Part shown: positions 1 to 64,000 of the stretch, piece by piece
How the letters are laid out: the number at the start of each line of letters is the position of its first letter
How positions within the stretch are numbered: the first letter of the stretch is position 1
NCBI RefSeq assembly: GCF_003675875.1
Contig: NZ_RCDI01000002.1
Span: 312,786 to 376,785 of the forward strand
Origin: Halostella limicola
Lineage (GTDB): Archaea; Halobacteriota; Halobacteria; Halobacteriales; Natronoarchaeaceae
DNA length: 64,000 bases
Reading direction: 5' to 3'
Notes under the pieces: generated by a model
Database searches by the model: none
Seen by the model: only the letters and a program-made list of their open reading frames with translations
What the model was told of the DNA's origin: nothing
Translations under genes and position numbers: made by a program

Positions 1-239
1 TCGCGCAGGTCATCGAAGTGCGGCGAGGTGTACAGTCCGACCGACAGCCCGGCCTCGCGGAGGACCCGCTCGACCATCCGCGCGGTGCTTCCCTTGCCGT
101 TCGACCCCGCGACCTGAACGAACCGCGGGCCGTCGGCGACGTCGAGGTGGGCGAGCAGATCCGCGGTCGACTCCGTCCCCGGACGGATGCCGAACGACCG
201 CAGATCGTAGAGGAAGTTCGCCGCCTCGTGATACTCCAT
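1..239 (-). CDS. folC: Folylpolyglutamate synthase-type Mur ligase, N-terminal part (partial)
   Basis: This gene runs off the left edge of the window. Its 79 visible N-terminal codons begin at an ATG at 237-239. They contain the Mur-ligase P-loop VAGSNGKGST at residues 43-52, followed by GLYTSPHFDDLR, the typical start of FolC, the cytosolic enzyme that adds glutamates to folate using ATP. In haloarchaea FolC is often fused to dihydropteroate synthase, but the missing C-terminus prevents a check here. The gene is divergent from the HalOD1 gene on its right. Confidence 0.85.
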   Translation of the reverse strand, partial: MEYHEAANFLYDLRSFGIRPGTESTADLLAHLDVADGPRFVQVAGSNGKGSTARMVERVLREAGLSVGLYTSPHFDDLR

Positions 240-390
240 ACCTGCGACAACAGATGCCGCGCGCTTTAGAGTGTCGAACCGGGACGATCGCTCGCGGCGA
301 ACGCCCCGCTCCCGGCCCCTCGCCAAAGCCCGGCTTTCGCAGGACAAGACGTCCCTTCGAGGATCATCTGTTCGCAACGATCATCCGGAT

Positions 391-398
391 TTTATATA
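391..398 (+). promoter_or_regulatory. TATA box of the HalOD1 gene
   Basis: TTTATATA lies 21-28 bp before the ATG at 419. That spacing predicts a transcript starting at or very near the start codon (leaderless), common in haloarchaea. It also supports 419 as the start rather than an upstream in-frame codon. Confidence 0.6.
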
Positions 399-418
399 CC
401 GGTGGACGACTCGAAAGT

Positions 419-673
419 ATGCAGCGCTACGAGCTCGGCCCCGAGGAGGAGCCGGTCGACGGCGTCTCCATGGTGATCGCCGCCCTGGAGAACCGTCGCC
501 CCGACGAACTGGACCTGATCGCCGATCGGATCAGCCCGGATGCCCTGAACGGCCTGTTCGCGGCGTCGGAGACGGCGTCGATCCGGCTCCAGTTCCCCTA
601 CCACGAGTACGAGGTGGTCGTCACGGGGGATGCGGTGCAGGTATTCGAACCGTGGGACGAGCCCGAGCACTGA
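419..673 (+). CDS. HalOD1 output-domain protein
   Basis: This is a small acidic protein of 84 residues that matches the haloarchaeal output domain 1 pattern: an N-terminal VSMVIAALENRRPDELDLIADRIS-like helix pair, then LNGLFAASE and a C-terminal beta section with the YHEYEVVVTGD motif (written here in pieces). HalOD1 proteins stand alone or are fused to sensor and response-regulator domains. They are thought to act in signal output or transcription control, but their target is unknown. The start is supported by the TATA box at 391-398. It is a single-gene unit. No DNA-binding motif is visible. Confidence 0.75.
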   Translation: MQRYELGPEEEPVDGVSMVIAALENRRPDELDLIADRISPDALNGLFAASETASIRLQFPYHEYEVVVTGDAVQVFEPWDEPEH

Positions 674-838
674 CGCCGTCAGGCGCCCGGCAGCGAGCAG
701 CGACGCCGCCGCGAGGTTCGGGGGATGTGGAGGGGCCGCAGTCCGTCGAAGGGTGAGATTTCTCGGAACCGACTCGGTAAGCGCAGACAAGCCGACGGTT
801 AGGCACCGACGTGAGTCCGTGCTGAACCGGGTACCGGC

Positions 839-1684
839 TCACTCCGTCCGCCCCTGTAGCCAGAGGACGCCCTCCAGATGGTCGCCGGCTTCGGGGACGA
901 CCCCGTCAAGCACGCGGTCGGCGGCGTAGAGCGAGACGTCTACGTCCTCCCCGTTGCGCCGGAACAGCGGCGCGCGGATCCGGTACACCGCGCGGCCGTC
1001 GAACGTCGTCGCCGTCACTTCCTTCGCCCGCGTCCGGAAGACGTAGTCGTCGACGTCGCCGCGGTCGAAGGGCGCGAAGCCGACGACGCCGCCGTTCCCG
1101 TCCACGTCGTCCGCTCCCTCTCCGCCGACGGCCCCGTCGACGTCGGCGACCGCGTCGTCGCTCGCGCCGGACTGCGGCGCGCAGTAGTACGCCAGTCCGG
1201 CGAGCTCGACGCGGCGGTCGCCGTCCCGCTCGCCACCCTCGGCGTAGAAGTCCGTCGGGAAGAACGCGGCCGACGCCGGACCGAGGCGTCCCCGGAACTG
1301 CGCCTCGACGCCGTTCGCCCAGGGTATCTCCTCGTCCACCGCGAACTCCTGTGCGATCCCGTCCAGCTCCGGGTAGGCGGTCAGCATCTCGCCGTCGGCC
1401 GTGACGGCCGTCGACCGGACGGGGCCCTCCCCCGCCCGGAAGCCGACTACCTCTCGCCCGTCGACCGGCGGCGCGCGGACGGCGTCGCCGGTCTCGATCG
1501 TCCGCTGGACCGCGCGACCGATGGCCTCGTCGCCGTCGACCAGCGCGTCCCAGTGGCTCCCGTGGCTGCCGCGCTTCGCGTCGCGGTCGCCCGTGGACGG
1601 CCGCGGCGGCGCGTCGGGGTCGTCCCCGCCGTCGTCGGCCGTCCCGTCTCCGAGCGGCTCCAGCAGTCGGTCCAGCAAACCCAT
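839..1684 (-). CDS. Haloarchaeal protein of unknown function, 281 aa
   Basis: I do not recognise the family. The protein starts MGLLDRLLEPLGDG, a short amphipathic helix, then has an Asp/Gly-rich linker (about residues 12-45) and a mixed globular body. A second low-complexity acidic insert lies near residues 175-200. There is no signal peptide, no membrane segment and no recognisable catalytic motif. The acidic composition and haloarchaeal codon use argue that it is a real gene and not a shadow. It is followed on the same strand by the MATE gene, 73 bp away, so the two may be independent or loosely linked. Confidence 0.6.
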   Translation of the reverse strand: MGLLDRLLEPLGDGTADDGGDDPDAPPRPSTGDRDAKRGSHGSHWDALVDGDEAIGRAVQRTIETGDAVRAPPVDGREVVGFRAGEGPVRSTAVTADGEMLTAYPELDGIAQEFAVDEEIPWANGVEAQFRGRLGPASAAFFPTDFYAEGGERDGDRRVELAGLAYYCAPQSGASDDAVADVDGAVGGEGADDVDGNGGVVGFAPFDRGDVDDYVFRTRAKEVTATTFDGRAVYRIRAPLFRRNGEDVDVSLYAADRVLDGVVPEAGDHLEGVLWLQGRTE

Positions 1685-1757
1685 ACGCGGCAGTCCGGGG
1701 CGACGGACATGAACCTTGCGCGGTCGGCGAGGGAGTCACGCGACCGGCGCGGCCGGG

Positions 1758-3212
1758 TCAGTCGTCCACGGACTCGGGGTCGCTCTCGTCGGTGGGCGTT
1801 ACGGGCCCGGCCGGCGGCCCCTCCGGACCGCCCTCGCCCTCGACGACGCCCTCGGTCCATGTTCCCCGGCGGAACCACAGCACGGCGACGAGGAACGATC
1901 CGAAGGCGCCGACGGAGAACGCCCACCAGATCCCCTCGACGCCCCAGTCGAGCGCGGAGACGGTGACGCCGAGCCCCGGCACCGCGACGCTCCACGCGAA
2001 CGCGAAGACGACGGCGAAGGGCACGCGCAGCACCCACCGCGAGAGCAGCGACAGCACCATCGCCACCTTCGTCTTCCCCGCGCCGCGGAACGCGCCCTGG
2101 ATCACCATCACGCCGCCGAAGAAGGCCCAGAACGGCGCGATGACGCGGAGGAAGACGATCCCCTCGGCCACGACGGCGGGGTCGTCGATGAACACCCGCA
2201 TCGCGACGGCGGGGAAGGCGACGACCAGCGCGGCCGCCGCGAACAGGATGCCCATGGTGGCGAGCGTCGCGACGTAGGTGACGCGGGCGGCGCGGTCCGG
2301 CGTCCCCGCGCCGAGGTTCTGGCCGACGCCGGTCGCCGTCGCCTGCCCCACCGCGCCCGCGACGCTCCAGGAGATCGACATCAGGCGCACGCCGATCCCG
2401 TACGCGGCGGTCGCCGCCGGGCCGAACCGCGCGACGAACCCTGCCATCACGACCGCGGCGAAGCTGCGCGCCCACCCGTCCAGCGTCGCCGGGTAGCCCA
2501 CGTCGACGAGGTCCGTCAGCGTGTCGGGGTCGGGCCGCAGGTCCCCGATCCGCAGGCGGACGCCGAAGCCGCCGTGGAGCAGGACCGCGATGCCCGCCAC
2601 CGTCACGGCGCCCCGCGAGAGGAAGGTGGCGACGCCCGCGCCGAACGTCCCCCACTCGGGGAACGGCCCCCAGCCGAGGATGAAGAAGGGGTCGAGGACG
2701 ACGTTCGCGCCCGCCGACAGCACCATCAGCCACATCGCCGTCTTCGTGTCGCCCGCGCCCTGCAGCGCCGCGCGGAACGCGAAGAAGAGGAAGGTGAACG
2801 GCAGCGCGGCGAAGATGACCTCGACGTACGCGAGCGCCTCGACGAACACCTGCCCCCGCGCGCCGATGAGCGTCAGAAGCGGGCGACGAAATGCGAACCC
2901 GAGCGCGGCCAGCGCTCCCGACACCGCGAGCGTCAGCAGGATAGTCTGAGCGACGACGTGGTCGGCCTCGCGGCGCTCGCCCGCGCCGACGTGCTGGGAG
3001 ACGAACGCGATGGTGGCCGCCGTGATGCCCATCGCCGTCGAGACGAACATCCACGAGAGCGGGAACATCAACGAGACGGCCGCGACGGCCTCGGGGCCGA
3101 CCCGCCCGACCCAGAACATGTCCGCGACGTTGTACACCGTCTGGAGCAGGTTCCCGAGCACCAGCGGCCAGGCTAACCGCCCGAGTTTGGGCGCGATAGC
3201 GCCCGTCGTCAT
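1758..3212 (-). CDS. MATE-family multidrug/Na+ exporter
   Basis: This is an integral membrane protein of about 484 residues with the 12 hydrophobic segments and two-lobe repeat of the MATE (NorM/DinF-like) family. The first helix region reads WPLVLGNLLQTVYNVADMF, and the family-typical QGAGDTKTAM and QGAFRGAGKTKVAM motifs sit at equivalent places in each half. MATE proteins export cationic drugs or metabolites using H+ or Na+ gradients. In a halophile, Na+ coupling is plausible but not shown by sequence. I chose the ATG at 3212; a GTG ten codons upstream (3242) is also possible. Substrate unknown. Confidence 0.85.
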   Translation of the reverse strand: MTTGAIAPKLGRLAWPLVLGNLLQTVYNVADMFWVGRVGPEAVAAVSLMFPLSWMFVSTAMGITAATIAFVSQHVGAGERREADHVVAQTILLTLAVSGALAALGFAFRRPLLTLIGARGQVFVEALAYVEVIFAALPFTFLFFAFRAALQGAGDTKTAMWLMVLSAGANVVLDPFFILGWGPFPEWGTFGAGVATFLSRGAVTVAGIAVLLHGGFGVRLRIGDLRPDPDTLTDLVDVGYPATLDGWARSFAAVVMAGFVARFGPAATAAYGIGVRLMSISWSVAGAVGQATATGVGQNLGAGTPDRAARVTYVATLATMGILFAAAALVVAFPAVAMRVFIDDPAVVAEGIVFLRVIAPFWAFFGGVMVIQGAFRGAGKTKVAMVLSLLSRWVLRVPFAVVFAFAWSVAVPGLGVTVSALDWGVEGIWWAFSVGAFGSFLVAVLWFRRGTWTEGVVEGEGGPEGPPAGPVTPTDESDPESVDD

Positions 3213-3321
3213 GTCGACGCCCTTGCGCTCCGCTCCCGCCACGCGTCCGGCTGACGGGTCGGTGCGGCTTAAGCGCGATGCACCCGCGAACGAGTTGCCG
3301 GTTCGGGACCGCTCCGCGGTG

Positions 3322-4971
3322 TCAGTCGTGGCGGAACGCGCGGCTCCCGGTGAACACCATCGCGATGTCGTGCTCGTCGCAGGCCTCGATCACGTCGTCG
3401 TCGTTGACCGACCCGCCGGGCTGGATGACGGCCTCGATGCCCGCCTCGGCGGCGGCCTCGATGCCGTCCGGGAACGGGAAGAACGCGTCGGAGGCCATCA
3501 CCGCGCCCGCCGCGGACTTGCCCTCGGCGTCGCTCTCGGCTTTCATCTTCGCGATCTCCACGGCGTCGACCCGGGATACCTGCCCGGCGCCGACGCCGAC
3601 CGTCTCCGTGCCGTCGGCGAACAGGATGGCGTTCGACTTGACGTGCTTGATCGTCTGCCAGGCGAACAGCATCGACTCGACCTGCTCGTCGGTCGGCTCG
3701 CGCTCGGTGACGACTTCGAGGTCGTCCGCGGTCGGGGCCTGCCGGTCGCGCTCCTGCACGAGGCGACCGCCGGCGAGGCGCTTCTCGGTGTGCTGTTCGA
3801 CGGGGGTGTCGAGCGCGGACCGGTCGGCCTCGCCCGTCCGACCGTCCCCGGGCCCTACATCGAGGACCCGGAGGTTGTCCTTCTCGAACAGCTCGTCCAG
3901 CGCGTCGTCGGTGTAGCCCGGCGCGACGACGACCTCCTTGAACGAGTCCGTTATCTCGGCGGCGGTCTCTGCGTCGCACTCGCAGTTCAGCGCGACGATG
4001 CCGCCGAAGGCGCTCTTGGCGTCGGTCGACAGCGCGTCGCGGTAGGCGTCGGCCAGCGTGTCGGCGACAGCGGCGCCGGCGGGGTTGGTGTGCTTGATGA
4101 CGGCGGCGGCCGGCCCGTCGTACTCCTTGACGAGGTTGAGCGCGGCGTCGGCGTCGTTGTAGTTGTTGTACGACAGCGCCTTCGCACCCTCGTTCAGCTG
4201 GTCGGCGTCGAGGACCGACGCCTCCTCGCAGGAGTAGTCGGCGTAGGCGGCGGCGTCCTGATGGGGGTTCTCGCCGTACCGGAGGTCGGCGACGCGGTCG
4301 CCGCTCGCGAGGAAGCGCAGAGGGAGCTGTTCGTCCCCGTTTTCGGGCGTGCGGACGACGTTCGCCTCGCGGTCGACCGTCGCGCGGTCCTCGGCGAACC
4401 ACTTCACCGCACGGGGGTACGCCTTGAACTCGCCCTCGTAGAGGACGCGGTCCGCGAGGTCGTCCTCGTCGTCGCCGTCGTAGACCGGGACCGGCTCCTG
4501 TGTCACGATCGGGCCGGCGTCGACGTCTTCCTCGACGACTGCGCCGTCCTCGTCGGTGGCGTCCGTGACGACGTGGACGGTACAGCCGGTCACGTCCACG
4601 CCGGCGTCGAGCGCGTCGCCCCACGCGTCCGTCCCGGGGAAAGAGGGGAGCAGCGAGGGGTGGACGTTGAGCGTGGTCGGCGCCTCGTCGAGGAACTCGT
4701 CGGAGAGGATGCGCATGTAGCCGTCGAGACAGACGAGATCGAAGTCGTGATCCGCGAGGGCGTCGAGGACGCGGCGCTCGTGGGCGCGGCGGTCCTCGCC
4801 CTCGTCGCGCTCGACGGTCTCGGTCGGAATGCCGCGCTTCTCGGCCTCGTCGAGGACCGGCGCGTCGGCGTCGTTGGTCAGGACGACGGCGAGCTCGGCG
4901 CCGCCCGGGGCCTTGTCGGCGATGTGCATCAGGTTTCGGCCGCGGTTGCTGGCGAGTCCTGCGATTCGCAT
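3322..4971 (-). CDS. purH: Fused formyltransferase PurN-PurH (GAR-transformylase-like plus AICAR transformylase)
   Basis: This 549-residue protein joins two purine-synthesis formyltransferases. Residues 1-190 look like glycinamide ribonucleotide transformylase (PurN): N102, H104 (in NVHPSLLPSFPG) and D151 (in DAGPIV) match the PurN catalytic triad. From about residue 230 it is the AICAR transformylase half of PurH, with RYGENPHQ (231-238) and the catalytic KHTNPAG (293-299). The IMP cyclohydrolase half of bacterial PurH is absent; archaea usually use PurO for that step. This architecture is typical of haloarchaea and is often annotated as bifunctional PurH. Divergent from purB, which fits shared control of the pathway. 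Confidence 0.9.
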   Translation of the reverse strand: MRIAGLASNRGRNLMHIADKAPGGAELAVVLTNDADAPVLDEAEKRGIPTETVERDEGEDRRAHERRVLDALADHDFDLVCLDGYMRILSDEFLDEAPTTLNVHPSLLPSFPGTDAWGDALDAGVDVTGCTVHVVTDATDEDGAVVEEDVDAGPIVTQEPVPVYDGDDEDDLADRVLYEGEFKAYPRAVKWFAEDRATVDREANVVRTPENGDEQLPLRFLASGDRVADLRYGENPHQDAAAYADYSCEEASVLDADQLNEGAKALSYNNYNDADAALNLVKEYDGPAAAVIKHTNPAGAAVADTLADAYRDALSTDAKSAFGGIVALNCECDAETAAEITDSFKEVVVAPGYTDDALDELFEKDNLRVLDVGPGDGRTGEADRSALDTPVEQHTEKRLAGGRLVQERDRQAPTADDLEVVTEREPTDEQVESMLFAWQTIKHVKSNAILFADGTETVGVGAGQVSRVDAVEIAKMKAESDAEGKSAAGAVMASDAFFPFPDGIEAAAEAGIEAVIQPGGSVNDDDVIEACDEHDIAMVFTGSRAFRHD

Positions 4972-5140
4972 ACCTCAGTTCGGTCGCGCGGACGGCAAAG
5001 TAGTTGCGGTCCGGAACGCATGTGTATGCAAAAACGTGGATATATTCGCAAGTATTTCGCTCGATGATCCGCCACCTGTACACGTCCGTGCTACTTCGGG
5101 TTCCGACACGCTTTTGCCTCGCGGCGCGGCACGCACGAGT

Positions 5141-6523
5141 ATGACCGAATCCCTGCACGCCGTGTCGCCGCTCGACGGTCGGTACGCGTCCCGGACAGCG
5201 CCGCTGGCGCCGTACGCCAGCGAGGCCGCGCTGATGCGGGCCCGCGTGCGCGTCGAGATCGAGTACCTCGTCTCGCTCGCTGACCTCGACGCGACGCCGC
5301 TGGAGCTCGACACCGAGGCGCGCCAGACGCTGCGGGCGCTGTACAAGGACTTCGCGGAGGAGGACGCGCGCCTCGTCAAGCAACTGGAGACGGAGGGCTA
5401 CGGCGAGTACGAGGCGACCAACCACGACGTGAAGGCCGTGGAGTACTACATCCGACACCACCTGCCCGAGGGGATGGACCACGTCTCCTCGTGGATCCAC
5501 TTCGGGCTCACCAGCGAGGACGTGAACAACCTCGCGCACCGCCTGCTCGTCGGTCCCGCCGTCGAGGAGGTGCTGCTGTCGGAGATCCGCGGCGTCCGGG
5601 ACGCCCTGGGCGAGATGGCGCGGGAGCACCGCGACCTCCCGATGCTCGCGCGCACCCACGGCCAGCCCGCGACGCCGACGACGTTCGGCAAGGAGATGGC
5701 CGTCTACGCCGCGCGCCTCGGCCGCGCCACGGGCCGCATCCGTCGGGCGCTCGACGGACTCTCGGGCAAGCTCGGCGGCGCGAGCGGCACGTTCGCGGCT
5801 CACGTCGCCGCCTTCCCCGGCGTCGACTGGCAGCGCTTCGCCGAGGAGTTCGTCACGGGGCTGGGCATGGAGTACGAGCCGCTGACGACGCAGGTCAACC
5901 CCTGCGACGACCTCGCGGAGCTGTTCGACGCGCTCCGGGCCGCCAACAACGTCCTGCTCGACCTCGACCTCGACGTCTGGCTCTACGTCAGCGACCGCTA
6001 CCTCGGGCAGGAGGCGACCGAGGGCGAGACGGGCTCGTCGACGATGCCGCACAAGGTCAACCCCATCGACTTCGAGAACAGCGAGGGGAACCTCTCGAAG
6101 GCCAACAGCGACCTGACCTTCCTCGCCGACTACGTCACCAAGTCCCGCCTCCAGCGCGACCTCTCCGACTCCACCGTGAAGCGAAACGTCGGCGCCGCGC
6201 TCGCGCACTGCCTGATCGGCTACACGAAAGCGCAGGACGGCCTGGCGAAGGTCGTCCCGAACGAGCAGGTGATGCGCGACGAGCTGAACGCCACGCCCGA
6301 GGTCATCGGCGAGGCCGTCCAGACCATCCTCCGGCGCGAGGGCCACGAGGACGCCTACGAGCGCGTCAAGGCGCTCACCCGCGGCCGGTCGGTCTCCATC
6401 GAGGACTTCCGCGAGCTGTTCGACGACCTCGACGTCGACGACGAGACCCGCGCCGAACTGCGGTCGCTCTCGCCGGAGACGTACACCGGCGTCGCGAACG
6501 AACTGGCCGACGGCGCGGAGTAG
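5141..6523 (+). CDS. purB: Adenylosuccinate lyase
   Basis: This 460-residue cytosolic enzyme cleaves SAICAR and adenylosuccinate, releasing fumarate, in purine biosynthesis. The fumarase/aspartase-superfamily signature is seen as SSTMPHKVNPIDFEN near residues 300-315. HGQPATPTTFGKE near residue 170 carries the catalytic His region. The start MTESLHAVSPLDGRY is the normal PurB N-terminus, so the ATG at 5141 is well supported. It is divergent from purNH across a 169-bp spacer that contains an AT-rich ATATAT stretch near 5040. Length is normal for the family. Confidence 0.95.
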   Translation: MTESLHAVSPLDGRYASRTAPLAPYASEAALMRARVRVEIEYLVSLADLDATPLELDTEARQTLRALYKDFAEEDARLVKQLETEGYGEYEATNHDVKAVEYYIRHHLPEGMDHVSSWIHFGLTSEDVNNLAHRLLVGPAVEEVLLSEIRGVRDALGEMAREHRDLPMLARTHGQPATPTTFGKEMAVYAARLGRATGRIRRALDGLSGKLGGASGTFAAHVAAFPGVDWQRFAEEFVTGLGMEYEPLTTQVNPCDDLAELFDALRAANNVLLDLDLDVWLYVSDRYLGQEATEGETGSSTMPHKVNPIDFENSEGNLSKANSDLTFLADYVTKSRLQRDLSDSTVKRNVGAALAHCLIGYTKAQDGLAKVVPNEQVMRDELNATPEVIGEAVQTILRREGHEDAYERVKALTRGRSVSIEDFRELFDDLDVDDETRAELRSLSPETYTGVANELADGAE

Positions 6524-6544
6524 CCCCGCGTTCGCTGCCGTTTC

Positions 6545-7333
6545 TCACTCGATGTCCGTCCTGCGGAACCACTCGCGGCTCGCAAGCACTAGCGCCGCCG
6601 TCCCCGCGAGCAGGATCACGGATCCGGCGAGGTCGTACGTGCCGTCGACGAGAACGTCGCCCGGCGAGTAGTACCGCGTCGGGGAGATACCGCCGACCCA
6701 TTCGTACTCCGTGTTCGAGACGAGCGACTCGAAGAGGAAGAGGCCGAACACGGCCCCCGCTGCGACGCGTTGCGCGAGCGACGCACGGTCGAGGGCGACC
6801 GACGCGACGAGGCCGATGCCCGCGCAGGCGAGCAGGTAGGGTATCGAGAGGGCGTGCGCCGCGAGCACGTCGACCACGCCGATCTCCTCGCCGACGGCGT
6901 AGGTCGACGCGAACACCACGAGCGGGATCAGCGTGTTGGCGACGACCAGGGGGACGCCGAGCGAGGCGAACTTCTCCAGAACGACCCGGCTACGCGAGAC
7001 GGGCATGGCGAGCAGCACGTCCATCCGGCCTCGCTCGACGTCGGCGGCGACGAGACCGGCGGCGGCGTACGCGAAGTAGAGGCCGAGCAGGATGACCCAG
7101 GCGAACGCGTACAGTTCGGTCGCGAGAAAGCCCTCGATGGTGTTCAGCGTCCGGACGTCGAACGCCTCGCGCAGCGCCGGCGGATACGCCTCGAGCAGTT
7201 GGTCCAGGTCGGCCGACGCCGAGACCGACGGATACAGCGCGACGTACATCGCGGTCAGCGCGCCGATGGCGACCGTCATCGCCAGTGCGCCCTTCAGTCG
7301 CTTCCGACCGTCGAAGCGTGCGATCTCCAGCAT
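6545..7333 (-). CDS. ABC transporter permease (ABC-2-like)
   Basis: This is a 262-residue membrane protein with about six hydrophobic segments. The pattern GLVAADVERGRMDVLLAMP followed by VSRSRVVLEKF is typical of ABC-2 type permeases (the short loop before TM3 that contacts the ATPase). Its start codon shares one base with the stop codon of the upstream ATPase gene (TGATG at 7331-7335), so the two are co-transcribed and translationally coupled. The pair forms an exporter of unknown substrate. There is no solute-binding protein nearby, which fits export and not import. Confidence 0.85.
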   Translation of the reverse strand: MLEIARFDGRKRLKGALAMTVAIGALTAMYVALYPSVSASADLDQLLEAYPPALREAFDVRTLNTIEGFLATELYAFAWVILLGLYFAYAAAGLVAADVERGRMDVLLAMPVSRSRVVLEKFASLGVPLVVANTLIPLVVFASTYAVGEEIGVVDVLAAHALSIPYLLACAGIGLVASVALDRASLAQRVAAGAVFGLFLFESLVSNTEYEWVGGISPTRYYSPGDVLVDGTYDLAGSVILLAGTAALVLASREWFRRTDIE

Positions 7334-8268
7334 CAGTCGTCTCCGTAGAACCGCATGAACACGTCTTCGAGCGGGGCCTCCTCCACGTCGAGTTCGAGCA
7401 GGTCACACCCGTCGAGGAAGTCGACCAGTTCGTTCACGTCGCCGGTGTAGGTGAACGTCAGCTCCGTCGCGGGCCCGGAGACCGGGTCGCCACCGACCGC
7501 GACTTCCTCGCTCCCCAGGTCGGCGGCGCGCACGGCGAGGTCGTGGACGCCGTCGATGGTCACGTCGCTCGCCTCGACCGACCCGGCGACGCGGGCCCGT
7601 ACCGACTTCCCCGAGCGGCCGAGCAGGTCGACCACGCGCTCGACCGCGACGATGCGACCCTCCCGGATGATCCCGACGCGGTCGCAGATCCGACGCACCT
7701 CGCTCAGCACGTGCGAGGAGAGAAACACCGTCGTGCCGGCCTCGCGCTCGGCGCGGACGAAATCGTTGAACCGCTGCTGCATCAGCGGGTCCAGTCCGGC
7801 CGTCGGCTCGTCCATCACGACCAGGTCCGGGTCGTGCATGAACGCCTGCACCAGCCCCAGCTTCTGGACGTTCCCCGTGGAGTAGTCCCGGATCTTCCGG
7901 TCGAGCGGGGGGTCGAACAGTTCGAGCAGTTCCGTCCGGCGACGCTCGCCCTTGATCGACCCGTGCAGGTCGAGCACCTGCCGGCCCGTGACCGTCTCGT
8001 CGAACGCCGGGTTGGCGGGGAGGTACCCGATACGCTCCTTGGCGGCGATGAGCTCCGATTCCTCGCGCACGTCCGCGTCCAGCACCGTCGCGGTCCCCGC
8101 CGTCGGCGACTGGAAGCCCATCAGCGTCCGGATCGTCGTCGTCTTGCCGGCCCCGTTCGGACCCAGGTAGCCGAAGACCTCGCCGTCGGCGACGTCGAAC
8201 GCGACGCCGTCGTTGGCGAGCACCTCGCCGTAGTCCTTCGTGAGGCCGTCGACCTCGATCGCGCCCAT
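7333..8268 (-). CDS. ABC transporter ATP-binding protein
   Basis: This 311-residue cytosolic ATPase has all expected motifs: Walker A GPNGAGKTTT near residue 37, Q-loop MGFQSP, signature YSTGNVQKLGLVQA near residue 135, Walker B DLVVMDEPTAGLDP and the switch His in FLSSHVLSEV. The C-terminal 90 residues (regulatory extension, ending with EAPLEDVFMRFYGDD) are typical of the ABC-2 exporter subfamily (CcmA/DrrA-like). It drives the permease encoded immediately downstream. Substrate unknown. Confidence 0.92.
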   Translation of the reverse strand: MGAIEVDGLTKDYGEVLANDGVAFDVADGEVFGYLGPNGAGKTTTIRTLMGFQSPTAGTATVLDADVREESELIAAKERIGYLPANPAFDETVTGRQVLDLHGSIKGERRRTELLELFDPPLDRKIRDYSTGNVQKLGLVQAFMHDPDLVVMDEPTAGLDPLMQQRFNDFVRAEREAGTTVFLSSHVLSEVRRICDRVGIIREGRIVAVERVVDLLGRSGKSVRARVAGSVEASDVTIDGVHDLAVRAADLGSEEVAVGGDPVSGPATELTFTYTGDVNELVDFLDGCDLLELDVEEAPLEDVFMRFYGDD

Positions 8269-8327
8269 TCGTCGCTATCGTGGCTCTTCCATCCTGAATC
8301 TATCCCTTCCGAGACTGCAATAATGGC

Positions 8328-9464
8328 TCACCCGAGCAGCTCGCCGAGCGCCGCCGCCAGCGCGTCCGCGGCCCGCCGCACCTCGTCGACGCGGACGTAC
8401 TCGCGGTCGGCGTGGGCGACGGCGCCCGCCTCGTCGGCCAGGTCGCCCGGACCGAACACGACCGTCGGCGCGACCGCGGCGAAGTAGGATGCCTCCGTCG
8501 CGGCGGTGAAGGGACGCACGTCGCCGCCGGCCGCCCCACGGAGCGCCGTCACCAGCGGGTCGTCGGCCGGCGTCGAGAACGCTTCGAGGAACGGGCTCTC
8601 GCGGTCGGTCAGGTCGAAGGAGACGCCCACGTCGTCGGGCACGCGTTCGCGCAGGTGGGCTTCCAGCGACGAGCGAAAGCCCTCGCTGGTCTCCGGCGGG
8701 ACGCTCCGCCGGTCGACGACGAGTTCGCACTCCGCCGGGATCTGGTTGGTCGCGCTGCCGCCCGCCACAGTGGTCGGCGTGAGCGTCGCCGCGCCGAGCG
8801 AGTCGTGGGCGGGCGGCGCGTCGTCGCGGTCGTCGAACGTCTCCAGAGCCCGCAGGACCTCCTCCAGCGCGTCCACCGCGTTCGTCCCCTCCTGGGGTTC
8901 CGCAGCGTGGGCGTTCTCGCCCGAGAGAGCGATCGTCCCCTGGAAGCGCCCCTTCGCGGCGTTGCAGACGTCCAGCCCGGTCGGCTCGCCGACGATACAC
9001 CAGTCCGGATCGAGGTCGTCGAGGTCGAGCGCCGCAGCGCCCGTCGACAGCGTCTCCTCGTCCGGCGATACGGCGAGCGTGAGGCGGCCGTTCCCGTCGC
9101 TCAGGTCCGCGCCGAGAAACGCCGAGAGCAGGGCGGCGAGCGGCCCCTTCGCGTCGCAGGAGCCGCGGCCGCGGATCACGTCGCCGTCGACTCGCGGCGT
9201 CTCGCCGCTCGTTTCTTCTGCGGCGCTACGCGCCGTCCCCCGCTCGTACGGCACGTGCGGCGGCACAGTGTCGACGTGGGTGTTGAGGAGGACGTGCGGG
9301 CCGCCGGTCCCGCGGGCGGCGACAGTGTTCCCGGCGTCGTCGACGGTCGCCTCGACGCCGTGCTCGGCGAGCGTCGAGACGAGGAAGTCGCGCATCTCGC
9401 TCACGTCCTCGGTGGAGTCTATCGGGACCGCGTCTTCCAGGAAGTCGACCGGGCCGAAGCTCAT
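8328..9464 (-). CDS. dapE: M20 metallopeptidase, probable succinyl-diaminopimelate desuccinylase
   Basis: The protein (378 residues) has the M20 di-zinc signature: NTHVDTVPP near residue 60 (His and Asp ligands), GRGSCDAKGPLAALL (bridging Asp) and SPDEETLSTG (catalytic and ligand Glu). Residues about 175-290 form the lid domain. The family includes several deacylases, so motifs alone do not fix the substrate. Its place as the last gene of the dap operon, overlapping dapF by 4 nt, indicates removal of succinate from N-succinyl-LL-diaminopimelate. The DapD succinyltransferase in the same operon confirms that the succinylated branch is used. Confidence 0.88.
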   Translation of the reverse strand: MSFGPVDFLEDAVPIDSTEDVSEMRDFLVSTLAEHGVEATVDDAGNTVAARGTGGPHVLLNTHVDTVPPHVPYERGTARSAAEETSGETPRVDGDVIRGRGSCDAKGPLAALLSAFLGADLSDGNGRLTLAVSPDEETLSTGAAALDLDDLDPDWCIVGEPTGLDVCNAAKGRFQGTIALSGENAHAAEPQEGTNAVDALEEVLRALETFDDRDDAPPAHDSLGAATLTPTTVAGGSATNQIPAECELVVDRRSVPPETSEGFRSSLEAHLRERVPDDVGVSFDLTDRESPFLEAFSTPADDPLVTALRGAAGGDVRPFTAATEASYFAAVAPTVVFGPGDLADEAGAVAHADREYVRVDEVRRAADALAAALGELLG

Positions 9465-10312
9465 GGCTGGGGCGCGGCGGGGAGTTCACCGGCGAACTCG
9501 CGCTCGACCGGACCGCGCAGTATCGCCGGCCCCTGCCGGGGGACGCGCACGGAGAGGTCGCCGCCGGGCGGCGAGACCGCGACGGTCTCGTCGTCGGTGC
9601 GGCCGGTCCGCCGCGCGGCCACCGCGATGGCGACCGCGCCCGTGCCGCAGGCGTCGGTCTCGCCCTCCACGCCGCGCTCGAAGGTGCGCTGGTCGAACCC
9701 GTCGCCGTCCCCGCTCTCGGCGGCGACGTTGACGTTCGCCCCCTCGGGGAAGACGTCCGCGTGGCGGATCGGCGCGGCGAACGCGTCCAGATTCACCTCG
9801 TCCACGTCCTCCACGAACGCGACGGCGTGGGGGACGCCGGTGGTCAGGGCCGTCACCTCGACGCCCTCGACGGTCTCCTCGACCAGCGGTTCGTCGCCGG
9901 CGAGGGGGACGTCCTCCGGGTCGAACGAGGGCAGCCCCATCTCGACGGCCACCTCATCGCCGCGGACTTCCGCCCGGCGGGTGCCCGCCGGGGTGTGGAT
10001 GACCACCTCGTCCGCGCCGGTGCGGTCGGCGACCCACCGCGCGACGCAGCGGGCGCCGTTGCCGCACATCGCCGCGGTGCCGCCGTCCGGCTGGTAGAGG
10101 CGCATTTCCACCTCGGGCGGCGTCGGCGCGTCGTCGAGGTCGAGGACGAGGACGCCGTCCGCGCCCGTGGTTCGGTCGGGGTCGTCGGCGCCCGCGCCCG
10201 TCTCCCGGTCGCAGTGGGCGCGCGCGAACGCCGCCCAGTCGGGGACGTCCTCGTCCGCGTCGACGATCACGAAGTCGTTGCCGGTGCCGTGGTACTTGTC
10301 GTAGCTGATCAT
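9461..10312 (-). CDS. dapF: Diaminopimelate epimerase
   Basis: This 283-residue enzyme interconverts LL- and meso-diaminopimelate. Both catalytic cysteines are visible: AAMCGNGARCVARW near residue 75 and ETDACGTGAVAIAV near residue 220. The N-terminus YDKYHGTGNDFVIVD is the family hallmark. It overlaps lysA and dapE by 4 nt on each side, so the three should be co-translated. Length is normal. It acts in the cytosol just before the decarboxylation step by LysA. Confidence 0.95.
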   Translation of the reverse strand: MISYDKYHGTGNDFVIVDADEDVPDWAAFARAHCDRETGAGADDPDRTTGADGVLVLDLDDAPTPPEVEMRLYQPDGGTAAMCGNGARCVARWVADRTGADEVVIHTPAGTRRAEVRGDEVAVEMGLPSFDPEDVPLAGDEPLVEETVEGVEVTALTTGVPHAVAFVEDVDEVNLDAFAAPIRHADVFPEGANVNVAAESGDGDGFDQRTFERGVEGETDACGTGAVAIAVAARRTGRTDDETVAVSPPGGDLSVRVPRQGPAILRGPVEREFAGELPAAPQP

Positions 10313-11562
10313 GGTTCCTCCAGTCTCGTCAGGTCGGCGAGCGTCTCCCGGCGGCGCGCCAGCGTCGCCTCGCCGCCGGAGAGCGTCACCGTCGCGGGCC
10401 GCGGTCGGGAGTTGTACTGGCTCGTCATCTCGTAGCCGTACGCGCCGGCGTTGCCGACGGCGAGCGTGTCGCCGCGCTCGGGGGCCGGCAGGTCGCGGTC
10501 CGTGCAGAGCACGTCCGCGCTTTCGCAGATGGGGCCGGTCACCGTCTGGGCGACCGTCTCGCGGTCTGCGGCGTCCGGCGCGAGGTTCCGCAGGTGGTGG
10601 TAGGCGTCGTACATCGCCGGGCGGAGCAGGGTCGTCATCCCCGCGTCGACGCCGACGACGGTCGTCTCAGCGGTCTCCTTCACCGTGTTCACGTCGGTCA
10701 GCAGGACGCCCGCGTCGGCGACGAGGTAGCGCCCGGGTTCGATCGCCAGTTCGGCGTCGACCTCGCCCAGCGCGTCGCGGGTCGCCTCGGCGACGGCGTC
10801 CAGGTCCAGCGGGTCCTCGTCCGGGCGGTACGGGACGCCGAAACCGCCGCCCACGTCCACGAACTCCAGGTCGACGGGGGCGTCCCGCGCGAGGTCGCCC
10901 ATCCGCGCGACGAGGTCGCGGTGGTTCGAGAGGTCATCGCCCGAGATGCCGCTGCCCGCGTGGGCGTGGACCCCGACGACGTCGAACCCGCGGTCGGCGG
11001 CGTCGGCGAGCAGGTCGGCCGCGCGGTCGTACGGGACGCCGAACTTCGCGTCCGCGCCGGTGCGGACCTTCTCGTGGTGGCCCGCGCCGACGCCGGGGTT
11101 GACGCGCAGGCAGAGGCGGCCGTCGTAGCCGCGCTCGGCGAGGCGGTCGAGGGTGTCCGCCGCGCCGACGGTCACCGTCAGGCCGGGGAACTCGTGCCAC
11201 AGTTCGACTGCTGTATCGAGGTCGGCGTCCGGCGGGTTGACTGCGGTGTACTGGACGCGAGCGCCCGGGTCGTCGACGACGCCCGACAGCGCGTCGATCG
11301 CGCGGGCGGTCTCGCCGGCGGATGCGCACTCGATCCCCGCGCCCTCGTCGCCGAGCGCCGCCATCGCGCGGCCCAGCGTGTTCGCCTTCGCGGCGTAGCG
11401 CACGTCCGCGTCGGGGAAGGCGGCGTCGAGGCGACGGAAGTTCTCGCGGACGCGGTCGAGGTCGAGGACGTACAGCGGGCTCCCGCGCTCCGAGCGGAGG
11501 TCGCGCAGCCGCTCGGCGTCCCAGTCGTCCAGCCTGCGCACCGCCGGGGTCGCCGAACTCAT
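10309..11562 (-). CDS. lysA: Diaminopimelate decarboxylase
   Basis: This 417-residue PLP enzyme makes L-lysine from meso-diaminopimelate. The PLP lysine is in VRYAAKANTLG near residue 50. The other conserved motifs HAHAGSGIS, EPGRYLVADAG and GPICESADVL all appear in order. The start MSSATPAVRRLDDW at 11560-11562 overlaps the dapD stop by 4 nt, which decides it over longer in-frame extensions. Archaea have no peptidoglycan, so the pathway here should serve lysine supply only. Confidence 0.95.
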   Translation of the reverse strand: MSSATPAVRRLDDWDAERLRDLRSERGSPLYVLDLDRVRENFRRLDAAFPDADVRYAAKANTLGRAMAALGDEGAGIECASAGETARAIDALSGVVDDPGARVQYTAVNPPDADLDTAVELWHEFPGLTVTVGAADTLDRLAERGYDGRLCLRVNPGVGAGHHEKVRTGADAKFGVPYDRAADLLADAADRGFDVVGVHAHAGSGISGDDLSNHRDLVARMGDLARDAPVDLEFVDVGGGFGVPYRPDEDPLDLDAVAEATRDALGEVDAELAIEPGRYLVADAGVLLTDVNTVKETAETTVVGVDAGMTTLLRPAMYDAYHHLRNLAPDAADRETVAQTVTGPICESADVLCTDRDLPAPERGDTLAVGNAGAYGYEMTSQYNSRPRPATVTLSGGEATLARRRETLADLTRLEEP

Positions 11563-12401
11563 TCGCGCAGGGTCTCCTCCTTCGCCGCCGCTTCGAGCGT
11601 CTCCTGCTCGATGCTCGTCGCCACGACGGCGGGCTTGTACGCGCCGCCGTCGAAGAGGTCGTGCTCGCCGACCGACGACTCGACGAAGCGGGTGAACGCG
11701 CGCCGTTCCGGCGGCAGTTCGCCGTAGAGCACCTCCTCCTCGACGAGGTCGTAGACGGGGATGCGCGGCGTCAGGAGCGTGTTCTCCCCGACGACCGACC
11801 CCTCGCCGACGACGAAGCCGCTGGTGACGCGACAGCCCGCGCCGAGCGAGACGTCGTCCTCGACGATCACCGGCGCGTCCTCGACCGGTTCGAGGACGCC
11901 GCCGATCAGCGTGTTCGCGCCGAGCTTGACGTTCTCGCCGATCTGGGCGCACGAACCGACCGTGTCGGCCGAGTCGACGAGCGTCCCGTCGCCCACGTAC
12001 GCGCCGATGTTGACGAACGAGGGGCTCATCATGATGCAGTCCTCGCCGAGGTACGCGCCCCGCCGGATCGTCGTGCCGTCTGGCGTGTTGCGCGTGCCGC
12101 GTTCGCCGAGGTCGGCGGTGTCGCGCAGGGGGAGCACGTCGTGGTACCGGACGCCGCCGTACTCGCGGGCCTCGGTCTCGCGGAGGCCGAAGTTGAGGAG
12201 GATCCCCTCCTTCACCCACTCGTTGGCCTCCCACTCGCCCCCGGATCGTTCGGCGGCGCGCACCTCGCCCGCCTCCAGGGCGTCGAGGAACGCTTCGAGC
12301 GTGTCCGCGGCGTCCGCGCCCGCGCTCTCCGCGTCGATCTCGTCGTTCTGATAGCGCTGCCACAGGTCCTCGATCTCTGACTGAAGCGTCGCCTGACTCA
12401 T
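11559..12401 (-). CDS. dapD: Tetrahydrodipicolinate N-succinyltransferase
   Basis: The 280-residue protein has a left-handed beta-helix built of hexapeptide repeats in its middle (for example IGAYVGDGTLVDSADTVG, then IGENVKLGANTLIGG), the fold of DapD. The stretch CIMMSPSFVNIGAYVG is a DapD hallmark. It transfers succinyl from succinyl-CoA to tetrahydrodipicolinate, the branch later undone by DapE. It overlaps dapB upstream and lysA downstream by 4 nt each. Acetyl- versus succinyl-transfer cannot be read with certainty from motifs alone; the DapD similarity favours succinyl. Confidence 0.9.
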   Translation of the reverse strand: MSQATLQSEIEDLWQRYQNDEIDAESAGADAADTLEAFLDALEAGEVRAAERSGGEWEANEWVKEGILLNFGLRETEAREYGGVRYHDVLPLRDTADLGERGTRNTPDGTTIRRGAYLGEDCIMMSPSFVNIGAYVGDGTLVDSADTVGSCAQIGENVKLGANTLIGGVLEPVEDAPVIVEDDVSLGAGCRVTSGFVVGEGSVVGENTLLTPRIPVYDLVEEEVLYGELPPERRAFTRFVESSVGEHDLFDGGAYKPAVVATSIEQETLEAAAKEETLRE

Positions 12402-13183
12402 GCTGAATCCTCCAGTACGTCACCGAAGTCGTACCACCCTGATTCCCGTTGCGTTATCCAGACGGCCGCGTCCACCGCGCCCGCGGCGAACACGCCGCGG
12501 CTCTCGGCGCGGTGGGTGAGCCGCACCTCCTCGTGGTTGCCGGCGACGATCACCTCGTGTTCGCCGGTCACGTCGCCCGCCCGGAGCGCGTGGACGCCGA
12601 TCTCGCCGTCCTCGCGCGGGGCCTCGCCCTCGCGGCCGTGGACGCGGCGGTCCTCGCCTTCGTCGATCCCCCGTGCGCTCTCCACCTCCCGAAGGATGGA
12701 CTTCGCGGTGCCGCTGGGCGCGTCGCGCTTCGCGTTGTGGTGGGTCTCGACGAGCTCCACGTCGTAGCCCGGCAGGTTCGCGACGGCGTCGCCGACCACG
12801 TCGAGCAGGGCCTGTACGCCGCGGGCGAAGTTCGCCGCCTTGAGGACGGGCACCGCCTCGCTCGCAGCCCGCAGCGCGTCGATCTGGTCGTCGGAGAAGC
12901 CGGTCGTGCCGACGACGGCCGGGACGCCGGCGTCGGCGGCCGCCTCGACGTACTCGACGCTCGACTCTGGGCCGGTGAAGTCGATGACGGCGTTCGGTTC
13001 GCGGTCCGCGACCAGCGCCTCGAAGTCGGCCGCGTCCTCGACCGCGACGCCGTCCACCTCGTCGGCGTCGGGGTCGCGATTGACCGCCAGCACGACCTCG
13101 ACGTCGCCGCGGTCGGCCGCCTCGGCGATCAGTTCGCGGCCCATCCGCCCGGTCGCGCCGGTGATCGCGAGCCGTACGGTCAT
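12398..13183 (-). CDS. dapB: 4-hydroxy-tetrahydrodipicolinate reductase
   Basis: This 261-residue NAD(P)H-dependent reductase begins with the Rossmann motif ITGATGRMGRELI. It carries the family signature ETHHNAKRDAPSGTA near residue 150, with the catalytic His and Lys. GTTGFSDDQ and the ANFARGVQ loop are also conserved. The ATG at 13181-13183 overlaps the dapA stop by 4 nt; this fixes the start. The protein reduces the DapA product in the second committed step to lysine. Confidence 0.95.
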   Translation of the reverse strand: MTVRLAITGATGRMGRELIAEAADRGDVEVVLAVNRDPDADEVDGVAVEDAADFEALVADREPNAVIDFTGPESSVEYVEAAADAGVPAVVGTTGFSDDQIDALRAASEAVPVLKAANFARGVQALLDVVGDAVANLPGYDVELVETHHNAKRDAPSGTAKSILREVESARGIDEGEDRRVHGREGEAPREDGEIGVHALRAGDVTGEHEVIVAGNHEEVRLTHRAESRGVFAAGAVDAAVWITQRESGWYDFGDVLEDSA

Positions 13184-14103
13184 CGCTCGACCTCCGCGTA
13201 CTCGTCCTCGAGGTCCTCGGTTTCGAGAGCGTCGAGCACGTCCTGCACGTAGTCGCGGTGCTCCTCGGAGAGGCGCGTGAGCGGCGAGCGCAGCCGCGCG
13301 GGGCCGTGCCCGCGGACCTGCATCGCCTCCTTCACTGGAATGGGATTGGTCTCGACGAACAGCGCGCGGAACAGCTCGCCGAGCTCGTGGTGGATCTGGC
13401 GGGCGCGCTCGTAGTCGCCCGCCAGCGCCGCGCCGACCATCGCGCAGGTGCGCTCGGGCTCGACGTTGGCGGCGACGCTGATGGTGCCGCTGCCCCCGAC
13501 CGAGATGGTCGGCAGGGTGAGCGCGTCGTCGCCCGAGAGGACGGCGAACTGCTCGTCGCGCGTGCGCTCGACGATCTCGGTTATCTGACCGAGGTCGCCG
13601 CTGGCGGCCTTGAAGCCGGTGATGTTCTCGTGGCTCGCCAGTTCGACGGCGGTGTCGGGGTCGATGTTCCGCCCCGTCCGCGAGGGGACGTTGTAGACGA
13701 TCTGCGGCAGGTCGACCGCGTCGGCGACGGTCCGGTAGTGCTCGACGAGGCCGCGCTGCTCGGGCTTGTTGTAGTACGGCGAGATGAGCAGGAGCGCGTC
13801 GGCCCCGGCGTCGGCCGCGCGCTCGGAGAGCTCCAGCGCCTCGCGGGTGTTGTTGCTCCCGGTGCCCGCGATGACGGGGACGTCGTCGACGGCGTCGATG
13901 ACGGCCTCGACGACCTCCACGTGCTCGTCGTGGGTGAGCGTCGCGGACTCCCCGGTGGAGCCGACGGGGACGAGGCCGTCGACGCCCGCGCTCTCCAGGC
14001 GCCGGGCGTCGTCGCGGAGCTGTTCGAAGTCGATGCGCTCGTCGGCGTCGAACGGCGTGACCATTGCCGGGTAGACGCCGCTGAAGTCGATGTCGCGTGT
14101 CAT
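13180..14103 (-). CDS. dapA: 4-hydroxy-tetrahydrodipicolinate synthase
   Basis: This 307-residue aldolase condenses pyruvate and aspartate semialdehyde. The Schiff-base lysine is in NITGFKAASGDL near residue 165, the catalytic Tyr in YYNKPEQRGL near residue 138, and GSTGESATLTHDEH is the family motif near residue 48. It is the first gene of the six-gene dap operon (dapABD-lysA-dapFE). Aspartate kinase and semialdehyde dehydrogenase are not in the window. A 347-bp divergent spacer separates it from htpX. Confidence 0.95.
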   Translation of the reverse strand: MTRDIDFSGVYPAMVTPFDADERIDFEQLRDDARRLESAGVDGLVPVGSTGESATLTHDEHVEVVEAVIDAVDDVPVIAGTGSNNTREALELSERAADAGADALLLISPYYNKPEQRGLVEHYRTVADAVDLPQIVYNVPSRTGRNIDPDTAVELASHENITGFKAASGDLGQITEIVERTRDEQFAVLSGDDALTLPTISVGGSGTISVAANVEPERTCAMVGAALAGDYERARQIHHELGELFRALFVETNPIPVKEAMQVRGHGPARLRSPLTRLSEEHRDYVQDVLDALETEDLEDEYAEVER

Positions 14104-14450
14104 GGTGTGTCTCTGGTAGTGTCGCTGTCGTTCGTCGCGCGGTGCCCGTCGGGCGCACCCGGGACGAGGACGCCACCCTCGCCGCGAGCGCTCCTCACGG
14201 GCGTTTTTTCAGAAGAGCGGCCGCGCCGCTCGCGGGCCGACTGCGAGCGTCCCCCCTGAGAGCGGCGTCCGGCATTACCGGGAAACAGGGGCAGCGGGGA
14301 CTTAGCACTTGTGTCGGGAGCGAAACCTGCCCCGTCGGCGCGTTGCGGGCCGCGGGCTACGGCGCCCCCGCACCGCACGTGGAGCGGTCCACGCTACCAT
14401 CTATCAGGATGAATAAGGGATTTATGCGTCGCGCGCCGATAGTACCGCGT
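14104..14450. other. 347-bp divergent spacer between dapA and htpX
   Basis: I see no supportable coding region here. It holds a TTTTTT run near 14204-14209 and, at 14288-14294 and 14327-14333, the paired arms GGGGCAG and CTGCCCC around a 32-nt loop. On the right, AT-rich GAATAAGGGATTTATG (14411-14426) is the likely promoter region of htpX. The middle is GC-rich and could encode a structured RNA, but it matches none that I know (SRP RNA, RNase P RNA or tRNA). Confidence 0.4.
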
Positions 14451-15281
14451 ATGAGACACGTAGGACTCAAACTCCGGATGGCGGTCGTCGGCACCCTCCT
14501 CTTCGCGTTTTACGCCGCGGGGGCGGGCTTCGCCCTGCTCCTGTTCGGTACGAGCGCGTGGCCGCTGGTGCTCGTCGGAACCGTCCTCTTCGCCGGCTTC
14601 CAGTACAAGTTCGGGAAGTGGGCGTCGCTCCGGAGCGTCGGCGCCGAGGAGATGGACGAACAGCAGTACCAGGAGATCCACTGGATGGTCGAGGACCTCT
14701 GCAAGGAGATGGACCTAGAGAAGCCGAAGCTGATGGTCGCGGACATGGGTGTCCCCAACGCCTTCGCGACCGGGCGACGCGGCGCGGGCGTCGTGGTCGT
14801 CTCGCGGGAGCTCATCCGCCTCCTCGACCGCGACGAACTGGAGGGCGTCATCGCCCACGAACTGGCACACATCGACAACCGTGACGTGGTGACGATGGTA
14901 CTCGGGCAGTCGATCGCCTCCATCTTCGGCATTGCCGTCCAGTGGGCGGTCATGCTGTCCGGCGACAACGACATCGCCGACTTCGTGCTCGGCTACATCG
15001 CCGGCATCCTCACCCAGATGTTCGTGATGCTGTTCGTGCTGGCCATCTCGCGCTACCGCGAGTACGTCGCCGACAGCGACGCCGCGCAGTACGTCGGCTC
15101 CGGCGACCCCCTCGCCCGCGCGCTGGAGAAGATCCAGCGCGGGTCCGAGGGCCGGGAGAGCCGCGTCAGCGACGAGGTGAGCGCGCTGTGTATCTTCGAC
15201 AGCGAGGGCGGCCTCATGAAGAAGATCCTCGCCACGCACCCGCCGGTCGAGAAGCGCATCGAGAAACTCCGCAGTTACTGA
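14451..15281 (+). CDS. htpX: HtpX-like M48 zinc metalloprotease
   Basis: This membrane protein of 276 residues has two N-terminal transmembrane helices (about residues 8-48), the zinc motif IAHELAHIDNRD near residue 134, two further hydrophobic stretches (about 145-205) and the third zinc-ligand region YREYVADSDAAQYVG. HtpX proteases degrade damaged membrane proteins with the active site facing the cytosol. It ends with the family-typical ATHPPVEKRIEKL. A T-rich tract after the stop (15288-15299) probably terminates it. Confidence 0.93.
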   Translation: MRHVGLKLRMAVVGTLLFAFYAAGAGFALLLFGTSAWPLVLVGTVLFAGFQYKFGKWASLRSVGAEEMDEQQYQEIHWMVEDLCKEMDLEKPKLMVADMGVPNAFATGRRGAGVVVVSRELIRLLDRDELEGVIAHELAHIDNRDVVTMVLGQSIASIFGIAVQWAVMLSGDNDIADFVLGYIAGILTQMFVMLFVLAISRYREYVADSDAAQYVGSGDPLARALEKIQRGSEGRESRVSDEVSALCIFDSEGGLMKKILATHPPVEKRIEKLRSY

Positions 15282-15379
15282 GCCGCGTTTCCGTTTTTCC
15301 GGGCCAGTCGGGATCGGTTCCTCCGGATGCTCGGCCTTCCGTCGAAGCCATTTTGGCGGGGGGCCGCCTCTGTTGAGCC

Positions 15380-15877
15380 ATGGTTGACATACATGCGGGC
15401 CAGCGCGTCGCGATGCTCGCCGACGCGCAGAACCTCTACCACACGGCACAGAGCATCTACAGCAGAAACATCGACTACTCGTCGTTGCTGGAGAAGGGGG
15501 TACAGGACCGCGAGCTCGTCCGCGCCATCGCGTACGTGATCCGGGCGGACTCACCCGAGGAGGAGAGCTTCTTCGACGCGCTCACCGACATCGGCTACGA
15601 GACGAAGATCAAGGACATCAAGACGTTCAAGGACGGGTCCAAGAAGGCCGACTGGGACGTGGGGATGTGCCTCGACGCCGTGACGCTGACGAACCACGTC
15701 GACACCATCGTCCTCTGTACCGGCGACGGCGACTTCTCGCGGCTCTGTTCGCACCTGCGTCACGAGGGCGTCCGCGTCGAGGCGATGGGGTTCCAGGAGT
15801 CGACGTCCGACGAACTGGTCGAGGCAGTCGACGCGTTCATCGACCTGAGCGAACGCCCCGACACCTTCCTCCTCTGA
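15380..15877 (+). CDS. NYN-domain (LabA/PIN-like) protein
   Basis: This 165-residue cytosolic protein has the NYN fold's acidic centre: LADAQNLYH near residue 17, KKADWDVGMCLDAV near residue 93 and CTGDGDFSRLCSHL near residue 115. These conserved Asp residues bind Mg2+ in the PIN/NYN nuclease superfamily. It is therefore probably a metal-dependent RNase or an RNA-binding relative; LabA-type members have no proven substrate. It stands alone on the plus strand. No partner gene is seen. Confidence 0.82.
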   Translation: MVDIHAGQRVAMLADAQNLYHTAQSIYSRNIDYSSLLEKGVQDRELVRAIAYVIRADSPEEESFFDALTDIGYETKIKDIKTFKDGSKKADWDVGMCLDAVTLTNHVDTIVLCTGDGDFSRLCSHLRHEGVRVEAMGFQESTSDELVEAVDAFIDLSERPDTFLL

Positions 15878-15913
15878 GCGCGGCGACCGTCCCGCCGTAA
15901 GCGGGCCGGAGAA

Positions 15914-16093
15914 TCAGACCGGACGACCGTCGCTGCCCGACGTACCGATGAGCAGCGACCCGGCGGCCATGCCGAGCGAGGCGAGTGCGGCGGGGATGAG
16001 CAGCGACTGTCCCCGCATGATTCCGGATGCCAGGAGGATGGCGCTGCTCACGGCGAGCAGCACGACCCCGAGCGCGACTTTCTTCGTATCCAT
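15914..16093 (-). CDS. Small two-helix membrane protein
   Basis: This 59-residue protein starts MDTKKVALGVV and has two predicted transmembrane helices (about residues 6-24 and 31-50) with a short GIMRGQS turn and a polar C-terminus. I chose the ATG at 16093 over a GTG at 16117 because a TATA-like AAAAATATA on this strand (16121-16129) lies 28-36 bp upstream of the ATG. Function unknown. No family recognised. Confidence 0.55.
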   Translation of the reverse strand: MDTKKVALGVVLLAVSSAILLASGIMRGQSLLIPAALASLGMAAGSLLIGTSGSDGRPV

Positions 16094-16120
16094 TGTGATC
16101 GTAGATCGGAACCGCACGCT

Positions 16121-16129
16121 TATATTTTT
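16121..16129 (-). promoter_or_regulatory. TATA-like box of the small membrane protein gene
   Basis: On the minus strand this reads AAAAATATA, 28-36 bp upstream of the ATG at 16093. It supports a leaderless transcript from that start. Confidence 0.45.
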
Positions 16130-16289
16130 CTCTAATCGCCGGACGGCCCTGTGTTACCTATTACCATAATACGTGGCAGGGCCTGTACCTTTCCCCGAAC
16201 CCGTTCGGCCAGCAGCGGAAGGAACGAAGCGCGACCCCGACGCCCGCGTGTCGAAGGGCTTTCGAGTATCGCGGTCGAAATCGGCGGCA

Positions 16290-16763
16290 ATGACCGACGA
16301 CGAAAGCGATCTGGCGCGCCTGCGCACCGTCGCCGATTACCAGTTCGGCGGCGGCGCGGGCTCGGCGCTGTTCCCACCCGACGAACCGCTCGAGATCAAA
16401 CGCACCAGCACCGGTCGCCCCCAGCAGGTGCTGGCCGAGGACGGGCGCCTCGTCTCTCACGGCATCGACGGGCGGTTCACCCTCGCGCTCGCCGGCGGGC
16501 GCCGCCTCGCGGCGGGACTGGCGGCGCCGACCGCCCGCGTCGTCGTCGGCGACGAGAGCGAACCGTTCGTCCGCGACGGGCGCAACGCGTTCGCCAAGTT
16601 CGTCGACGAGGTCGACCCCGGGGTGCGCCCGGACGACGAGGTGCTGGTCGTCCACGAGTCCGGCGAGTTGCTCGGCGTCGGCCGCGCGGAGCTGTCCGCC
16701 GACGCCATGCTCGACTTCGAGACGGGGATGGCTGTGAAGGTCCGAGAGGGCGCCGGCGAATAA
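16290..16763 (+). CDS. PUA-domain RNA-binding protein
   Basis: This 157-residue protein has an N-terminal region (ADYQFGGGAGSALFPPDE) followed by a C-terminal PUA domain from about residue 80: VVVGDESEPFVRDGRNAFAK, then DEVLVVHESGELLGVGRAEL. PUA domains bind tRNA or rRNA and usually sit on modification enzymes. Here no catalytic domain is present. It is directly upstream of NAC and trmI on the same strand, which fits a role in translation or RNA modification. The ATG at 16290 gives the conserved MTDDESDLARLRTVADYQF start. Confidence 0.78.
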   Translation: MTDDESDLARLRTVADYQFGGGAGSALFPPDEPLEIKRTSTGRPQQVLAEDGRLVSHGIDGRFTLALAGGRRLAAGLAAPTARVVVGDESEPFVRDGRNAFAKFVDEVDPGVRPDDEVLVVHESGELLGVGRAELSADAMLDFETGMAVKVREGAGE

Positions 16764-16804
16764 CCTTCGTCAGTCTTTTCTCGCAGTAACGCGACCGTCC
16801 GCGT

Positions 16805-17206
16805 ATGTTCGGAGGAGGCGGCGGGGGGATGAACCCTCGCAAGATGAAGCAGATGATGGAACAGATGGGCATCGACTTCGACGAGCTCGACGCCCAGGAA
16901 GTGATCATTCGGACCTCGGACGAGGACCTCGTGTTCACCGACGCCGACGTGACGCGCATGGACGCGCAGGGCCAGCAGACCTATCAGGTCGTCGGCGAGC
17001 CCGAAACTCGCGAGGCCGGATCGGCCGGCGGCGCCGAGGCCGCGGACGCCGGCGCCGCTGACGACGAGGACGCCGGCGCGGCGGAGATCCCGGACGACGA
17101 CGTCGAGATCGTCGCGATGCGCGCCGACGTCCCCGAGGACGACGCCCGCGAGGCGCTGGAGGAGAACGACGGCGACCTCGCCGCGGCCGTCGACAGCCTA
17201 GAGTGA
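16805..17206 (+). CDS. nac: Nascent polypeptide-associated complex protein
   Basis: This 133-residue archaeal NAC homologue binds nascent chains at the ribosome. It starts [23 protein letters not shown], has the NAC beta-domain around residues 20-65 ([18 protein letters not shown], then QTYQVVGEP), an Ala/Asp-rich linker and a C-terminal UBA domain ([21 protein letters not shown]). The archaeal protein works as a homodimer. Its stop overlaps the GTG start of trmI (GTGA), so translation is coupled. Confidence 0.93.
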
Positions 17207-17925
17207 CGGTCGTTCTGGTCCACGGGGACCGCGAGTACCTCCGGGACCCCGGCGAGGAGCTACAGACCGACCTCGGCGTCCTCGACGTGCCGGAGGACGT
17301 CGAGCCGGGCGACGTCCTGGAGACCCACCTCGGCGAGGAGTTCGTCGTCCGCCGGCTGCGTGGGCCGGACCTCTTTCACCACCTCGAACGCACGGGCGCG
17401 CCGATGGTCCCCCGCGACGTGGGCCGGATCATCGGCGAGGTCGGCGTCGAGGCGAACGACCGCGTGCTCGACGCTGGCACCGGGACCGGCGTGCTCGCCG
17501 CGTACGTGGGCCGGATCGGCGCGGACGTGCTCACCTTCGAGCGCGACCCCGAGTTCGCCGAGGTCGCCCGCGCCAACATGGAGACGGCGAACGTCGCCGA
17601 CGCCGTCGAGGTGCGCGCCGGCGACGTGACCGAGCACGTCGACGACCTCGGCGAGTTCGACGTGATAACGCTCGACACCGAGGACGCGCCCGCCGTGGTC
17701 GAGCGCGCGCCCGACCTGCTCGCTCGCGGCGGTTACGTCGCGGTGTACTCGCCGTTCGTCGAGGACACGCGGGAGGTCGCGCGGACCGCCCGCGAGGTCG
17801 GCCTCTCGAACGTCCGCACGCTCGAAACGATCGAGCGCGAGATGGACTTCGACGACCGGGGCTCGCGCCCCTCCACCGCGGGCGTCGGCCACACCGGCTA
17901 CCTCACCGTCGCCCGGCGGGAGTGA
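17203..17925 (+). CDS. trmI: tRNA (adenine-57/58-N1)-methyltransferase
   Basis: This 240-residue SAM enzyme methylates adenine 57/58 in the T-loop of tRNA. It has the short N-terminal barrel typical of TrmI, then the substrate segment [14 protein letters not shown], the SAM motif [14 protein letters not shown] near residue 90, [15 protein letters not shown] and the catalytic-region LDTEDAP. The GTG start at 17203 overlaps the NAC stop. It forms a translation-related cluster with the PUA protein and NAC. Its 3' end overlaps the convergent Nudix gene by 23 bp. Confidence 0.92.
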
Positions 17926-18352
17926 GGTCGTCGAGCAGCTCCGGCGGATAGAGCACTTCTTCGCCGGTCTCGAACGCCGTCGGGTCCTTCCAGACGGCCT
18001 CGAACGTCTCGTCCAGCTCCGGCTCCTCCGCATCGAAGCGGTCCCGTTCGTAGGGCCAGTCCTCGACGATGTCCCCCTCGTAGAGCCGCCAGATCTCGTG
18101 GCCCTGCTCCCCGTCGAACTCGAACACCCGCTCGTACGTGCCGACACGCTCGACGTCGACGAGTTCGACCCCCAGTTCCTCGCGGAACTCCCGGACAACC
18201 GCCTCCTCGCTGCGTTCGCCGAACTCGATACCGCCGCCGAGCGGCCGGTAGAACGTGTACTCCTCCGCGGGGTCGTAGTGCTCGGCGAGGAGCAGCTCCT
18301 CGCCCCTGCGGACGACCGCGAGCGCCACCGGCCGGACGTCGCGCCAGCTCAT
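17903..18352 (-). CDS. Nudix hydrolase
   Basis: This 149-residue protein has an intact Nudix box: GGGIEFGERSEEAVVREF followed by REELGVE, near residues 39-63. Such enzymes hydrolyse nucleoside diphosphates linked to another group, with Mg2+ held by the REXXEE glutamates. The flanks RPVALAVVRRGEELLLAEHYD and EIWRLYEGDIVED do not tell the substrate. The ATG at 18352 gives a normal N-terminus. The last 23 bp overlap the end of trmI in convergent orientation. Confidence 0.88.
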   Translation of the reverse strand: MSWRDVRPVALAVVRRGEELLLAEHYDPAEEYTFYRPLGGGIEFGERSEEAVVREFREELGVELVDVERVGTYERVFEFDGEQGHEIWRLYEGDIVEDWPYERDRFDAEEPELDETFEAVWKDPTAFETGEEVLYPPELLDDLTPAGRR

Positions 18353-18444
18353 GGACTACCCGGATAGGCGGAATCGCGGCAAATAGCTGTCGGAGGGCCG
18401 GCCGCGAGCGTCCCGGCCTCGGCGGACCGAGCCGCCCCGACACC

Positions 18445-19068
18445 CTATCGCGTCCGGTTCGCCGCCGGCGCTCGCGCGGCGCCGACCTGCCGCCAGAGTG
18501 TCCACGCGCCGAGACCGACCGCGGCCAGTCCGAGAACGGTGATCCCGACCGCGGCCCAGTCGGTCCGGGCGAGGGCGCAGTCCACCGTCTCTCTGGCGCA
18601 GGCCCCGAACAGCTCCCCGGTGAACGCGCCCGCGTACACGAGGGCGGCGCCGACGACCGCGCTGGCCGCGCCGCCCAGCGCTTTCGGGAGTGACTCGTCC
18701 GGCGTTCTCGACTCGGGGGCGGTCCCCTCCGGTCCGTCCGGATCCGCCCGCCGTGAGAGCAGGGCGGAGGCGAGCATGAGCGCCGCGGCGGGCCCGACGA
18801 AGCCGGCGATCGACCACATCCCGACCACGGAAAGCGCTGTCAGCGCGAGCGCAGCCAGCCAGACCGGGACCGGCCGCCCCGTCCACGCGCCGACCGCGCC
18901 GAGGAGCGCGAGCCCCACCGCGAACAGCACCCATGCGGCGAAGAACGCGTCCGAGAGCGGCAGCGGAAGCAGGAGGTAACCAGCCGCCGCGGCGGTCGTC
19001 AGGACGGCGAGCGCGCTCAGGAGCCGACTCCAGGTTTCGGCCGCGGAGGGATCGAACGCGGGAGACAT
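18445..19068 (-). CDS. Multi-pass membrane protein of unknown function
   Basis: This 207-residue protein has about six hydrophobic segments: residues 17-35, 39-60, 68-85, 87-103, 128-148 and 165-185. A polar Asp/Glu/Pro-rich loop near residues 105-125 separates the last two. No catalytic or transport signature is visible. The loop before the last helix has two cysteines (FGACARETVDCALAR), possibly a disulfide outside the cell. I do not recognise a family with certainty. Confidence 0.6.
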   Translation of the reverse strand: MSPAFDPSAAETWSRLLSALAVLTTAAAAGYLLLPLPLSDAFFAAWVLFAVGLALLGAVGAWTGRPVPVWLAALALTALSVVGMWSIAGFVGPAAALMLASALLSRRADPDGPEGTAPESRTPDESLPKALGGAASAVVGAALVYAGAFTGELFGACARETVDCALARTDWAAVGITVLGLAAVGLGAWTLWRQVGAARAPAANRTR

Positions 19069-19198
19069 CGTCTAGAGAGACGATCGTATCGGTAATATAT
19101 GTCACACAGTTCGGGCGGGGAGGGACCTCTCGAATCTCTCGGTGACTGTCCGGGTCCACGTCCCGAACCTCTATCATCTCCCCGCCGGATCGAGTGGT

Positions 19199-20122
19199 AT
19201 GAAGTTCGCCGTTTTCGGCGCGGGTGGCGTCGGCGGCTACCTCGGCGCCCGACTCGCGGACGCGGGGCACGACGTCCACCTGATCGCCCGCGGTGACCAC
19301 CTCGACGCCCTCCGGGCCGAGGGCTTGCGCGTCGAGAGCATCGCCGGCGACACGACGGTCGACACCCCGGCGACCGACGACCCGAGCGACGTCGGCCTCT
19401 GCGACTACGTCCTGTTCTGCGTGAAGTCGTTCGACACGCGGAGCGCCGCCGCGGACCTCGAACCGTTGCTCGGCGAGGACGGAGCGGTCGTCTCGTTCCA
19501 GAACGGCGTCGACAACGAGCGCTGGCTCGCAGAGGAGGTCGGCGAGGACCGCGTGGTCGGCGGCGTGGCGTACATCTTCTCGACCATCGGCGACCCGGGC
19601 GTCGTCGAGCACACCGGCGGCCCGGCGCGGTTCGTCTACGGCGAACTCGACGGGAAGCGGTCCGACCGCATCGAGGCGCTCGACGACGCGCTGTCCGCGT
19701 GCGACGGGGTCGACGCGGTGCTCGCCGACGACGTCCGCATCGAACTCTGGCGGAAGTTCGCGTTCATCTGCGCGCAGGCCGGCATGACCGCGACGACCCG
19801 CCTCCCGATCGGCGAGGTGCGCGACGCCGACGCGTCGTGGGAGATGTTCCGCCGATTGCTGGAAGAGGTCTGCGCCGTCGCCCGCGCGGAGGGCGTCGAC
19901 CTCCCAGAAGACACCGTCGAGGACTGGCTCGACTTCGCCCGCGACCTCGACCCCGACATGTACTCGTCGCTCCACTACGACCTGACCCACGGCAAGCGGA
20001 TGGAACTGGACGGCCTCCACGGCTCCGTGGTGCGGCACGCGGACGACGCTGGCGTCGACGCGCCGATGAACGAGGCGGTCGAAGCCGTGTTGCGGCCCTG
20101 GGCGGATCGCAACCAGAGGTAG
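19199..20122 (+). CDS. panE: 2-dehydropantoate 2-reductase (ketopantoate reductase)
   Basis: This 307-residue NADPH-dependent reductase of coenzyme A biosynthesis starts MKFAVFGAGGVGGYLGARLA, with the GxGxxG NADP motif at its N-terminus. YVLFCVKSFDT and QNGVDNE follow, and the catalytic Lys lies in ELWRKFAFICAQAG near residue 185. The C-terminal helical domain ends with SSLHYDLTHGKRMELDGLHG, the conserved substrate-binding region. A strong stem plus T-tract terminator lies 148 bp downstream. No other CoA gene is adjacent. Confidence 0.9.
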   Translation: MKFAVFGAGGVGGYLGARLADAGHDVHLIARGDHLDALRAEGLRVESIAGDTTVDTPATDDPSDVGLCDYVLFCVKSFDTRSAAADLEPLLGEDGAVVSFQNGVDNERWLAEEVGEDRVVGGVAYIFSTIGDPGVVEHTGGPARFVYGELDGKRSDRIEALDDALSACDGVDAVLADDVRIELWRKFAFICAQAGMTATTRLPIGEVRDADASWEMFRRLLEEVCAVARAEGVDLPEDTVEDWLDFARDLDPDMYSSLHYDLTHGKRMELDGLHGSVVRHADDAGVDAPMNEAVEAVLRPWADRNQR

Positions 20123-20246
20123 TCGAGGTGTGGGGGCGGAGAGACGACGTTACCACAACTCTCGCACACCGGCCGGGAGCGCGGCGCGAGCCAGTACGGC
20201 GAGCGCCGCACGACCCGGGGAAGGGCAGGGCTTCAGGGACTATTGG

Positions 20247-20265
20247 CCGCGAACGAAGTGAGCGG
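20247..20265. repeat. Small hairpin with GAACGAAGTGA core
   Basis: Arms CCGC and GCGG flank the core GAACGAAGTGA (20251-20261). Folded, the core gives tandem GA/GA mismatches, an AC/GT pair and a GAA loop. The same core with different but still complementary arms occurs, on the other strand, at 47852-47874 and 51235-51259. Confidence 0.55.
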
Positions 20266-20269
20266 TTCA

Positions 20270-20302
20270 CCGCGAGCGCCGTCGGCGCTCGCGGGCTTTT
20301 TT
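20270..20302 (+). terminator. Hairpin plus T-tract terminator after panE
   Basis: CCGCGAGCGCC and GGCGCTCGCGG form a perfect 11-bp stem with a GTC loop (20270-20294). It is followed by GCTTTTTT (20295-20302). The position between convergent panE and tfs suits termination of panE. A second T-run follows at 20311-20316. Confidence 0.7.
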
Positions 20303-20356
20303 GGCCGAGCTTTTTTGCGCGAGTGGTCGTCGGAGGCGACCCGAGCGGGAAAAAGC
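20296..20356 (+). repeat. Composite intergenic element, copy A
   Basis: The order is a T6 tract, GGCCGAGC, a second T6 tract, GCGCGAGT, a triloop hairpin GGTCGTC-GGA-GGCGACC (20325-20341, one G-T pair), and CGGGAAAAAG. Copies with the same order occur at 51341-51407 (plus) and 47737-47782 (minus). On the minus strand the A-run is a T-tract just behind the tfs stop codon, so the element may end transcription in both directions. Confidence 0.55.
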
Positions 20357-20361
20357 CGTCT

Positions 20362-20673
20362 TTAATGATCGTCCTCGCGCCACTTGTGCTCGCACTCGGT
20401 GCAGATGAAAAAGCGCGTCTCGGACTCGTCGGCCGCGCGGATCTGCTGCATGTACCAGTGCGCGCGGTCGTTGCCGCAGTCGGGACAGTGCGTCTCGGTC
20501 GTCGGGAGGCCGCTGTCCTCGGGACTCGACTCGATGATCTCGCTTTCCTCCTGCGCGTCGGTGATGACGAAGTCGGCGTCCTCGTCTTTGATCTGTTCGT
20601 TGCCGCAACTGGAGCAGACCCAGAGGCCGTCGTCGGCTTTCATCATAGAGCCGCAGTCGTCGCAGAATTCCAT
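20362..20673 (-). CDS. tfs: Transcription factor S (TFIIS-like RNA cleavage factor)
   Basis: This 103-residue protein has two zinc ribbons: C4-C7/C20-C23, as in RNA polymerase subunit Rpb9, and C63-C66/C91-C94, as in TFIIS. The tip of the second ribbon keeps the acidic pair D82-E83 (RAADESETRFF) that enters the polymerase active site to trigger cleavage of stalled RNA. That identifies it as TFS and not a plain Rpb9. A TATA-like GTTTAAATC on the minus strand lies about 30 bp upstream of the start at 20673. It is separated from panE by a bidirectional terminator region. Confidence 0.93.
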   Translation of the reverse strand: MEFCDDCGSMMKADDGLWVCSSCGNEQIKDEDADFVITDAQEESEIIESSPEDSGLPTTETHCPDCGNDRAHWYMQQIRAADESETRFFICTECEHKWREDDH

Positions 20674-20722
20674 TACTGGCTCCAGATAGGCGACCCAGGT
20701 GATTTAAACGACGGGGTTTCGG

Positions 20723-20959
20723 TCACGTCGCGTCGACACCGTCCTTCGCGAGCGCCTCGTCGAGTTCGGTCCGCAGGGCCGCGGCGGAGTCGAACGCGTC
20801 GCTGTCCGTCTCGGAGATGAGCTGGCCGAGGTTCGCCTCGCCGTCGTCGAGGACGAGCGTGCAGTGGGCGAACTCGGTCGCCGCGTCCGGCCGCAGGACG
20901 GGGTACGAGAGGTCCTCCAGGGCAGCCTCGACGGCGGCGAGGTCGATCTGCTGTGGCAT
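20723..20959 (-). CDS. DUF5789-like small haloarchaeal protein
   Basis: This 78-residue acidic protein has a VEAALEDLSYPVLRPDA start and a central TLVLDDGEANLGQLIS segment. It resembles the haloarchaeal DUF5789 pattern, in which a YP dipeptide is followed by a short beta section and a helix. No function is established for the family. It lies 49 bp upstream of tfs on the same strand and might be co-transcribed with it, although tfs has its own TATA-like box. Confidence 0.6.
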   Translation of the reverse strand: MPQQIDLAAVEAALEDLSYPVLRPDAATEFAHCTLVLDDGEANLGQLISETDSDAFDSAAALRTELDEALAKDGVDAT

Positions 20960-21063
20960 GAGAGAACGTAACTATGTCGAGGGACTTCTAAATATCGCCG
21001 GAAAGGTCAGGGCGACGGGAGAGTACGGAAAGCAAAAATAGCGCCTTCGCATACGGGACGGTA

Positions 21064-21561
21064 ATGACCCTCTCGGAGGAGGCGCGCGACCGACTCGCCG
21101 ACGTGGTGGAGTTGCAACCCACGAAGAACTCGGAACTGCAGGAGCGGTGGGGCGTCGACGGCGGGAGCGAGGTCCACGCCTACCTGGAAGACGAGCTGAA
21201 GGAGTACTACTACCGCGACGACAACAGCCTCATCCGGGCGACGGAGGAGGCGGCGGAACTGGTCGACGTCGAACCCGGCGTCGAGGCCGGCGAGGACAGC
21301 GTCCCGTCGGTGATCCGCGTGCCGGAGCTGCAGGTGCAGGTGTTCGAGGTGCTCGCCGGGCCGGACGAGCGGTCCGAGAGCGTCGTCTCCGTGCTCCACA
21401 AGCTCCGGGACCGGTTCGACGTCGACCCGGACACCGACGACGTGCGCTCGGCGCTCCAGAGCCTCCGCCGGAAGGAGGTCGTCGAGGTGGAGTACCGCAC
21501 CGTGCCGACGTTCCGGCTGGCCGTCGAGCGCTCGGAGATCGACGTCGAAGTCGCCGGATAG
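21064..21561 (+). CDS. DUF5797-like haloarchaeal protein with winged-helix features
   Basis: This 165-residue protein starts MTLSEEARDRLADVVELQPTKN, has the distinctive YLEDELKEYYYRDDNSLI stretch near residue 42, and a C-terminal part (LQVQVFEVLAGPDERSESVV, then ALQSLRRKEVVEVEYRTVP) that reads like a winged helix. It matches the haloarchaeal DUF5797 pattern. A DNA- or RNA-binding role is inferred from the two helix-turn-helix-like halves and is not shown. It stands alone on the plus strand. Confidence 0.65.
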   Translation: MTLSEEARDRLADVVELQPTKNSELQERWGVDGGSEVHAYLEDELKEYYYRDDNSLIRATEEAAELVDVEPGVEAGEDSVPSVIRVPELQVQVFEVLAGPDERSESVVSVLHKLRDRFDVDPDTDDVRSALQSLRRKEVVEVEYRTVPTFRLAVERSEIDVEVAG

Positions 21562-21605
21562 CCGGCGAACCTCCTCGCGTACGGGCCGTCCGGTCCTTTC
21601 GAGGA

Positions 21606-21627
21606 GCGAACCAGAACCCCCTTTCTG
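21606..21627 (+). promoter_or_regulatory. Shared upstream element, copy 1
   Basis: This 22-bp stretch (core ACCAGAACC) lies 43 bp before the ATG at 21649. A copy identical at 17 of 22 positions lies 44 bp before the ATG at 23009, upstream of the next gene. Equal spacing suggests a promoter or operator common to both Tat-exported genes. Confidence 0.45.
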
Positions 21628-21648
21628 TTGCGACCGCTAGTGCGGGCG

Positions 21649-22950
21649 ATGCCTACGCCCCCCACCTCGCGCGGGATCTCGCGACGCGAGTTCGCGAAGG
21701 CGGCCGTCGCCATCGGCGGATCGGCGGCGCTGGCCGCGTGCATGGACCGCGACGAATCCGAGGACGTCGACGTGCCGCAGGGGCCGTCGGACCTCTCGAC
21801 CCTGCCGGAACGCCAGCACGCCTGGGACGAGCAACTGGTCGCCGACGAGCACGGCAACCGCCTCGCCCCGCGGCACAACGTCCTCCTGCTGCTCTCGTAC
21901 GCCGGGGACGGGACGCCGACGGACGAGGAGCGCGAGACGGTCGAGACCGCGTTCCGGAGCCTCGAACGCGCCTACCGCCGGGAGGCCAACGGGCTGCTGT
22001 TCACCGTCGGCTACTCGCCGGCGTACTTCGAGCGATACGACGCCACGCTCCCCGAGTCCGTCGACCTGCCCGAGCCGCGGGCGCTGTCGCCGCTGGAGGA
22101 CCCGGAACTCGACGAACCGGACGCGCTGATCCACCTCGCCAGCGACCACGCGCAGGTCGTGCTGGCCGCCGAGGAGGCCCTGATGGGCGAGCAGGAGACG
22201 CTCAACGGGGTCGAGGTGGAGGCCGACCTGACCGGCGCGTTCGAGCGCGACGAGCGGCGGACCGGGTTCGTCGGCGACGGCCTGCCGGCCGAGAACCAGG
22301 ACGTCCGCGGGATCCCGGACTCCGAGCCGGTGCCCGAGGACGCGCCGCTGTACATGGGCTTCAAGTCCGGCTTCGAGAAGAACCAGGCGACCGAGGACCG
22401 CGTGACCATCGACTCGGGGCCGTTCGCCGGCGGGACGACCGAGCAGGTGTCGCGGATCCGGCTGAACCTCCAGCAGTGGTACGAGCAGGACACCCGCGAC
22501 CAGCGCGTCGCCAAGATGTTCTGCCCCGTCCACGCCGAGGAGGGCAGGGTCGAGGGCACCGGCGACAACCTCGGGACGGACACGCAGATCGACGGCGAGT
22601 GCGTCGAGAACGTCGAGGAGCACGCGCGGTCCAAGGGGATGGTCGGTCACTCTCAGAAGGCCGCCCGGGCGCGCGAGGGCGACCGCCCGGTCATCCTCCG
22701 ACGCGACTTCGACTCGACCGACGGCGGGGAGGCCGGCGTCCACTTCGTCTCCCTGCATCGCTCGCTGAGCGACTTCGTCGAGACGCGGGAAGCGATGAAC
22801 GGCACCGACCTCTCGGAGGGGTCGGCGGTCGGCCAGCGCACGAACAACGGCATCCTCCGGTACATGTCGGTCCGGCGGCGGGGGAACTACCTCGTACCGC
22901 CGCGGTCGCTCCGGGCGCTCCCGCGACCCGACCCCGAATCGACCGACTGA
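21649..22950 (+). CDS. Tat-exported DyP-peroxidase-like protein
   Basis: This 433-residue protein has a twin-arginine signal (SRREFAKAAVAIGGSAALAACM) that also carries a lipobox-like LAAC. The body resembles dye-decolourising peroxidases distantly: NVLLLLSYAG, GLLFTVGYSPAYFERYD, TGFVGDGLP (compare the GXXDG motif), FCPVHAEE and a C-terminal GILRYMSVRRRGNYLVPP. The expected heme-binding His is not certain by eye. It probably belongs to the haloarchaeal DUF7405 group. Neighbour 23009-24076 is P19-like, which recalls EfeB-type peroxidases in iron uptake. Function otherwise unproven. Confidence 0.6.
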   Translation: MPTPPTSRGISRREFAKAAVAIGGSAALAACMDRDESEDVDVPQGPSDLSTLPERQHAWDEQLVADEHGNRLAPRHNVLLLLSYAGDGTPTDEERETVETAFRSLERAYRREANGLLFTVGYSPAYFERYDATLPESVDLPEPRALSPLEDPELDEPDALIHLASDHAQVVLAAEEALMGEQETLNGVEVEADLTGAFERDERRTGFVGDGLPAENQDVRGIPDSEPVPEDAPLYMGFKSGFEKNQATEDRVTIDSGPFAGGTTEQVSRIRLNLQQWYEQDTRDQRVAKMFCPVHAEEGRVEGTGDNLGTDTQIDGECVENVEEHARSKGMVGHSQKAARAREGDRPVILRRDFDSTDGGEAGVHFVSLHRSLSDFVETREAMNGTDLSEGSAVGQRTNNGILRYMSVRRRGNYLVPPRSLRALPRPDPESTD

Positions 22951-22964
22951 GGCCCTTTCGACGC

Positions 22965-22986
22965 GCGGACCAGAACCTGTTTCCTG
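22965..22986 (+). promoter_or_regulatory. Shared upstream element, copy 2
   Basis: This is the second copy of the 22-bp element with core ACCAGAACC, 44 bp before the ATG at 23009. It differs from copy 1 (21606-21627) at five positions. The gene it precedes would otherwise be read as co-transcribed with the one before it. Confidence 0.45.
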
Positions 22987-23008
22987 ACGACGTGCCTACG
23001 TGGGTCCG

Positions 23009-24076
23009 ATGGAGCGACGCGACTTTCTGACGGGAGCGGGGGCGCTCGGCGCCACCGCCGTCGCCGGCTGTACCGACCTGCTGGAGACCGAGTCCGCGCG
23101 GAGCGTGCCGCCGGTCGTCGAGGACCGACCGGACGCCGTCTACCACCCGACCCACGTCGAGGGGATGGAGATGATCGGGACGGCGACGGACGGCGACTAC
23201 GCCATCGGCCTGATGTACTCCTTTCCCCACCGGTTCTGGACGGTGACGGCGTCGGTCGCGGAGAAAGTGAGCCTCCGCGAGCAGGACGACGTCCACCTGA
23301 TGGCGTCGGTGTGGGACCCCGAGACCGAGACGGTCCTGCCGATCGGCTCCGGGCCGCGGATGACGATCGAACGCGACGGGGAGGAAGTGGCGGCGAAAGC
23401 GCCGTGGACGATGATCTCCCAGAACATGGCCTTTCACTTCGGCGACAACTTCTCGCTCGACGGCGACGGGACGTACGACGTCACCATCGACCTGCCCGGG
23501 ACGGGCATCCGCCGCCTCGGCGCGTTCGAGGGGCGGTTCGGCGACGCGGCATCGGTGAGCTTCGAGTTCGACTACAGCCGGGACGAGCGCGACGGCCTGA
23601 CGTTCGAGACGTTCGACGAGAAGCAGGGCGAACCGGGCGCCGTCGACCTGATGGAGATGGACATGGTCCCCACATCCGTCGCGCCGGCGGCCGAGGACCT
23701 CCCCGGCGAGCACCTCGCCGAGGGGACGACCGGCGACGCCGTGTTCCAGGTCGTCGCCGTCGAGAACCCGGCGTTCATCGACGAGAACGGCACCTATCTC
23801 GCCGCCTCTCCCCGGACGCCGTACAATCAGGTCCCCATCCCGCTCATGTCGCTGTCGGGGACGGTCGAGCGCGACGGCGAGACCGCCTTCGAGGACCCCC
23901 TGCAGAAGTCGATCCAGCCCGACCTGGGCTATCACTACGGCGCGTCGGTCGGCGACCTCGGGGACGGCGACGAGGTGACGCTCGCCGTCGACGCGCCGCC
24001 GCAGGTGTCGCGACACGAGGGGTACGAGACGGCGTTTCTCGACATGCCGCCCGTCGAGTTCACGGTCGGCGAGTGA
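23009..24076 (+). CDS. Tat lipoprotein with P19/Tp34-like iron-transport domain
   Basis: This 355-residue protein begins MERRDFLTGAGALGATAVAGC, a Tat signal ending in a lipobox, so it is predicted to be a lipid-anchored surface protein. Residues about 50-170 resemble the P19/Tp34 metal-binding domain: HVEGMEMIGTATDGDYAIGL, DDVHLMASVWDP, then MAFHFGDNFSLDGDGTYDVTI (split across two lines in the family pattern). P19 binds copper and helps periplasmic iron uptake. A C-terminal DUF7350-like part follows. It probably works with the DyP-like neighbour; no permease is nearby. Confidence 0.65.
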   Translation: MERRDFLTGAGALGATAVAGCTDLLETESARSVPPVVEDRPDAVYHPTHVEGMEMIGTATDGDYAIGLMYSFPHRFWTVTASVAEKVSLREQDDVHLMASVWDPETETVLPIGSGPRMTIERDGEEVAAKAPWTMISQNMAFHFGDNFSLDGDGTYDVTIDLPGTGIRRLGAFEGRFGDAASVSFEFDYSRDERDGLTFETFDEKQGEPGAVDLMEMDMVPTSVAPAAEDLPGEHLAEGTTGDAVFQVVAVENPAFIDENGTYLAASPRTPYNQVPIPLMSLSGTVERDGETAFEDPLQKSIQPDLGYHYGASVGDLGDGDEVTLAVDAPPQVSRHEGYETAFLDMPPVEFTVGE

Positions 24077-24116
24077 GCCGTTCGAGAGGGAGGGGCCACG
24101 GGCGACCGCTGTCCCG

Positions 24117-25193
24117 CTACTCCGAGAGACCGGGCCGCCGACGCCGCCGACGGTCAGCGAGCAGCGTTTTGAGTCGCTTGCCCGGCCCGCCCTCGATGGG
24201 CCACCCCTTCGCGCGCCACGCCGGCGGTTCGGGTTCGAAGTCGGGACAGGCCCCGGAACACTCCGCCGCGGTCTGACAGCGCCCTTTCGCCCCGCACCGC
24301 GGGAGAAACTGGCCGTTCTCGTCCTGTAACCGGAAGTGCCGACAGTCGGGGCGCATCGTGTCGGCGTAGGACCGCCAGCCGCGCTCGTAGGCGCGCTCGG
24401 CGATCGCCAGGCGCTTCGCTCGCTTCTCCTCGGGCAAGACGTACTCGAACGTCGCGGGGGAGCGGTCGTACTCGCTCCCGGACGGGCGGTCGAGGATGCG
24501 CGTTCCCGGCTCGTCGACCGGCAGCGACCGCGGGTGCCAGGCGACCGACGCCGCGTCGGCGGCGGGGTCGACCGTCAGGATGCCGGCCTCGACGGGGACG
24601 TCTTCGAGCAGCGCGGGTTCGACGCGTTCCCCCGTCTCGCGGGTGGCGACCCACACCTCGTCGGCGAGCGACAGCGCCACGTCGCGCTCCAGTTGCGGGC
24701 GCAGCGCCCGGGCCGCGCTCGCGTCGAGGTCGGGCTTGTTCTCGACCGCGACGATCCGGTCGACCCAGTCCGGGTAGGGCCACTTCCGGCGGATCTCGAT
24801 CCGGTTCCCGTCGCGGCGGGTGTCGAGGATCCCCCGGTCGTCGGCGCGGTGGATCGCCTCGCGGACGTAGCGCCACGGATACCCGGGGTCCGGCAGGGCG
24901 TCGCGGTACCACGCCCACTCGGCCGGCGCGTTGCGGACGACGTGGAGGAGGTCCGAGTCGAGCCGTCGCTCGCCGAAGCGGGCGCGCCGCTCCAGGGCGT
25001 CCGCGTCGGTCTGGATCACGATGGTGTCCCAGCGCCGCCGCTTCGTGCCGAGCTGTCGGGCGACGATCCGGGCGGTGCCGTCGTCCGCCGCATCGCCGGC
25101 CCCGTCGCCGGGCGGCCAGCGTCGCTCGGCCCAGCCGCAGACCTGCAGTTCGAAGACGAACTCCGCGTCGCCGCCGGGTAGCACGGTGGGCAC
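24117..25193 (-). CDS. DUF5787-like protein with nuclease-like core and Cys cluster
   Basis: This 358-residue protein starts (GTG) MPTVLPGGDAEFVFELQVCG. The elements FELQ, RRWDTIVIQTD and DRIVAVENKPDLD resemble the E-D-ExK arrangement of PD-(D/E)XK nucleases. Near the C-terminus, CRHFRLQDENGQFLPRCGAK with CQTAAECSGACPDF gives about six cysteines, a possible zinc or Fe-S site. It matches the haloarchaeal DUF5787 pattern. DNA repair or nuclease activity is inference only. It reads convergently toward the P19-like gene. Its start lies 71 bp past the stop of the plus-strand-facing neighbour region, with no clear operon. Confidence 0.6.
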   Translation of the reverse strand: MPTVLPGGDAEFVFELQVCGWAERRWPPGDGAGDAADDGTARIVARQLGTKRRRWDTIVIQTDADALERRARFGERRLDSDLLHVVRNAPAEWAWYRDALPDPGYPWRYVREAIHRADDRGILDTRRDGNRIEIRRKWPYPDWVDRIVAVENKPDLDASAARALRPQLERDVALSLADEVWVATRETGERVEPALLEDVPVEAGILTVDPAADAASVAWHPRSLPVDEPGTRILDRPSGSEYDRSPATFEYVLPEEKRAKRLAIAERAYERGWRSYADTMRPDCRHFRLQDENGQFLPRCGAKGRCQTAAECSGACPDFEPEPPAWRAKGWPIEGGPGKRLKTLLADRRRRRRPGLSE

Positions 25194-25263
25194 TGGACGC
25201 TCGGCGGGCTAAGGCGTTCCGGGTTCGGGCAGCGCGGCCGTACCGCGGCCTGCCGGCGGGGGC

Positions 25264-25713
25264 TTACTCCTCGGCTTCCTCGCCCTCTTCCTCGAGTTTC
25301 TCGTCGAGGAACTCGTGAGCGTCCTCGAGGATCTCGCGGGGACCGTCCTGAGTGACCGTGTTGATCGCCTGCTCGTAGTCGCGCCACTGCAGGTCGCGGT
25401 GCTCGTGGGAGAGCTCCGCGCTCGCCTCGAACGACTTCGCGATGAACAGGTGGACCGTCTTGTGGATGGTCTTCCCGTTCGCCTCGAAGACGTAGTCGTA
25501 GTCCTTGCGGAACCCGTCGAGCAGTCGGAACTCCTCGATACCCGCTTCTTCCTGTACCTCTCTGATCGCCGTCTGCTGTAGCTCCTCGTCTCCCTCCACG
25601 CCGCCTTTGGGGAACTCCCAGTCCCCGGGGCGGCTCTTCAGGAGAAGGTACTCGCGCCGGCCGCGCGTATCCCGGTAGAGGATCGCGCCGGCGCTCGTCG
25701 CTTCGACCGTCAT
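25264..25713 (-). CDS. Nudix hydrolase, bis(5'-nucleosyl)-tetraphosphatase type
   Basis: This 149-residue protein has a perfect Nudix box: FPKGGVEGDEELQQTAIREV then QEEAGIEE, near residues 34-60. The preceding YLLLKSRPGDWEFPKG is typical of Ap4A hydrolases, which break down diadenosine tetraphosphate in the cytosol. The C-terminus is highly acidic (KLEEEGEEAEE). It is divergent from the S10-like gene. Substrate assignment is from family similarity. Confidence 0.85.
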   Translation of the reverse strand: MTVEATSAGAILYRDTRGRREYLLLKSRPGDWEFPKGGVEGDEELQQTAIREVQEEAGIEEFRLLDGFRKDYDYVFEANGKTIHKTVHLFIAKSFEASAELSHEHRDLQWRDYEQAINTVTQDGPREILEDAHEFLDEKLEEEGEEAEE

Positions 25714-25824
25714 TATTCGTACGTTAACGACGCCCGGTTAAGAGGATACCGGAGCGGGGATGTGCCGCGGGTCGAGCGCATCGCGGTGGGTTTTTACCCG
25801 CGGGACGCCGTTCCCTACCCAACA

Positions 25825-26157
25825 ATGACGTTCGTCACGAAACTCCGCCTCCAGAGCGGGGACCGCGCCGCGCTGGACCGAGTCGTCGAGGACATCAGGT
25901 CGACCGCGGAGCGAAAGGGCGCGGAACTGAAAGGCCCGCACTCCGAACCGCCCGCGGAACTGCGCGTCCCCCAGCACAAGCGCGTCGAAGGCGGCGGTCG
26001 CTTCGACGACTGGGACTACGTCGTCTACGCTCGGAAGCTAGAGATCCACGGCCACGACGAACTGGCCCGGCGCGTCACGCACCGGGAGTTCCCGCCCTCG
26101 GTCCACGTCGAGGCCGAACTCGAACAGGTGAACCCGCTCGGCAACGGGCGCGACTAG
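25825..26157 (+). CDS. uS10/mL48-family ribosomal-protein-like
   Basis: This 110-residue protein starts MTFVTKLRLQSGDRAALDRVV. It has the S10 fold pattern: beta strand, ERKGAELKGPHSEPPAELRVP, then YVVYARKLEIHGHDELARRV. The true S10 lies elsewhere in archaeal genomes, so this is an S10 paralogue of uncertain role. The ATG at 25825 is chosen because the longer reading frame upstream contains an atypical leader. Its TAG stop is shared with the convergent gene through a CTAG at 26154-26157. Confidence 0.75.
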   Translation: MTFVTKLRLQSGDRAALDRVVEDIRSTAERKGAELKGPHSEPPAELRVPQHKRVEGGGRFDDWDYVVYARKLEIHGHDELARRVTHREFPPSVHVEAELEQVNPLGNGRD

Positions 26158-26414
26158 AACGTCGTCTCGCCGACGAGTTCCAGCAGCTCCGCCCGGCCGT
26201 CGTGGTCGTTGTCGTCGAACTCCGTCACCTTCACCTTCGCTCTCTTGTCGACGTCTTCGGGGCTCGTGCCGTCTATCGCCAGGAACGAGTCGCCGACGCG
26301 GGCGACGACGTCGTCGCCGCGCACGCCGGTGAGGACGACGGTTATCTCCTGTCCCGGCTCGAACGACGGCGTCGCGCTGCGGAACGACCAGCCTTTCAGG
26401 TACTTCTCGATCAT
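26154..26414 (-). CDS. Small TRAM/OB-like haloarchaeal protein
   Basis: This 86-residue protein starts MIEKYLKGWSFRSATPSFEPGQ and continues as a small beta barrel (EITVVLTGVRGDDVVARVGDS, then AKVKVTEFDDNDHDGRAEL) resembling a TRAM or OB fold. It may bind RNA, but no direct evidence exists (probably the DUF7513 group). It overlaps the end of the upstream nhaC gene by 4 nt (ATGA), so it is translated with it. Its stop shares a CTAG with the S10-like gene. Confidence 0.6.
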   Translation of the reverse strand: MIEKYLKGWSFRSATPSFEPGQEITVVLTGVRGDDVVARVGDSFLAIDGTSPEDVDKRAKVKVTEFDDNDHDGRAELLELVGETTF

Positions 26415-27985
26415 AGGCGAGCCACCTCCTCGCTCTCGCGGTCGTGAACGTATTCCCTACCGAACCCGGTCACAGCGGCGACCAGGAACACGGCGACGAG
26501 CAGCCAGCCGTGGAAGACGTAGAGGAACACGTCGGCCGGGTTGACGACCATCGCCTGCGTGAACCAGTCGTACTCGCCGGGGAGTTGGGTTATCTGCGCG
26601 TAGCCGACGAGGACGCCGCCGGACCACGGGAAGATGTACCCCAGCGCCGAGGTGTTCGCGTCGAGGATGTTCGCGCGGCGGTAGCCGTTGATGTTGAACT
26701 TCTCGCCGATGCGGGAGATGTAGGGCGCGATGGCGATCTCCGCGGCGGTGTTGATCGTGATCATGCCGTTGACCATCGCCGTGCCGCCGACCATCGTCAC
26801 CTCCGCGCTGCGGACCGACGTGGCGACGTTGTTCAGCAGGAAGTCCTGGATCGCCTCGAACCCGCCGCCCCGGATCATGATCTGCGCGCCGGCGACGATG
26901 AGCAGGGTGAGGACGATCAGCGGGAAGAAGCCCTGCGCCCCGGAGTAGATGCTACCGGAGACCGCCGCCTCGCCGCTGTCGACGATCTCGACGATCGGCA
27001 GGCCCGAGAGCACGTCAGCGAGCGGTGCGTCGCTCGGGGCCTCGAACAGCAGGATGTCGCCCGCCGAGGAGAGCCCGAGCGTGAGGTTGAAGATCACCGC
27101 GACGATGATGCCCCACGAGATGGCCTCGATGATGTGTCGGCCGGCCACGGCCGTCGCGATGACGACGCCCATCGAGATCAGGTGAACCAGCCCGTTGGGG
27201 TTGCTCTGGTCGACGAGGATGTCCCGCGCGTCGCCCGCGACCTGAATGCCCTCCATCGCGCCGCCCGCGACGACGTAGGCCGCGAACGCGATCACCGCGG
27301 CGATGATGGCGTACTTGAACCGCGAGGCGACGACGCCGCCGATGTCCGAGTCCTGCGTGACGGCGGAGACGATAGTGGTGTCGCTCACCGGCGCGAGGTT
27401 GTCACCGAACACCGCGCCGGAGAGGATCGCGCCGAACAGCAGGACGGGGTTCGCGCCCAGCAGGACGCCGGCCGGGAAGAACAGCCCCGTGAACGCGACC
27501 GTCGTGCCGTACCCGGTGCCGATGCCGGTCGCGAGCAGTCCCGCGAGGAGGAAGGTGATAGCCGGGAACAGCGTCGCGCCGACCTGCGCGGCGTCGGCCG
27601 CCCACACGAGGCCGCTGACGAACCCGCCGGCCTGGATGGTGTTGGCGAACATCCCCGCCCAGAGCCAGGCGACGATGGCCGTCGCGGCGACCCGTTGGGT
27701 CATCCCCTCGAAGACGGTGTTCGCGTAGGTCTTCCAGGACCCTTTGACGAACAGCATGCCGATGATGAGGCCGATCAGCATCCCCGCGACCAGTCCCGAC
27801 GTGTCCCCGATGCGCAGGAGGCCGCTCTGGACGATGGCCCACGCGATGAAGAAGCCGATGGGGAACGCGCTCATCCCCCTGCCGCCGTAGAACTCGATGC
27901 CCCTCTCCTCGCGGGCGGCATCTCCTTCCCGTAGCTCCTGTTCGATGTCGTCGCCGCCGTCATCATCAGGTGGTCCTACTGCCAT
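26411..27985 (-). CDS. nhaC: NhaC-family Na+/H+ antiporter
   Basis: This 524-residue membrane protein has about 12 hydrophobic segments. The family-typical GAVFGDNLAPVSDTTIVSA (near residue 195), FAWAIVQSG and the late APYISRIGEKFNINGYRRAN with FPWSGG identify the NhaC/arginine-ornithine-like antiporter superfamily. It would exchange Na+ for H+ at the membrane, consistent with a halophile. An alternative substrate cannot be excluded within this superfamily. A TATA-like box lies 24-31 bp upstream. The downstream small gene overlaps by 4 nt. Confidence 0.88.
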   Translation of the reverse strand: MAVGPPDDDGGDDIEQELREGDAAREERGIEFYGGRGMSAFPIGFFIAWAIVQSGLLRIGDTSGLVAGMLIGLIIGMLFVKGSWKTYANTVFEGMTQRVAATAIVAWLWAGMFANTIQAGGFVSGLVWAADAAQVGATLFPAITFLLAGLLATGIGTGYGTTVAFTGLFFPAGVLLGANPVLLFGAILSGAVFGDNLAPVSDTTIVSAVTQDSDIGGVVASRFKYAIIAAVIAFAAYVVAGGAMEGIQVAGDARDILVDQSNPNGLVHLISMGVVIATAVAGRHIIEAISWGIIVAVIFNLTLGLSSAGDILLFEAPSDAPLADVLSGLPIVEIVDSGEAAVSGSIYSGAQGFFPLIVLTLLIVAGAQIMIRGGGFEAIQDFLLNNVATSVRSAEVTMVGGTAMVNGMITINTAAEIAIAPYISRIGEKFNINGYRRANILDANTSALGYIFPWSGGVLVGYAQITQLPGEYDWFTQAMVVNPADVFLYVFHGWLLVAVFLVAAVTGFGREYVHDRESEEVARL

Positions 27986-28008
27986 GTTCGACCGTCCATC
28001 GTCAACCT

Positions 28009-28016
28009 ATTTTAAC
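28009..28016 (-). promoter_or_regulatory. TATA-like box of nhaC
   Basis: On the minus strand this reads TTAAAATA, 24-31 bp upstream of the nhaC ATG at 27985. That is the expected spacing for a leaderless haloarchaeal transcript. Confidence 0.5.
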
Positions 28017-28153
28017 GTTTTTACGTGTTTTATTCAGCGGGTTGAATTTACGCTCTCGTCTATCGCCGGAACGTGCGCACGTCGACCGCGCCGTTCGGGG
28101 GGCCGGCCGCCGATGCCCGACGGGTTAAGTGAACCGCCGCCCAGTGTCGAGGT

Positions 28154-29437
28154 ATGTCACAGCAGGTTTCCGACGACCGACTCGTGGACCTCAGACGCGA
28201 CCTCCACCGCCGCCCGGAGCGGGCCTGGCGGGAGTTCTACACGACGGCGCGTATCGTCGAAGAGGTAGAGCGGATCGGCGTCGACGCGCTCCACGTCGGC
28301 CCCGACGCGATCGCGACCGAGGAGCGGATGGGCGTCCCCGGCGACGCGGAACTCGACGCCGCGTTCGAGCGCGCCCGGGAGGCGGGCGCTGACGAGGAAG
28401 TACTGGAACAACTGAAGGGCGGCTACACCGGCCTCGTCGCGGAACTCCACCGCGGCGAGGGGCCGACGGTGGCCCTGCGGGTCGACATCGACGGCCTGCC
28501 CATCACGGAGTCGACCGACGAGGAGCACCTCCCCGCGGCCGAGGGGTTCCGGTCGGAGCACGAGGGGTCGATGCACGCCTGCGGCCACGACGCCCACGCG
28601 GCGTTCGGCGTCGGCGTGCTCGAACGGATCGCCGACAGCGACTTCGAGGGGACGTTCAAGGTGTTCTTCCAGCCCGCGGAGGAACTGGTCGGCGGCGGGA
28701 AGGCGATGGCCGAGAGCGGCCACCTCGACGACGTGGACTACCTGTTCGCCGTCCACGTCGGCCTCGACCACCCGACCGGCGAGGTCGTCGCGGGCGTCGA
28801 CGGCTTCCTCGCCGTCCAGCACGTCCACGCCGAGTTCTCCGGCGAGTCTGCCCACGCCGGCGGCAAGCCGAACGAGGGGAGCAACGCAAACCAGGCGCTC
28901 GCCGCCGCCGTGCAGAACCTCTACGCGATCCCGCGCCACGAGGACGGCGCGACGCGGGTCAACGCCGGCCAGATCGAGGGCGGTACGGCGTCGAACATCA
29001 TCCCGCAGCACGCCGAGATGGAGGTCGAGGTGCGCGGCGAGACGACGGCGCTGAAGCAGTACATGGCCGACCACGCCGACCGCGTGATCCGGAGCGCGGC
29101 CGAGATGCACGACTGCGAGGTCGGCCTCTCGACCGTCGGCGAAGCGCCGAGCGCGGAGAGCGACGCGGACCTCGTCGATTTCGTTCGGGACGCCGCGAAG
29201 GAACACCCCGACGTCGACCGCGCGACCCGGCGCGACGACCTCGGCGGGAGCGAGGACGCCACGTACCTGATGCGGCGCGTGCAGGAGCAGGGCGGCCTCG
29301 CGACGTACGTCGCTGTCGGCACCGACCACCCCGGCGGCCACCACACCGCCACGTTCGACGTCGACGAGGCGAGCCTCGACCTCGGCGTCGACGTGCTCGC
29401 CGACGCCGTCCTCGACGCCGCGGACGCTCGGCCCTGA
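28154..29437 (+). CDS. M20 family amidohydrolase
   Basis: This 427-residue zinc hydrolase resembles IAA-amino-acid and N-acyl-amino-acid hydrolases: VALRVDIDGLPI near residue 110, GSMHACGHDAHAAFGVGVLE near residue 137, FFQPAEELVGGG and VHVGLDHPTGE. The dimerisation domain spans about residues 225-340, with GGTASNIIPQHAEMEVEVRG, and a C-terminal His is in GTDHPGGHHTATFDVDE. An insertion near residues 45-85 is longer than usual. It stands alone; the natural substrate is unknown. Confidence 0.85.
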   Translation: MSQQVSDDRLVDLRRDLHRRPERAWREFYTTARIVEEVERIGVDALHVGPDAIATEERMGVPGDAELDAAFERAREAGADEEVLEQLKGGYTGLVAELHRGEGPTVALRVDIDGLPITESTDEEHLPAAEGFRSEHEGSMHACGHDAHAAFGVGVLERIADSDFEGTFKVFFQPAEELVGGGKAMAESGHLDDVDYLFAVHVGLDHPTGEVVAGVDGFLAVQHVHAEFSGESAHAGGKPNEGSNANQALAAAVQNLYAIPRHEDGATRVNAGQIEGGTASNIIPQHAEMEVEVRGETTALKQYMADHADRVIRSAAEMHDCEVGLSTVGEAPSAESDADLVDFVRDAAKEHPDVDRATRRDDLGGSEDATYLMRRVQEQGGLATYVAVGTDHPGGHHTATFDVDEASLDLGVDVLADAVLDAADARP

Positions 29438-29496
29438 ACGGCGAGAGCGGCGTCGCCTCGGCCGTCGCTTTTCACGCTTCGCGTTCTACCACCGGT

Positions 29497-30492
29497 ATGT
29501 CGACGCCCGAAGAGACGCCCGACGAACTGCGGCGCTGGCGACGCAGGGACCTGCGCCGGTGGTTCCTGCTGTCCGGTAGCCGCAATCGGGTCGCCGCCGT
29601 CGTCGTCGTCGCGTTCCTCGCGTCGATCACCGCGCTCCGTCTGCTGGACGTCGTCGCGGTGACGAACCCCGACTCGGTGACGCGGTCGCTCTCGAACTTC
29701 ATCGGCGGCAACATCACGCTCATCACCATCGTCATCTCGATCAACCAGTTGATCATCTCGCGGGAGTTCGGCACGCCCGACGAGGTCCGCGAGCGGGTCG
29801 ACGAGATGCTCGACTATCAGGAGGAGGTCGAGGAGCACGCGCTCGGCGACGCGGTGAGTCCGACCACGCCCGGCGACTTCCTCGATTTCCTGACCGACGT
29901 GAAACGGGACCGAGCGATCGCCTTCCGCGACGCCGTCGCCGACTGTTCGGACGAGGTCCGGGCGGACGTCGACCGGTTCGTCGACTCCGTCGTACAGCAG
30001 GCGGACATCGCGACAGAAACCATCGAAAGCGAGGAGTACGGGAGCTTCGACACGCTGCTCACGATCATGGAGATCGACTACAGCGACGACATCCGGACGG
30101 TCCGAAAGCTCCGGCGCGACCACGGCGACGACTTCCCGACCGACGCCGCCGAGGACTTAGACGAGATGCTGGACCTCCTCGAAGACGTCGGCGTCGCCCG
30201 GAAGTACTTCAAGACGCTGTACATGCAACGGGAACTCGCCGACCTCTCGAAGAAGCTCCTGTACACCGGCGTGCCCGCGATCACCGCGGCGCTCGTCTCG
30301 GTGTGGATCTACGGGGAGAACCTCGGGCCGATGCTCAACACGCCGTTTCTCGAGATCGCCATCTTCCTGCTGACCGCTATCGCCTTCCTCCCCATCACCG
30401 TGCTGTTCGCCTACGTGCTGCGGATCGCGACGGTGACACGGGGCACCGCGTCGACGGTGCCGTTCAACGTCCAGAACGGAGGGCCGCTGTAG
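29497..30492 (+). CDS. Membrane protein with large soluble helical loop, unknown function
   Basis: This 331-residue protein has an Arg-rich N-terminus (RRWRRRDLRRWF), two helices (about residues 30-50 and 70-90), a 150-residue soluble loop rich in Asp/Glu that looks helical and coiled, and two more helices near residues 250-270 and 285-315. The order 2 TM, large loop, 2 TM recalls bestrophin-like or YccS-like channels, but no diagnostic motif is seen. Lies 60 bp after the amidohydrolase gene. Confidence 0.6.
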   Translation: MSTPEETPDELRRWRRRDLRRWFLLSGSRNRVAAVVVVAFLASITALRLLDVVAVTNPDSVTRSLSNFIGGNITLITIVISINQLIISREFGTPDEVRERVDEMLDYQEEVEEHALGDAVSPTTPGDFLDFLTDVKRDRAIAFRDAVADCSDEVRADVDRFVDSVVQQADIATETIESEEYGSFDTLLTIMEIDYSDDIRTVRKLRRDHGDDFPTDAAEDLDEMLDLLEDVGVARKYFKTLYMQRELADLSKKLLYTGVPAITAALVSVWIYGENLGPMLNTPFLEIAIFLLTAIAFLPITVLFAYVLRIATVTRGTASTVPFNVQNGGPL

Positions 30493-30736
30493 CAAGTTCT
30501 CAGTAATTAGATCGAAGTCCGTGACCTCGTCGCTGGTGGTTCAGTGGGGACGGACACGCACGACAGTCAGGAACGGTGTGATTTTCCCTCGCACTTTCGG
30601 TCCTCGATGAGTACAGCGGTTGCCGTTTTCAGTCGGCTGATTCGATAGAACCGCTTTCCGATTCCAGTTACGAACGAACGAGGGATGAAATACTGATCGA
30701 AGCGGTTAATGCGAATATCGGTATCCAGTTGTATTT
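30493..30736. other. Low-GC spacer before the methyltransferase
   Basis: This 244-bp spacer is clearly poorer in GC than its left neighbours and holds no supportable gene. GTATTTATG at its right end overlaps the ATG at 30737. I see no repeats or transposase remnant. Confidence 0.4.
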
Positions 30737-31456
30737 ATGCCGCCTGACGAGAGTCCCACCGTAGAGGACGCGTACGACAAACTGTCGAACACGTACGAGA
30801 CGCAAGAAGATGACCCGTATTGCGCGGATTTTGAGTTTCCCGCGACGACGGAACTCGTTCCAGACGTAGAGGGCAAACGAGTCCTCGACGCGGGTTGTGG
30901 ACTCGGTCGGTACGCGGAGTGGTTGATCGAGAAGGGAGCGGACGTTCTCGCTGTTGATCAGAACGCCGAGATGCTCGAACAGGCGAGACGACGGATCGGC
31001 GATGAGACAGAGGTTCGCCGGGCCGATATTACAGATCCGCTCGAATTCGCCGGCGACGGTGAGTTCGACGGCGTCGTTTGCAGCCTTTCGCTCCACTACG
31101 TCGAGGACTGGCGACAGCCCTTCACTGAGTTCGCTCGCATCCTCCGCCCCGGTGGATTCCTCGTGTTTTCGGCGCAGCATCCGGTCGATGAGTACGTCGC
31201 GTTCGAGGCCGAGAACTACTTCGAAGTCGAAAAGGAACGGATGACGTGGTCGGCCTCCGGTGAGGAAGTCGATGTCCCGTTCTATCGCCGGCCGTTTTCC
31301 GAGGTCGTCGACCCACTTCTCGAAAACGGATTCCGACTGGACGAACTGGTCGAACCGAAACCGAAGGAGACGTTCAAAGACAAAAAGCCGGAATCCTACC
31401 AGAAGCGGTTGAAATACCCCACGTTCCTGTGTATTAGAGCGTTACACTCTGAATAG
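30737..31456 (+). CDS. Class I SAM-dependent methyltransferase
   Basis: This 239-residue protein has the SAM motif VLDAGCGLGRYAEWLIEKGA near residue 52, the acidic DQNAEMLEQAR, DITDPLEF, VVCSLSLHYVEDW and the family-typical FARILRPGGFLVFSAQHPVDE. It belongs to the UbiE/Methyltransf_11 group. Substrate unknown. Base and codon use differ from its neighbours (more A/T at third positions, codons such as AAA, AGA and ACA), and the upstream spacer is low-GC too. Both suggest recent transfer or relaxed selection. Confidence 0.85.
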   Translation: MPPDESPTVEDAYDKLSNTYETQEDDPYCADFEFPATTELVPDVEGKRVLDAGCGLGRYAEWLIEKGADVLAVDQNAEMLEQARRRIGDETEVRRADITDPLEFAGDGEFDGVVCSLSLHYVEDWRQPFTEFARILRPGGFLVFSAQHPVDEYVAFEAENYFEVEKERMTWSASGEEVDVPFYRRPFSEVVDPLLENGFRLDELVEPKPKETFKDKKPESYQKRLKYPTFLCIRALHSE

Positions 31457-31538
31457 CAACTGAGTGTAGACGCGAAGTTCGTCCGGCACCGAGGGAGAAC
31501 TCGTAACCGCCGCGAACCGTTTGCGACTGCGGTCCGGG

Positions 31539-32924
31539 TCAGTACTTCGGCTCCGCGCCCGTCGTCTCGTAGACCGCGTCCATCAGGTCGTCGCGGTGGT
31601 CCTGCCAGGCCTCGAACGCGCCCGGTTTGGAGGGGTAGCGCTTGTAGTGCTCGATGAGGTCGTCGGCGCGCTGCTTCGTCCGGTAGAACGTCCAGATGAC
31701 GTCGTAGTAGCCCAGGCTCTGGAACGCCGTCCGGAGCTTGAGCTTCCAGTCGATCGACGTGCTCCCGGAGTACAGCGCCTCCGCGAGCTTGTCGCCGGGG
31801 AGCGCCGCGAGCAGACCCATCAGGTCGTCCACGTCGACGGCCGTCGAGAGCACGTTGTACACGTCGAGGCCGGCGTAGCGCGCGCCGAAGTGGTCCATCA
31901 CGCGCTCGTTGTACTCCCAGAGGTTGGCCTCGCTCACGTCGCCGTCCTCGATCGCGCCGACGGCGGCCTCGCCGGCGTACTTGCCGGCGTAGGCGGCGCC
32001 CGCGATGCCGCCGCCCGTCGTGGGGTTGACGTGGCCCGCGGCGTCGCCGACGGCCATGAACCCGGGCGCGACCGCGGAGTCGTAGGGTCGGCGCGTCGGG
32101 AGCGCCGCGCCGAGTTTGTCCTCGACCTCGGCACCCCGGAACTCCTCGCGGTTCCGCAGGTCCTTCTTCAGGTCGTCGACCAGCTGCATCGGCTCCTCGG
32201 TCATCTGGAAGCCGAGGCCGGCGTTGATCTCGGTGTCGGTCCGCGGGAAGTACCAGAGGTACCCCGCCGCGCGCTCGGTGGGCTTGAACACCAGTGCGTC
32301 GTCCCACTCGACGGGCTCGTCGACGTGGACGATCTCGCGGTACGCCGAACAGAACTGCGAGTAGTTCACGTTCGTGTCGAACGTGGCGTCTTCGAGGTCC
32401 GCCTTGTCCTGCAGGATAGAGAGCGCGCCCGCGCCGTCGATGACGACGTCGCCCTCGTAGGTGACGACCTCGCCCTCGCGTTTCGCCCGGACGCCCGTCA
32501 CGCGGTCGGCATCGCCCCGCTCGCCGTCGGCCTGCACGACGTCCTGAACGACCGTGTCGTAGTGGAACTCCACGCCGGCCTCCTCGGCGCCCTCGATGAT
32601 CCGGCGGCCGTACTCCCAGCGGTCGATGACGGCGAGCTCGCCGGGAATGGGGATCTCCAGAACGGTGTCCTCCTGGGGGATCTCGAACCGACCGTGGTCG
32701 ACCCCAGTGTTCGTGAACGCCGGTTCGAGCTTCGACTTCGGGATCGCCTCCGGGAACGCGTCGGCCCCCTTCAGCGCGTCGCCGCAGGCGATGTGGCCCG
32801 CCTCCTCCTCGGGCTTTCGCTCGACGACGACGACGTCGTACCCCTCGCTCGCGATCGTCGCGGCGGCGTAGCAGCCGGCCGTGCCGGCGCCCACGACGAC
32901 CACGTCCCGCTCGTGACTGGTCAT
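31539..32924 (-). CDS. Geranylgeranyl reductase family flavoprotein (paralogue 1)
   Basis: This 461-residue FAD enzyme has the dinucleotide motif VVVGAGTAGCYAAATIA, a possible redox Cys in AGHIACGDALKG near residue 45, the family active-site pattern GYLWYFPRTDTEINAGLGFQ near residue 210, and the second FAD motif MAVGDAAGHVNPTTGGGI near residue 290. The archaeal members saturate the isoprenoid chains of membrane lipids or quinones using a ferredoxin-type donor. A [2Fe-2S] ferredoxin gene is divergently adjacent. A close paralogue lies at 51422-52792. The ATG at 32924 gives MTSHERDVVVVG. Confidence 0.85.
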   Translation of the reverse strand: MTSHERDVVVVGAGTAGCYAAATIASEGYDVVVVERKPEEEAGHIACGDALKGADAFPEAIPKSKLEPAFTNTGVDHGRFEIPQEDTVLEIPIPGELAVIDRWEYGRRIIEGAEEAGVEFHYDTVVQDVVQADGERGDADRVTGVRAKREGEVVTYEGDVVIDGAGALSILQDKADLEDATFDTNVNYSQFCSAYREIVHVDEPVEWDDALVFKPTERAAGYLWYFPRTDTEINAGLGFQMTEEPMQLVDDLKKDLRNREEFRGAEVEDKLGAALPTRRPYDSAVAPGFMAVGDAAGHVNPTTGGGIAGAAYAGKYAGEAAVGAIEDGDVSEANLWEYNERVMDHFGARYAGLDVYNVLSTAVDVDDLMGLLAALPGDKLAEALYSGSTSIDWKLKLRTAFQSLGYYDVIWTFYRTKQRADDLIEHYKRYPSKPGAFEAWQDHRDDLMDAVYETTGAEPKY

Positions 32925-33047
32925 ACCACTCCCGTCCACACCCCACTGTCAAAACGTTTTATTTGTCCTCGCCGGCGATTTCCGTCGATACCGACGGGAC
33001 AGAAAGGTGATAAAGAATTTTATCGGAGTTCGACGTAGCCCCGGAAC

Positions 33048-33380
33048 ATGGCTGACTACACCGTGGAGTTCGTCGGGACCGGGGAGGAGATAACGGTCTC
33101 CGACAAGGAGACGATCCTGAGCCGGTGCATCGAGGAAGGGATCGCTCAGGAGTACTCCTGCCGGGTCGGGATGTGTCTCGCCTGTTCGGCGAAGATAATC
33201 GAGGGCGACGTGACCCAGCCCGCGGCCCGCGGTCTCACCGAGGAGGAGGCCGAGTCGTACGCGCTGACCTGCATGGCCCGGCCCCAGTCCGACCTGAAAC
33301 TCGACCGCGGGAAGTACCCGCCGAGCATCGAGTCCGACGCCGAGGCCGAGGCGAACAGCCCCGCCGCGGCCGACGACTAG
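33048..33380 (+). CDS. [2Fe-2S] ferredoxin
   Basis: This 110-residue plant-type ferredoxin has its four cluster ligands as C38-x4-C43-x2-C46 and C75 (CRVGMCLAC, then LTCMARP). A further Cys lies at residue 27. The C-terminal tail is acidic. It lacks the long N-terminal insertion of the major halobacterial ferredoxin, so it is a different, smaller type. It is divergent from geranylgeranyl reductase 1, 123 bp away; this makes it a candidate electron donor for that enzyme (inference). Its TAG stop shares a CTAG with the convergent AAC(3) gene. Confidence 0.9.
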   Translation: MADYTVEFVGTGEEITVSDKETILSRCIEEGIAQEYSCRVGMCLACSAKIIEGDVTQPAARGLTEEEAESYALTCMARPQSDLKLDRGKYPPSIESDAEAEANSPAAADD

Positions 33381-34183
33381 CGGTTCTCCTCGAACCACTC
33401 GACGGCGAAGTCGACCAGTTCTACCTGCGAGCACAGCGTCGCCCGCCCCTCGCCGACCGGTCCCGTCGGCGGGTCGGCCGCCGCCTCGAAGGCCGCGCCG
33501 AGTTCCCGGAAGTCGCTCGTGTCGCCCGCCACGTCCTCGTACTCGATCCACCGCCGCTCGCCGTCCTCCAGTATCGGGCCGCCGTCGACCACCTCGGTCT
33601 TCGGGTACGACGCCCGGTACTCGGCGAGATGCAGCGACGTGTTCGTGTCGTGGCCGGTGCCGAGCAGCAGCACCGCCGCGTCGAGTTCGTAGAGCCGGGC
33701 GAGCGGGGACTCCTCCCCCAGCGGGTAGTCGTAGGCGTGGTCGGCGGTGACGAACTCGGCGTCGGCGCCCCGCGCGGCGAAGGAGACGCAGGGGTGGCGG
33801 CTCCGCCGAACGCCGGGATACGTCCGGAAGCACTCGGCGACCGCCCCCATCCCGCGCGTCGGCGTGACCGCCGGGCGGTACGGCGCGCCCCCGTGGCGAA
33901 CGTCGTCGTACCACGATTCGGGGACCGGCGGCGCCTCCCAGGACTTCGGGTCCGAGAGCTGCGTCGAGTGGGTCGGCATCGCGAGCGTGCCGTCGTCGGT
34001 GACGACCGAGAGCAGCGCGTCGACGACGGTCGGCGCGCCGCCCGCGACCCACCCGAGCGACGACAGCGAGGAGTGGACCAGCACCGCGTCGCCGGCCGAG
34101 AGCCCGAGGTCCCGGAGGTCCCCGGCGAGTCGCTCCGCCGTCACCGGCGCGTCGGTGCGTTCGACGATGTCGCCTTCGCTCAT
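33377..34183 (-). CDS. AAC(3)-family N-acetyltransferase
   Basis: This 268-residue protein has the family motifs VLVHSSLSSLGWVAGGAPTV near residue 33, GTLAMPTHSTQLSDP, TPTRGMGAVAE, SRHPCVSFAARG and LLGTGHDTNTSLHLAEY in order. The family was named for aminoglycoside 3-N-acetyltransferase, but chromosomal archaeal members probably act on other amines, using acetyl-CoA in the cytosol. The ATG at 34183 gives MSEGDIVERTDAPVT. It shares a CTAG stop with the ferredoxin gene and follows the rhodanese-MBL gene by 37 bp. Confidence 0.85.
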   Translation of the reverse strand: MSEGDIVERTDAPVTAERLAGDLRDLGLSAGDAVLVHSSLSSLGWVAGGAPTVVDALLSVVTDDGTLAMPTHSTQLSDPKSWEAPPVPESWYDDVRHGGAPYRPAVTPTRGMGAVAECFRTYPGVRRSRHPCVSFAARGADAEFVTADHAYDYPLGEESPLARLYELDAAVLLLGTGHDTNTSLHLAEYRASYPKTEVVDGGPILEDGERRWIEYEDVAGDTSDFRELGAAFEAAADPPTGPVGEGRATLCSQVELVDFAVEWFEENR

Positions 34184-34220
34184 ACGGCGGCCGACCGGGG
34201 CGGACGGCATAGGTCTTCTG

Positions 34221-35357
34221 TCAGCCGGCCGCGCAGTTGTTCGGACCGAGTTCGAGTTCGAACGCCGTCTCGTCGTCCGCCGACTCGCGGCCGAGGTTGA
34301 TCGCGACGATCCGCTCGTGGTTCGCCGGCGGGGCCGGCAGGTCCTCGGCGACGTGCGCCACGAACTCGTCCTCGGCCATCGAGAGCGCCGGTACCGACTC
34401 GCGCAGGTCGCCGACCGGCGCGGCGTAGGCGCCGCCGGTCCGGGGGCGCGCGTCGAGTTCGTAGTGTCCCGGCGCGACCAGCGTCTCGTCCGGGAGCGCC
34501 AGCAGCCGCTCGTGAATCGTGTCGTAGAGCGTGGCCGCGGCCGCTTCCGGGTCGGCGGTCGCCTCCAGATCCGGCCGGGCTACCGCGTCGAGAAAGAGGC
34601 TGTCGCCGGCGAGGACGGCGTCGTCGACGCGCAACGCCGTCATCTCCGATGTGTGACCGGGGGCATGCAGGGCCGACAGCGTCGCGTCGCCGAGGGCGAG
34701 GTCGTCGCCGTCGTCGAGCAGCGTCGCGTCGAACGCCAACCCTCGGTCCTCGGCACCCGACGGGAGGACCGGGTCGGCGTCGCTCCGCTCGGCGACGGCC
34801 CGGATCCCGCTCACGTGGTCCGCGTGGACGTGCGTGTCGACGGCGTACACCAGATCGAGGCCGCACTCGACCGCGTGCTCGACGTACCGGTCCGCGAACG
34901 CGCGGAGCGGGTCCACCACGGCCGCCCGTTCCCCGTCGTGTACCAGATAGCCCAGACAGCCGCTGGAGGAGCGCTGGTACTGGAGGACTGTCGCAGGGCC
35001 TCCGGTCGGGACCTCCGCGGCGAGGACGACGTTCGCCCACGCCTCCATCCCGCCTGCGAGGTTCACCGCGTCGACGCCCTCGCCGCGGAGCAGTTCGGCG
35101 GCGTAGTCGCTCGCCTCGCCGCGCCCGCAGACCGCCACTACCGGTTCGTCCAGCCCGTCGACCAGGTCGGCCGCGCCGCCGGTCACCTCTGCCTGAACGA
35201 AGCGGTTCTCGGGCACCTGCGTCGCCGTCACGTTCGGGCCGTCGACGCGCCAGGTTTCGAACTCGTCGCGGTCCCGCACGTCGACGACCGAGACGCGCTC
35301 GCCGGCCCGCAGTCGCTCCGCCAGTGCTCTCGGAGTGATCGCGTCGGCCTCGCTCAT
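34221..35357 (-). CDS. Rhodanese-metallo-beta-lactamase fusion (persulfide-dioxygenase-like)
   Basis: This 378-residue protein has an N-terminal rhodanese domain (residues about 8-112) with VVDVRDRDEFETW and active-site Cys in VAVCGRGEASDYAAEL. A metallo-beta-lactamase domain follows (about 125-330): DTHVHADHVSG, LHAPGHTSEMTAL, LAGDSLFLDAVARPDL and VAPGHYE, close to ETHE1/BLH hydrolases. It probably handles persulfide sulfur in the cytosol. The C-terminal 45 residues ending NNCAAG are extra. Rhodanese first and MBL second is the reverse of the more common order. Confidence 0.85.
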   Translation of the reverse strand: MSEADAITPRALAERLRAGERVSVVDVRDRDEFETWRVDGPNVTATQVPENRFVQAEVTGGAADLVDGLDEPVVAVCGRGEASDYAAELLRGEGVDAVNLAGGMEAWANVVLAAEVPTGGPATVLQYQRSSSGCLGYLVHDGERAAVVDPLRAFADRYVEHAVECGLDLVYAVDTHVHADHVSGIRAVAERSDADPVLPSGAEDRGLAFDATLLDDGDDLALGDATLSALHAPGHTSEMTALRVDDAVLAGDSLFLDAVARPDLEATADPEAAAATLYDTIHERLLALPDETLVAPGHYELDARPRTGGAYAAPVGDLRESVPALSMAEDEFVAHVAEDLPAPPANHERIVAINLGRESADDETAFELELGPNNCAAG

Positions 35358-35445
35358 ACGCCCCCTACGGCGAGCGACGGGATAAATCGACGCGGCGAGC
35401 GCGGGGACGCAAACGTTGAAGCGGGCTCCGGTAATAATTGCGGGC

Positions 35446-36078
35446 ATGAACGCCGCGGAACTCCGCGAGGCCGTGGAGGCGGACAAGGAGACGGAGCTGA
35501 ACCGCCTCGGGTCGTCGAAGCTCCTGATCGCCCTGACCGGCGCCGACCTGGAGGAGCGGCCGGTGCTCGAAGCCGCCGCCGACAGCGAACACAGCGCGGA
35601 GCGAACGTTCCGGGAGTGGGCCGCGGAGGAGTCCCACGACGCCGCGCGCGCCGCGTTCGAGGACGTGGCCGAGCAGGAGGCCGAGCACTACGAGCGCGTC
35701 GCGGAGCACCTGCCCGACGAGTACGAGCCCGCCGACGGCGGCGCGATGCACGCGTACCTGCGGGGGCGCGACGACGCGATCGGCCGCGTCGCCGCCGGGA
35801 TGGTCGGCCGCCCGCTGGTCAGCGTGCGGACGCACACGCAGGTCGTCGCCTTCTTCGTCAACGAGGCCGACGAGCGCAAGGCGGACCTCTTTCGCGACCT
35901 CAAGACCGAGACCGAGGCCGTCGTCGACGACGGGCTGGCCCTGCTGGACGACCTCTGTGCCGACGCCGACGACTGGGAGCGCGCCTCCGCCGCGGCGGGC
36001 TACGTGATCCAGGTGGCGTACGACGACTACGCGGACGCGCTGACCGAACTCGGCGTCGACGTCAAGCCGCTCTGCTGA
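35446..36078 (+). CDS. Rubrerythrin/ferritin-like helical protein
   Basis: This 210-residue protein is almost entirely helical and rich in Glu and Ala. EADKETELNRLGSSKLLIAL and FREWAAEESHDAARAAFEDV, then EQEAEHYERV, give spaced Glu/His positions like the ExxH ligands of a ferritin-like di-iron bundle, and VQVAYDDYADAL closes the fourth helix. It matches the haloarchaeal group annotated as rubrerythrin family. There is no rubredoxin domain. Whether the metal site is complete cannot be settled by eye. Single gene, divergent from the rhodanese-MBL gene. Confidence 0.55.
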   Translation: MNAAELREAVEADKETELNRLGSSKLLIALTGADLEERPVLEAAADSEHSAERTFREWAAEESHDAARAAFEDVAEQEAEHYERVAEHLPDEYEPADGGAMHAYLRGRDDAIGRVAAGMVGRPLVSVRTHTQVVAFFVNEADERKADLFRDLKTETEAVVDDGLALLDDLCADADDWERASAAAGYVIQVAYDDYADALTELGVDVKPLC

Positions 36079-36168
36079 CGGAGCCGTTCGTCCGGGAACC
36101 CGCCGCGCTCGTGCGTCGGCCGCACACGCCGCGGCCAACGTTAATCCCTCACGCTCGGTAGCCGTGGT

Positions 36169-37253
36169 ATGGATCAGCACGCTCCTCGGCGGGGGTTTCT
36201 CGCCGCGACTGCCGCAGCCGCCGTCTCCGGGATCGCCGGTTGCGTCGGGAGCCTCGGCGGCCCGTCCGCCTCGGCTCCCGAGTCGCCGACCGGCGTCGAA
36301 CCGCCGACGGGCGGGACGGAGCGGCCGATCGAGTACTCCGCGGACCACCTGTGCGAGAACGTGGTCTCCGGCGGCGTCTCGAAGGACGGTATCCCCGCTA
36401 TCGACGAACCGCGGTTCGAGAGCGCCGACGCCGCGGACGACCGGCTCGACGGCGGCGACGTCGTGTTCGGCGTCGCCCGCGACGGCGAGGCGCGGGCCTA
36501 CCCCAGTACGTGCTCGTCTACCACGAGATCGTCAACGATGCGGTCGGCGGGACGCCGGTCAGCGTCACGTACTGTCCGCTCACCGGCACCGCGCAGGGGT
36601 TCGAGCGCGGGGAGACGACGTTCGGCGTTTCCGGCGACCTGCTCAACAGCAACCTCGTGATGTACGATCGCGGCACCGACAGCAGGTGGCCGCAGATGCT
36701 CGCGACCGCGATAGAGGGCGACCTCGCCGGCGAGACGCTCCGGGAGTTCCCCCTCCACTGGACGACCTGGGAGCGATGGCGCGAGGCCCACCCGGAGACG
36801 GCGGTGCTGACCGAGGACACCGGCCACGTCCGCGACTACGGCTCCGATCCCTACGGCGGGTACGATCCGCGCCGGGGGTACTACGCGGACGACGGCACCA
36901 TGTTCGCGCCGCTGTCGGCGGACGACCGTCTGAACGACAAGACCGTCGTCGTCGGCGCGCGGGCGGCCGAGGGCGCCGTCGCGGTGGAGAAAACTGCGCT
37001 CCGCGACGACGGCGTGGTCGACGCGCCCGCCGGCGACGCCCGGTTCCTCGCCGTCCACGACCCGGCGCTGGACGTCGCCCGCGTGTACCGGAACCCGGAG
37101 AACCGGACGTTCCGGTCCGACGGGGGCGGCGTCGTCGACGCGGACGGCGAGCGCCGCGACCCCGCGGACCTCCCGCTGCCGGGGATGCTCTCGTTCGACG
37201 CCATGTGGTTCGCCTGGGCGGGCTTTTACCCCTCGACCGAACTCTATGACTGA
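36169..37253 (+). pseudogene. DUF3179 Tat lipoprotein, interrupted by a frameshift
   Basis: The start encodes a Tat lipoprotein signal (RRGFLAATAAAAVSGIAGC) and continues in frame to GVARDGEARAYP. At the CCCC run 36501-36504 the frame breaks. The next frame carries on with QYVLVYHEIVNDAVGGTPVS, then VTYCPLTGTAQGF, the continuous core of DUF3179, and runs to 37253. One missing C (four where five are expected) explains it. Without the shift the protein would be about 361 residues. It could be a recent mutation or a read error. DUF3179 function is unknown. Its end overlaps the next gene by 8 bp. Confidence 0.85.
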
Positions 37254-37827
37254 TCCCGTCAGGCACACGGCGTCGGTGCTCCGCAGGGGGCTGCGCCGCC
37301 GCGACGGCGCGCTCGTCGCCGCCGCGTCGGGGACCGGCTATCTCGCCGCCTATCTGTTCGCGCTGGGCGACCTAGTCGTCCGGCGCGGGGTCGGCACCGG
37401 TCTCGTCGTCGCCCGTGACCCGCTCGCGGCCGCGGTCCGCCGCGTCGGCCCCGCCGCGTTCGAGGCGGTGGCGCTTGTGGACCTGTACCACGTCCGCCTC
37501 CTGTTCTCGCCCGGGAACGTCCTCGTCGGCGGCGCGCTCGCCGCGCTGGTCGGTGCGAACCTCGCGCTGACGTACCTGGCGCTGACGCAGCCCGAGGCCT
37601 GCGGCCCGAGCGCCACCGCCGGTATCGCCGCGGCGGTGCCCGCCCTGCTCTCCGGGACGGCGTGTTGCGGTCCCGTGGTCCTCCTCCTGTTCGGCGTCCA
37701 GGCGAGCGGCCTCCTGCTGACTGCCTTCGCCTGGCTGGTGCCGGTGGGCGTCGTCTTCCTCCTCGGAACCCTCGTCCTCGTCGCCCGGCGCGTCGACCCC
37801 GCCGTCTGGGACCGGCCCGCAACGTAA
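37246..37827 (+). CDS. Membrane protein with SGTACCGP motif, unknown function
   Basis: This 193-residue protein has five or six hydrophobic segments. The motif LLSGTACCGPVVLLLFG in the fourth recalls the paired Cys in the first helix of mercury transporters (MerT) and other thiol-bearing membrane proteins. Its start ATG overlaps the end of the DUF3179 gene by 8 bp, so the two are coupled. A metal- or thiol-related task is inference. I am not certain of the family. Confidence 0.6.
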   Translation: MTDPVRHTASVLRRGLRRRDGALVAAASGTGYLAAYLFALGDLVVRRGVGTGLVVARDPLAAAVRRVGPAAFEAVALVDLYHVRLLFSPGNVLVGGALAALVGANLALTYLALTQPEACGPSATAGIAAAVPALLSGTACCGPVVLLLFGVQASGLLLTAFAWLVPVGVVFLLGTLVLVARRVDPAVWDRPAT

Positions 37828-37863
37828 AAGGCTGGACGGCGGAGCCACGCCCGGGGGAACGCT

Positions 37864-38088
37864 ATGGCAGAAGACGACGAGAACCGACAGCGCGAGATGG
37901 AGGCAGAGCGCGAGAAAGAGACCGAGCAGGAACTGGAGCGGATCGACGAGGACGAGGAAGGCGACCGCACCGACGACGCCGCGCAGGAAGAGCAACAGGA
38001 GATGCCGAACGAGCAACAGCGAGAGGAGTGGGAGAAAGGCGAGGAGTCGCCGCCCGATGACGTCGACGAGAAGATGGACGAGAACTAG
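37864..38088 (+). CDS. Small highly charged protein, unknown function
   Basis: This 74-residue protein is made almost only of Glu, Asp, Gln, Lys and Arg, probably one long helix or coiled coil with a disordered acidic end (DDVDEKMDEN). There is no known domain. Codon use and an ATG 37 bp after the previous gene suggest it is real and co-transcribed. Confidence 0.55.
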   Translation: MAEDDENRQREMEAEREKETEQELERIDEDEEGDRTDDAAQEEQQEMPNEQQREEWEKGEESPPDDVDEKMDEN

Positions 38089-38272
38089 CCCGTGAGCGTC
38101 GGGTGCCCGATAGCACGCTCAAGTGAAACATCTTTTTCATATTATTGGTAAAATATATTATGTACACGAATAACGGTACAGAGTCAGAAAAGTCTGTTAT
38201 ATAGTATTGTATACTACATTGTTATTCCAAATTTTCCATCAATTATATCCATCCGTCTAAACCACACCACGA
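38089..38272. promoter_or_regulatory. AT-rich promoter region of gntP
   Basis: This 184-bp spacer is strikingly AT-rich for this genome, with repeated TATA-like stretches (AAATATATTATG near 38151, TTATATAGTATTG near 38198). The best-placed TATA box is AATTATAT at 38241-38248, 25-32 bp before the GTG at 38273. The long AT-rich run may bind regulators of gluconate uptake (inference). Confidence 0.55.
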
Positions 38273-39682
38273 GTGGGTGATTCACACTTGGCAATCGAGT
38301 TCGCACACAGTCCCCTGCTGACGTTCGTCGTGGGGCTGATAGCGGTCATACTGCTGCTAGTGGTATTGGACCTACCGGCGTTCGTCGGTCTGATCATCGC
38401 CGCGTTCCTCGTCGGCGTGGTCAACGCGGTGTTCGTGCCCGACTTCGCCCCGGGCGAAGCCGCGACGGCGACGGCGGAAGCCTTCGGCGCGGGGATGGCC
38501 GGCATCGGGATCCCGATCCTGATGGCGGCGATCATCGGGAAGTCGATGCTGGAAAGCGGCGCGGCACAGCGGATCGTCCGCGGCTTCCAGAACGTTCTCG
38601 GCGAAGGGAACGCCGACATCGCGCTGTGGGGTAGCAGTTCGGTACTCGCTATCCCCGTCTTCTTCGACAGCGTCTTCTACCTGCTGGCGCCGCTCGCGCG
38701 GTCGATGCGGGCCAGAGTCGGCAAGAACTACACGCTCTTCATCGTCGTGGTCGGGGCCGGCGGCGCGACGACGCACGTGTTCGTCCCGCCGACGCCCGGG
38801 CCGCTCGCGGTCGCCGACCAGGTCGGATCGAACCTCGGGATGACGATCCTCATCGGCATCGCGACGGCGCTCCCGGCGGCGACCATGGCGGGGCTCGTCT
38901 ACGGTCGCTGGATCAACAAGCGTCTGGACATCCCGCTCCGGGACGCGATGTCGACGACGACCGAGGAGCTACAGGAGGTCGCCGACCGCGACACCAGCAC
39001 CCTCCCGGGCGTCCTCGAATCCGCAGCGCCCATCATCCTGGCCGTGGTGCTGGTCGCCTCGCTCACGGTCGTCAACACCTTTCAGGAAGTGTATCCGGTC
39101 CTCGAGTCGATCCAGCCGTACGTCGCCTTCATCGGCGACAAGAACGTCGCGCTCACCATCGCGGCGCTGGCGGCGGCGTGGACGTACTTCCGCTACAGCG
39201 CCCTCGACCGCGAGGCCTGGACCGAGGAGCTCACCGAGGCCCTGAAAAGCGGCGGGAACATCGCCGCGATCACCGCGGCCGGCGGCGCGTTCGGCGCGCT
39301 GCTCGCCGCGTCGGGCATCGGCGACTACATCACCGGCGCGCTGGGCGATCTCGGTATCCCGCTGCTCGTCAGCGCGTGGCTCATCGCCGCCATCGTCCGG
39401 ATCGCGCAGGGGTCGGCGACGGCCGCGATGCTCACCACCGCGGGCATCATGGCCCCGCAAGTGCCCGAACTCGCCGTCCACCCGGCCTACCTCGTGATGG
39501 CCATCGGCGCGGGCGGCAACATCTTCTCGTGGTACAACGACAGCGGCTTCTGGCTGGTCAAGGAGATCGGCGGCCTCACGCAGGCCGAGACGCTCAAGAC
39601 CTGGACCGTTCTCACGACGATCATCTCGGTTACCGGGATCGTGACGACGCTGGTCCTGTCGGCGGTCCTCCCGCTGGCCTGA
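38273..39682 (+). CDS. gntP: GntP-family gluconate/organic acid:H+ symporter
   Basis: This 469-residue membrane protein has about 12-14 hydrophobic segments. GAGGATTHVFVPPTPGPLAV near residue 165 is the GntP-family signature, and VRIAQGSATAAMLTTAGIMA near residue 380 is the matching motif in the second half. The family imports gluconate and related sugar acids. Position near gnaD and gdh supports gluconate or a similar aldonate. The GTG at 38273 fits the TATA box; a TTG six codons later is an alternative start. A TTTTTT run at 39697-39702 probably ends the transcript. Confidence 0.87.
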   Translation: MGDSHLAIEFAHSPLLTFVVGLIAVILLLVVLDLPAFVGLIIAAFLVGVVNAVFVPDFAPGEAATATAEAFGAGMAGIGIPILMAAIIGKSMLESGAAQRIVRGFQNVLGEGNADIALWGSSSVLAIPVFFDSVFYLLAPLARSMRARVGKNYTLFIVVVGAGGATTHVFVPPTPGPLAVADQVGSNLGMTILIGIATALPAATMAGLVYGRWINKRLDIPLRDAMSTTTEELQEVADRDTSTLPGVLESAAPIILAVVLVASLTVVNTFQEVYPVLESIQPYVAFIGDKNVALTIAALAAAWTYFRYSALDREAWTEELTEALKSGGNIAAITAAGGAFGALLAASGIGDYITGALGDLGIPLLVSAWLIAAIVRIAQGSATAAMLTTAGIMAPQVPELAVHPAYLVMAIGAGGNIFSWYNDSGFWLVKEIGGLTQAETLKTWTVLTTIISVTGIVTTLVLSAVLPLA

Positions 39683-39696
39683 CAGCCGACCGCTCG

Positions 39697-39702
39697 TTTT
39701 TT
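39697..39702 (+). terminator. T-tract terminator after gntP
   Basis: A TTTTTT run begins 15 bp after the gntP stop, in a short spacer between convergent genes. T-tracts without a strong stem are usual archaeal termination signals. Confidence 0.5.
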
Positions 39703-39720
39703 CGCCGCGGCCGACGCCCC

Positions 39721-40089
39721 TCAGCCGTCGCCCGGAAACGCCATGGTGGAGAGCAGCGCGTTCTCCGCCTGCCGGGAGTCGAGCCGCGTGTGCTGACAGA
39801 CGACCGGTACGTCGGCCTCGACGACGCTCGCGAACCCCTCTCCTCGCGGTATTTCGGGGTCCTCCAGGTCGTTGAACTGGATGTGTTCGGTGCGTTCCGG
39901 CTCGACGGTCCGCTCGTACGGTCCGACCGGGTCCCGGTCCGAGAAGTAGACGGTGATCTCGATATGCGCCGGTTCGTCCGTCGCGTTGAGGACGCAGACG
40001 GTCTCGTGGCTGACCAGTTCCGGTTTCGGCGCGGTGCTCTCGGCCGGGATGTACCCCTCGGGGATCGCCCACTGCTGCTTTCCGATCAC
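39721..40089 (-). CDS. ASRT-family protein (Anabaena sensory rhodopsin transducer homologue)
   Basis: This 122-residue beta-rich protein matches the ASRT family along its whole length: IGKQQWAIPEGYIPAEST at the start, HETVCVLNATDEPAHIEITV, FSDRDPVGPYERTV and the conserved CQHTRLDSRQAENALLSTM at the end. The first member was found as the partner of Anabaena sensory rhodopsin, but most members occur without rhodopsin, often near sugar genes. No rhodopsin gene is seen in this window. Here it lies between gntP and gnaD, suggesting a role in sugar-acid sensing or binding (inference). Confidence 0.88.
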   Translation of the reverse strand: MIGKQQWAIPEGYIPAESTAPKPELVSHETVCVLNATDEPAHIEITVYFSDRDPVGPYERTVEPERTEHIQFNDLEDPEIPRGEGFASVVEADVPVVCQHTRLDSRQAENALLSTMAFPGDG

Positions 40090-40391
40090 GGGTGTTCACC
40101 CGTTCGGGGGTCCACGATCCGGGCAATAAACCTCCGGAACTGACAGCGGGCGACGGGGACGACGGGCGCGAAAAGTCGGGTCGAAGGGGATGACAGCAGC
40201 GAAGCGCCGGATGATCCGGCTTACGCCTCGTCGAACGAGTCGAATCGGAGATTCGCCAGCTCGATCCGGCTCATGCCGGCTCGATCCGGCGTGAGCCGGA
40301 TCGAACGCCGCGGAGCCAAGCTCCGCGAGTTTGACTTCGGCTTACGCCTCGTCAAACGAGTCGAATCGAAGATTCGCGGGCTCGATCCGGC
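40090..40391. other. 302-bp spacer with hairpin array between ASRT gene and gnaD
   Basis: There is no normal gene here. From 40206 to 40405 it is packed with at least eight perfect short hairpins: 40206-40220 (TGA loop), 40227-40239 (CGA), 40241-40255 (GGA), 40281-40304 (10-bp arms), 40309-40327 (CAA), 40348-40360 (CAA), 40362-40376 (GAA) and 40382-40405 (10-bp arms). It contains a 63-bp direct repeat and two 17-codon reading frames on the minus strand. Confidence 0.7.
40217..40279. repeat. 63-bp imperfect direct repeat, copy 1
   Basis: This copy differs from copy 2 (40338-40400) at five of 63 positions. Each copy contains a CTCGT/ACGAG hairpin, a CGAATC/GATTCG hairpin and part of a CCGGC/GCCGG hairpin. 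The two copies begin 121 bp apart. Confidence 0.8.
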
Positions 40392-40405
40392 TCACGCCGG
40401 ATCGA
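40281..40405. repeat. 24-bp inverted repeat flanking the hairpin array
   Basis: The 24 bp at 40281-40304 and at 40382-40405 are exact reverse complements of each other. Each is also a perfect hairpin by itself (arms TCGATCCGGC and GCCGGATCGA, loop GTGA or TCAC). The right copy covers the end of gnaD. Confidence 0.75.
40338..40400. repeat. 63-bp imperfect direct repeat, copy 2
   Basis: This is the second copy of the repeat. Its right end reaches into gnaD, covering the gnaD stop codon and its last two codons. Within the pairing regions the changes fall mostly in the three-base loops (CGA to CAA, GGA to GAA), leaving the stems intact. Confidence 0.8.
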
Positions 40406-41630
40406 ACAGCTCCTCGCCCTCGACCATGTGCTCCTCGACCGCGTCCATGTCGAGGGTCAGGCCGAGGCCGGGCTCCTCGGGGATCTCGATGTAGCCGTCC
40501 TCGATGACCGTCTCCTCGACTAAGTCCTCCCACCAGCCGAGCTCGTAGCTGTGGTACTCCACCGCCAGCGAGTTGGGGATGGCCGTGCCGACGTGGGCCG
40601 AGGCCATCGTCGCGATCGGGGAGGAGACGTTGTGCATCGCGACCGGGATGTAGTACTGGTTGGCGGCGTCGGCGATCTTTCGGGTCTCGCGCATGCCGCC
40701 GACCTTCGGCAGGTCGGGGGCGATGATGTCGACCGCCTGGTTCTCGATGAGGCGGCGCTCCTCGGTGACGCGGTAGCGGTTCTCGCCGACGGTGATCGGG
40801 GTCGACGTGGACTTCGTCACTTCCTCCTGCACGTCGAGGTTCTCCGGCGGGACGGGGTCTTCGAGCCACCAGACGTCGTACTCCTCGATCGCCTCGGCCA
40901 GCCGCTTCGCGGACCCGCCCGAGAACGTCCAGTGACAGTCGAACGCGACGTCGGCGCGGTCCTTGACACGCTCGGTGACCTTCTCGACGATCTCGGCCTT
41001 GTGGCGGATCTCGCCGGGACGGAGGTGGCGGTTGGCGCGGTCCTTCTCGAAGCCGCTCGGGACGTCGAGGTCGAACTTCAGGGCGTCGTAGCCCAGCTCC
41101 TCGACGACGCGCTCGGCCTCGTCCGCGCAGGCGTCGGGGTCCGCCTCGTCTTCCGTGTGACAGTCGCAGTAGACGCGTACCTGGTCGCGGTACTTACCGC
41201 CGAGCAGCTGGTAGGCCGGCACCTCCAGGATCTTGCCGGCAAGGTCGTGCAGCGCGACCTCGATCCCGGCGATGGCGGTGACGGTGACGCCCTCGACGGA
41301 GCCCTCGCCGGACATCTTCTGGATCAGGTGCTCGTAGAGCCGGTCGATGTCGAGCGGGTTCTCGCCGATGACGAACGGCTTCATCCGCTGGATGAGCTCG
41401 GGGACGCCCGCGCCCCAGTACGCCTCGCCGGTGCCGACGACGCCGGCGTCGGTGTAGATGCGCACCAGCGTCCACGGGAAGTTCCCGTCGATCATCGTCG
41501 TCTGGACGTCGGTGATCTCGACGTCGCGACCGCCGCCGCGCTCGCGCGTGACGCCCATCGTCTCTTTCGATAGCTCCCGCATCGTATACTCCGCGTTCGG
41601 ATCGTGCAGGTCCGAGTAATCGACTCCCAT
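40392..41630 (-). CDS. gnaD: Gluconate/galactonate dehydratase (enolase superfamily)
   Basis: This 412-residue enolase-superfamily dehydratase shows the pattern DALKFDLDVPSG with catalytic Lys near residue 190, metal ligands in FDCHWTFSGG, WLEDPVPPEN and TVGENRYRV, and a late catalytic region VAMHNVSSPIATMASAHVG with His. It converts gluconate to 2-keto-3-deoxygluconate in the haloarchaeal semi-phosphorylated Entner-Doudoroff pathway. Galactonate or xylonate use cannot be excluded by sequence. Neighbours gdh, gfcR and gntP support gluconate. The ATG at 41630 gives MGVDYSDLHDPNAEYTMRE. Its 3' end lies inside a hairpin repeat. Confidence 0.87.
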   Translation of the reverse strand: MGVDYSDLHDPNAEYTMRELSKETMGVTRERGGGRDVEITDVQTTMIDGNFPWTLVRIYTDAGVVGTGEAYWGAGVPELIQRMKPFVIGENPLDIDRLYEHLIQKMSGEGSVEGVTVTAIAGIEVALHDLAGKILEVPAYQLLGGKYRDQVRVYCDCHTEDEADPDACADEAERVVEELGYDALKFDLDVPSGFEKDRANRHLRPGEIRHKAEIVEKVTERVKDRADVAFDCHWTFSGGSAKRLAEAIEEYDVWWLEDPVPPENLDVQEEVTKSTSTPITVGENRYRVTEERRLIENQAVDIIAPDLPKVGGMRETRKIADAANQYYIPVAMHNVSSPIATMASAHVGTAIPNSLAVEYHSYELGWWEDLVEETVIEDGYIEIPEEPGLGLTLDMDAVEEHMVEGEELFDPA

Positions 41631-41718
41631 GGTACCCCGTTTACTCACCCCACAGTAAAGCTTTGAGATACCGTTCGGGGGAGTTAACTAACGAAAATGA
41701 AAGATAGCGCCGCCGACG

Positions 41719-42987
41719 CTACCGTTCTCGATCGCCGTTGAGCGCGGCGAGGCGGTTCAGCGCGTACACGGCGCGGAGCATCTCCGCGCTCTTGCCGCGG
41801 TCGAAGACGAGTTCGTCCGTCGAGAGGACGTGGTCGAGCGTGTCGCGGGAGGCGTGGTCCGGCGCGGCGGCGATGCCGGCGTCGTTCTCGGCGACCCACT
41901 CCATCACGCGGAGGTCGCTCTTGCTGTCGCCCATCACCAGTGCGAAGGGGTCGTCGATGCCGAGCACGTCGAAGGCGGCCTCGACGCCGACGACCTTGTT
42001 CAGTTCGAGGCTACCGATCTCGGCGGCGTCGGCCTCGTAGTAGGCCACGTCGACGCGCTCGAACACGTCCGCGACGGGCCCGGGGACAGCGTCGGCTCCG
42101 GCCTCCGGGAACTCCCCGCGCTGCTCGAGGACGCCGCGGATCTCCGGGTCCTGCGCGGCGTAGTACGCGCGGGCCCACTCCCCCGCCTCGTCCGCGTCGG
42201 CGTCGGCCCCGTCGACCTCGCCGGCGACCGCTTCGCCGAGCAGGTCGAGTTCGTACACGAGGCCCTCGTCGATGACCTCCTTCGCCCGGTCGCTCCCGAC
42301 CTCGAAGTTCGGCTTGAGCGTGACGTTGAACTCGTTGCCCTGCAGGTGACAGCCGTGCCGGAGGTTCTCGGGCGCCTCGGGGAGTATCCGGGAGCGGATC
42401 TCGTCGAAGACTGAGACGATCTCGCTCTCCAAGTTCTCGTACAGTAACTGCTTCGTGTCGGCCCCGTGGCCCGGCGTGAACACCCCGGTGCCCGCCTCGT
42501 ACACGATGCTGAGGTTCCCGGAGTGGACGATCTCGCTGCCCAGCCCCTGTATCATGAACCCCTTCACGTTCTCCAAGGTCTGGCCGGTGCAGATGACGAT
42601 CGGGACGCCGTCCTCGTGGAACTCGGTGAGCAGGTGGAGCGTGTCGCGGGGGATCTCGTTGTCGGTGCCGCCGGCGGAGCGCAGCGTCTCGTCGACGTCT
42701 AGCACGAGCACGTTCACCGATCGGCCGTGCTTCGCGTGCAGGTCGAGTGCCGTGAACGCCTGGTCTCGGCTGGCGTGCGCGGCGATCTCCGCGAACGTCT
42801 CGCCCGCGGCGAACGCCTCGCGGATCTCCTCTTTCCGGTCGTGGAGCTCGTCGCTCGCGTTCTGCCAGTGCTCGAGCGCCACGCGGGAGTCCACCGGCGG
42901 GAACACGTCGACGAACTCCTGATAGTCCCGGAGCGTCGCCGCGTCGAAGTCGTCGTACAGCCGATACAGGAGGTCGTACCGTTCCAT
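41719..42987 (-). CDS. HAD-superfamily hydrolase
   Basis: This 422-residue protein has an N-terminal helical part (residues 1-90) and a HAD phosphatase core: motif I VLVLDVDETLRSAGG near residue 95, motif II IVICTGQTLENV, and motif IV LVMGDSKSDLRVMEW near residue 340, with the Lys motif in LELNKVVGVEAAFD. The cap between is large (about 150-300). It looks like a C2-cap sugar phosphatase. It lies between gnaD and gdh, so a sugar-phosphate or aldonate-phosphate substrate is likely (inference). A TATA-like box is at 43011-43017. Confidence 0.8.
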   Translation of the reverse strand: MERYDLLYRLYDDFDAATLRDYQEFVDVFPPVDSRVALEHWQNASDELHDRKEEIREAFAAGETFAEIAAHASRDQAFTALDLHAKHGRSVNVLVLDVDETLRSAGGTDNEIPRDTLHLLTEFHEDGVPIVICTGQTLENVKGFMIQGLGSEIVHSGNLSIVYEAGTGVFTPGHGADTKQLLYENLESEIVSVFDEIRSRILPEAPENLRHGCHLQGNEFNVTLKPNFEVGSDRAKEVIDEGLVYELDLLGEAVAGEVDGADADADEAGEWARAYYAAQDPEIRGVLEQRGEFPEAGADAVPGPVADVFERVDVAYYEADAAEIGSLELNKVVGVEAAFDVLGIDDPFALVMGDSKSDLRVMEWVAENDAGIAAAPDHASRDTLDHVLSTDELVFDRGKSAEMLRAVYALNRLAALNGDRER

Positions 42988-43010
42988 ACGTGATCGCGGT
43001 CCGGTAGCGG

Positions 43011-43017
43011 CATAAAC
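43011..43017 (-). promoter_or_regulatory. TATA-like box of the HAD gene
   Basis: On the minus strand this reads GTTTATG, 24-30 bp before the ATG at 42987. It lies in the divergent spacer shared with gdh. Confidence 0.4.
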
Positions 43018-43110
43018 GTGCCCGAACCCGCAACGCCCGCGTTCACCGGGGCGACGGCGGTCAAGCGCCGATGGGGCGGAAAGTACTGCGGCAATCTTTA
43101 CTCGAAATAG

Positions 43111-43118
43111 AATAAATC
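43111..43118 (+). promoter_or_regulatory. TATA-like box of gdh
   Basis: AATAAATC lies 25-32 bp before the ATG at 43143. The spacer between the divergent HAD and gdh genes (42988-43142) is the natural site for GfcR control, but I cannot identify an operator. Confidence 0.5.
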
Positions 43119-43142
43119 TTTTTCGTCCCGGGGTGCGTTGCC

Positions 43143-44225
43143 ATGCCCATGAAAGCTGTCGCAGTCCGCAAAGGCGAGGAGAGACCCGCGGTCATCGAGA
43201 AGCCGAAACCCGAACCGGGCCCCGGAGAAGCGCTCGTGAAGACGCTCCGCGTCGGCGTCGACGGCACCGACCACGAGGTGATCAGCGGCGCGCACGGCGG
43301 GTTCCCGGAGGGGGAGGACCACATCGTGCTCGGCCACGAGGCGGTCGGCGTCGTCGTCGACCCGAACGGCACCGACCTGTCCGAGGGCGACGTCGTCGCC
43401 CCGACGGTCCGACGCGCGCCCAACGGCGGCAACGAGTACTTCGAGCGCGGCGAGCCCGACATGGCCCCGAGCGGCGAGTACCACGAGCGGGGCATCGTCG
43501 GCGCGCACGGGTTCATGTCCGAGTTCTTCGTCAGTCCGGCGGAGTACCTCGTCCCCGTCCCCGACGACCTGGCGGAGCTCGGGTTCCTCGTCGAACCGGT
43601 GAGCATCACCGAGAAGGCGCTCGAACACGCCTACGCCGCCCGGTCGGCGTTCGACTGGAACCCGGAGTCGGCGCTGGTGCTGGGCAACGGGAGCCTCGGC
43701 CTGCTGACGCTGGCGATGTTCGAGCACGGCGAGGAGTTCGACCGCACGTACTGCCTCGGTCGCCGCGACCGGCCGGACCCCACCATCGACCTCATCGAGG
43801 AGCTCGGCGCGACGTACGTCGACTCCCGGCGCACGCCCGTCGACGAGGTGTCCGAGGCCCACGAGGGGATGGACCTGGTGTACGAGGCGACCGGGTACGC
43901 GAAACACGCCTTCCAGACGGTCGAGGCGCTCGCGCCCAACGGCGTCGGCGCGCTGCTCGGCGTCCCCGACTCCTGGGAGTTCGAGGTCGACGGCGGCGAC
44001 CTCCACAACGAGTTCGTCCTCCACAACAAGGCGCTGGTCGGGAGCGTCAACTCCCACGTGAAACACTTCGAGGCCGCGGTGGAGACGATCCGCGATCTCC
44101 CCGACTGGTTCCTCGACGACCTGGTCACTGGCGTCCACGGGCTCGACGAACTCGACCGCGCGTTTGACGACGACGACACGACTATAAAAACGGCGGTCGA
44201 ATTTACCGCACATGAAAAACGTTGA
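43143..44225 (+). CDS. gdh: Glucose 1-dehydrogenase
   Basis: This 360-residue zinc-dependent medium-chain dehydrogenase oxidises glucose with NAD(P)+ as the first step of the haloarchaeal Entner-Doudoroff pathway. It keeps the group's features: VGVDGTDHEVISGAHGGFP near residue 38, the GHEAVG motif, LVEPVSITEKALEHA and the nucleotide fold ALVLGNGSLGLLTLAMF. It closely matches the Haloferax-type enzyme. The ATG at 43143 fits a TATA box; a second ATG at 43149 is possible. Its 3' end overlaps gfcR by 14 bp, the order known for gdh-gfcR in Haloferax. Confidence 0.93.
   Translation: MPMKAVAVRKGEERPAVIEKPKPEPGPGEALVKTLRVGVDGTDHEVISGAHGGFPEGEDHIVLGHEAVGVVVDPNGTDLSEGDVVAPTVRRAPNGGNEYFERGEPDMAPSGEYHERGIVGAHGFMSEFFVSPAEYLVPVPDDLAELGFLVEPVSITEKALEHAYAARSAFDWNPESALVLGNGSLGLLTLAMFEHGEEFDRTYCLGRRDRPDPTIDLIEELGATYVDSRRTPVDEVSEAHEGMDLVYEATGYAKHAFQTVEALAPNGVGALLGVPDSWEFEVDGGDLHNEFVLHNKALVGSVNSHVKHFEAAVETIRDLPDWFLDDLVTGVHGLDELDRAFDDDDTTIKTAVEFTAHEKR
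44183..44190 (+). promoter_or_regulatory. Internal promoter of gfcR inside gdh
   Basis: TATAAAAA lies within the last codons of gdh, 22-29 bp before the gfcR ATG at 44212. It suggests gfcR can be transcribed on its own as well as with gdh. Confidence 0.55.
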
Positions 44226-44859
44226 CGACCTCATCGAATCGGCGGCGGAGCTCGCCGAGCGGGGCCTGTCGAAAGGCGAGATAGCGGACGAACTCAACGT
44301 CTCCCGGGAAACGGCGAGCTGGCTCGTCGAGCGGAGCGGCACGTCCCCCAGCGCGACCGCGACGCCGAGCGAACCCCCCGCGGGCGGCCCCCACGACATC
44401 CACGTCGACTGGAGCGCCATCGGCCGGGACAGCAAGCGCCTCGGCGCGGTCGGGTCGGCGATGGCGGACCTGCTCGCCAAGCAGGGCGAGGAGGTCGATC
44501 TCACGATCGGCATCGAGAAGGCCGGCGCGCCGCTCGCGACGACGGTGGCCCGCGAACTCGACACGGACCTCGGGACGTACGCCCCCCGCAAGCACCAGTG
44601 GGAGGAGGGCGACATCGAAGACCTCGGCGGCACCTTCTCGCGGAACTTCGCGCAGATCCGCGACCGCGAGTGCTACGTCGTCGACGACACCATCACCAGC
44701 GGCACGACGATGACCGAGACCATCGAGGCGATCCGGGAACAGGGCGGTGAACCCGTCGCCTGCGGCGTCCTCGCGGACAAGCAGGGCGTCGAGGAGATCG
44801 ACGGCGTCCCCGTCTACTCGCTGGTGCAGGTCATCCGCGTCGGGTCCGACGAGGAGTGA
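44212..44859 (+). CDS. gfcR: GfcR, PRPP-binding transcriptional regulator of glucose catabolism
   Basis: This 215-residue protein has an N-terminal helix-turn-helix (KGEIADELNVSRETASWLV, residues 21-39) fused to an orotate-phosphoribosyltransferase-like domain with the PRPP loop CYVVDDTITSGTTMTETI near residue 157. In Haloferax volcanii GfcR activates glucose and fructose degradation genes. The adjacent gdh and nearby gnaD are its expected targets. It overlaps gdh by 14 bp and has its own TATA box. It was formerly annotated as PyrE-like. Confidence 0.92.
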   Translation: MKNVDDLIESAAELAERGLSKGEIADELNVSRETASWLVERSGTSPSATATPSEPPAGGPHDIHVDWSAIGRDSKRLGAVGSAMADLLAKQGEEVDLTIGIEKAGAPLATTVARELDTDLGTYAPRKHQWEEGDIEDLGGTFSRNFAQIRDRECYVVDDTITSGTTMTETIEAIREQGGEPVACGVLADKQGVEEIDGVPVYSLVQVIRVGSDEE

Positions 44860-45046
44860 CGGTGACCCGCCGGGTGCGTCCGGCTGCCCGCCGACACGGC
44901 CGTGATACCGTACCGCACGGATCGGCCCGAACGGCATATTTTACACCCGGTACATCCGAATTAAATAGCAGTCCATATAAGCGCCGGAGTCGTAGTGTAG
45001 CCCAAGCAGTTAGCTGTTGGAGTACCCTCGAACATCATCACCAGAT

Positions 45047-45616
45047 ATGTCAAATAAAGTTTATCGACTCCACTCGACGCTCGAACTGCCACTCGAAACA
45101 GTCCACGACTTCTTCGAAGACGCCACCCTCCCGGGCGGGATCGAGGACATCGACATCACGCGGCGGAACAACACGCTGATCCTGAAAGCCGTCGCCCAGG
45201 ACAAAAGCATCAGCAAGTACACGCCGACGGCTCAGCTGAAAGCGAGCGTGACCGAGAACAGGGTATACGAGGAAGAGCCCGAGGACCGCCGCACCGCCGG
45301 GCCGCAGTGGGGCGAGGAGGAAGAGGAGATTGAGTCGGAGCTCGTCGAGTACGCGGCGTTCAAGGGCGACCGCGAGACGGTCCTCCAGAACTCGACGCTC
45401 CAGTACGAGATGTTCGAGGTGCTCTGCGACATCGCGCGCCAGGCCGAGAAGGGGACGCTGACGGCCATCACCGTCGAGGACGACGAACTGGCGGCGACGC
45501 GGATCGTCGACGGCGAGGACCGGCCGGCGACGATAGAGGTGGTCGAGGGGCCCGGCGACGGCAACAAGGGCGAGAGCGGCGTCAACTGGCGCGACAACAA
45601 GTTCATCAGCGACTGA
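45047..45616 (+). CDS. Haloarchaeal protein of unknown function, 189 aa
   Basis: This cytosolic acidic protein begins MSNKVYRLHSTLELPLETVHD. LPGGIEDIDITRRNNTLILKAVAQD and SKYTPTAQLKASVTENRVYEE suggest an alpha/beta domain, followed by an acidic stretch (EEEEEIESELVEY) and LQYEMFEVLCDIARQAEKG. It resembles a haloarchaea-only family (perhaps DUF7110). No catalytic motif is visible. The upstream 187-bp spacer has two TATA-like stretches (TTAAATA near 44961, CCATATAA near 44973). Confidence 0.55.
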   Translation: MSNKVYRLHSTLELPLETVHDFFEDATLPGGIEDIDITRRNNTLILKAVAQDKSISKYTPTAQLKASVTENRVYEEEPEDRRTAGPQWGEEEEEIESELVEYAAFKGDRETVLQNSTLQYEMFEVLCDIARQAEKGTLTAITVEDDELAATRIVDGEDRPATIEVVEGPGDGNKGESGVNWRDNKFISD

Positions 45617-45727
45617 CCGCCCTGCGACCGACTATCTGGTACCGCCGAACGGGAGGATCGGTCGACGCGGATCGGACGTGCGGACCCCGACCGAGACGAC
45701 CGAACCGACGATCGTCACCGAACCGAC

Positions 45728-46597
45728 ATGGACGACCAGCGAACGGTCCGCGCGAGGTCCTGGACGCACGCCCAGGAGCTGCTGTACGAGGACTCGTGGA
45801 ACCCGGCAATCAACCGGTTCCGGACCTCGTACGCCTACCGCGGCCACGCGAGCGCGGACGCCTACCTCCGTACCTCGCTGGCCCGCCTCGGGCCGGACGC
45901 GTCCCACGGCGCGGCGATAGAGGGGGACGTCCTGCGCAACTTCACGAAGTACGCCGGCGACAGGTCGCTGTCGTCCGCGTCCGTCTGGCGCCGGCTGTCG
46001 GTCGCGCAGCACCACGGGCTCCCGACCCGGCTCCTCGACTGGACGTTCTCGCCGCTCGTGGGGCTCCACTTCGCGACGGCGGACCTGGACCGGCTCGACG
46101 AGGACGGCGCGGTGTGGGTGGTCGACGTCGACGAGGCGGCCTCGAAGCTCCCGTCGGAGCTGCGCGACTCGCTCGACACGGCGCACGTGTTCACCACGGA
46201 CGACCTGACGGAAAGTGCGGCCACGCTGGGGGAGTTCGACCGGCTGTTCGACGCGGCCGACGCGGACCCCGCCCCCGTCTTCTTCGAGCCGCCGTCACTC
46301 GACGAGCGGATCGTGAACCAGTTCGCGCTGTTCTCGGTCCTCCCGGGACCGGAGCGCCACCTCGGCGACTGGCTCCGCGACCACCCCGACTGCTACCGGA
46401 AGGTCGTGATCCCGAGCGACGTCAAGATGGAGATCCGCGACAAGCTCGACGCCGCAAACATCACCGAGCGGATGCTGTTCCCCGGTCTCGACGGGCTCGC
46501 GGACTGGCTGGAGCGATACTACACGCCCGTCGACGGGGACCAGGTGTCGGCGCCCGACAACGAGCACCAGGGGTCGCCGTCCGACCGCGAGAAGTGA
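45728..46597 (+). CDS. FRG-domain protein
   Basis: This 289-residue protein carries an FRG domain (residues about 10-205). The two hallmark motifs are present: YRGHASADAYLRTSL near residue 37 and SVAQHHGLPTRLLDWTFSP near residue 90, followed by GLHFATADLD. A late QFALFSVLPGP is also conserved. The domain is named for Phe-Arg-Gly, but here the first position is Tyr. FRG proteins occur in phages and bacterial defence or toxin loci and their activity is poorly known. The C-terminus is disordered. It stands alone between housekeeping genes. Confidence 0.82.
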   Translation: MDDQRTVRARSWTHAQELLYEDSWNPAINRFRTSYAYRGHASADAYLRTSLARLGPDASHGAAIEGDVLRNFTKYAGDRSLSSASVWRRLSVAQHHGLPTRLLDWTFSPLVGLHFATADLDRLDEDGAVWVVDVDEAASKLPSELRDSLDTAHVFTTDDLTESAATLGEFDRLFDAADADPAPVFFEPPSLDERIVNQFALFSVLPGPERHLGDWLRDHPDCYRKVVIPSDVKMEIRDKLDAANITERMLFPGLDGLADWLERYYTPVDGDQVSAPDNEHQGSPSDREK

Positions 46598-46744
46598 CGG
46601 AGCGGCCGTCCGGCGGCCCGCGCGGCTCGAACGGCCCGGATCCCGCGTTCGGCCGCCTCGGGGTCTGTGGCACGCTTTCACAAGGGTTTCACCCCCCGTT
46701 CGTCCATTAGACTTTTACCTCTCCTAATTATATCTCATTACACG

Positions 46745-47716
46745 ATGTCAGCAGACTTCCCCGACTACGTGGACGTCGACTACAGCGACGGCGAGGGCGA
46801 GGACCCCGCCGACTACCCCTCGATCAACCACAAGATCGAGAAGGCCATCGAAGTCACGAAGGAGGGCCTCGAGCAGTACGACAACCCGGTCGTCATGTGG
46901 ACCGGCGGCAAGGACTCGACGCTCACCCTCTACTTCGTCAAGGAGGTCGCGGACCGCTTCGACCTCGAAGTGCCCCCGGTCGTCTTCATCGACCACTACC
47001 AGCACTTCGACGAACTCATCGACTACGTCGACCACTGGGCCGACGAGTGGGACCTCGACGTCATCTGGGCGCGCAACGAGGACGTCGGCGAGTACGTCGA
47101 CGAGAACGGCCTCGAACCCGGCGACGAGATCCCGATCGACGAGCTCTCGGAGCACAACCAGCACCACGTCCGCGACATCCTCGAGTACGAGGAGGACACG
47201 TTCCCGTTCCTGCTCGACACCTACGTCGGCAATCACCTGCTGAAGACCGTCGCGCTCAACGACGCCATCGAGGAACACGACGTCGACGGCATCCTCTCCG
47301 GCGTCCGCTGGGACGAGCAGGAGGCCCGCGCCGACGAGACGTTCTTCTCACCGCGTCACGATCCCGACATCTACCCCCCGCACGACCGCGTGCAGCCGAT
47401 CCTCCAGTTCGACGAGCCCGCCGTCTGGGACGCGTTCTGGAACTTCGTCGTGCCGGACACCGTCGAGGAGTTCCCGGACGACGGCTACGTCCCGCAGGGC
47501 CAGGACGACCTGCCCGAGGGCGTCGAGAAGGAGGACGTGCCGGTGTCGCCGAAGTACTTCGCCGGGTTCCGCTCGCTGGGGAGCGAGGTCTCGACGGACA
47601 AGTCCGCCGAGGAGCCCGCCTGGCTGCAGGACATGGAGAACACGACCGAGCGCGCCGGCCGCGCCCAGGACAAGGAGGACCTGATGGAGCGCCTGCGCGA
47701 CCTCGGTTACATGTAA
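46745..47716 (+). CDS. PAPS reductase-family PP-loop protein (CysD/CysH-like)
   Basis: This 323-residue protein has the ATP PP-loop VVMWTGGKDSTLTLYFVKEV near residue 53, as in sulfate adenylyltransferase subunit 2 and PAPS reductases. Further motifs are VVFIDHYQHFDELIDYVD and GILSGVRWDEQEARADETFF. It probably acts on an adenylyl-sulfate type substrate, but family members do many reactions; no cysN, cysC or sulfite reductase is nearby. The ATG at 46745 was chosen because the AT-rich promoter (TTTTAC at 46713, AATTATAT at 46726) lies directly upstream. Length exceeds typical CysD by a C-terminal extension. Confidence 0.82.
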   Translation: MSADFPDYVDVDYSDGEGEDPADYPSINHKIEKAIEVTKEGLEQYDNPVVMWTGGKDSTLTLYFVKEVADRFDLEVPPVVFIDHYQHFDELIDYVDHWADEWDLDVIWARNEDVGEYVDENGLEPGDEIPIDELSEHNQHHVRDILEYEEDTFPFLLDTYVGNHLLKTVALNDAIEEHDVDGILSGVRWDEQEARADETFFSPRHDPDIYPPHDRVQPILQFDEPAVWDAFWNFVVPDTVEEFPDDGYVPQGQDDLPEGVEKEDVPVSPKYFAGFRSLGSEVSTDKSAEEPAWLQDMENTTERAGRAQDKEDLMERLRDLGYM

Positions 47717-47736
47717 GACGACCACTTTGGACGTTC

Positions 47737-47782
47737 GGGTCCGCGAAGCGGACCCTCACGCGAAACAGTTCGGCCAAAAACC
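47737..47782 (-). repeat. Composite intergenic element, copy C
   Basis: Read on the minus strand: TTTTTGGCCGAACTGTTT, then CGCGTGA and a perfect triloop hairpin GGGTCCGC-TTC-GCGGACCC (47737-47755). The order and spacing match copies A (20296-20356) and B (51341-51407), although the stem sequence differs. Confidence 0.55.
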
Positions 47783-47851
47783 CTCTGCGGCCTCGCGACG
47801 TTCGGCCGCGGTGAAACGGCGGCCTCACCGCCGTACGATCGCCGCGGCGAA

Positions 47852-47874
47852 CCGCACTCACTTCGTTCGCGCGG
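47852..47874. repeat. Small hairpin with GAACGAAGTGA core (minus strand)
   Basis: Arms CCGCAC and GCGCGG (one G-T pair) flank TCACTTCGTTC, the reverse complement of the core seen at 20251-20261. It has a TTC loop on this strand. Confidence 0.5.
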
Positions 47875-48025
47875 ACGCTTTTTCCGGCGGTTGATCGGGA
47901 ACCGATAGCGTTCGCTCACCCGCTCGCCGAACGCGGCGGGCGCGTTCGCGCCAGCCCAGCGGTGAAAACCGCCGCGAGAGCCACACACTCCCCCCTCGGC
48001 GGGGGTGCGGTCTCGAAGAATCCGG

Positions 48026-49105
48026 TTACTGCTCGGTTTCGCGGGCGACGCCGTGGTCGACGGTGACCGTCTCCCACTCGTCGTCCGAGTGTGCCCCCTC
48101 GCGCTCGCGGGCGCTCGCCGCGACGCGGATGAACTCCGCGCCCTCGCGGGCCTCCTCGATGGTGTGGCCGCCGCAGTAGCTCAGGCCCGACCGGATGCCG
48201 GCGGCGAACTCCTCGGCCACGTCTCCGAGCGGGCCCTTGTACTCGGTGAGGCCCTCGACGCCCTCGTCGGCGTCGACGTCGACCTCCTTGTCCGTGCGGT
48301 CCTCGTTGGCGGCGGTCGTCGCCATGCCGCGGGAGCGCTTGTACTTGCGGCCGTCGACCTCGACGGTCTCGCCGGGCGCCTCCTCGGTGCCGGCGAAGAG
48401 GCTGCCCATCATCACGGCGTCCGCGCCCGCCATCAGTGCCTTCACGGCGTCGCCGGAGGAGCGGATACCGCCGTCCGCGATAGTGGTGATCCCGAGGTCG
48501 TCGGCGACCTCGGCGCAGTCGTCGACCGCCGTCAGCTGGGGGACGCCCGCGCCCGCCACCTTCCGCGTCGTGCAGTGCGACCCGGGACCGATGCCGACCT
48601 TCACGCAGTCCGCGCCCGCGCTGTAGAGGTCGCGGACGCCGTCCGGCGTGGCGACGTTGCCGACGACGAGGTCCACGTCGCCGAACTCCGTGCGGAGGCG
48701 GGAGACGGCGTCGAGACACGACTCCAGGTGGCCGTGGGCCACGTCGACCATCACGCAGTCGGCGCCCGCCTCGACGACGGCCTCGGTCCTGTCGAGGTAG
48801 TCCTCGTTGATGCCGACCGCCGCGCCGACGCGCTGGCCGGCCTCGGCGGCGGTCCGTACCTCCGCAGCCTGCTCCTCGATGCTCGCGAAGCGGTGGATCG
48901 TGCCGAAGCCGCCCACCTCGCCAAGCGCGACTGCCGCCGCCGACTCGGTGACGGTGTCCATCGGGGCCGACAGCAGCGGCGTTCCCAGTTCGAGGTCGTC
49001 CGTGAGACTGGTCGACAGATCGACGTCGGAGCGGCTCTCCACCGGCGACCGCTGGGGTACCAGCAACACGTCGCCGTACGAGAGTCCCGTTCTCAGGTCG
49101 TCCAT
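48026..49105 (-). CDS. IMP dehydrogenase/GMP reductase family protein without CBS domains
   Basis: This 359-residue TIM-barrel enzyme has [12 protein letters not shown] at its start, [11 protein letters not shown], the IMP-binding and catalytic loop [17 protein letters not shown] near residue 175 (Cys nucleophile), [15 protein letters not shown] and [12 protein letters not shown]. The CBS domain pair of normal IMPDH is absent. The mobile flap region ([19 protein letters not shown]) lacks the usual Arg-Tyr pair. It is therefore either a CBS-less IMPDH or a GMP reductase; both act in guanine nucleotide balance. The ATG at 49105 gives [12 protein letters not shown]. Confidence 0.8.
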
Positions 49106-49183
49106 ACCGCCATCCACGTATCGGGCTTAGCGGCAAAAGCGTACCGATCGGGGACAGGGGTCCGCACAGCGGTTCGTTCCCTC

Positions 49184-49375
49184 TCAGTGCGCCGCGCGGT
49201 ACCGACCGTGCGCGACGCCGATCCCCAGGCAGATCAGCCCGAACGCGACCATCGACGGCATCACCATCATCAGAACCGTTTCGGTCGTCATCATCGGCGC
49301 GGCGATCAGGCCGCCGACGCCGACCGCGATCAGTGCGACGAACGCGACCGCCGTCTTGGCGAGGTCGAGTTCCAT
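49184..49375 (-). CDS. Small two-helix membrane protein
   Basis: This 63-residue protein has two transmembrane helices (about residues 8-26 and 33-55), with Met-rich turns (APMMTTETVLMMVMPSM) and a basic end (HGRYRAAH). It resembles small haloarchaeal membrane proteins (DUF7333-like). Function unknown. Confidence 0.6.
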   Translation of the reverse strand: MELDLAKTAVAFVALIAVGVGGLIAAPMMTTETVLMMVMPSMVAFGLICLGIGVAHGRYRAAH

Positions 49376-49438
49376 ACGCGTCGGTCTAGGGACGAGGAAA
49401 CCGTAATAGTACCGAGATCGATCGGTCGCGCGGGGCCC

Positions 49439-50176
49439 TCACTCGGGGCGGATCAGGTCCGCGAGCGTCACCACGCTCCCGAGGACCCACCCCAGCGGCA
49501 CGGCGATGCCGAACCACATGCCGACGTAGCCCAGCCCCCGCAGCGAGTACTGCGAGCGCAGGTACTCGTTGATCCCGCCGACGTACAGCACGTTGTCGAG
49601 GATCCAGATGGCCAGCGACTCGCTCTGGGGGAAGACGGCGTTCGCGAGCGTCGGCGAGTACAGCGCCGCGACGACCGGCGGCAGGAATATCGCGGTCGTG
49701 CCGAACGGGTAGCCGAGCAGCACCGTCGTCGCGCGGCCGCCGACGCGGGAGAACACGACGGCGAGCGCGGCGGAGACGGTGGCGACGACGCCGGCGGCGC
49801 CCACCGCGAGGAAGCCCGCGAACGAGAACCGCAGTCTCGCGAACAGCGTGAGCGCGCCCCAGAGGACGACGGAGACGGCGACGACGCCGAGGATGCCGAT
49901 CCGCGTCGCCGTGCCGTCGAACTTGCGCGCGTAGAACCGGGTCATGACGCCGAACAGCGCGAGCGGGTAGAGAAGCGCGACGACGAGCGCCCCGATCGCG
50001 CCCCAGAGTCGGTAGCCGATCCACCCCGTCGTCGTGTTCGGCGTCCACTTGCCGAGGACGGAGTGGGCGGACTCGCGCTGTCGCGGGAAGACCAGTTCCA
50101 TCCAGGTCTCGTGTAACCGCCGCAGGTCGACCGCTATCGCGCCGAAGAGACCGCCGCTCCTAGACCTGGTAGCCAT
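49439..50176 (-). CDS. Multi-pass membrane protein, Yip1-like
   Basis: This 245-residue protein has a basic amphipathic start (MATRSRSGGLFGAIAVDLRRL) and about five hydrophobic segments (residues 57-80, 92-110, 117-140, 150-175 and 215-240). The overall plan resembles haloarchaeal Yip1-domain proteins. There is no catalytic motif. It may help membrane organisation or transport, but that is a guess. It follows the aldo/keto reductase gene on the same strand by 66 bp. Confidence 0.6.
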   Translation of the reverse strand: MATRSRSGGLFGAIAVDLRRLHETWMELVFPRQRESAHSVLGKWTPNTTTGWIGYRLWGAIGALVVALLYPLALFGVMTRFYARKFDGTATRIGILGVVAVSVVLWGALTLFARLRFSFAGFLAVGAAGVVATVSAALAVVFSRVGGRATTVLLGYPFGTTAIFLPPVVAALYSPTLANAVFPQSESLAIWILDNVLYVGGINEYLRSQYSLRGLGYVGMWFGIAVPLGWVLGSVVTLADLIRPE

Positions 50177-50242
50177 ACAGGCATAGACACGATAACCCGG
50201 TTTCAGTTTTCCGGCCCTACCGCGGCGTTGGACTGCAGTTCC

Positions 50243-51073
50243 TTACCACGGGGCCCAGTCCGGATCGATCTGGCGCTCCCGACGGTCGATGCCGTCGATG
50301 GTCTCGACGTCCTCCGCGTCGAGGTCGAGCGCGGCGCTGCCGAGGTTGTCGCGGATGTGCTCCATGCCGGTGGCCTTCGGGATGGCCGTCGCGCCCTTCT
50401 CGCGGAGCCACGCGAGGCTGACCTGCGCCTCGCTCGCGTCGTGTTTCTCCGCCACCTCTTGAATCTCGGGGACGTCGAACACCTCGCCGCGGGCCAGCGG
50501 GGAGTACGCCACGAGGTTCACGCCCTCCGCTTCGGCACACGCCTGCAGGTCTTCCTGGGGCAGGAGCGGGTGCATCTCGACTTGATTGGCGAAAAGCGGC
50601 GCGTCGAGGACCTCCTTCGCCTCGCGGACCTGCTCGGGTTCGAAGTTGCTCACGCCGACGCGCTCGATCAGGCCGTCGTCGTACAGCTCGTCGAACGCCG
50701 GCAGCGTGTCCGCGGCGTCGTACTCGCCGGCCGGCCAGTGGACGTAGAGCAGGTCGACGTAGTCGACGTCGAGCTTGTTCAGACTCTCCCGCGCCGTGTG
50801 GATCACGTCCTCGTAGGCGAGGTTGTCCGTCCACACCTTCGTCGCGAGGAACACGTCCTCCCGGTCGACGTCCGCCGCCGCGATGCCCTCGCCGACGAAG
50901 CGCTCGTTGTCGTACGCCTGCGCCGTGTCGATGTGCCGGTACCCCGCCTCCAGCGCCGTTCGGACGCTCTCGGCGCACTGGTCGGCGTCGGTGTTCTGCC
51001 ACGTTCCGAGACCGAGCATCGGCATGCCGTCGACGCGCGCTACGCTATCGGAAGAAATCTGCTCCTGAGACAT
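50243..51073 (-). CDS. Aldo/keto reductase (first of two)
   Basis: This 276-residue NADPH-dependent reductase has the AKR catalytic tetrad in context: Asp and Tyr in HIDTAQAYDNE near residue 47, Lys in FLATKVWTDN, and His in LLYVHWPAGE. The cofactor tail motifs VSLAWLREKGATAIPKAT and GVSNFEPEQ are present. It resembles 2,5-diketo-D-gluconate reductase and related aldehyde reductases. Substrate unknown. The ATG at 51073 matches the typical MSQEQISSD start. A second AKR lies at 57746-58558. Confidence 0.9.
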   Translation of the reverse strand: MSQEQISSDSVARVDGMPMLGLGTWQNTDADQCAESVRTALEAGYRHIDTAQAYDNERFVGEGIAAADVDREDVFLATKVWTDNLAYEDVIHTARESLNKLDVDYVDLLYVHWPAGEYDAADTLPAFDELYDDGLIERVGVSNFEPEQVREAKEVLDAPLFANQVEMHPLLPQEDLQACAEAEGVNLVAYSPLARGEVFDVPEIQEVAEKHDASEAQVSLAWLREKGATAIPKATGMEHIRDNLGSAALDLDAEDVETIDGIDRRERQIDPDWAPW

Positions 51074-51210
51074 GGTCGAAACGAGGGCCGTCACGCGGAA
51101 AGGGGTTCGGGATGCGGAGAACGTATAGGCCGACTGGGACGTTACCACGCACCAACGACGGGGCCGGGCGCGCGGTGCGAGCCTCCGCGGCGAGCGTCGC
51201 GCGACTCGCC

Positions 51211-51231
51211 GGAAGACGCAAAGCGTCTTCC
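51211..51231. repeat. Perfect triloop hairpin
   Basis: A 9-bp perfect stem, GGAAGACGC and GCGTCTTCC, with an AAA loop. It sits just before the GAACGAAGTGA-core hairpin. Confidence 0.6.
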
Positions 51232-51234
51232 GAA

Positions 51235-51259
51235 TCCGCACTCACTTCGTTCGTGCGGA
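51235..51259. repeat. Small hairpin with GAACGAAGTGA core (minus strand)
   Basis: Arms TCCGCAC and GTGCGGA (7 bp, perfect) flank TCACTTCGTTC. The core equals that at 47858-47868, and its complement equals that at 20251-20261. The flanking arms differ in each case but remain complementary. Confidence 0.6.
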
Positions 51260-51340
51260 CGGGGAAGGGTAGGTTGTCAGCGACGAACGTCCGCGACCGG
51301 AGTGAGCAGTTCTCGGGCGTGACCGGAGGGAGCGGCCGGA

Positions 51341-51407
51341 CTTTTTGGCCGAGCTTTTTGCCGTGAGAGGTTCGCTCGCGAAGTGAGCGAACCCCAACGG
51401 GAAAAAG
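51341..51407 (+). repeat. Composite intergenic element, copy B
   Basis: CTTTTTGGCCGAGCTTTTTG (51341-51360) is followed by CCGTGAGA and a triloop hairpin GGTTCGCTCGC-GAA-GTGAGCGAACC (51369-51393, 11 bp with one G-T pair), then CGGGAAAAAGG. On the minus strand the A-run is a T-tract just after the stop of geranylgeranyl reductase 2. Confidence 0.55.
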
Positions 51408-51421
51408 GTCGTAGTGTCGTC

Positions 51422-52792
51422 TCAGTACTTCGGCTCCGCGCCCGTGATCTCGTAGACGTCGTCCATGATGGCGTCGCGGCGGCGGCGCCAGTCCTCGAAG
51501 CCGGCGGGGGAGGTCGGGTAATCGTCGTACACGTCCTTCAGGCGCTCGGCGCACTCGTGGACCTTGTACAGTTCGTACAGCGTGTCCCAGTGGCCGAACG
51601 TCTTGACGATGGTCTTGAGCTTGAGCCACGGGCCCATCGAGGAGGTGCCCTCGCTGCCGAGCGCGTCGACGAGCTGCTGGCCGGGGAGCGAGGAGACGAC
51701 GGCGACGAGTTCGTCCACGTCGTGGGCCCCGCCGAAGATGTTGTAGAGGTCCATGGCGGCGAAGCGCTTGCCGAAGTCCTGCATCACCTGCCGGTTGTAC
51801 TCCCAGAGCGTCTCCTCGCTCGGGTCGTCGTCCTCGACGGCCGCGATCGCTCGCTCGGCCGCCCAGTGGCCGGCCTTCGCGGCCCCGGGGATGCCGCCGC
51901 CGGTGGTGGGGTTGACGTGGCCCGCGGCGTCGCCGACCGCGACGAAGCCCGGCGCCGTCGCCGAGTCGTAGGGCCGGCGCGTCGGGAGCGCCGCGCCGAG
52001 TTTGTCCTCGACCTCGGCGCCCTGAAACTCCTCGCGGTTCTCCAGGTCGCGCTTGAGCACGTCGACCAGCTCCATCGGCTCCTTGTTCATCTGGAAGCCG
52101 AGCCCCGCGTTGATCTCCGTCGAGGAGCGCGGGAAGTACCAGAGATACCCCAGCTCCTCGGTCGGCTTGAACACGATGGCGTCGTCCCACTCGACCGGCT
52201 CGTCGACGTGGACGATCTCGCGGTACGCCGAGCAGAACTGCGAGTAGTCGACGTTGGTGTCGAAGGTAGCATCGGCCAGATCCGCCTTGTCCTGCAGGAT
52301 AGAGAGCGCGCCCGCGCCGTCGACGACCACGTCGGCCTCGTAGGTCTGGGCCTCGCCGCGGCGCTTGGCGCGAACCCCCGTCACCCGGCCGTCGTCGGCC
52401 TGCACGACGTCCTGGACGACCGTATTGTACTCGATGTCGACGCCGAGGCGGTCGACCTCTTCGAGGAGTACCTCGCCGTAGCGCTTCCGGTCGAGAACCG
52501 CGCCCTGAGTGCCGAGCGGGATGTCGATGTCGTCGCCCGAGTGGGGGTTCTCGAAGACGGCGCGCGTGATCTTCTGGTTCTGGAACGACTCCTCTTTCAG
52601 GTACTCGCGGTCGATCACGTCCGGGAACGTGCTCTTGCCCTTGATAGCGTCCCCGCACGCGATGTGGCCCGCCTCCTCCTCGGACTTGCGCTCGAGGAGT
52701 GCGACGTCGAGGCCCTCGCCGGCCGCCGTCGCCGCGGCGAAACACCCCGCGGTCCCACCACCGACGACGATGATATCGTACGTGTCTGCCAT
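51422..52792 (-). CDS. Geranylgeranyl reductase family flavoprotein (paralogue 2)
   Basis: This 456-residue FAD enzyme is closely related to the protein at 31539-32924. It shares the FAD motif VVGGGTAGCFAAATAAGEG, AGHIACGDAIKG, active-site GYLWYFPRSSTEINAGLGFQ, VGDAAGHVNPTTGGGIPGAA and even the ending ITGAEPKY. Members hydrogenate isoprenoid double bonds of lipids or quinones. Which paralogue does which cannot be told by sequence. The ATG at 52792 gives MADTYDIIVVGG; one at 52801 is possible. Composite element copy B follows the gene. Confidence 0.86.
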   Translation of the reverse strand: MADTYDIIVVGGGTAGCFAAATAAGEGLDVALLERKSEEEAGHIACGDAIKGKSTFPDVIDREYLKEESFQNQKITRAVFENPHSGDDIDIPLGTQGAVLDRKRYGEVLLEEVDRLGVDIEYNTVVQDVVQADDGRVTGVRAKRRGEAQTYEADVVVDGAGALSILQDKADLADATFDTNVDYSQFCSAYREIVHVDEPVEWDDAIVFKPTEELGYLWYFPRSSTEINAGLGFQMNKEPMELVDVLKRDLENREEFQGAEVEDKLGAALPTRRPYDSATAPGFVAVGDAAGHVNPTTGGGIPGAAKAGHWAAERAIAAVEDDDPSEETLWEYNRQVMQDFGKRFAAMDLYNIFGGAHDVDELVAVVSSLPGQQLVDALGSEGTSSMGPWLKLKTIVKTFGHWDTLYELYKVHECAERLKDVYDDYPTSPAGFEDWRRRRDAIMDDVYEITGAEPKY

Positions 52793-52908
52793 TATTGACA
52801 TTCGTTCGAGTCCATCTCATAAAAAACGGGTGCAAACAGTCGCCACACCGCCGGATCGTTGTCCGGGGGCGGAAGACATATACGATCCCCGACTACTTTA
52901 CAACGATC

Positions 52909-53562
52909 ATGAGACGGAACGCACACGTCGCCGCAGTGATAGGAGTCGCGCTGTTGCTCGCGACCAGCGGATGCATCGGGTTCGTCCTCGGGGACGAACC
53001 GCTCGAGTTCGAGGCGTCGAACGCGACCGTAAGCGAGAGCGGACTCGACGAGACTGGCTACACGCACGAGGAGTCCCAGTCCCTGCGCGAGAACCGCACT
53101 ATCGAGCGCGTCGACCGCGACGTGGCTGTCGAGGGGCACGCCAACGTCTACGCCAAGACCGACGAGTTCCTCGACCGGGAACAGCAGATAGCCATGTTCG
53201 CCACCACGTCGATCCCGGAAGTAGAAGTGCTGGGGCGGTCGTTCAATCCGCTCAGCGAGATGTCCAACGAGGAACTGCTCGACCGGTTCCAGTCGGAGAT
53301 GCCCGAGGAGTACCGCGGCACAGACTTCACGGTCGACGAGTCGAAGACGGTCAACGGCGTGCTCGGCGAATCGGCGAACGTGACGCGCTTTACCGGCACC
53401 ACCGAGTTCGAGGGACAGGAGGTCGAGGTCGCGGTGTACATCACGAAGGTCAAACACGACGGCGACTGGGTCGTCATGATGGGCGCGCACCCGACCCAGC
53501 GGCCCGAAGAGGAGTACAACATCGAGACGCTGATGCAGTCGGTCGAACACGGCGACGAGTAG
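52909..53562 (+). CDS. Lipoprotein, DUF6517-like
   Basis: This 217-residue protein has an N-terminal signal with a lipobox (VIGVALLLATSGCIGF), so it is likely anchored outside the cell. The mature part (FEASNATVSESGLDETGYTH, then the middle MFATTSIPEVEVLGRSFNPL and VAVYITKVKHDGDWVVMMGAHP) matches the haloarchaeal DUF6517 pattern. Function unknown. It is divergent from geranylgeranyl reductase 2. The first residues MRRNAHVAAV suggest Sec and not Tat export. Confidence 0.7.
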   Translation: MRRNAHVAAVIGVALLLATSGCIGFVLGDEPLEFEASNATVSESGLDETGYTHEESQSLRENRTIERVDRDVAVEGHANVYAKTDEFLDREQQIAMFATTSIPEVEVLGRSFNPLSEMSNEELLDRFQSEMPEEYRGTDFTVDESKTVNGVLGESANVTRFTGTTEFEGQEVEVAVYITKVKHDGDWVVMMGAHPTQRPEEEYNIETLMQSVEHGDE

Positions 53563-53646
53563 TCGGCGTCGCGGTCTCTCCTCTCGTCAGTGCGGATAGT
53601 CCAGTAGCGAGGAGTACGGACGAGCGGAGTTCTCGAAAATGTCCGC

Positions 53647-53682
53647 GCGAGCGAAACGAGCGAATCCGAGCGGAAAAAAGGT
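53647..53682 (-). terminator. T-tract terminator region after korB
   Basis: On the minus strand a T6 run (53674-53679) lies 8 bp after the korB stop, within ACGACCTTTTTTCCGC. Copy B ends with the similar ACGACCTTTTTCCCG. The adjacent sequence repeats GAGCGAA-like units. It looks like the tail of the composite element without its head. Confidence 0.5.
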
Positions 53683-53686
53683 CGTC

Positions 53687-54550
53687 TTAGTAGAACTCGC
53701 GGACGAGGTCCATCGCGTCCTCGGGCGCGCCGTCCGGGATCTCGGACATGTTCGCGTCGAGGCCGTGGAGGTCGCTGTAGGGGACGGAGTTCTCGTCCTG
53801 ATAGATGACGCCCTGGTACTCCTTGTCGCCCTCCAGGATCTTCTTCTTGGCGGCCTCGCGGTCCGTGGGGTCGTGGTCCTCGTCGGCGAGGTCGACGATG
53901 GAGTCGCGGAAGTAGTCGTAGGTGTCGACGTCGTTGAACGTCACGCACGGCGAGTAGACGTTGACGAAGCCGAAGCCGTCGTGCTCGATGGCCTTCTGGA
54001 CGATTTCGGTGTGGCGCTGGGAGTCAGAGGAGAACGACTGCGCGATGAACGTGCCGCCGGCGGCGAGCGAGAGCGCGAGCGGGTTGACCGGGGGCTGCTT
54101 AGGGCCCTCGGGCGTCGTGCTCGTCTCGAAGTCCTCCCGCGACGTGGGCGAGGCCTGGCCCTTGGTGAGGCCGTAGATGCGGTTGTCCATGACGACGTAG
54201 GTCATGTCCACGTTCCGGCGGACGGCGTGGATGAAGTGGCCCGCGCCGATGGAGTAGCCGTCGCCGTCGCCACCCGCGACCATCACTTCGAGGTCGGGGT
54301 TGGCGAGCTTGACGCCGGTGCCGACCGGGAGCGCGCGCCCGTGGACGCCGTGGAGGGCGTACGAGTGCATGTACGTCCCGATCTTGCCGGAGCAGCCGAT
54401 ACCGGCGCAGATGAACGTGTTGTCCGGGTCGTTGCCGGTCTCGGCGAGCGCTTTCATCATACCGTTCATCGTGCCGAAGTCGCCGCACCCGGGGCACCAG
54501 GTGGGCTGCTTGTCGGACTTGAAGTCAGTGAATCGGATTTCCGAGCTCAT
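53687..54550 (-). CDS. korB: 2-oxoacid:ferredoxin oxidoreductase, beta subunit
   Basis: This 287-residue subunit binds thiamine pyrophosphate: WCPGCGDFGTMNGMMKAL near residue 17 (cluster cysteines), GIGCSGKIGTYMHSYALHG, and the TPP motif VAGGDGDGYSIGAGHF near residue 90 ending with MDNRIYGLTKGQASPT. With KorA it oxidises a 2-oxoacid plus CoA to acyl-CoA and CO2, reducing ferredoxin. The size and GKIG motif favour 2-oxoglutarate over pyruvate, but this is not certain. It overlaps korA by 4 nt. Confidence 0.9.
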   Translation of the reverse strand: MSSEIRFTDFKSDKQPTWCPGCGDFGTMNGMMKALAETGNDPDNTFICAGIGCSGKIGTYMHSYALHGVHGRALPVGTGVKLANPDLEVMVAGGDGDGYSIGAGHFIHAVRRNVDMTYVVMDNRIYGLTKGQASPTSREDFETSTTPEGPKQPPVNPLALSLAAGGTFIAQSFSSDSQRHTEIVQKAIEHDGFGFVNVYSPCVTFNDVDTYDYFRDSIVDLADEDHDPTDREAAKKKILEGDKEYQGVIYQDENSVPYSDLHGLDANMSEIPDGAPEDAMDLVREFY

Positions 54551-56298
54551 GGTGTAACCTCCGCTTCGAGTTCGGCCTTGATATCGTCGGCCAGTTCGTC
54601 GGCCTTGAACCGAACGCCGTTGTACTTGTTCACGCGCTTCAGGCGGGTAAGGGTGTCGTGCTCCAGCAGGTCGGCGAACTGGCCCTGCTCGTTACACTCG
54701 ACGACGATGACCTCCTCGGCCGCCTCGACCTCCTCGGTGAGGTCCGGACGCGGGAAGATGTACGGCACCGAGATGAAGCGCACGTCGATGCCGTCGTCCT
54801 CGAGGAAGTCGAGCGCCTCGACCATCGCGCCCTCGTTCGATCCCCAGGAGATGACGAGGGTGTCGGCGTCCTCGTCGCCGAACTCGCGGTAGTCCCAGTC
54901 CTCCTCCTGCTCGGCGGTCTCGACCTTCCGGTTGCGCTTGTCGACCTGCTTGACGCGCTCGTCGGTGTCCTCTGTTCGGCGGCCGAGTTCGTTGTGCTCG
55001 AGGCCGGTGGACATGTGGGCGCCGCCGTCCGTACCGGGGAACGCGCGGGGGCTGACCCCGTCCGGGGCGTCGTAGTGGGGCTGGAAGCGGTCCTGCTCGT
55101 CGAGGTACTGGTCGATGTCGTCCTCGTCGACGACCTTCCCGCGGTCGATCTCGATCGCGTCCATGTCGAACTCCTCGGGCTTGAACGTCTGTTCCGTCAC
55201 CGCGAGCGCGAGGTCCGAGACGAGATAGACCGGGAGCTGATATTTCTCGGCGAGGTTGAACGCCTCGACGGTCTTCTGGAAACACTCCGCGACCGTGGTC
55301 GGCGCGACGACGAACCGCGGCACCTCGCCGTGGCCGCCGTACAGCGTCATGTTGAGGTCGCCCTGCTCCTGCTTGGTCGGCATCCCGGTCGAGGGGCCCG
55401 AGCGCATCACGTCGCAGATGACCAGCGGGGTCTCGCTGGTGGCGACGAGGCCGAACGTCTCGGTCATGAGGTCGATCCCCGGCCCGGACGTGGCCGTCAT
55501 CGCGCGGGCACCGGCGCGGGCCGCGCCGAGCGCCATGTTGATCGCCGAGAGCTCGTCCTCGGCCTGGACGACGGTGCCGCCGTACTGGTCGATGCGACCG
55601 GTCAGGTACTCCATCACGTCCGTCGCGGGCGTGATCGGGTAGCCGGAGTAGAACCGACAGCCGGCGGCGATCGCGCCCATGCCGATCGCCTCGTCGCCGT
55701 TCAGGAGGACGAGGTCCTCGTCGGTGGTGTCGATGCTGTACTCGGGCAGGTCGTCGTAGTTCTCCTCGACGTACTCCTGACCGAGGCGGGCGGCCTGCTT
55801 GTTGTTCTCGACGAGCTTCTCGCCCTTGCTGGCGAAGCGCTTCTCGAGCGACTCGTCGAGGTTCTCGATCGGGAAGTCGGCGATCTGACAGGCGGCGCCG
55901 AGCGCGACGACGTTGCGCATGATCGCCCCGCCGGCGTCCTCGGCGAGCGACTTCAGCGGGACGTCGACGCCCGTGACGCCCTCGGGGATCTCCGCGTCCC
56001 AGGAGCGCTCGCCGTCGTAGATGACGACGCTGTCGTCGTGGAGCTCCTCGACGTTCTCGTCGATGGTGCGCTGGGTCAGCGCGACGAGGATGTCGAGGCG
56101 GTCGACGACGCTCTGGACCCGATCTGTCGACGAACGGATCTTGTACGCCGTGTACCCGCCGCGGATCCTGGACGCGAAGTCCTTGGATGTGAACACGTGC
56201 CGTCCTGCTCGGGAGAGTGCCTGCGCGAAGATCTTTCCGGTGGAATCGATGCCGTCGCCGGCTTCCCCACCGATCGCCCAGTTCAGGTCCTCGGCCAT
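54547..56298 (-). CDS. korA: 2-oxoacid:ferredoxin oxidoreductase, fused gamma-alpha subunit
   Basis: This 583-residue subunit has the gamma domain first (residues 1-190: GGEAGDGIDSTGKIFAQALS, then ASRIRGGYTAYKIR) and the alpha domain after (from about 200: GNEA-like GDEAIGMGAIAAGCRFYSGY followed by PITPATD, and SGPGIDLMTETFG). RSGPSTGMPTKQEQGDLN is the substrate-region motif. The two-subunit alpha-beta form is used by aerobic haloarchaea in place of the 2-oxoacid dehydrogenase complexes. It is transcribed before korB and is divergent from a flavin reductase. Confidence 0.9.
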   Translation of the reverse strand: MAEDLNWAIGGEAGDGIDSTGKIFAQALSRAGRHVFTSKDFASRIRGGYTAYKIRSSTDRVQSVVDRLDILVALTQRTIDENVEELHDDSVVIYDGERSWDAEIPEGVTGVDVPLKSLAEDAGGAIMRNVVALGAACQIADFPIENLDESLEKRFASKGEKLVENNKQAARLGQEYVEENYDDLPEYSIDTTDEDLVLLNGDEAIGMGAIAAGCRFYSGYPITPATDVMEYLTGRIDQYGGTVVQAEDELSAINMALGAARAGARAMTATSGPGIDLMTETFGLVATSETPLVICDVMRSGPSTGMPTKQEQGDLNMTLYGGHGEVPRFVVAPTTVAECFQKTVEAFNLAEKYQLPVYLVSDLALAVTEQTFKPEEFDMDAIEIDRGKVVDEDDIDQYLDEQDRFQPHYDAPDGVSPRAFPGTDGGAHMSTGLEHNELGRRTEDTDERVKQVDKRNRKVETAEQEEDWDYREFGDEDADTLVISWGSNEGAMVEALDFLEDDGIDVRFISVPYIFPRPDLTEEVEAAEEVIVVECNEQGQFADLLEHDTLTRLKRVNKYNGVRFKADELADDIKAELEAEVTP

Positions 56299-56426
56299 AT
56301 TGACGTAGGAGTAGCCCCCACCAAATCAAAAGCCTTCTGAAACACCAACCCAACAAATCGTAAGTGATAGATACGCGTCCGGCGTAAAAGGAAGGCCTTT
56401 GACTCGCCCTCGAGTACGATACGCCC

Positions 56427-57050
56427 ATGGACGCAACTCAGGTGACGGTCCGCGACGTCCGGTCCGTCGGCGCCGACACGGTCGCGCTCGAACTGGAGAC
56501 GCCCGACGGGTTCGACGCGAAACCCGGCCAGTTCGTGCTCCTGCGCGCGACGGTCGACGGCGAGGAAGTATCGCGACACTACACCCTCTCCTCCCCGGAC
56601 GTCGAGGGGACCTTCGAGATCACGGTCGGCGTCGACCCCGACGGCGACCTCAGCCCCTGGTTAGCGGACCTCGACGCGGGCGACGAGGTCTCGGTCGAGG
56701 GGCCGTTCGGCACCGTGTTCTACGAGGACGAGGACGTGGTCCTGCTCGCCGGCGGACCGGGCGTCGGTCCCGCCGTCGGGATGGGCGAGCGCGCGCTGGC
56801 GGACGGCCACGACGTGGCTATCGTGTATCAGGACGATTCGCCCGCGCACGAGGAGCGTCTCGCCGCGCTGTCGGCGGGCGGCGCGACCGTCATCGTCACC
56901 GGCGGCAGCCTCGACGAGGCGGTCGCGGAGGTCGCCGGCGGCGGGCAGGTGTACGTGTTCGGGTTCCGCGAGTTCGTCGACGACTCGCTGGCCGCCGTCG
57001 AGGCCGCCGGCGGCGACCCGGACGACGCGAAGGTCGAGAACTTCGGCTAA
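56427..57050 (+). CDS. FAD-dependent (ferredoxin-NADP-reductase-like) oxidoreductase
   Basis: This 207-residue protein has the FNR fold: FAD motif SRHYTLSSP near residue 48, the pyrophosphate-binding GTFEITVGVDPDGDLSPWL, EVSVEGPFG, and the NAD-binding VVLLAGGPGVGPAVGMGE near residue 107. It ends YVFGFREFVDDSLAAV, with Phe near the expected stacking position. It could pass electrons between NAD(P)H and ferredoxin. It is divergent from the ferredoxin-reducing korAB, a suggestive context only. Confidence 0.85.
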   Translation: MDATQVTVRDVRSVGADTVALELETPDGFDAKPGQFVLLRATVDGEEVSRHYTLSSPDVEGTFEITVGVDPDGDLSPWLADLDAGDEVSVEGPFGTVFYEDEDVVLLAGGPGVGPAVGMGERALADGHDVAIVYQDDSPAHEERLAALSAGGATVIVTGGSLDEAVAEVAGGGQVYVFGFREFVDDSLAAVEAAGGDPDDAKVENFG

Positions 57051-57116
57051 CCGCCGGACTGCGGCGGGATAAAAGAACGGCGGGAACTAAGTACCGCGCA
57101 TGATTGGCTATCTTAC

Positions 57117-57677
57117 ATGTCATTGTTCGAACGTACCCGCCGGGCGGTCAACGAGCGCCTCGATCACCTCAGCGCGGGGTACGACGGGTTCCGCGTGGCG
57201 GGCGACACCGTCGAACTGACGGACGAGGAGTTCGCCCTCGCCCGCGAGCGGGCCGAGGACGGTCGCGTCGGCGGCGCGAGCGCGTGCGTGCTGGACGGCG
57301 ATCGGGTCCTGCTCGTGCGGACCCGGGAGTCGGCCGGCGCGTGGGGCGTCCCCGGTGCCGCCGCGACCCCGGGCGAACAGCTCGAAGCCGCGGCGACGCG
57401 TGCCGTCCGCGACGCCACCGGCGTGACGTGCACGGTCAGCGACCTCTATCAGGTTCGGCGGCGACGGACCGTCGCCGCGGACGATCCCGACGGCCCGACG
57501 ATACACAGCCTCTGGGCTTTCTTCGACGCCGACTACGACGCGGGGACGCCGACGCCGGCGGGCGATGACGTGACGGCGACGGAGTGGTGGCAGTCGCCGC
57601 CCGACGTCGTCCATCCGGTCGTCCAGTCGCGAGTGCACGAGTGGGCGACCGACCACGACCGGGCGCAGCGTCCCTAG
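57117..57677 (+). CDS. Nudix-fold protein with degenerate Nudix box
   Basis: This 186-residue protein has a helical N-terminus (residues 1-50) and a Nudix fold from about residue 55: ASACVLDGDRVLLVRTR, then WGVPGAAATPGEQLEAAATR with AVRDATGV. The normal REXXEEXG catalytic core reads RAVRDATG, so two or three metal-binding Glu are missing. It may be inactive, bind nucleotides as a sensor or use other residues. The late IHSLWAFFDADYD and TATEWWQSPPDV are as in haloarchaeal relatives. Not in an operon. Confidence 0.8.
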   Translation: MSLFERTRRAVNERLDHLSAGYDGFRVAGDTVELTDEEFALARERAEDGRVGGASACVLDGDRVLLVRTRESAGAWGVPGAAATPGEQLEAAATRAVRDATGVTCTVSDLYQVRRRRTVAADDPDGPTIHSLWAFFDADYDAGTPTPAGDDVTATEWWQSPPDVVHPVVQSRVHEWATDHDRAQRP

Positions 57678-57745
57678 CGCGGTGTTGACGCCGGACCACG
57701 CCCCAGAGGCGATTGTGATGCCGACCGATCGGTGAGGAAACGGCC

Positions 57746-58558
57746 TCAGAGGCCGAGTACCGACCGGAGCCGGTCGAGCAGGCCGCCCTGCAGTTCGAAC
57801 ACCGCCTCCATCTCCTCGTTCGTCAGCTCGAAGTCGAAGACCGCGGCGTTCTCCCGGAGGTGCTCCTCGCTCGACGCCTTCGGGATCGCGGCGACGTTCT
57901 CCTGCTGGAGCAGCCACCGGAGCGCGACCTGCGACGGGGTCTTGTCGTACCGCTCACCGATCTCGGCGAGGGTCTCGTCGTCGACGATCTTCCCCTTCCC
58001 GAGCGGGCTGTAGGCCGTGAGGAGCACGTCTTCCTCGATGCAGAACGAGAGCAGGTCGGTCTGTTCGTTGTACGGGTGGTACTCCATCTGGTCCGTGACG
58101 ACCGGCGTCGCGGAGGCCGCGATCGCCTCTTCCAGTTGCTCGGCCGAGAAGTTGCTTACGCCGACGTGCTCGACGCTTCCGGCCTCCTGCAGTTCGTTCA
58201 TCGCGCCGAGCGTCTCCGCGGTATCTGCGTACGACCGCGGTGCGTGGATCAACAGGAGGTCCACGTACTCCACGCCGAGGCGGTCGAGGCTCCCCTCGAA
58301 CGAGTCGAACACGTCCTCGCGCGCGAGGTTCGACGGGTGGACCTTCGTGACGAGAAACACGTCGTCGCGGTCGACCTCGTGGTCGCGGATCGCCGCGCCG
58401 ACCGCTTCCTCGTTCTCGTACATCTGCGCGGTGTCGACGTGTCTGTACCCCAGATCCAACGCCGTCTCGACCGCCCGGCGACACTCCTCGCCCTCCATCC
58501 GGGCCGTGCCGAGGCCGAGCGCCGGGACCTCGACGCCCTGTGCGGTGACTGTCTCCAT
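57746..58558 (-). CDS. Aldo/keto reductase (second of two)
   Basis: This 270-residue reductase has the AKR tetrad in YRHVDTAQMYENEEAVG (Asp, Tyr), VFLVTKVHPSN (Lys) and VDLLLIHAPRS (His), and the cofactor motifs VGVSNFSAEQ and VALRWLLQQENVAAIPKAS. It is related to the protein at 50243-51073. Substrate unknown; the family reduces aldehydes and ketones with NADPH in the cytosol. It stands alone between a Nudix gene and mce. Confidence 0.9.
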   Translation of the reverse strand: METVTAQGVEVPALGLGTARMEGEECRRAVETALDLGYRHVDTAQMYENEEAVGAAIRDHEVDRDDVFLVTKVHPSNLAREDVFDSFEGSLDRLGVEYVDLLLIHAPRSYADTAETLGAMNELQEAGSVEHVGVSNFSAEQLEEAIAASATPVVTDQMEYHPYNEQTDLLSFCIEEDVLLTAYSPLGKGKIVDDETLAEIGERYDKTPSQVALRWLLQQENVAAIPKASSEEHLRENAAVFDFELTNEEMEAVFELQGGLLDRLRSVLGL

Positions 58559-58678
58559 GAACGCCGTACGGCAGCCACCGCAAAGAAAGCGGGCCGGTCA
58601 TAGGAACTGCTGTACGTCATTTCGGTATTTCGGCGACCGGTGTTGCCGAACACCGGTAACCGGTTACAGCAGTCCCTA

Positions 58679-59062
58679 TCAGTGCTCGACGAACTCGACG
58701 AGGATCCCGCCGGTCGACTTCGGGTGCAGGAAGGCGACGTCGTGGCCCCACGCGCCCGGCCGCGGCTCCTCGTCGATCAGGTCGACGCCGTGGTCCCGCA
58801 CGGCGTCGAGCGCCGCCTCGACGTCGTCCGTTTCGAGCGCGAGGTGGTGGATCCCGGGCCCGTTCCGGTCGAGGTAGTCCGCGACGGTGCCCCCGTCGGT
58901 GGGTTCCAGCAACTCGAAGTAGCCGTTGCCCAGATCGAGGAAGACGACCCGGAGGTCGTCGAGTGCCTCCTCGTGGGCGACCGGCGCGTCGAACAGGTCG
59001 GCGTACAGGTCCGCGAGGTGGTCGGCGTCGTCGGTCGCGATGCCGGCGTGGTCGAACTGCAT
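58679..59062 (-). CDS. mce: Methylmalonyl-CoA epimerase
   Basis: This 127-residue glyoxalase-fold enzyme converts (S)- to (R)-methylmalonyl-CoA. It keeps the metal ligands in FDHAGIAT near residue 5, GIHHLALETDD near residue 70 and LVEFVEH at the end, and the typical HPKSTGGILVEF. It lies 141 bp downstream of the mutase gene on the same strand, as expected for propionyl-CoA conversion to succinyl-CoA. Haloarchaea also use these steps in the methylaspartate cycle. Confidence 0.93.
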   Translation of the reverse strand: MQFDHAGIATDDADHLADLYADLFDAPVAHEEALDDLRVVFLDLGNGYFELLEPTDGGTVADYLDRNGPGIHHLALETDDVEAALDAVRDHGVDLIDEEPRPGAWGHDVAFLHPKSTGGILVEFVEH

Positions 59063-59196
59063 GCGCGGACGAACGGGGAGTAGCCACTAAAATGAACAGG
59101 CGACGCGTCGCCGCGCGCGACGGTGCGTCGCGCACCCGCCTCGGCCGTCGCGCGATCCCTCTCAGGTCACGACGGCTGCTGGCCGCGCCTCGATAT

Positions 59197-59201
59197 AAAA
59201 A
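59197..59201 (-). terminator. T-tract after the mutase gene
   Basis: On the minus strand TTTTT follows the mutA stop by 2 bp, within CCTTTTTATATCG. It should end the mutase transcript before mce. The ATATA may also serve as a promoter element for mce. Confidence 0.4.
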
Positions 59202-59203
59202 GG

Positions 59204-60889
<1,686 letters not shown>

Positions 60890-61006
60890 TATTAAAAACG
60901 AGGGTTCCCCGGGACTTAATCCTTGACGAATCGCGCAACTCCGCCGGGGTGGCCGCGGTCGAACGGCACCGGGCACTTTTTGCCGGCGGGGGACGGACGT
61001 ACGGGT

Positions 61007-61252
61007 ATGTCGACGCCCATTCCCACTGACGACGAGGACGTTGACCGCCGGCGGGCGGCGCTGTACATCGCGCCGTTTCTCGTTCTCGGCGTCGGGAACC
61101 TGCTCCTGATCCTCATGTGGGGCGTCAACCCGCTCTGGGGGTTCGCCATCCTCCCGCCCATCCTCTTTATCAGCGTCATCGGCTGGATCGCGTTCAAGGG
61201 CGGGTTCGCGCACGACCGCGGCGGCGCGCCCGACGACCGCGTGGGGGAGTAA
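61007..61252 (+). CDS. Small two-helix membrane protein
   Basis: This 81-residue protein has an acidic cytosolic start ([19 protein letters not shown]), two helices (about residues 18-38 and 44-64) with a [10 protein letters not shown] link and a short charged tail. The ATG at 61007 is preceded by a typical GC-rich leader. Function unknown. It is divergent from the mutase gene. Confidence 0.6.
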
Positions 61253-61276
61253 CGCTTCGGACCGACCCCGGTACGG

Positions 61277-61855
61277 TCAGCGGCCGGTGTCGTACTTGTA
61301 CGAGGCGCTGTCGGGGTCGATCCCGAAGTCCTCCGGGGACTCTTCGGGCTCCTCGTCGCCGCCGGCCTCGGCGCCCTTGAACGCCTCGCGGAGGCGCGCG
61401 GGCATGACGAATTCCGAGACGGACAGCACCATCGGGACGGCCTCCGGGGAGATGTTCTCGCGCTTGTCCTCCAGTCGCCCCTGCAGCGCCTCGGGGAGCT
61501 CGTTCTCGCCGATGCGCTCGAAGCCGAACTGCGTGAGGTAGCTCGGCTCGTCCACGAGCGCGTACACGAACGAGAAGCCCTCGTCGCGGGCGTGCTCGAT
61601 CAGCCGCTCGACGACGTGGGCGCCGACACCCTGCCCGCGCCACACCGGCAGGACGCCGATACTCGTGAGCTCGCAGACGTCGTCGCCGTCGACCTTGTGG
61701 ATCCGGATGCGGCCGAACCCGGACTTCTCGCCCGTCTCCTCGTCGAGGGCGATGACGTAGTCGCGCGAACGGAACGCTGTCTCGTCCAGCCCCATCTCCT
61801 CGATGTGGTCCAGCAGCCAGACCTCCTCCCGGTTTTTCGCGTCCCGAACGTACAT
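61277..61855 (-). CDS. GNAT-family N-acetyltransferase
   Basis: This 192-residue protein has the acetyl-CoA-binding pattern ELTSIGVLPVWRGQGVGAHV near residue 67 and the following SFVYALVDEPSYLTQFGFER of GNAT motif B. An extra C-terminal part of 60 residues is acidic. The preceding VIALDEETGEKSGFGRIRIH is the substrate-side strand. The acceptor is unknown. It is divergent from the acyl-CoA synthetase gene. Confidence 0.87.
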   Translation of the reverse strand: MYVRDAKNREEVWLLDHIEEMGLDETAFRSRDYVIALDEETGEKSGFGRIRIHKVDGDDVCELTSIGVLPVWRGQGVGAHVVERLIEHARDEGFSFVYALVDEPSYLTQFGFERIGENELPEALQGRLEDKRENISPEAVPMVLSVSEFVMPARLREAFKGAEAGGDEEPEESPEDFGIDPDSASYKYDTGR

Positions 61856-62005
61856 ATCGAAACCTTCGCGCCGCCGGGCAAAAAGTATTTGTGAGTGGTG
61901 GCGTCTCCGGGGACGGCGGGGCCGGCGACCCGCCGGCAGAACTCGGCAAAGCGGTCGGATCGCGGGAAAGTACTTTGCAGATGCGGTGAAATTTGCACGA
62001 CAAGC

Positions 62006-64000
62006 ATGGCGTCGGAATCACTGGCGGAGCTAGACGATGTGGTGCACGAACCGTCCGACGCGTTCGTGGAGTCGACGAACGTGTACGAGTTCATGCAGAC
62101 GTACGGCGTCGACGACTACGACGACCTGATCCGGCGAACCACGAGCGAGGTGGAGGGCGTCGAGGCGTCCGGCGTCGACTGGTTCTGGGACGAGGTCGTC
62201 GACTACCTCGACGTCGAGTTCTACGAGGACTACGACGAGGTGCGAGACGACAGCGAGGGGCCGCAGTTCACGGACTGGTACCCCGGCGGGACGATCAACA
62301 TCTCGCACAACGTCTTGGACCGCCACGCCGCTGTCGACGTGGAGACGCGCAACAAGGTCGCCTGTATCTGGGAGGGCGAGGACGGCGAGATCCGGGAGGT
62401 CACCTACCACGAGCTCCAGCGGCAGGCGAACAAGGTGGCGAACTACCTCGACGAGCAGGGGGTGGGGACGGGCGACACGGTGGGCCTGTACATGCCGATG
62501 GTGCCCGAGGTCATCGCCATCCTCTACGGCTGTTTCAAGGTCGGCGCGGTCGCGGTGCCGATCTTCTCGGGGTTCGGCGTGGACGCGACCGCCACCCGCA
62601 TCGCGGACAGCGAGTGCTCGGTGCTGTTCACCGGCGACGGGTTCTACCGCCGCGGCGACCCCGTCACGCTGAAGGAGACGGCCGACGAGGCGATCGAGGA
62701 GGCCGGCCACGTCGAGCACACCGTCGTCTACGACAGGCTGGGCGCGAGCGAGGACGACGGAGCGGTCGACATTCCGTGGACGGACGACCGCGACGAGTGG
62801 TGGAGCGACGCCGTCGAGCCGCAGGACGACGTGTTCCAGACGAAGGAACTGCCCGCCGACCAGGAGTCGATGCTGCTGTACTCGTCGGGGACGACCGGCA
62901 AGCCGAAGGGGATCGTTCACACCCACGCCGGCGTGCAGGTGCAGTGCGCGAAGGAACTCCATTTCGGCTTCGACCTGAAGCCCGCGGACCGCTTCTTCTG
63001 GGTGAGCGACATCGGCTGGATGATGGGGCCGTGGACGCTGATCGGGACGCACACCTTCGGCGGGACCGTCGTGATGTACGAAGGCGCGCCGGACTACCCG
63101 CAACCCGATCGGTTCTGGGAGATGATCGACCGCCACGGGATCACCCAGTTCGGCATCTCCCCGACCGCCATCCGGGCGCTGCGCAAGCAGGGCGACGAGT
63201 GGGTCGAGGGCCACGACCTCTCCAGCCTCCGCATTCTCGGCTCGACCGGTGAACCGTGGGACCCCGAGTCCTGGCAGTGGTTCTACGAGCACGTCGGCGG
63301 GGGGGAAGCGCCGATCGTCAACATCTCCGGGGGCACGGAGATCTGCGGCTGCTTCCTCATGCCGATGCCCATCCAGGACCTCAAGCCCTGCACGCTCGGC
63401 GGCCCCGGCCTCGGCATGGACATCGACATCGTGAACCACGACGGCGAGTCGATCGCCGACACGAACGAGCGCGGGTTCCTCGTCGCCCGCGACTCCTGCC
63501 CGTCGATGACCAAGAGCCTCTGGAGCGGCGACGAGCGCTACCTGGAGGAGTACTGGTCGACGTGGGAGGACCTCTGGGACCACGGCGACTGGGCCCAGAA
63601 GGACGCGGACGGCTTCTGGTTCCTCCACGGCCGGGCCGACGACGCGCTCAACGTCGCCGGGCGTAAGGTCGGTCCCGCGGAGGTCGAGGGGGCGCTCATC
63701 GAGCACCCCGACGTGAACCAGGCCGCGGCGATCGGCGCGCCGGACGACACGACCGGCACCGCCGTGGTCGCCTACGTCGTCACCGAGGACGGCGTCGGGG
63801 AGTCCGACGACCTGCGGGAGGACCTCCGCGAGCAGGTCGGCGAGGAACTCGGCAAACCCTTCCGGCCCCGCGAGGTGCTGTTCGTCGACGAGTTCCCGAA
63901 AACCCAGTCCGGCAAGATCATCCGCCGCGCCATCCAGGCGACCTACACCGGCGAGGACTTGGGCGACATGAGCAGCATCGAGAACCCCGACGCCCTAGAC
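62006..64000 (+). CDS. AMP-forming acyl-CoA (acetyl/propionyl-CoA) synthetase, C-terminus beyond window
   Basis: The gene starts with ATG at 62006 and stays open for 665 codons to the window edge. Conserved motifs are present in order: ATP-binding YSSGTTGKPKGIVHTH near residue 292, GSTGEPWDPESW near residue 412, ISGGTEICG, GDWAQKDADGFWFLHGRADD and the C-terminal catalytic Lys region KTQSGKIIRR near residue 632. It activates a short-chain acid such as acetate or propionate to its CoA ester via an adenylate. The mutase and epimerase nearby make propionate plausible. Confidence 0.92.
   Translation, partial: MASESLAELDDVVHEPSDAFVESTNVYEFMQTYGVDDYDDLIRRTTSEVEGVEASGVDWFWDEVVDYLDVEFYEDYDEVRDDSEGPQFTDWYPGGTINISHNVLDRHAAVDVETRNKVACIWEGEDGEIREVTYHELQRQANKVANYLDEQGVGTGDTVGLYMPMVPEVIAILYGCFKVGAVAVPIFSGFGVDATATRIADSECSVLFTGDGFYRRGDPVTLKETADEAIEEAGHVEHTVVYDRLGASEDDGAVDIPWTDDRDEWWSDAVEPQDDVFQTKELPADQESMLLYSSGTTGKPKGIVHTHAGVQVQCAKELHFGFDLKPADRFFWVSDIGWMMGPWTLIGTHTFGGTVVMYEGAPDYPQPDRFWEMIDRHGITQFGISPTAIRALRKQGDEWVEGHDLSSLRILGSTGEPWDPESWQWFYEHVGGGEAPIVNISGGTEICGCFLMPMPIQDLKPCTLGGPGLGMDIDIVNHDGESIADTNERGFLVARDSCPSMTKSLWSGDERYLEEYWSTWEDLWDHGDWAQKDADGFWFLHGRADDALNVAGRKVGPAEVEGALIEHPDVNQAAAIGAPDDTTGTAVVAYVVTEDGVGESDDLREDLREQVGEELGKPFRPREVLFVDEFPKTQSGKIIRRAIQATYTGEDLGDMSSIENPDALD

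Follow-up and report, generated by a model that had tools for sequence, protein, structure and literature searches.

A tandem array of double-hairpin palindromic units at the end of a haloarchaeal gnaD-like gene, with probable membership of a mobile repeat family

The window analyzed here, a stretch of 64,000 nucleotides of Halostella limicola DNA, carries a gnaD-like gene on its minus strand. Gluconate/galactonate dehydratase are the top NCBIfam models for its protein, with scores under the model cut-offs, so that the name gnaD is likely rather than proven. The feature at 40206-40405 consists of about three and a half double-hairpin palindromic units of roughly 50 nt arranged in tandem, which follow one another on the gnaD strand in the order A, B, A, B, A, extra hairpin, B and half A. 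Downstream of the array lies a gene for a 122 aa ASRT protein (Anabaena sensory rhodopsin transducer family; 39721-40089, minus strand), which is adjoined by a gene for a GntP-type permease (38273-39682). The features are listed below, R1 being the model of gnaD units described further on.

40392-41648, minus strand: gnaD-like sugar-acid dehydratase gene (enolase superfamily), 418 aa; open reading frame with Pfam MR_MLE_N/MR_MLE_C
40392-40394, minus strand: gnaD stop codon TGA, in the loop of the first array hairpin
40357-40406, minus strand: unit 1, 50 nt; R1 match C3:353142-353191
40306-40356, minus strand: unit 2, 51 nt; R1 match C3:353091-353141, E 7.7e-10
40236-40305, minus strand: unit 3, 70 nt; R1 match C3:353021-353090, E 1.2e-6
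40206-40235, minus strand: terminal half unit TTCGACGAGGCGTAAGCC, from the sequence; reads F-D-E-A-stop
40217-40284, no strand assigned: direct repeat of 63-68 bp, left copy
40338-40405, no strand assigned: direct repeat of 63-68 bp, right copy
40281-40304, no strand assigned: one arm of an exact 24-nt inverted repeat, partner 40382-40405

In unit 1 hairpin A reads TTCGATCCGGC-GTGA-GCCGGATCGA and contains the final gnaD codons, F-D-P-A-stop, while hairpin B reads GCGAATC-TTC-GATTCG. Unit 2 is composed of a hairpin A TTTGACGAGGCGTAAGCCGAAGTCAAA and a hairpin B GCGGAGC-TTG-GCTCCGC, and in unit 3 hairpin A (TTCGATCCGGC-TCAC-GCCGGATCGA) is followed by an extra small hairpin and then by hairpin B (GCGAATC-TCC-GATTCG). 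The pattern of hairpin A is TTYGAY...RTCRA with an apex that is mostly C-GNA-G or C-GNNA-G; the remainder of the unit consists of a short linker (often GCTCG), a hairpin B with a variable self-complementary stem, and a CGGCG- or CGGTG-like end before the next TTCGAC. The TTYGAY start of the first hairpin A is at the same time the Phe-Asp codons of gnaD, and the stop codon sits in its GTGA loop. The terminal half unit holds a small hairpin, GCCGGA-TGA-TCCGGC in plus-strand letters, and is possibly a displaced older gnaD terminus, a shifted terminus being seen in Haloferax as well.

The original prediction described at least eight perfect short hairpins, mostly with three-base loops, at a density above chance, and this held up: nine non-overlapping perfect hairpins (stem of at least 5, loop of 3 to 5) were counted in 40206-40405, six with loops of 3 nt (TGA, CGA, GGA, CAA, CAA, GAA) and three with loops of 4 nt. 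Dinucleotide shuffles (n = 1000) gave a mean of 1.38 hairpins and a maximum of 6, none reaching nine, and the stretch from 40201 has the highest hairpin count of 1276 sliding 200-nt windows in the 64 kb. The predicted 63-bp repeat with five mismatches is present and extends to 68 nt at 91% identity; the five differences within its first 63 nt (40233, 40248, 40257, 40258, and 40274) lie three in loops and two in a linker, in agreement with the claim that they fall mostly in loops. The exact 24-bp inverted repeat was likewise found as described, and the right repeat copy does cover the gnaD stop. Folding of 40190-40412, proposed for both strands, gave z-scores of -9.4 for RNA of the gnaD strand, -7.3 for RNA of the other strand, and -8.4 for DNA of the gnaD strand. 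Two claims needed amendment. The array had been placed immediately behind gnaD, and it does adjoin the gene end, but it begins within the last four codons; and the claim that coding does not explain it is right for the greater part of the array but not for the first hairpin, whose left arm is gnaD coding sequence, nor for sister units elsewhere that lie within coding sequences. The hint that a small RNA, or an element of the gnaD 3' end, might be involved found no counterpart in Rfam: a search of 39600-41700 with E up to 5 returned nine matches, every one under the gathering score, and four further loci gave no match at the gathering score (Rfam 15). The array resembles Rfam families in being structured and covarying, and differs from them in that no family reached the gathering score at these five places. 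The idea of a terminator was also considered and dropped, as the distance to the next TTTT (median 183 after arrays versus 98.5 after bare gnaD stops) showed no clear pattern.

The distribution of the array was addressed by a BLAST search with the 200 bp, which gave matches in 21 of 59 genomes, the window's own included; of the 32 matches listed, 22 lie at the 3' end of gnaD or a gnaD paralog, four of these in the own genome. The sequence downstream of 41 gnaD-like genes (30 + 11) was then cut at TTYGAY, which gave 51 stretches, with lengths of 49-51 nt in 28 cases. The model R1 was built from 28 clean units picked by eye out of these 51, which include a few chance stretches. Scans with this profile, and with that for dispersed units described below, scored the best 74-150 candidates per genome, so that their counts are lower bounds, and their E-values are rough. 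At E <= 0.01, R1 matched in at least 36 of the 59 genomes. Every match with E < 1e-6 is at an end of gnaD or its paralogs, save for one in genome G003 that is 2.2 kb from gnaD, and weaker matches are mixed. This exception (L054, G003:C4:233064-233120) is a gnaD-type unit downstream of the gnaD end, placed as if an insertion had split an array. In a separate sample of 80 named haloarchaeal gnaD loci, overlapping the first by at least one locus (L214, which carries a unit and had contributed to R1), 49 have a unit starting at the terminal Phe-Asp codons, always on the gnaD sense strand; in L213 the start is at Phe-Asn instead. Among the 107 R1 matches in the 80 loci, 101 fall in the 49 array loci, one lies at 1 kb (L191), and five are on the opposite strand. 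No unit was found by R1 in the remaining 31 loci, 14 of which end exactly in TTCGACGARGCG and a stop (counted by eye). The number of units per locus ranges from 0 to 5, and subtypes (single linkage, 85% identity) are common to different genera, at differing positions in the array. According to the original prediction, a region absent or unstructured in close relatives, with no copies elsewhere, would point to a local accident; copies were looked for, and the structure recurs at the gnaD of many haloarchaea and at other genome sites, yet some close relatives, such as Halostella pelagica (L174), have no unit.

The stems of the gnaD units alter by compensating substitutions. In the 28 clean units the two-helix structure pairs 88.2% of cells versus 71.0% after shuffling, with 89 double-change cells versus 24.7 and changes on both sides in 13 of 17 pairs, figures which are inflated by common ancestry, as are those of the following opposite-arm test on 79 of 82 parsed units (41 first and 38 later). 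For the Phe and the Asp codon alike, the third base agrees with the opposite arm in 37 of the 41 first units (about 25 when shuffled, 0 of 5000), and at the corresponding positions of later units, where both sides are non-coding, the match is 34 of 38 each. On the gnaD strand, 58 of 78 parsed units have a GNA/GNNA apex on hairpin A and 4 have the opposite type; for hairpin B the preference is reversed, with 8 GNA/GNNA and 19 opposite apices among 70. C-GNA-G mini-hairpins are unusually stable in DNA. One alternative is a reading at the RNA level, in which the array would be a conserved structured 3'UTR of gnaD that steers mRNA decay, transcription termination or translation termination, with RNA folding under selection. 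The invariable placing of first units on the sense strand and at the stop codon, the compensatory stems, the A apices resembling stable RNA loops, and the RNA fold (z of -9.4) are in its favor. We nevertheless regard it as rather improbable: unit numbers lie anywhere between 0 and 5, with none in 31 of the 80 orthologs, similar units lie within unrelated coding genes, the DNA strand folds strongly too (z of -8.4), and the distance to the next T run is uninformative. Among the standard pairs, moreover, 17 in 418 and 9 in 255 are G-U, which in our judgement is few for a purely RNA-level constraint. The array is probably transcribed as the gnaD 3'UTR, and any effect at that level would be secondary.

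Between related species the gnaD ends differ by whole units, placed between ..CTG and TTCGAC, and since the first unit brings its own ending (F-D-x-A, F-D-E-E or F-D and stop) the end of the protein is hardly altered. The gnaD end of Haloferax larsenii has no unit (...TTCGACGAAGCGTAAGCCGAGAACGTTCT), and that of Haloferax elongans has one 53-nt unit followed by a 3' flank identical to that of larsenii, TTCGACGAGGCGTAAGTCGAGAACGTTCT; the terminus is shifted, from FDEA-stop in larsenii to FDEE-stop in elongans. Direct repeats are found on both sides of the elongans unit. Haloferax profundi carries a unit whose A hairpin is identical to that of the elongans unit, and in Haloferax massiliensis a close relative of the elongans unit stands in second place behind a different first unit. 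Given this sharing of the A hairpin with profundi and massiliensis, a precise loss in larsenii by direct-repeat recombination is as likely as a gain in elongans. It is from Haloferax alone that growth of arrays at the gene-proximal end is suggested, the unit orders in other cases being ambiguous. In the window's own genome a gnaD paralog has one unit that is identical to unit 1 at 48 of 50 positions. The two genes are 83% identical (1000/1205), with 55/60 in the last 60 nt before the unit and 26/54 past it; both the copying of a single unit and a conversion of the gene end would account for the paralog unit, the latter because identity is 55/60 already just before it. A single unit was also seen at the end of a different gene, which terminates in FDDA-stop (L109, G024:C8:114300-116400), with a flanking direct repeat GAGGTGTTCGACGATG. 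These data bear on the possibility that nothing mobile is involved, the arrays having arisen at the gnaD end by local tandem duplication and quasi-palindrome template switching. The overlap of array units with gnaD codons and the direct repeats flanking the elongans unit fit such a process, template switching would leave stems perfect, and gene conversion could supply the paralog unit. We consider it quite improbable in view of the same architecture being scattered over many genomes and genes, and of subtypes (85% single linkage) that are common to several genera at differing array positions.

Weaker but similar units distant from gnaD were matched by R1 as well. A second model, R2, was made from 16 hand-cut dispersed units with no gnaD unit among them, and its unit structure is 97.0% paired. 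At E <= 0.01, with up to 100 candidates scored per genome, R2 matched in at least 31 of the 59 genomes, the window's own included; the copies numbered at least 61 for G008, 33 for G006, 28 for G002, and 9 for the genome of the window. Among 80 genomes drawn from the phylum (E <= 0.001; best 74 candidates per genome, strict filters) it was found in six of 11 genomes of the window's order and in none of 69 outside that order. The location of the units was determined for 44 of 45 loci (the best per genome and not a random sample; L125, which runs into masked N, was omitted), and by a codon-composition rule 31 of the 44 units are internal to coding sequences, with 27 of them sharing one orientation relative to the gene. 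Such units encode peptides like DADEQSSSSPRSASPRED, and the in-frame insertions are often 15-17 aa long. Divisibility of the length by three was rejected as proof of coding constraint, as it is seen in 30 of 31 units within coding sequences but also in 11 of 13 outside. A target-site duplication was rejected too: the six nucleotides before the unit and those at its end agree at 4.52 of 6 positions over the 44 units and at 4.39 of 6 in mismatched loci, and since the latter agree nearly as well the flanking hexamer is fixed and not a target-specific duplication.

Four genes, with names assigned from sequence fragments, could be compared between orthologs with and without a unit. A TIGR01177-like methyltransferase (under the model cut-off; 8 of 10 loci used, the two pieces of G008 being omitted) has the unit in G000 and G002, a degenerate one in G004, and an empty site in G001, G003, G005, G006, and G007. 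For the other three genes 21 of 30 loci were used, four of the ten GltX loci (G001, G005, G006, and G008) remaining unparsed because the motif was not found: glutamate-tRNA ligase contains a unit in G004 and is empty in the five other parsed orthologs, PDH E1 alpha contains one in G002 and is empty in four orthologs, and an MBL-fold gene contains one in G027 and is empty in five. Since the site is empty in genera other than the filled one, a gain is the simpler explanation at all four. All five units of the NAVEH type that were checked (L151, L136, L128, L161, L124) are inserted at the NLFRNAVEH motif of histidine kinases, which may be a second hot spot. After each of them the motif is repeated in a form like D(A/S)VEHG (DTAEHG in L136). 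One arm of hairpin B is made up of the codons GTYGAR, and to it the other arm is complementary in 5 of 5 over three codon variants (by eye). Two other observations concern structured regions. In L113 (G046:C2:174700-176700) double hairpins lie directly upstream of a tRNA-gene-like start, GCGCCGGTGGTCTAGTGG, and GCGCCGGTG is repeated at the units. L114 and L115 are identical 45-nt R1 matches that lie in almost identical sequence contexts at two sites of the same genome (G018), perhaps a repeated structured-RNA or tRNA region and probably unrelated to the double-hairpin family.

The occurrence of related units at the same gene end in many haloarchaea and inside other genes means that the array is not a local accident. 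On the sequence comparisons, we consider it probable that its units belong to a family of palindromic double-hairpin elements that are mobile in haloarchaea, for which the gnaD stop would be a favored site. Presence and absence of units, near-identical units at two loci, empty orthologs, and compensation all point to mobility, and most of the whole-unit differences would then be gains. The gnaD site may be favored because in many species its terminus, TTCGACGARGCG-stop, resembles half of a hairpin A, and the histidine-kinase site could be favored in the same manner, its codons resembling half a unit. Insertion and repair might be templated via the hairpin, by single-stranded or template-switch synthesis, and such hairpin-templated synthesis would let the stems stay paired while their sequence drifts. 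A more specific version is offered tentatively and is itself rather doubtful: units would be nucleated by host codons that resemble half a unit (gnaD TTCGACGARGCG-stop; histidine-kinase AACGCCGTYGARCAYRG), with the other arm being the reverse complement of the host's synonymous codons, additions being gene-proximal, and the stop being recreated each time. If true, this would amount to a hairpin-templated, self-restoring insertion process, of which we know of no description in prokaryotes.

A different source of mobility would be an HUH transposase acting on the single-stranded form, the units being relics of a non-autonomous IS200/IS605-type element (a terminal-only PATE or REP/RAYT-like). Haloquadratum has many IS605-type elements together with PATEs and other small mobile repeats that are transposase-free and contain palindromes, some of them terminal-only remnants of just 52 bp (PMC3119063). 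Our units are likewise haloarchaeal, palindromic and free of a transposase, and both their size and their hairpins fit this idea. The search for a mobilizing enzyme covered 30 of 51 TnpB matches, from five genomes: 29 of these 30 loci held no R2 match at E <= 0.01, the exception being L302, where a unit-like double hairpin comes right after tnpB. PATE palindromes resemble IS605 ends; for our units no such resemblance was found in the part of those ends that was examined, and 4 of 22 sequences following a tnpB stop (anchored at the stop and not at mapped transposon ends) start with a G(G/A)TGGGGYAGTTYAC motif that is unlike the units. The numbers of TnpB-domain matches (21 in G003, 11 in G000, 9 in G002, 6 in G008, and 4 in G006) do not track those of the units (at least 15, 9, 28, 62, and 33, respectively). 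On the loci and genomes covered here an IS605 relic is unlikely, and a PATE origin of the units finds no support.

The probable mobile family has several counterparts among known repeats. PMC3733652 describes Rickettsia palindromic elements and CGTC- or GTAG-tagged REPs as short, many-copy palindromes found both between and within coding regions; its two mentions of archaea are both in the reference list. Our units share with the Rickettsia elements the short palindromic repeats, the many copies, and the intergenic and coding locations, and also the in-frame insertion into genes (31 of 44 units within coding sequences; four genes with empty orthologs). In contrast to both, they have two hairpins per roughly 50 nt, variable stems that compensate, tandem arrays of whole units, and archaeal hosts. 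Tagged REP families have a single palindrome of 20-40 bp with an unpaired GTAG or CGTC at one end, and in the CGTC families the stems are 8-9 bp with A-T pairs at the first two positions. The haloarchaeal units do not fit this description: they hold two hairpins and have stem pairs that vary widely with compensation. Many dispersed units do read CGGCGT followed by C, which spells CGTC, but this C is paired in the stem, and the gnaD units start with TT and have no CGTC (by eye). The mitochondrial double-hairpin and repetitive hairpin-forming elements are described in PMC2800124 as short, scattered, sometimes paired, mostly intergenic, and with no known adaptive function. Short, scattered hairpins, two of them adjacent in each element, are a feature in common, whereas the haloarchaeal units are chromosomal, in many cases internal to coding sequences, and recurrent at the stop of one gene in many genera.

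No report of such double-hairpin units in haloarchaea was found in the open-access literature, which set the scope (subscription papers fell outside it), and the passages of PMC12306157, one of the nearest texts, have no word beginning with "halo". The units look like tiny mobile repeats of a family not described before. Serine-rich insertions of 15-17 aa and odd C-termini in haloarchaeal proteins can be element-borne, which calls for caution in annotation. The gnaD end, with one site, many species, and alleles with and without units, offers a clean system for studying how variable stems stay paired. Our best reading of these analogies is that the units would act like the Rickettsia palindromic elements, within genes and apparently selfishly, and be built like the mitochondrial double-hairpin elements; if so, haloarchaea would join the lineages with palindromic selfish DNA in protein genes, here those for glutamate-tRNA ligase, a methyltransferase, and histidine kinases.
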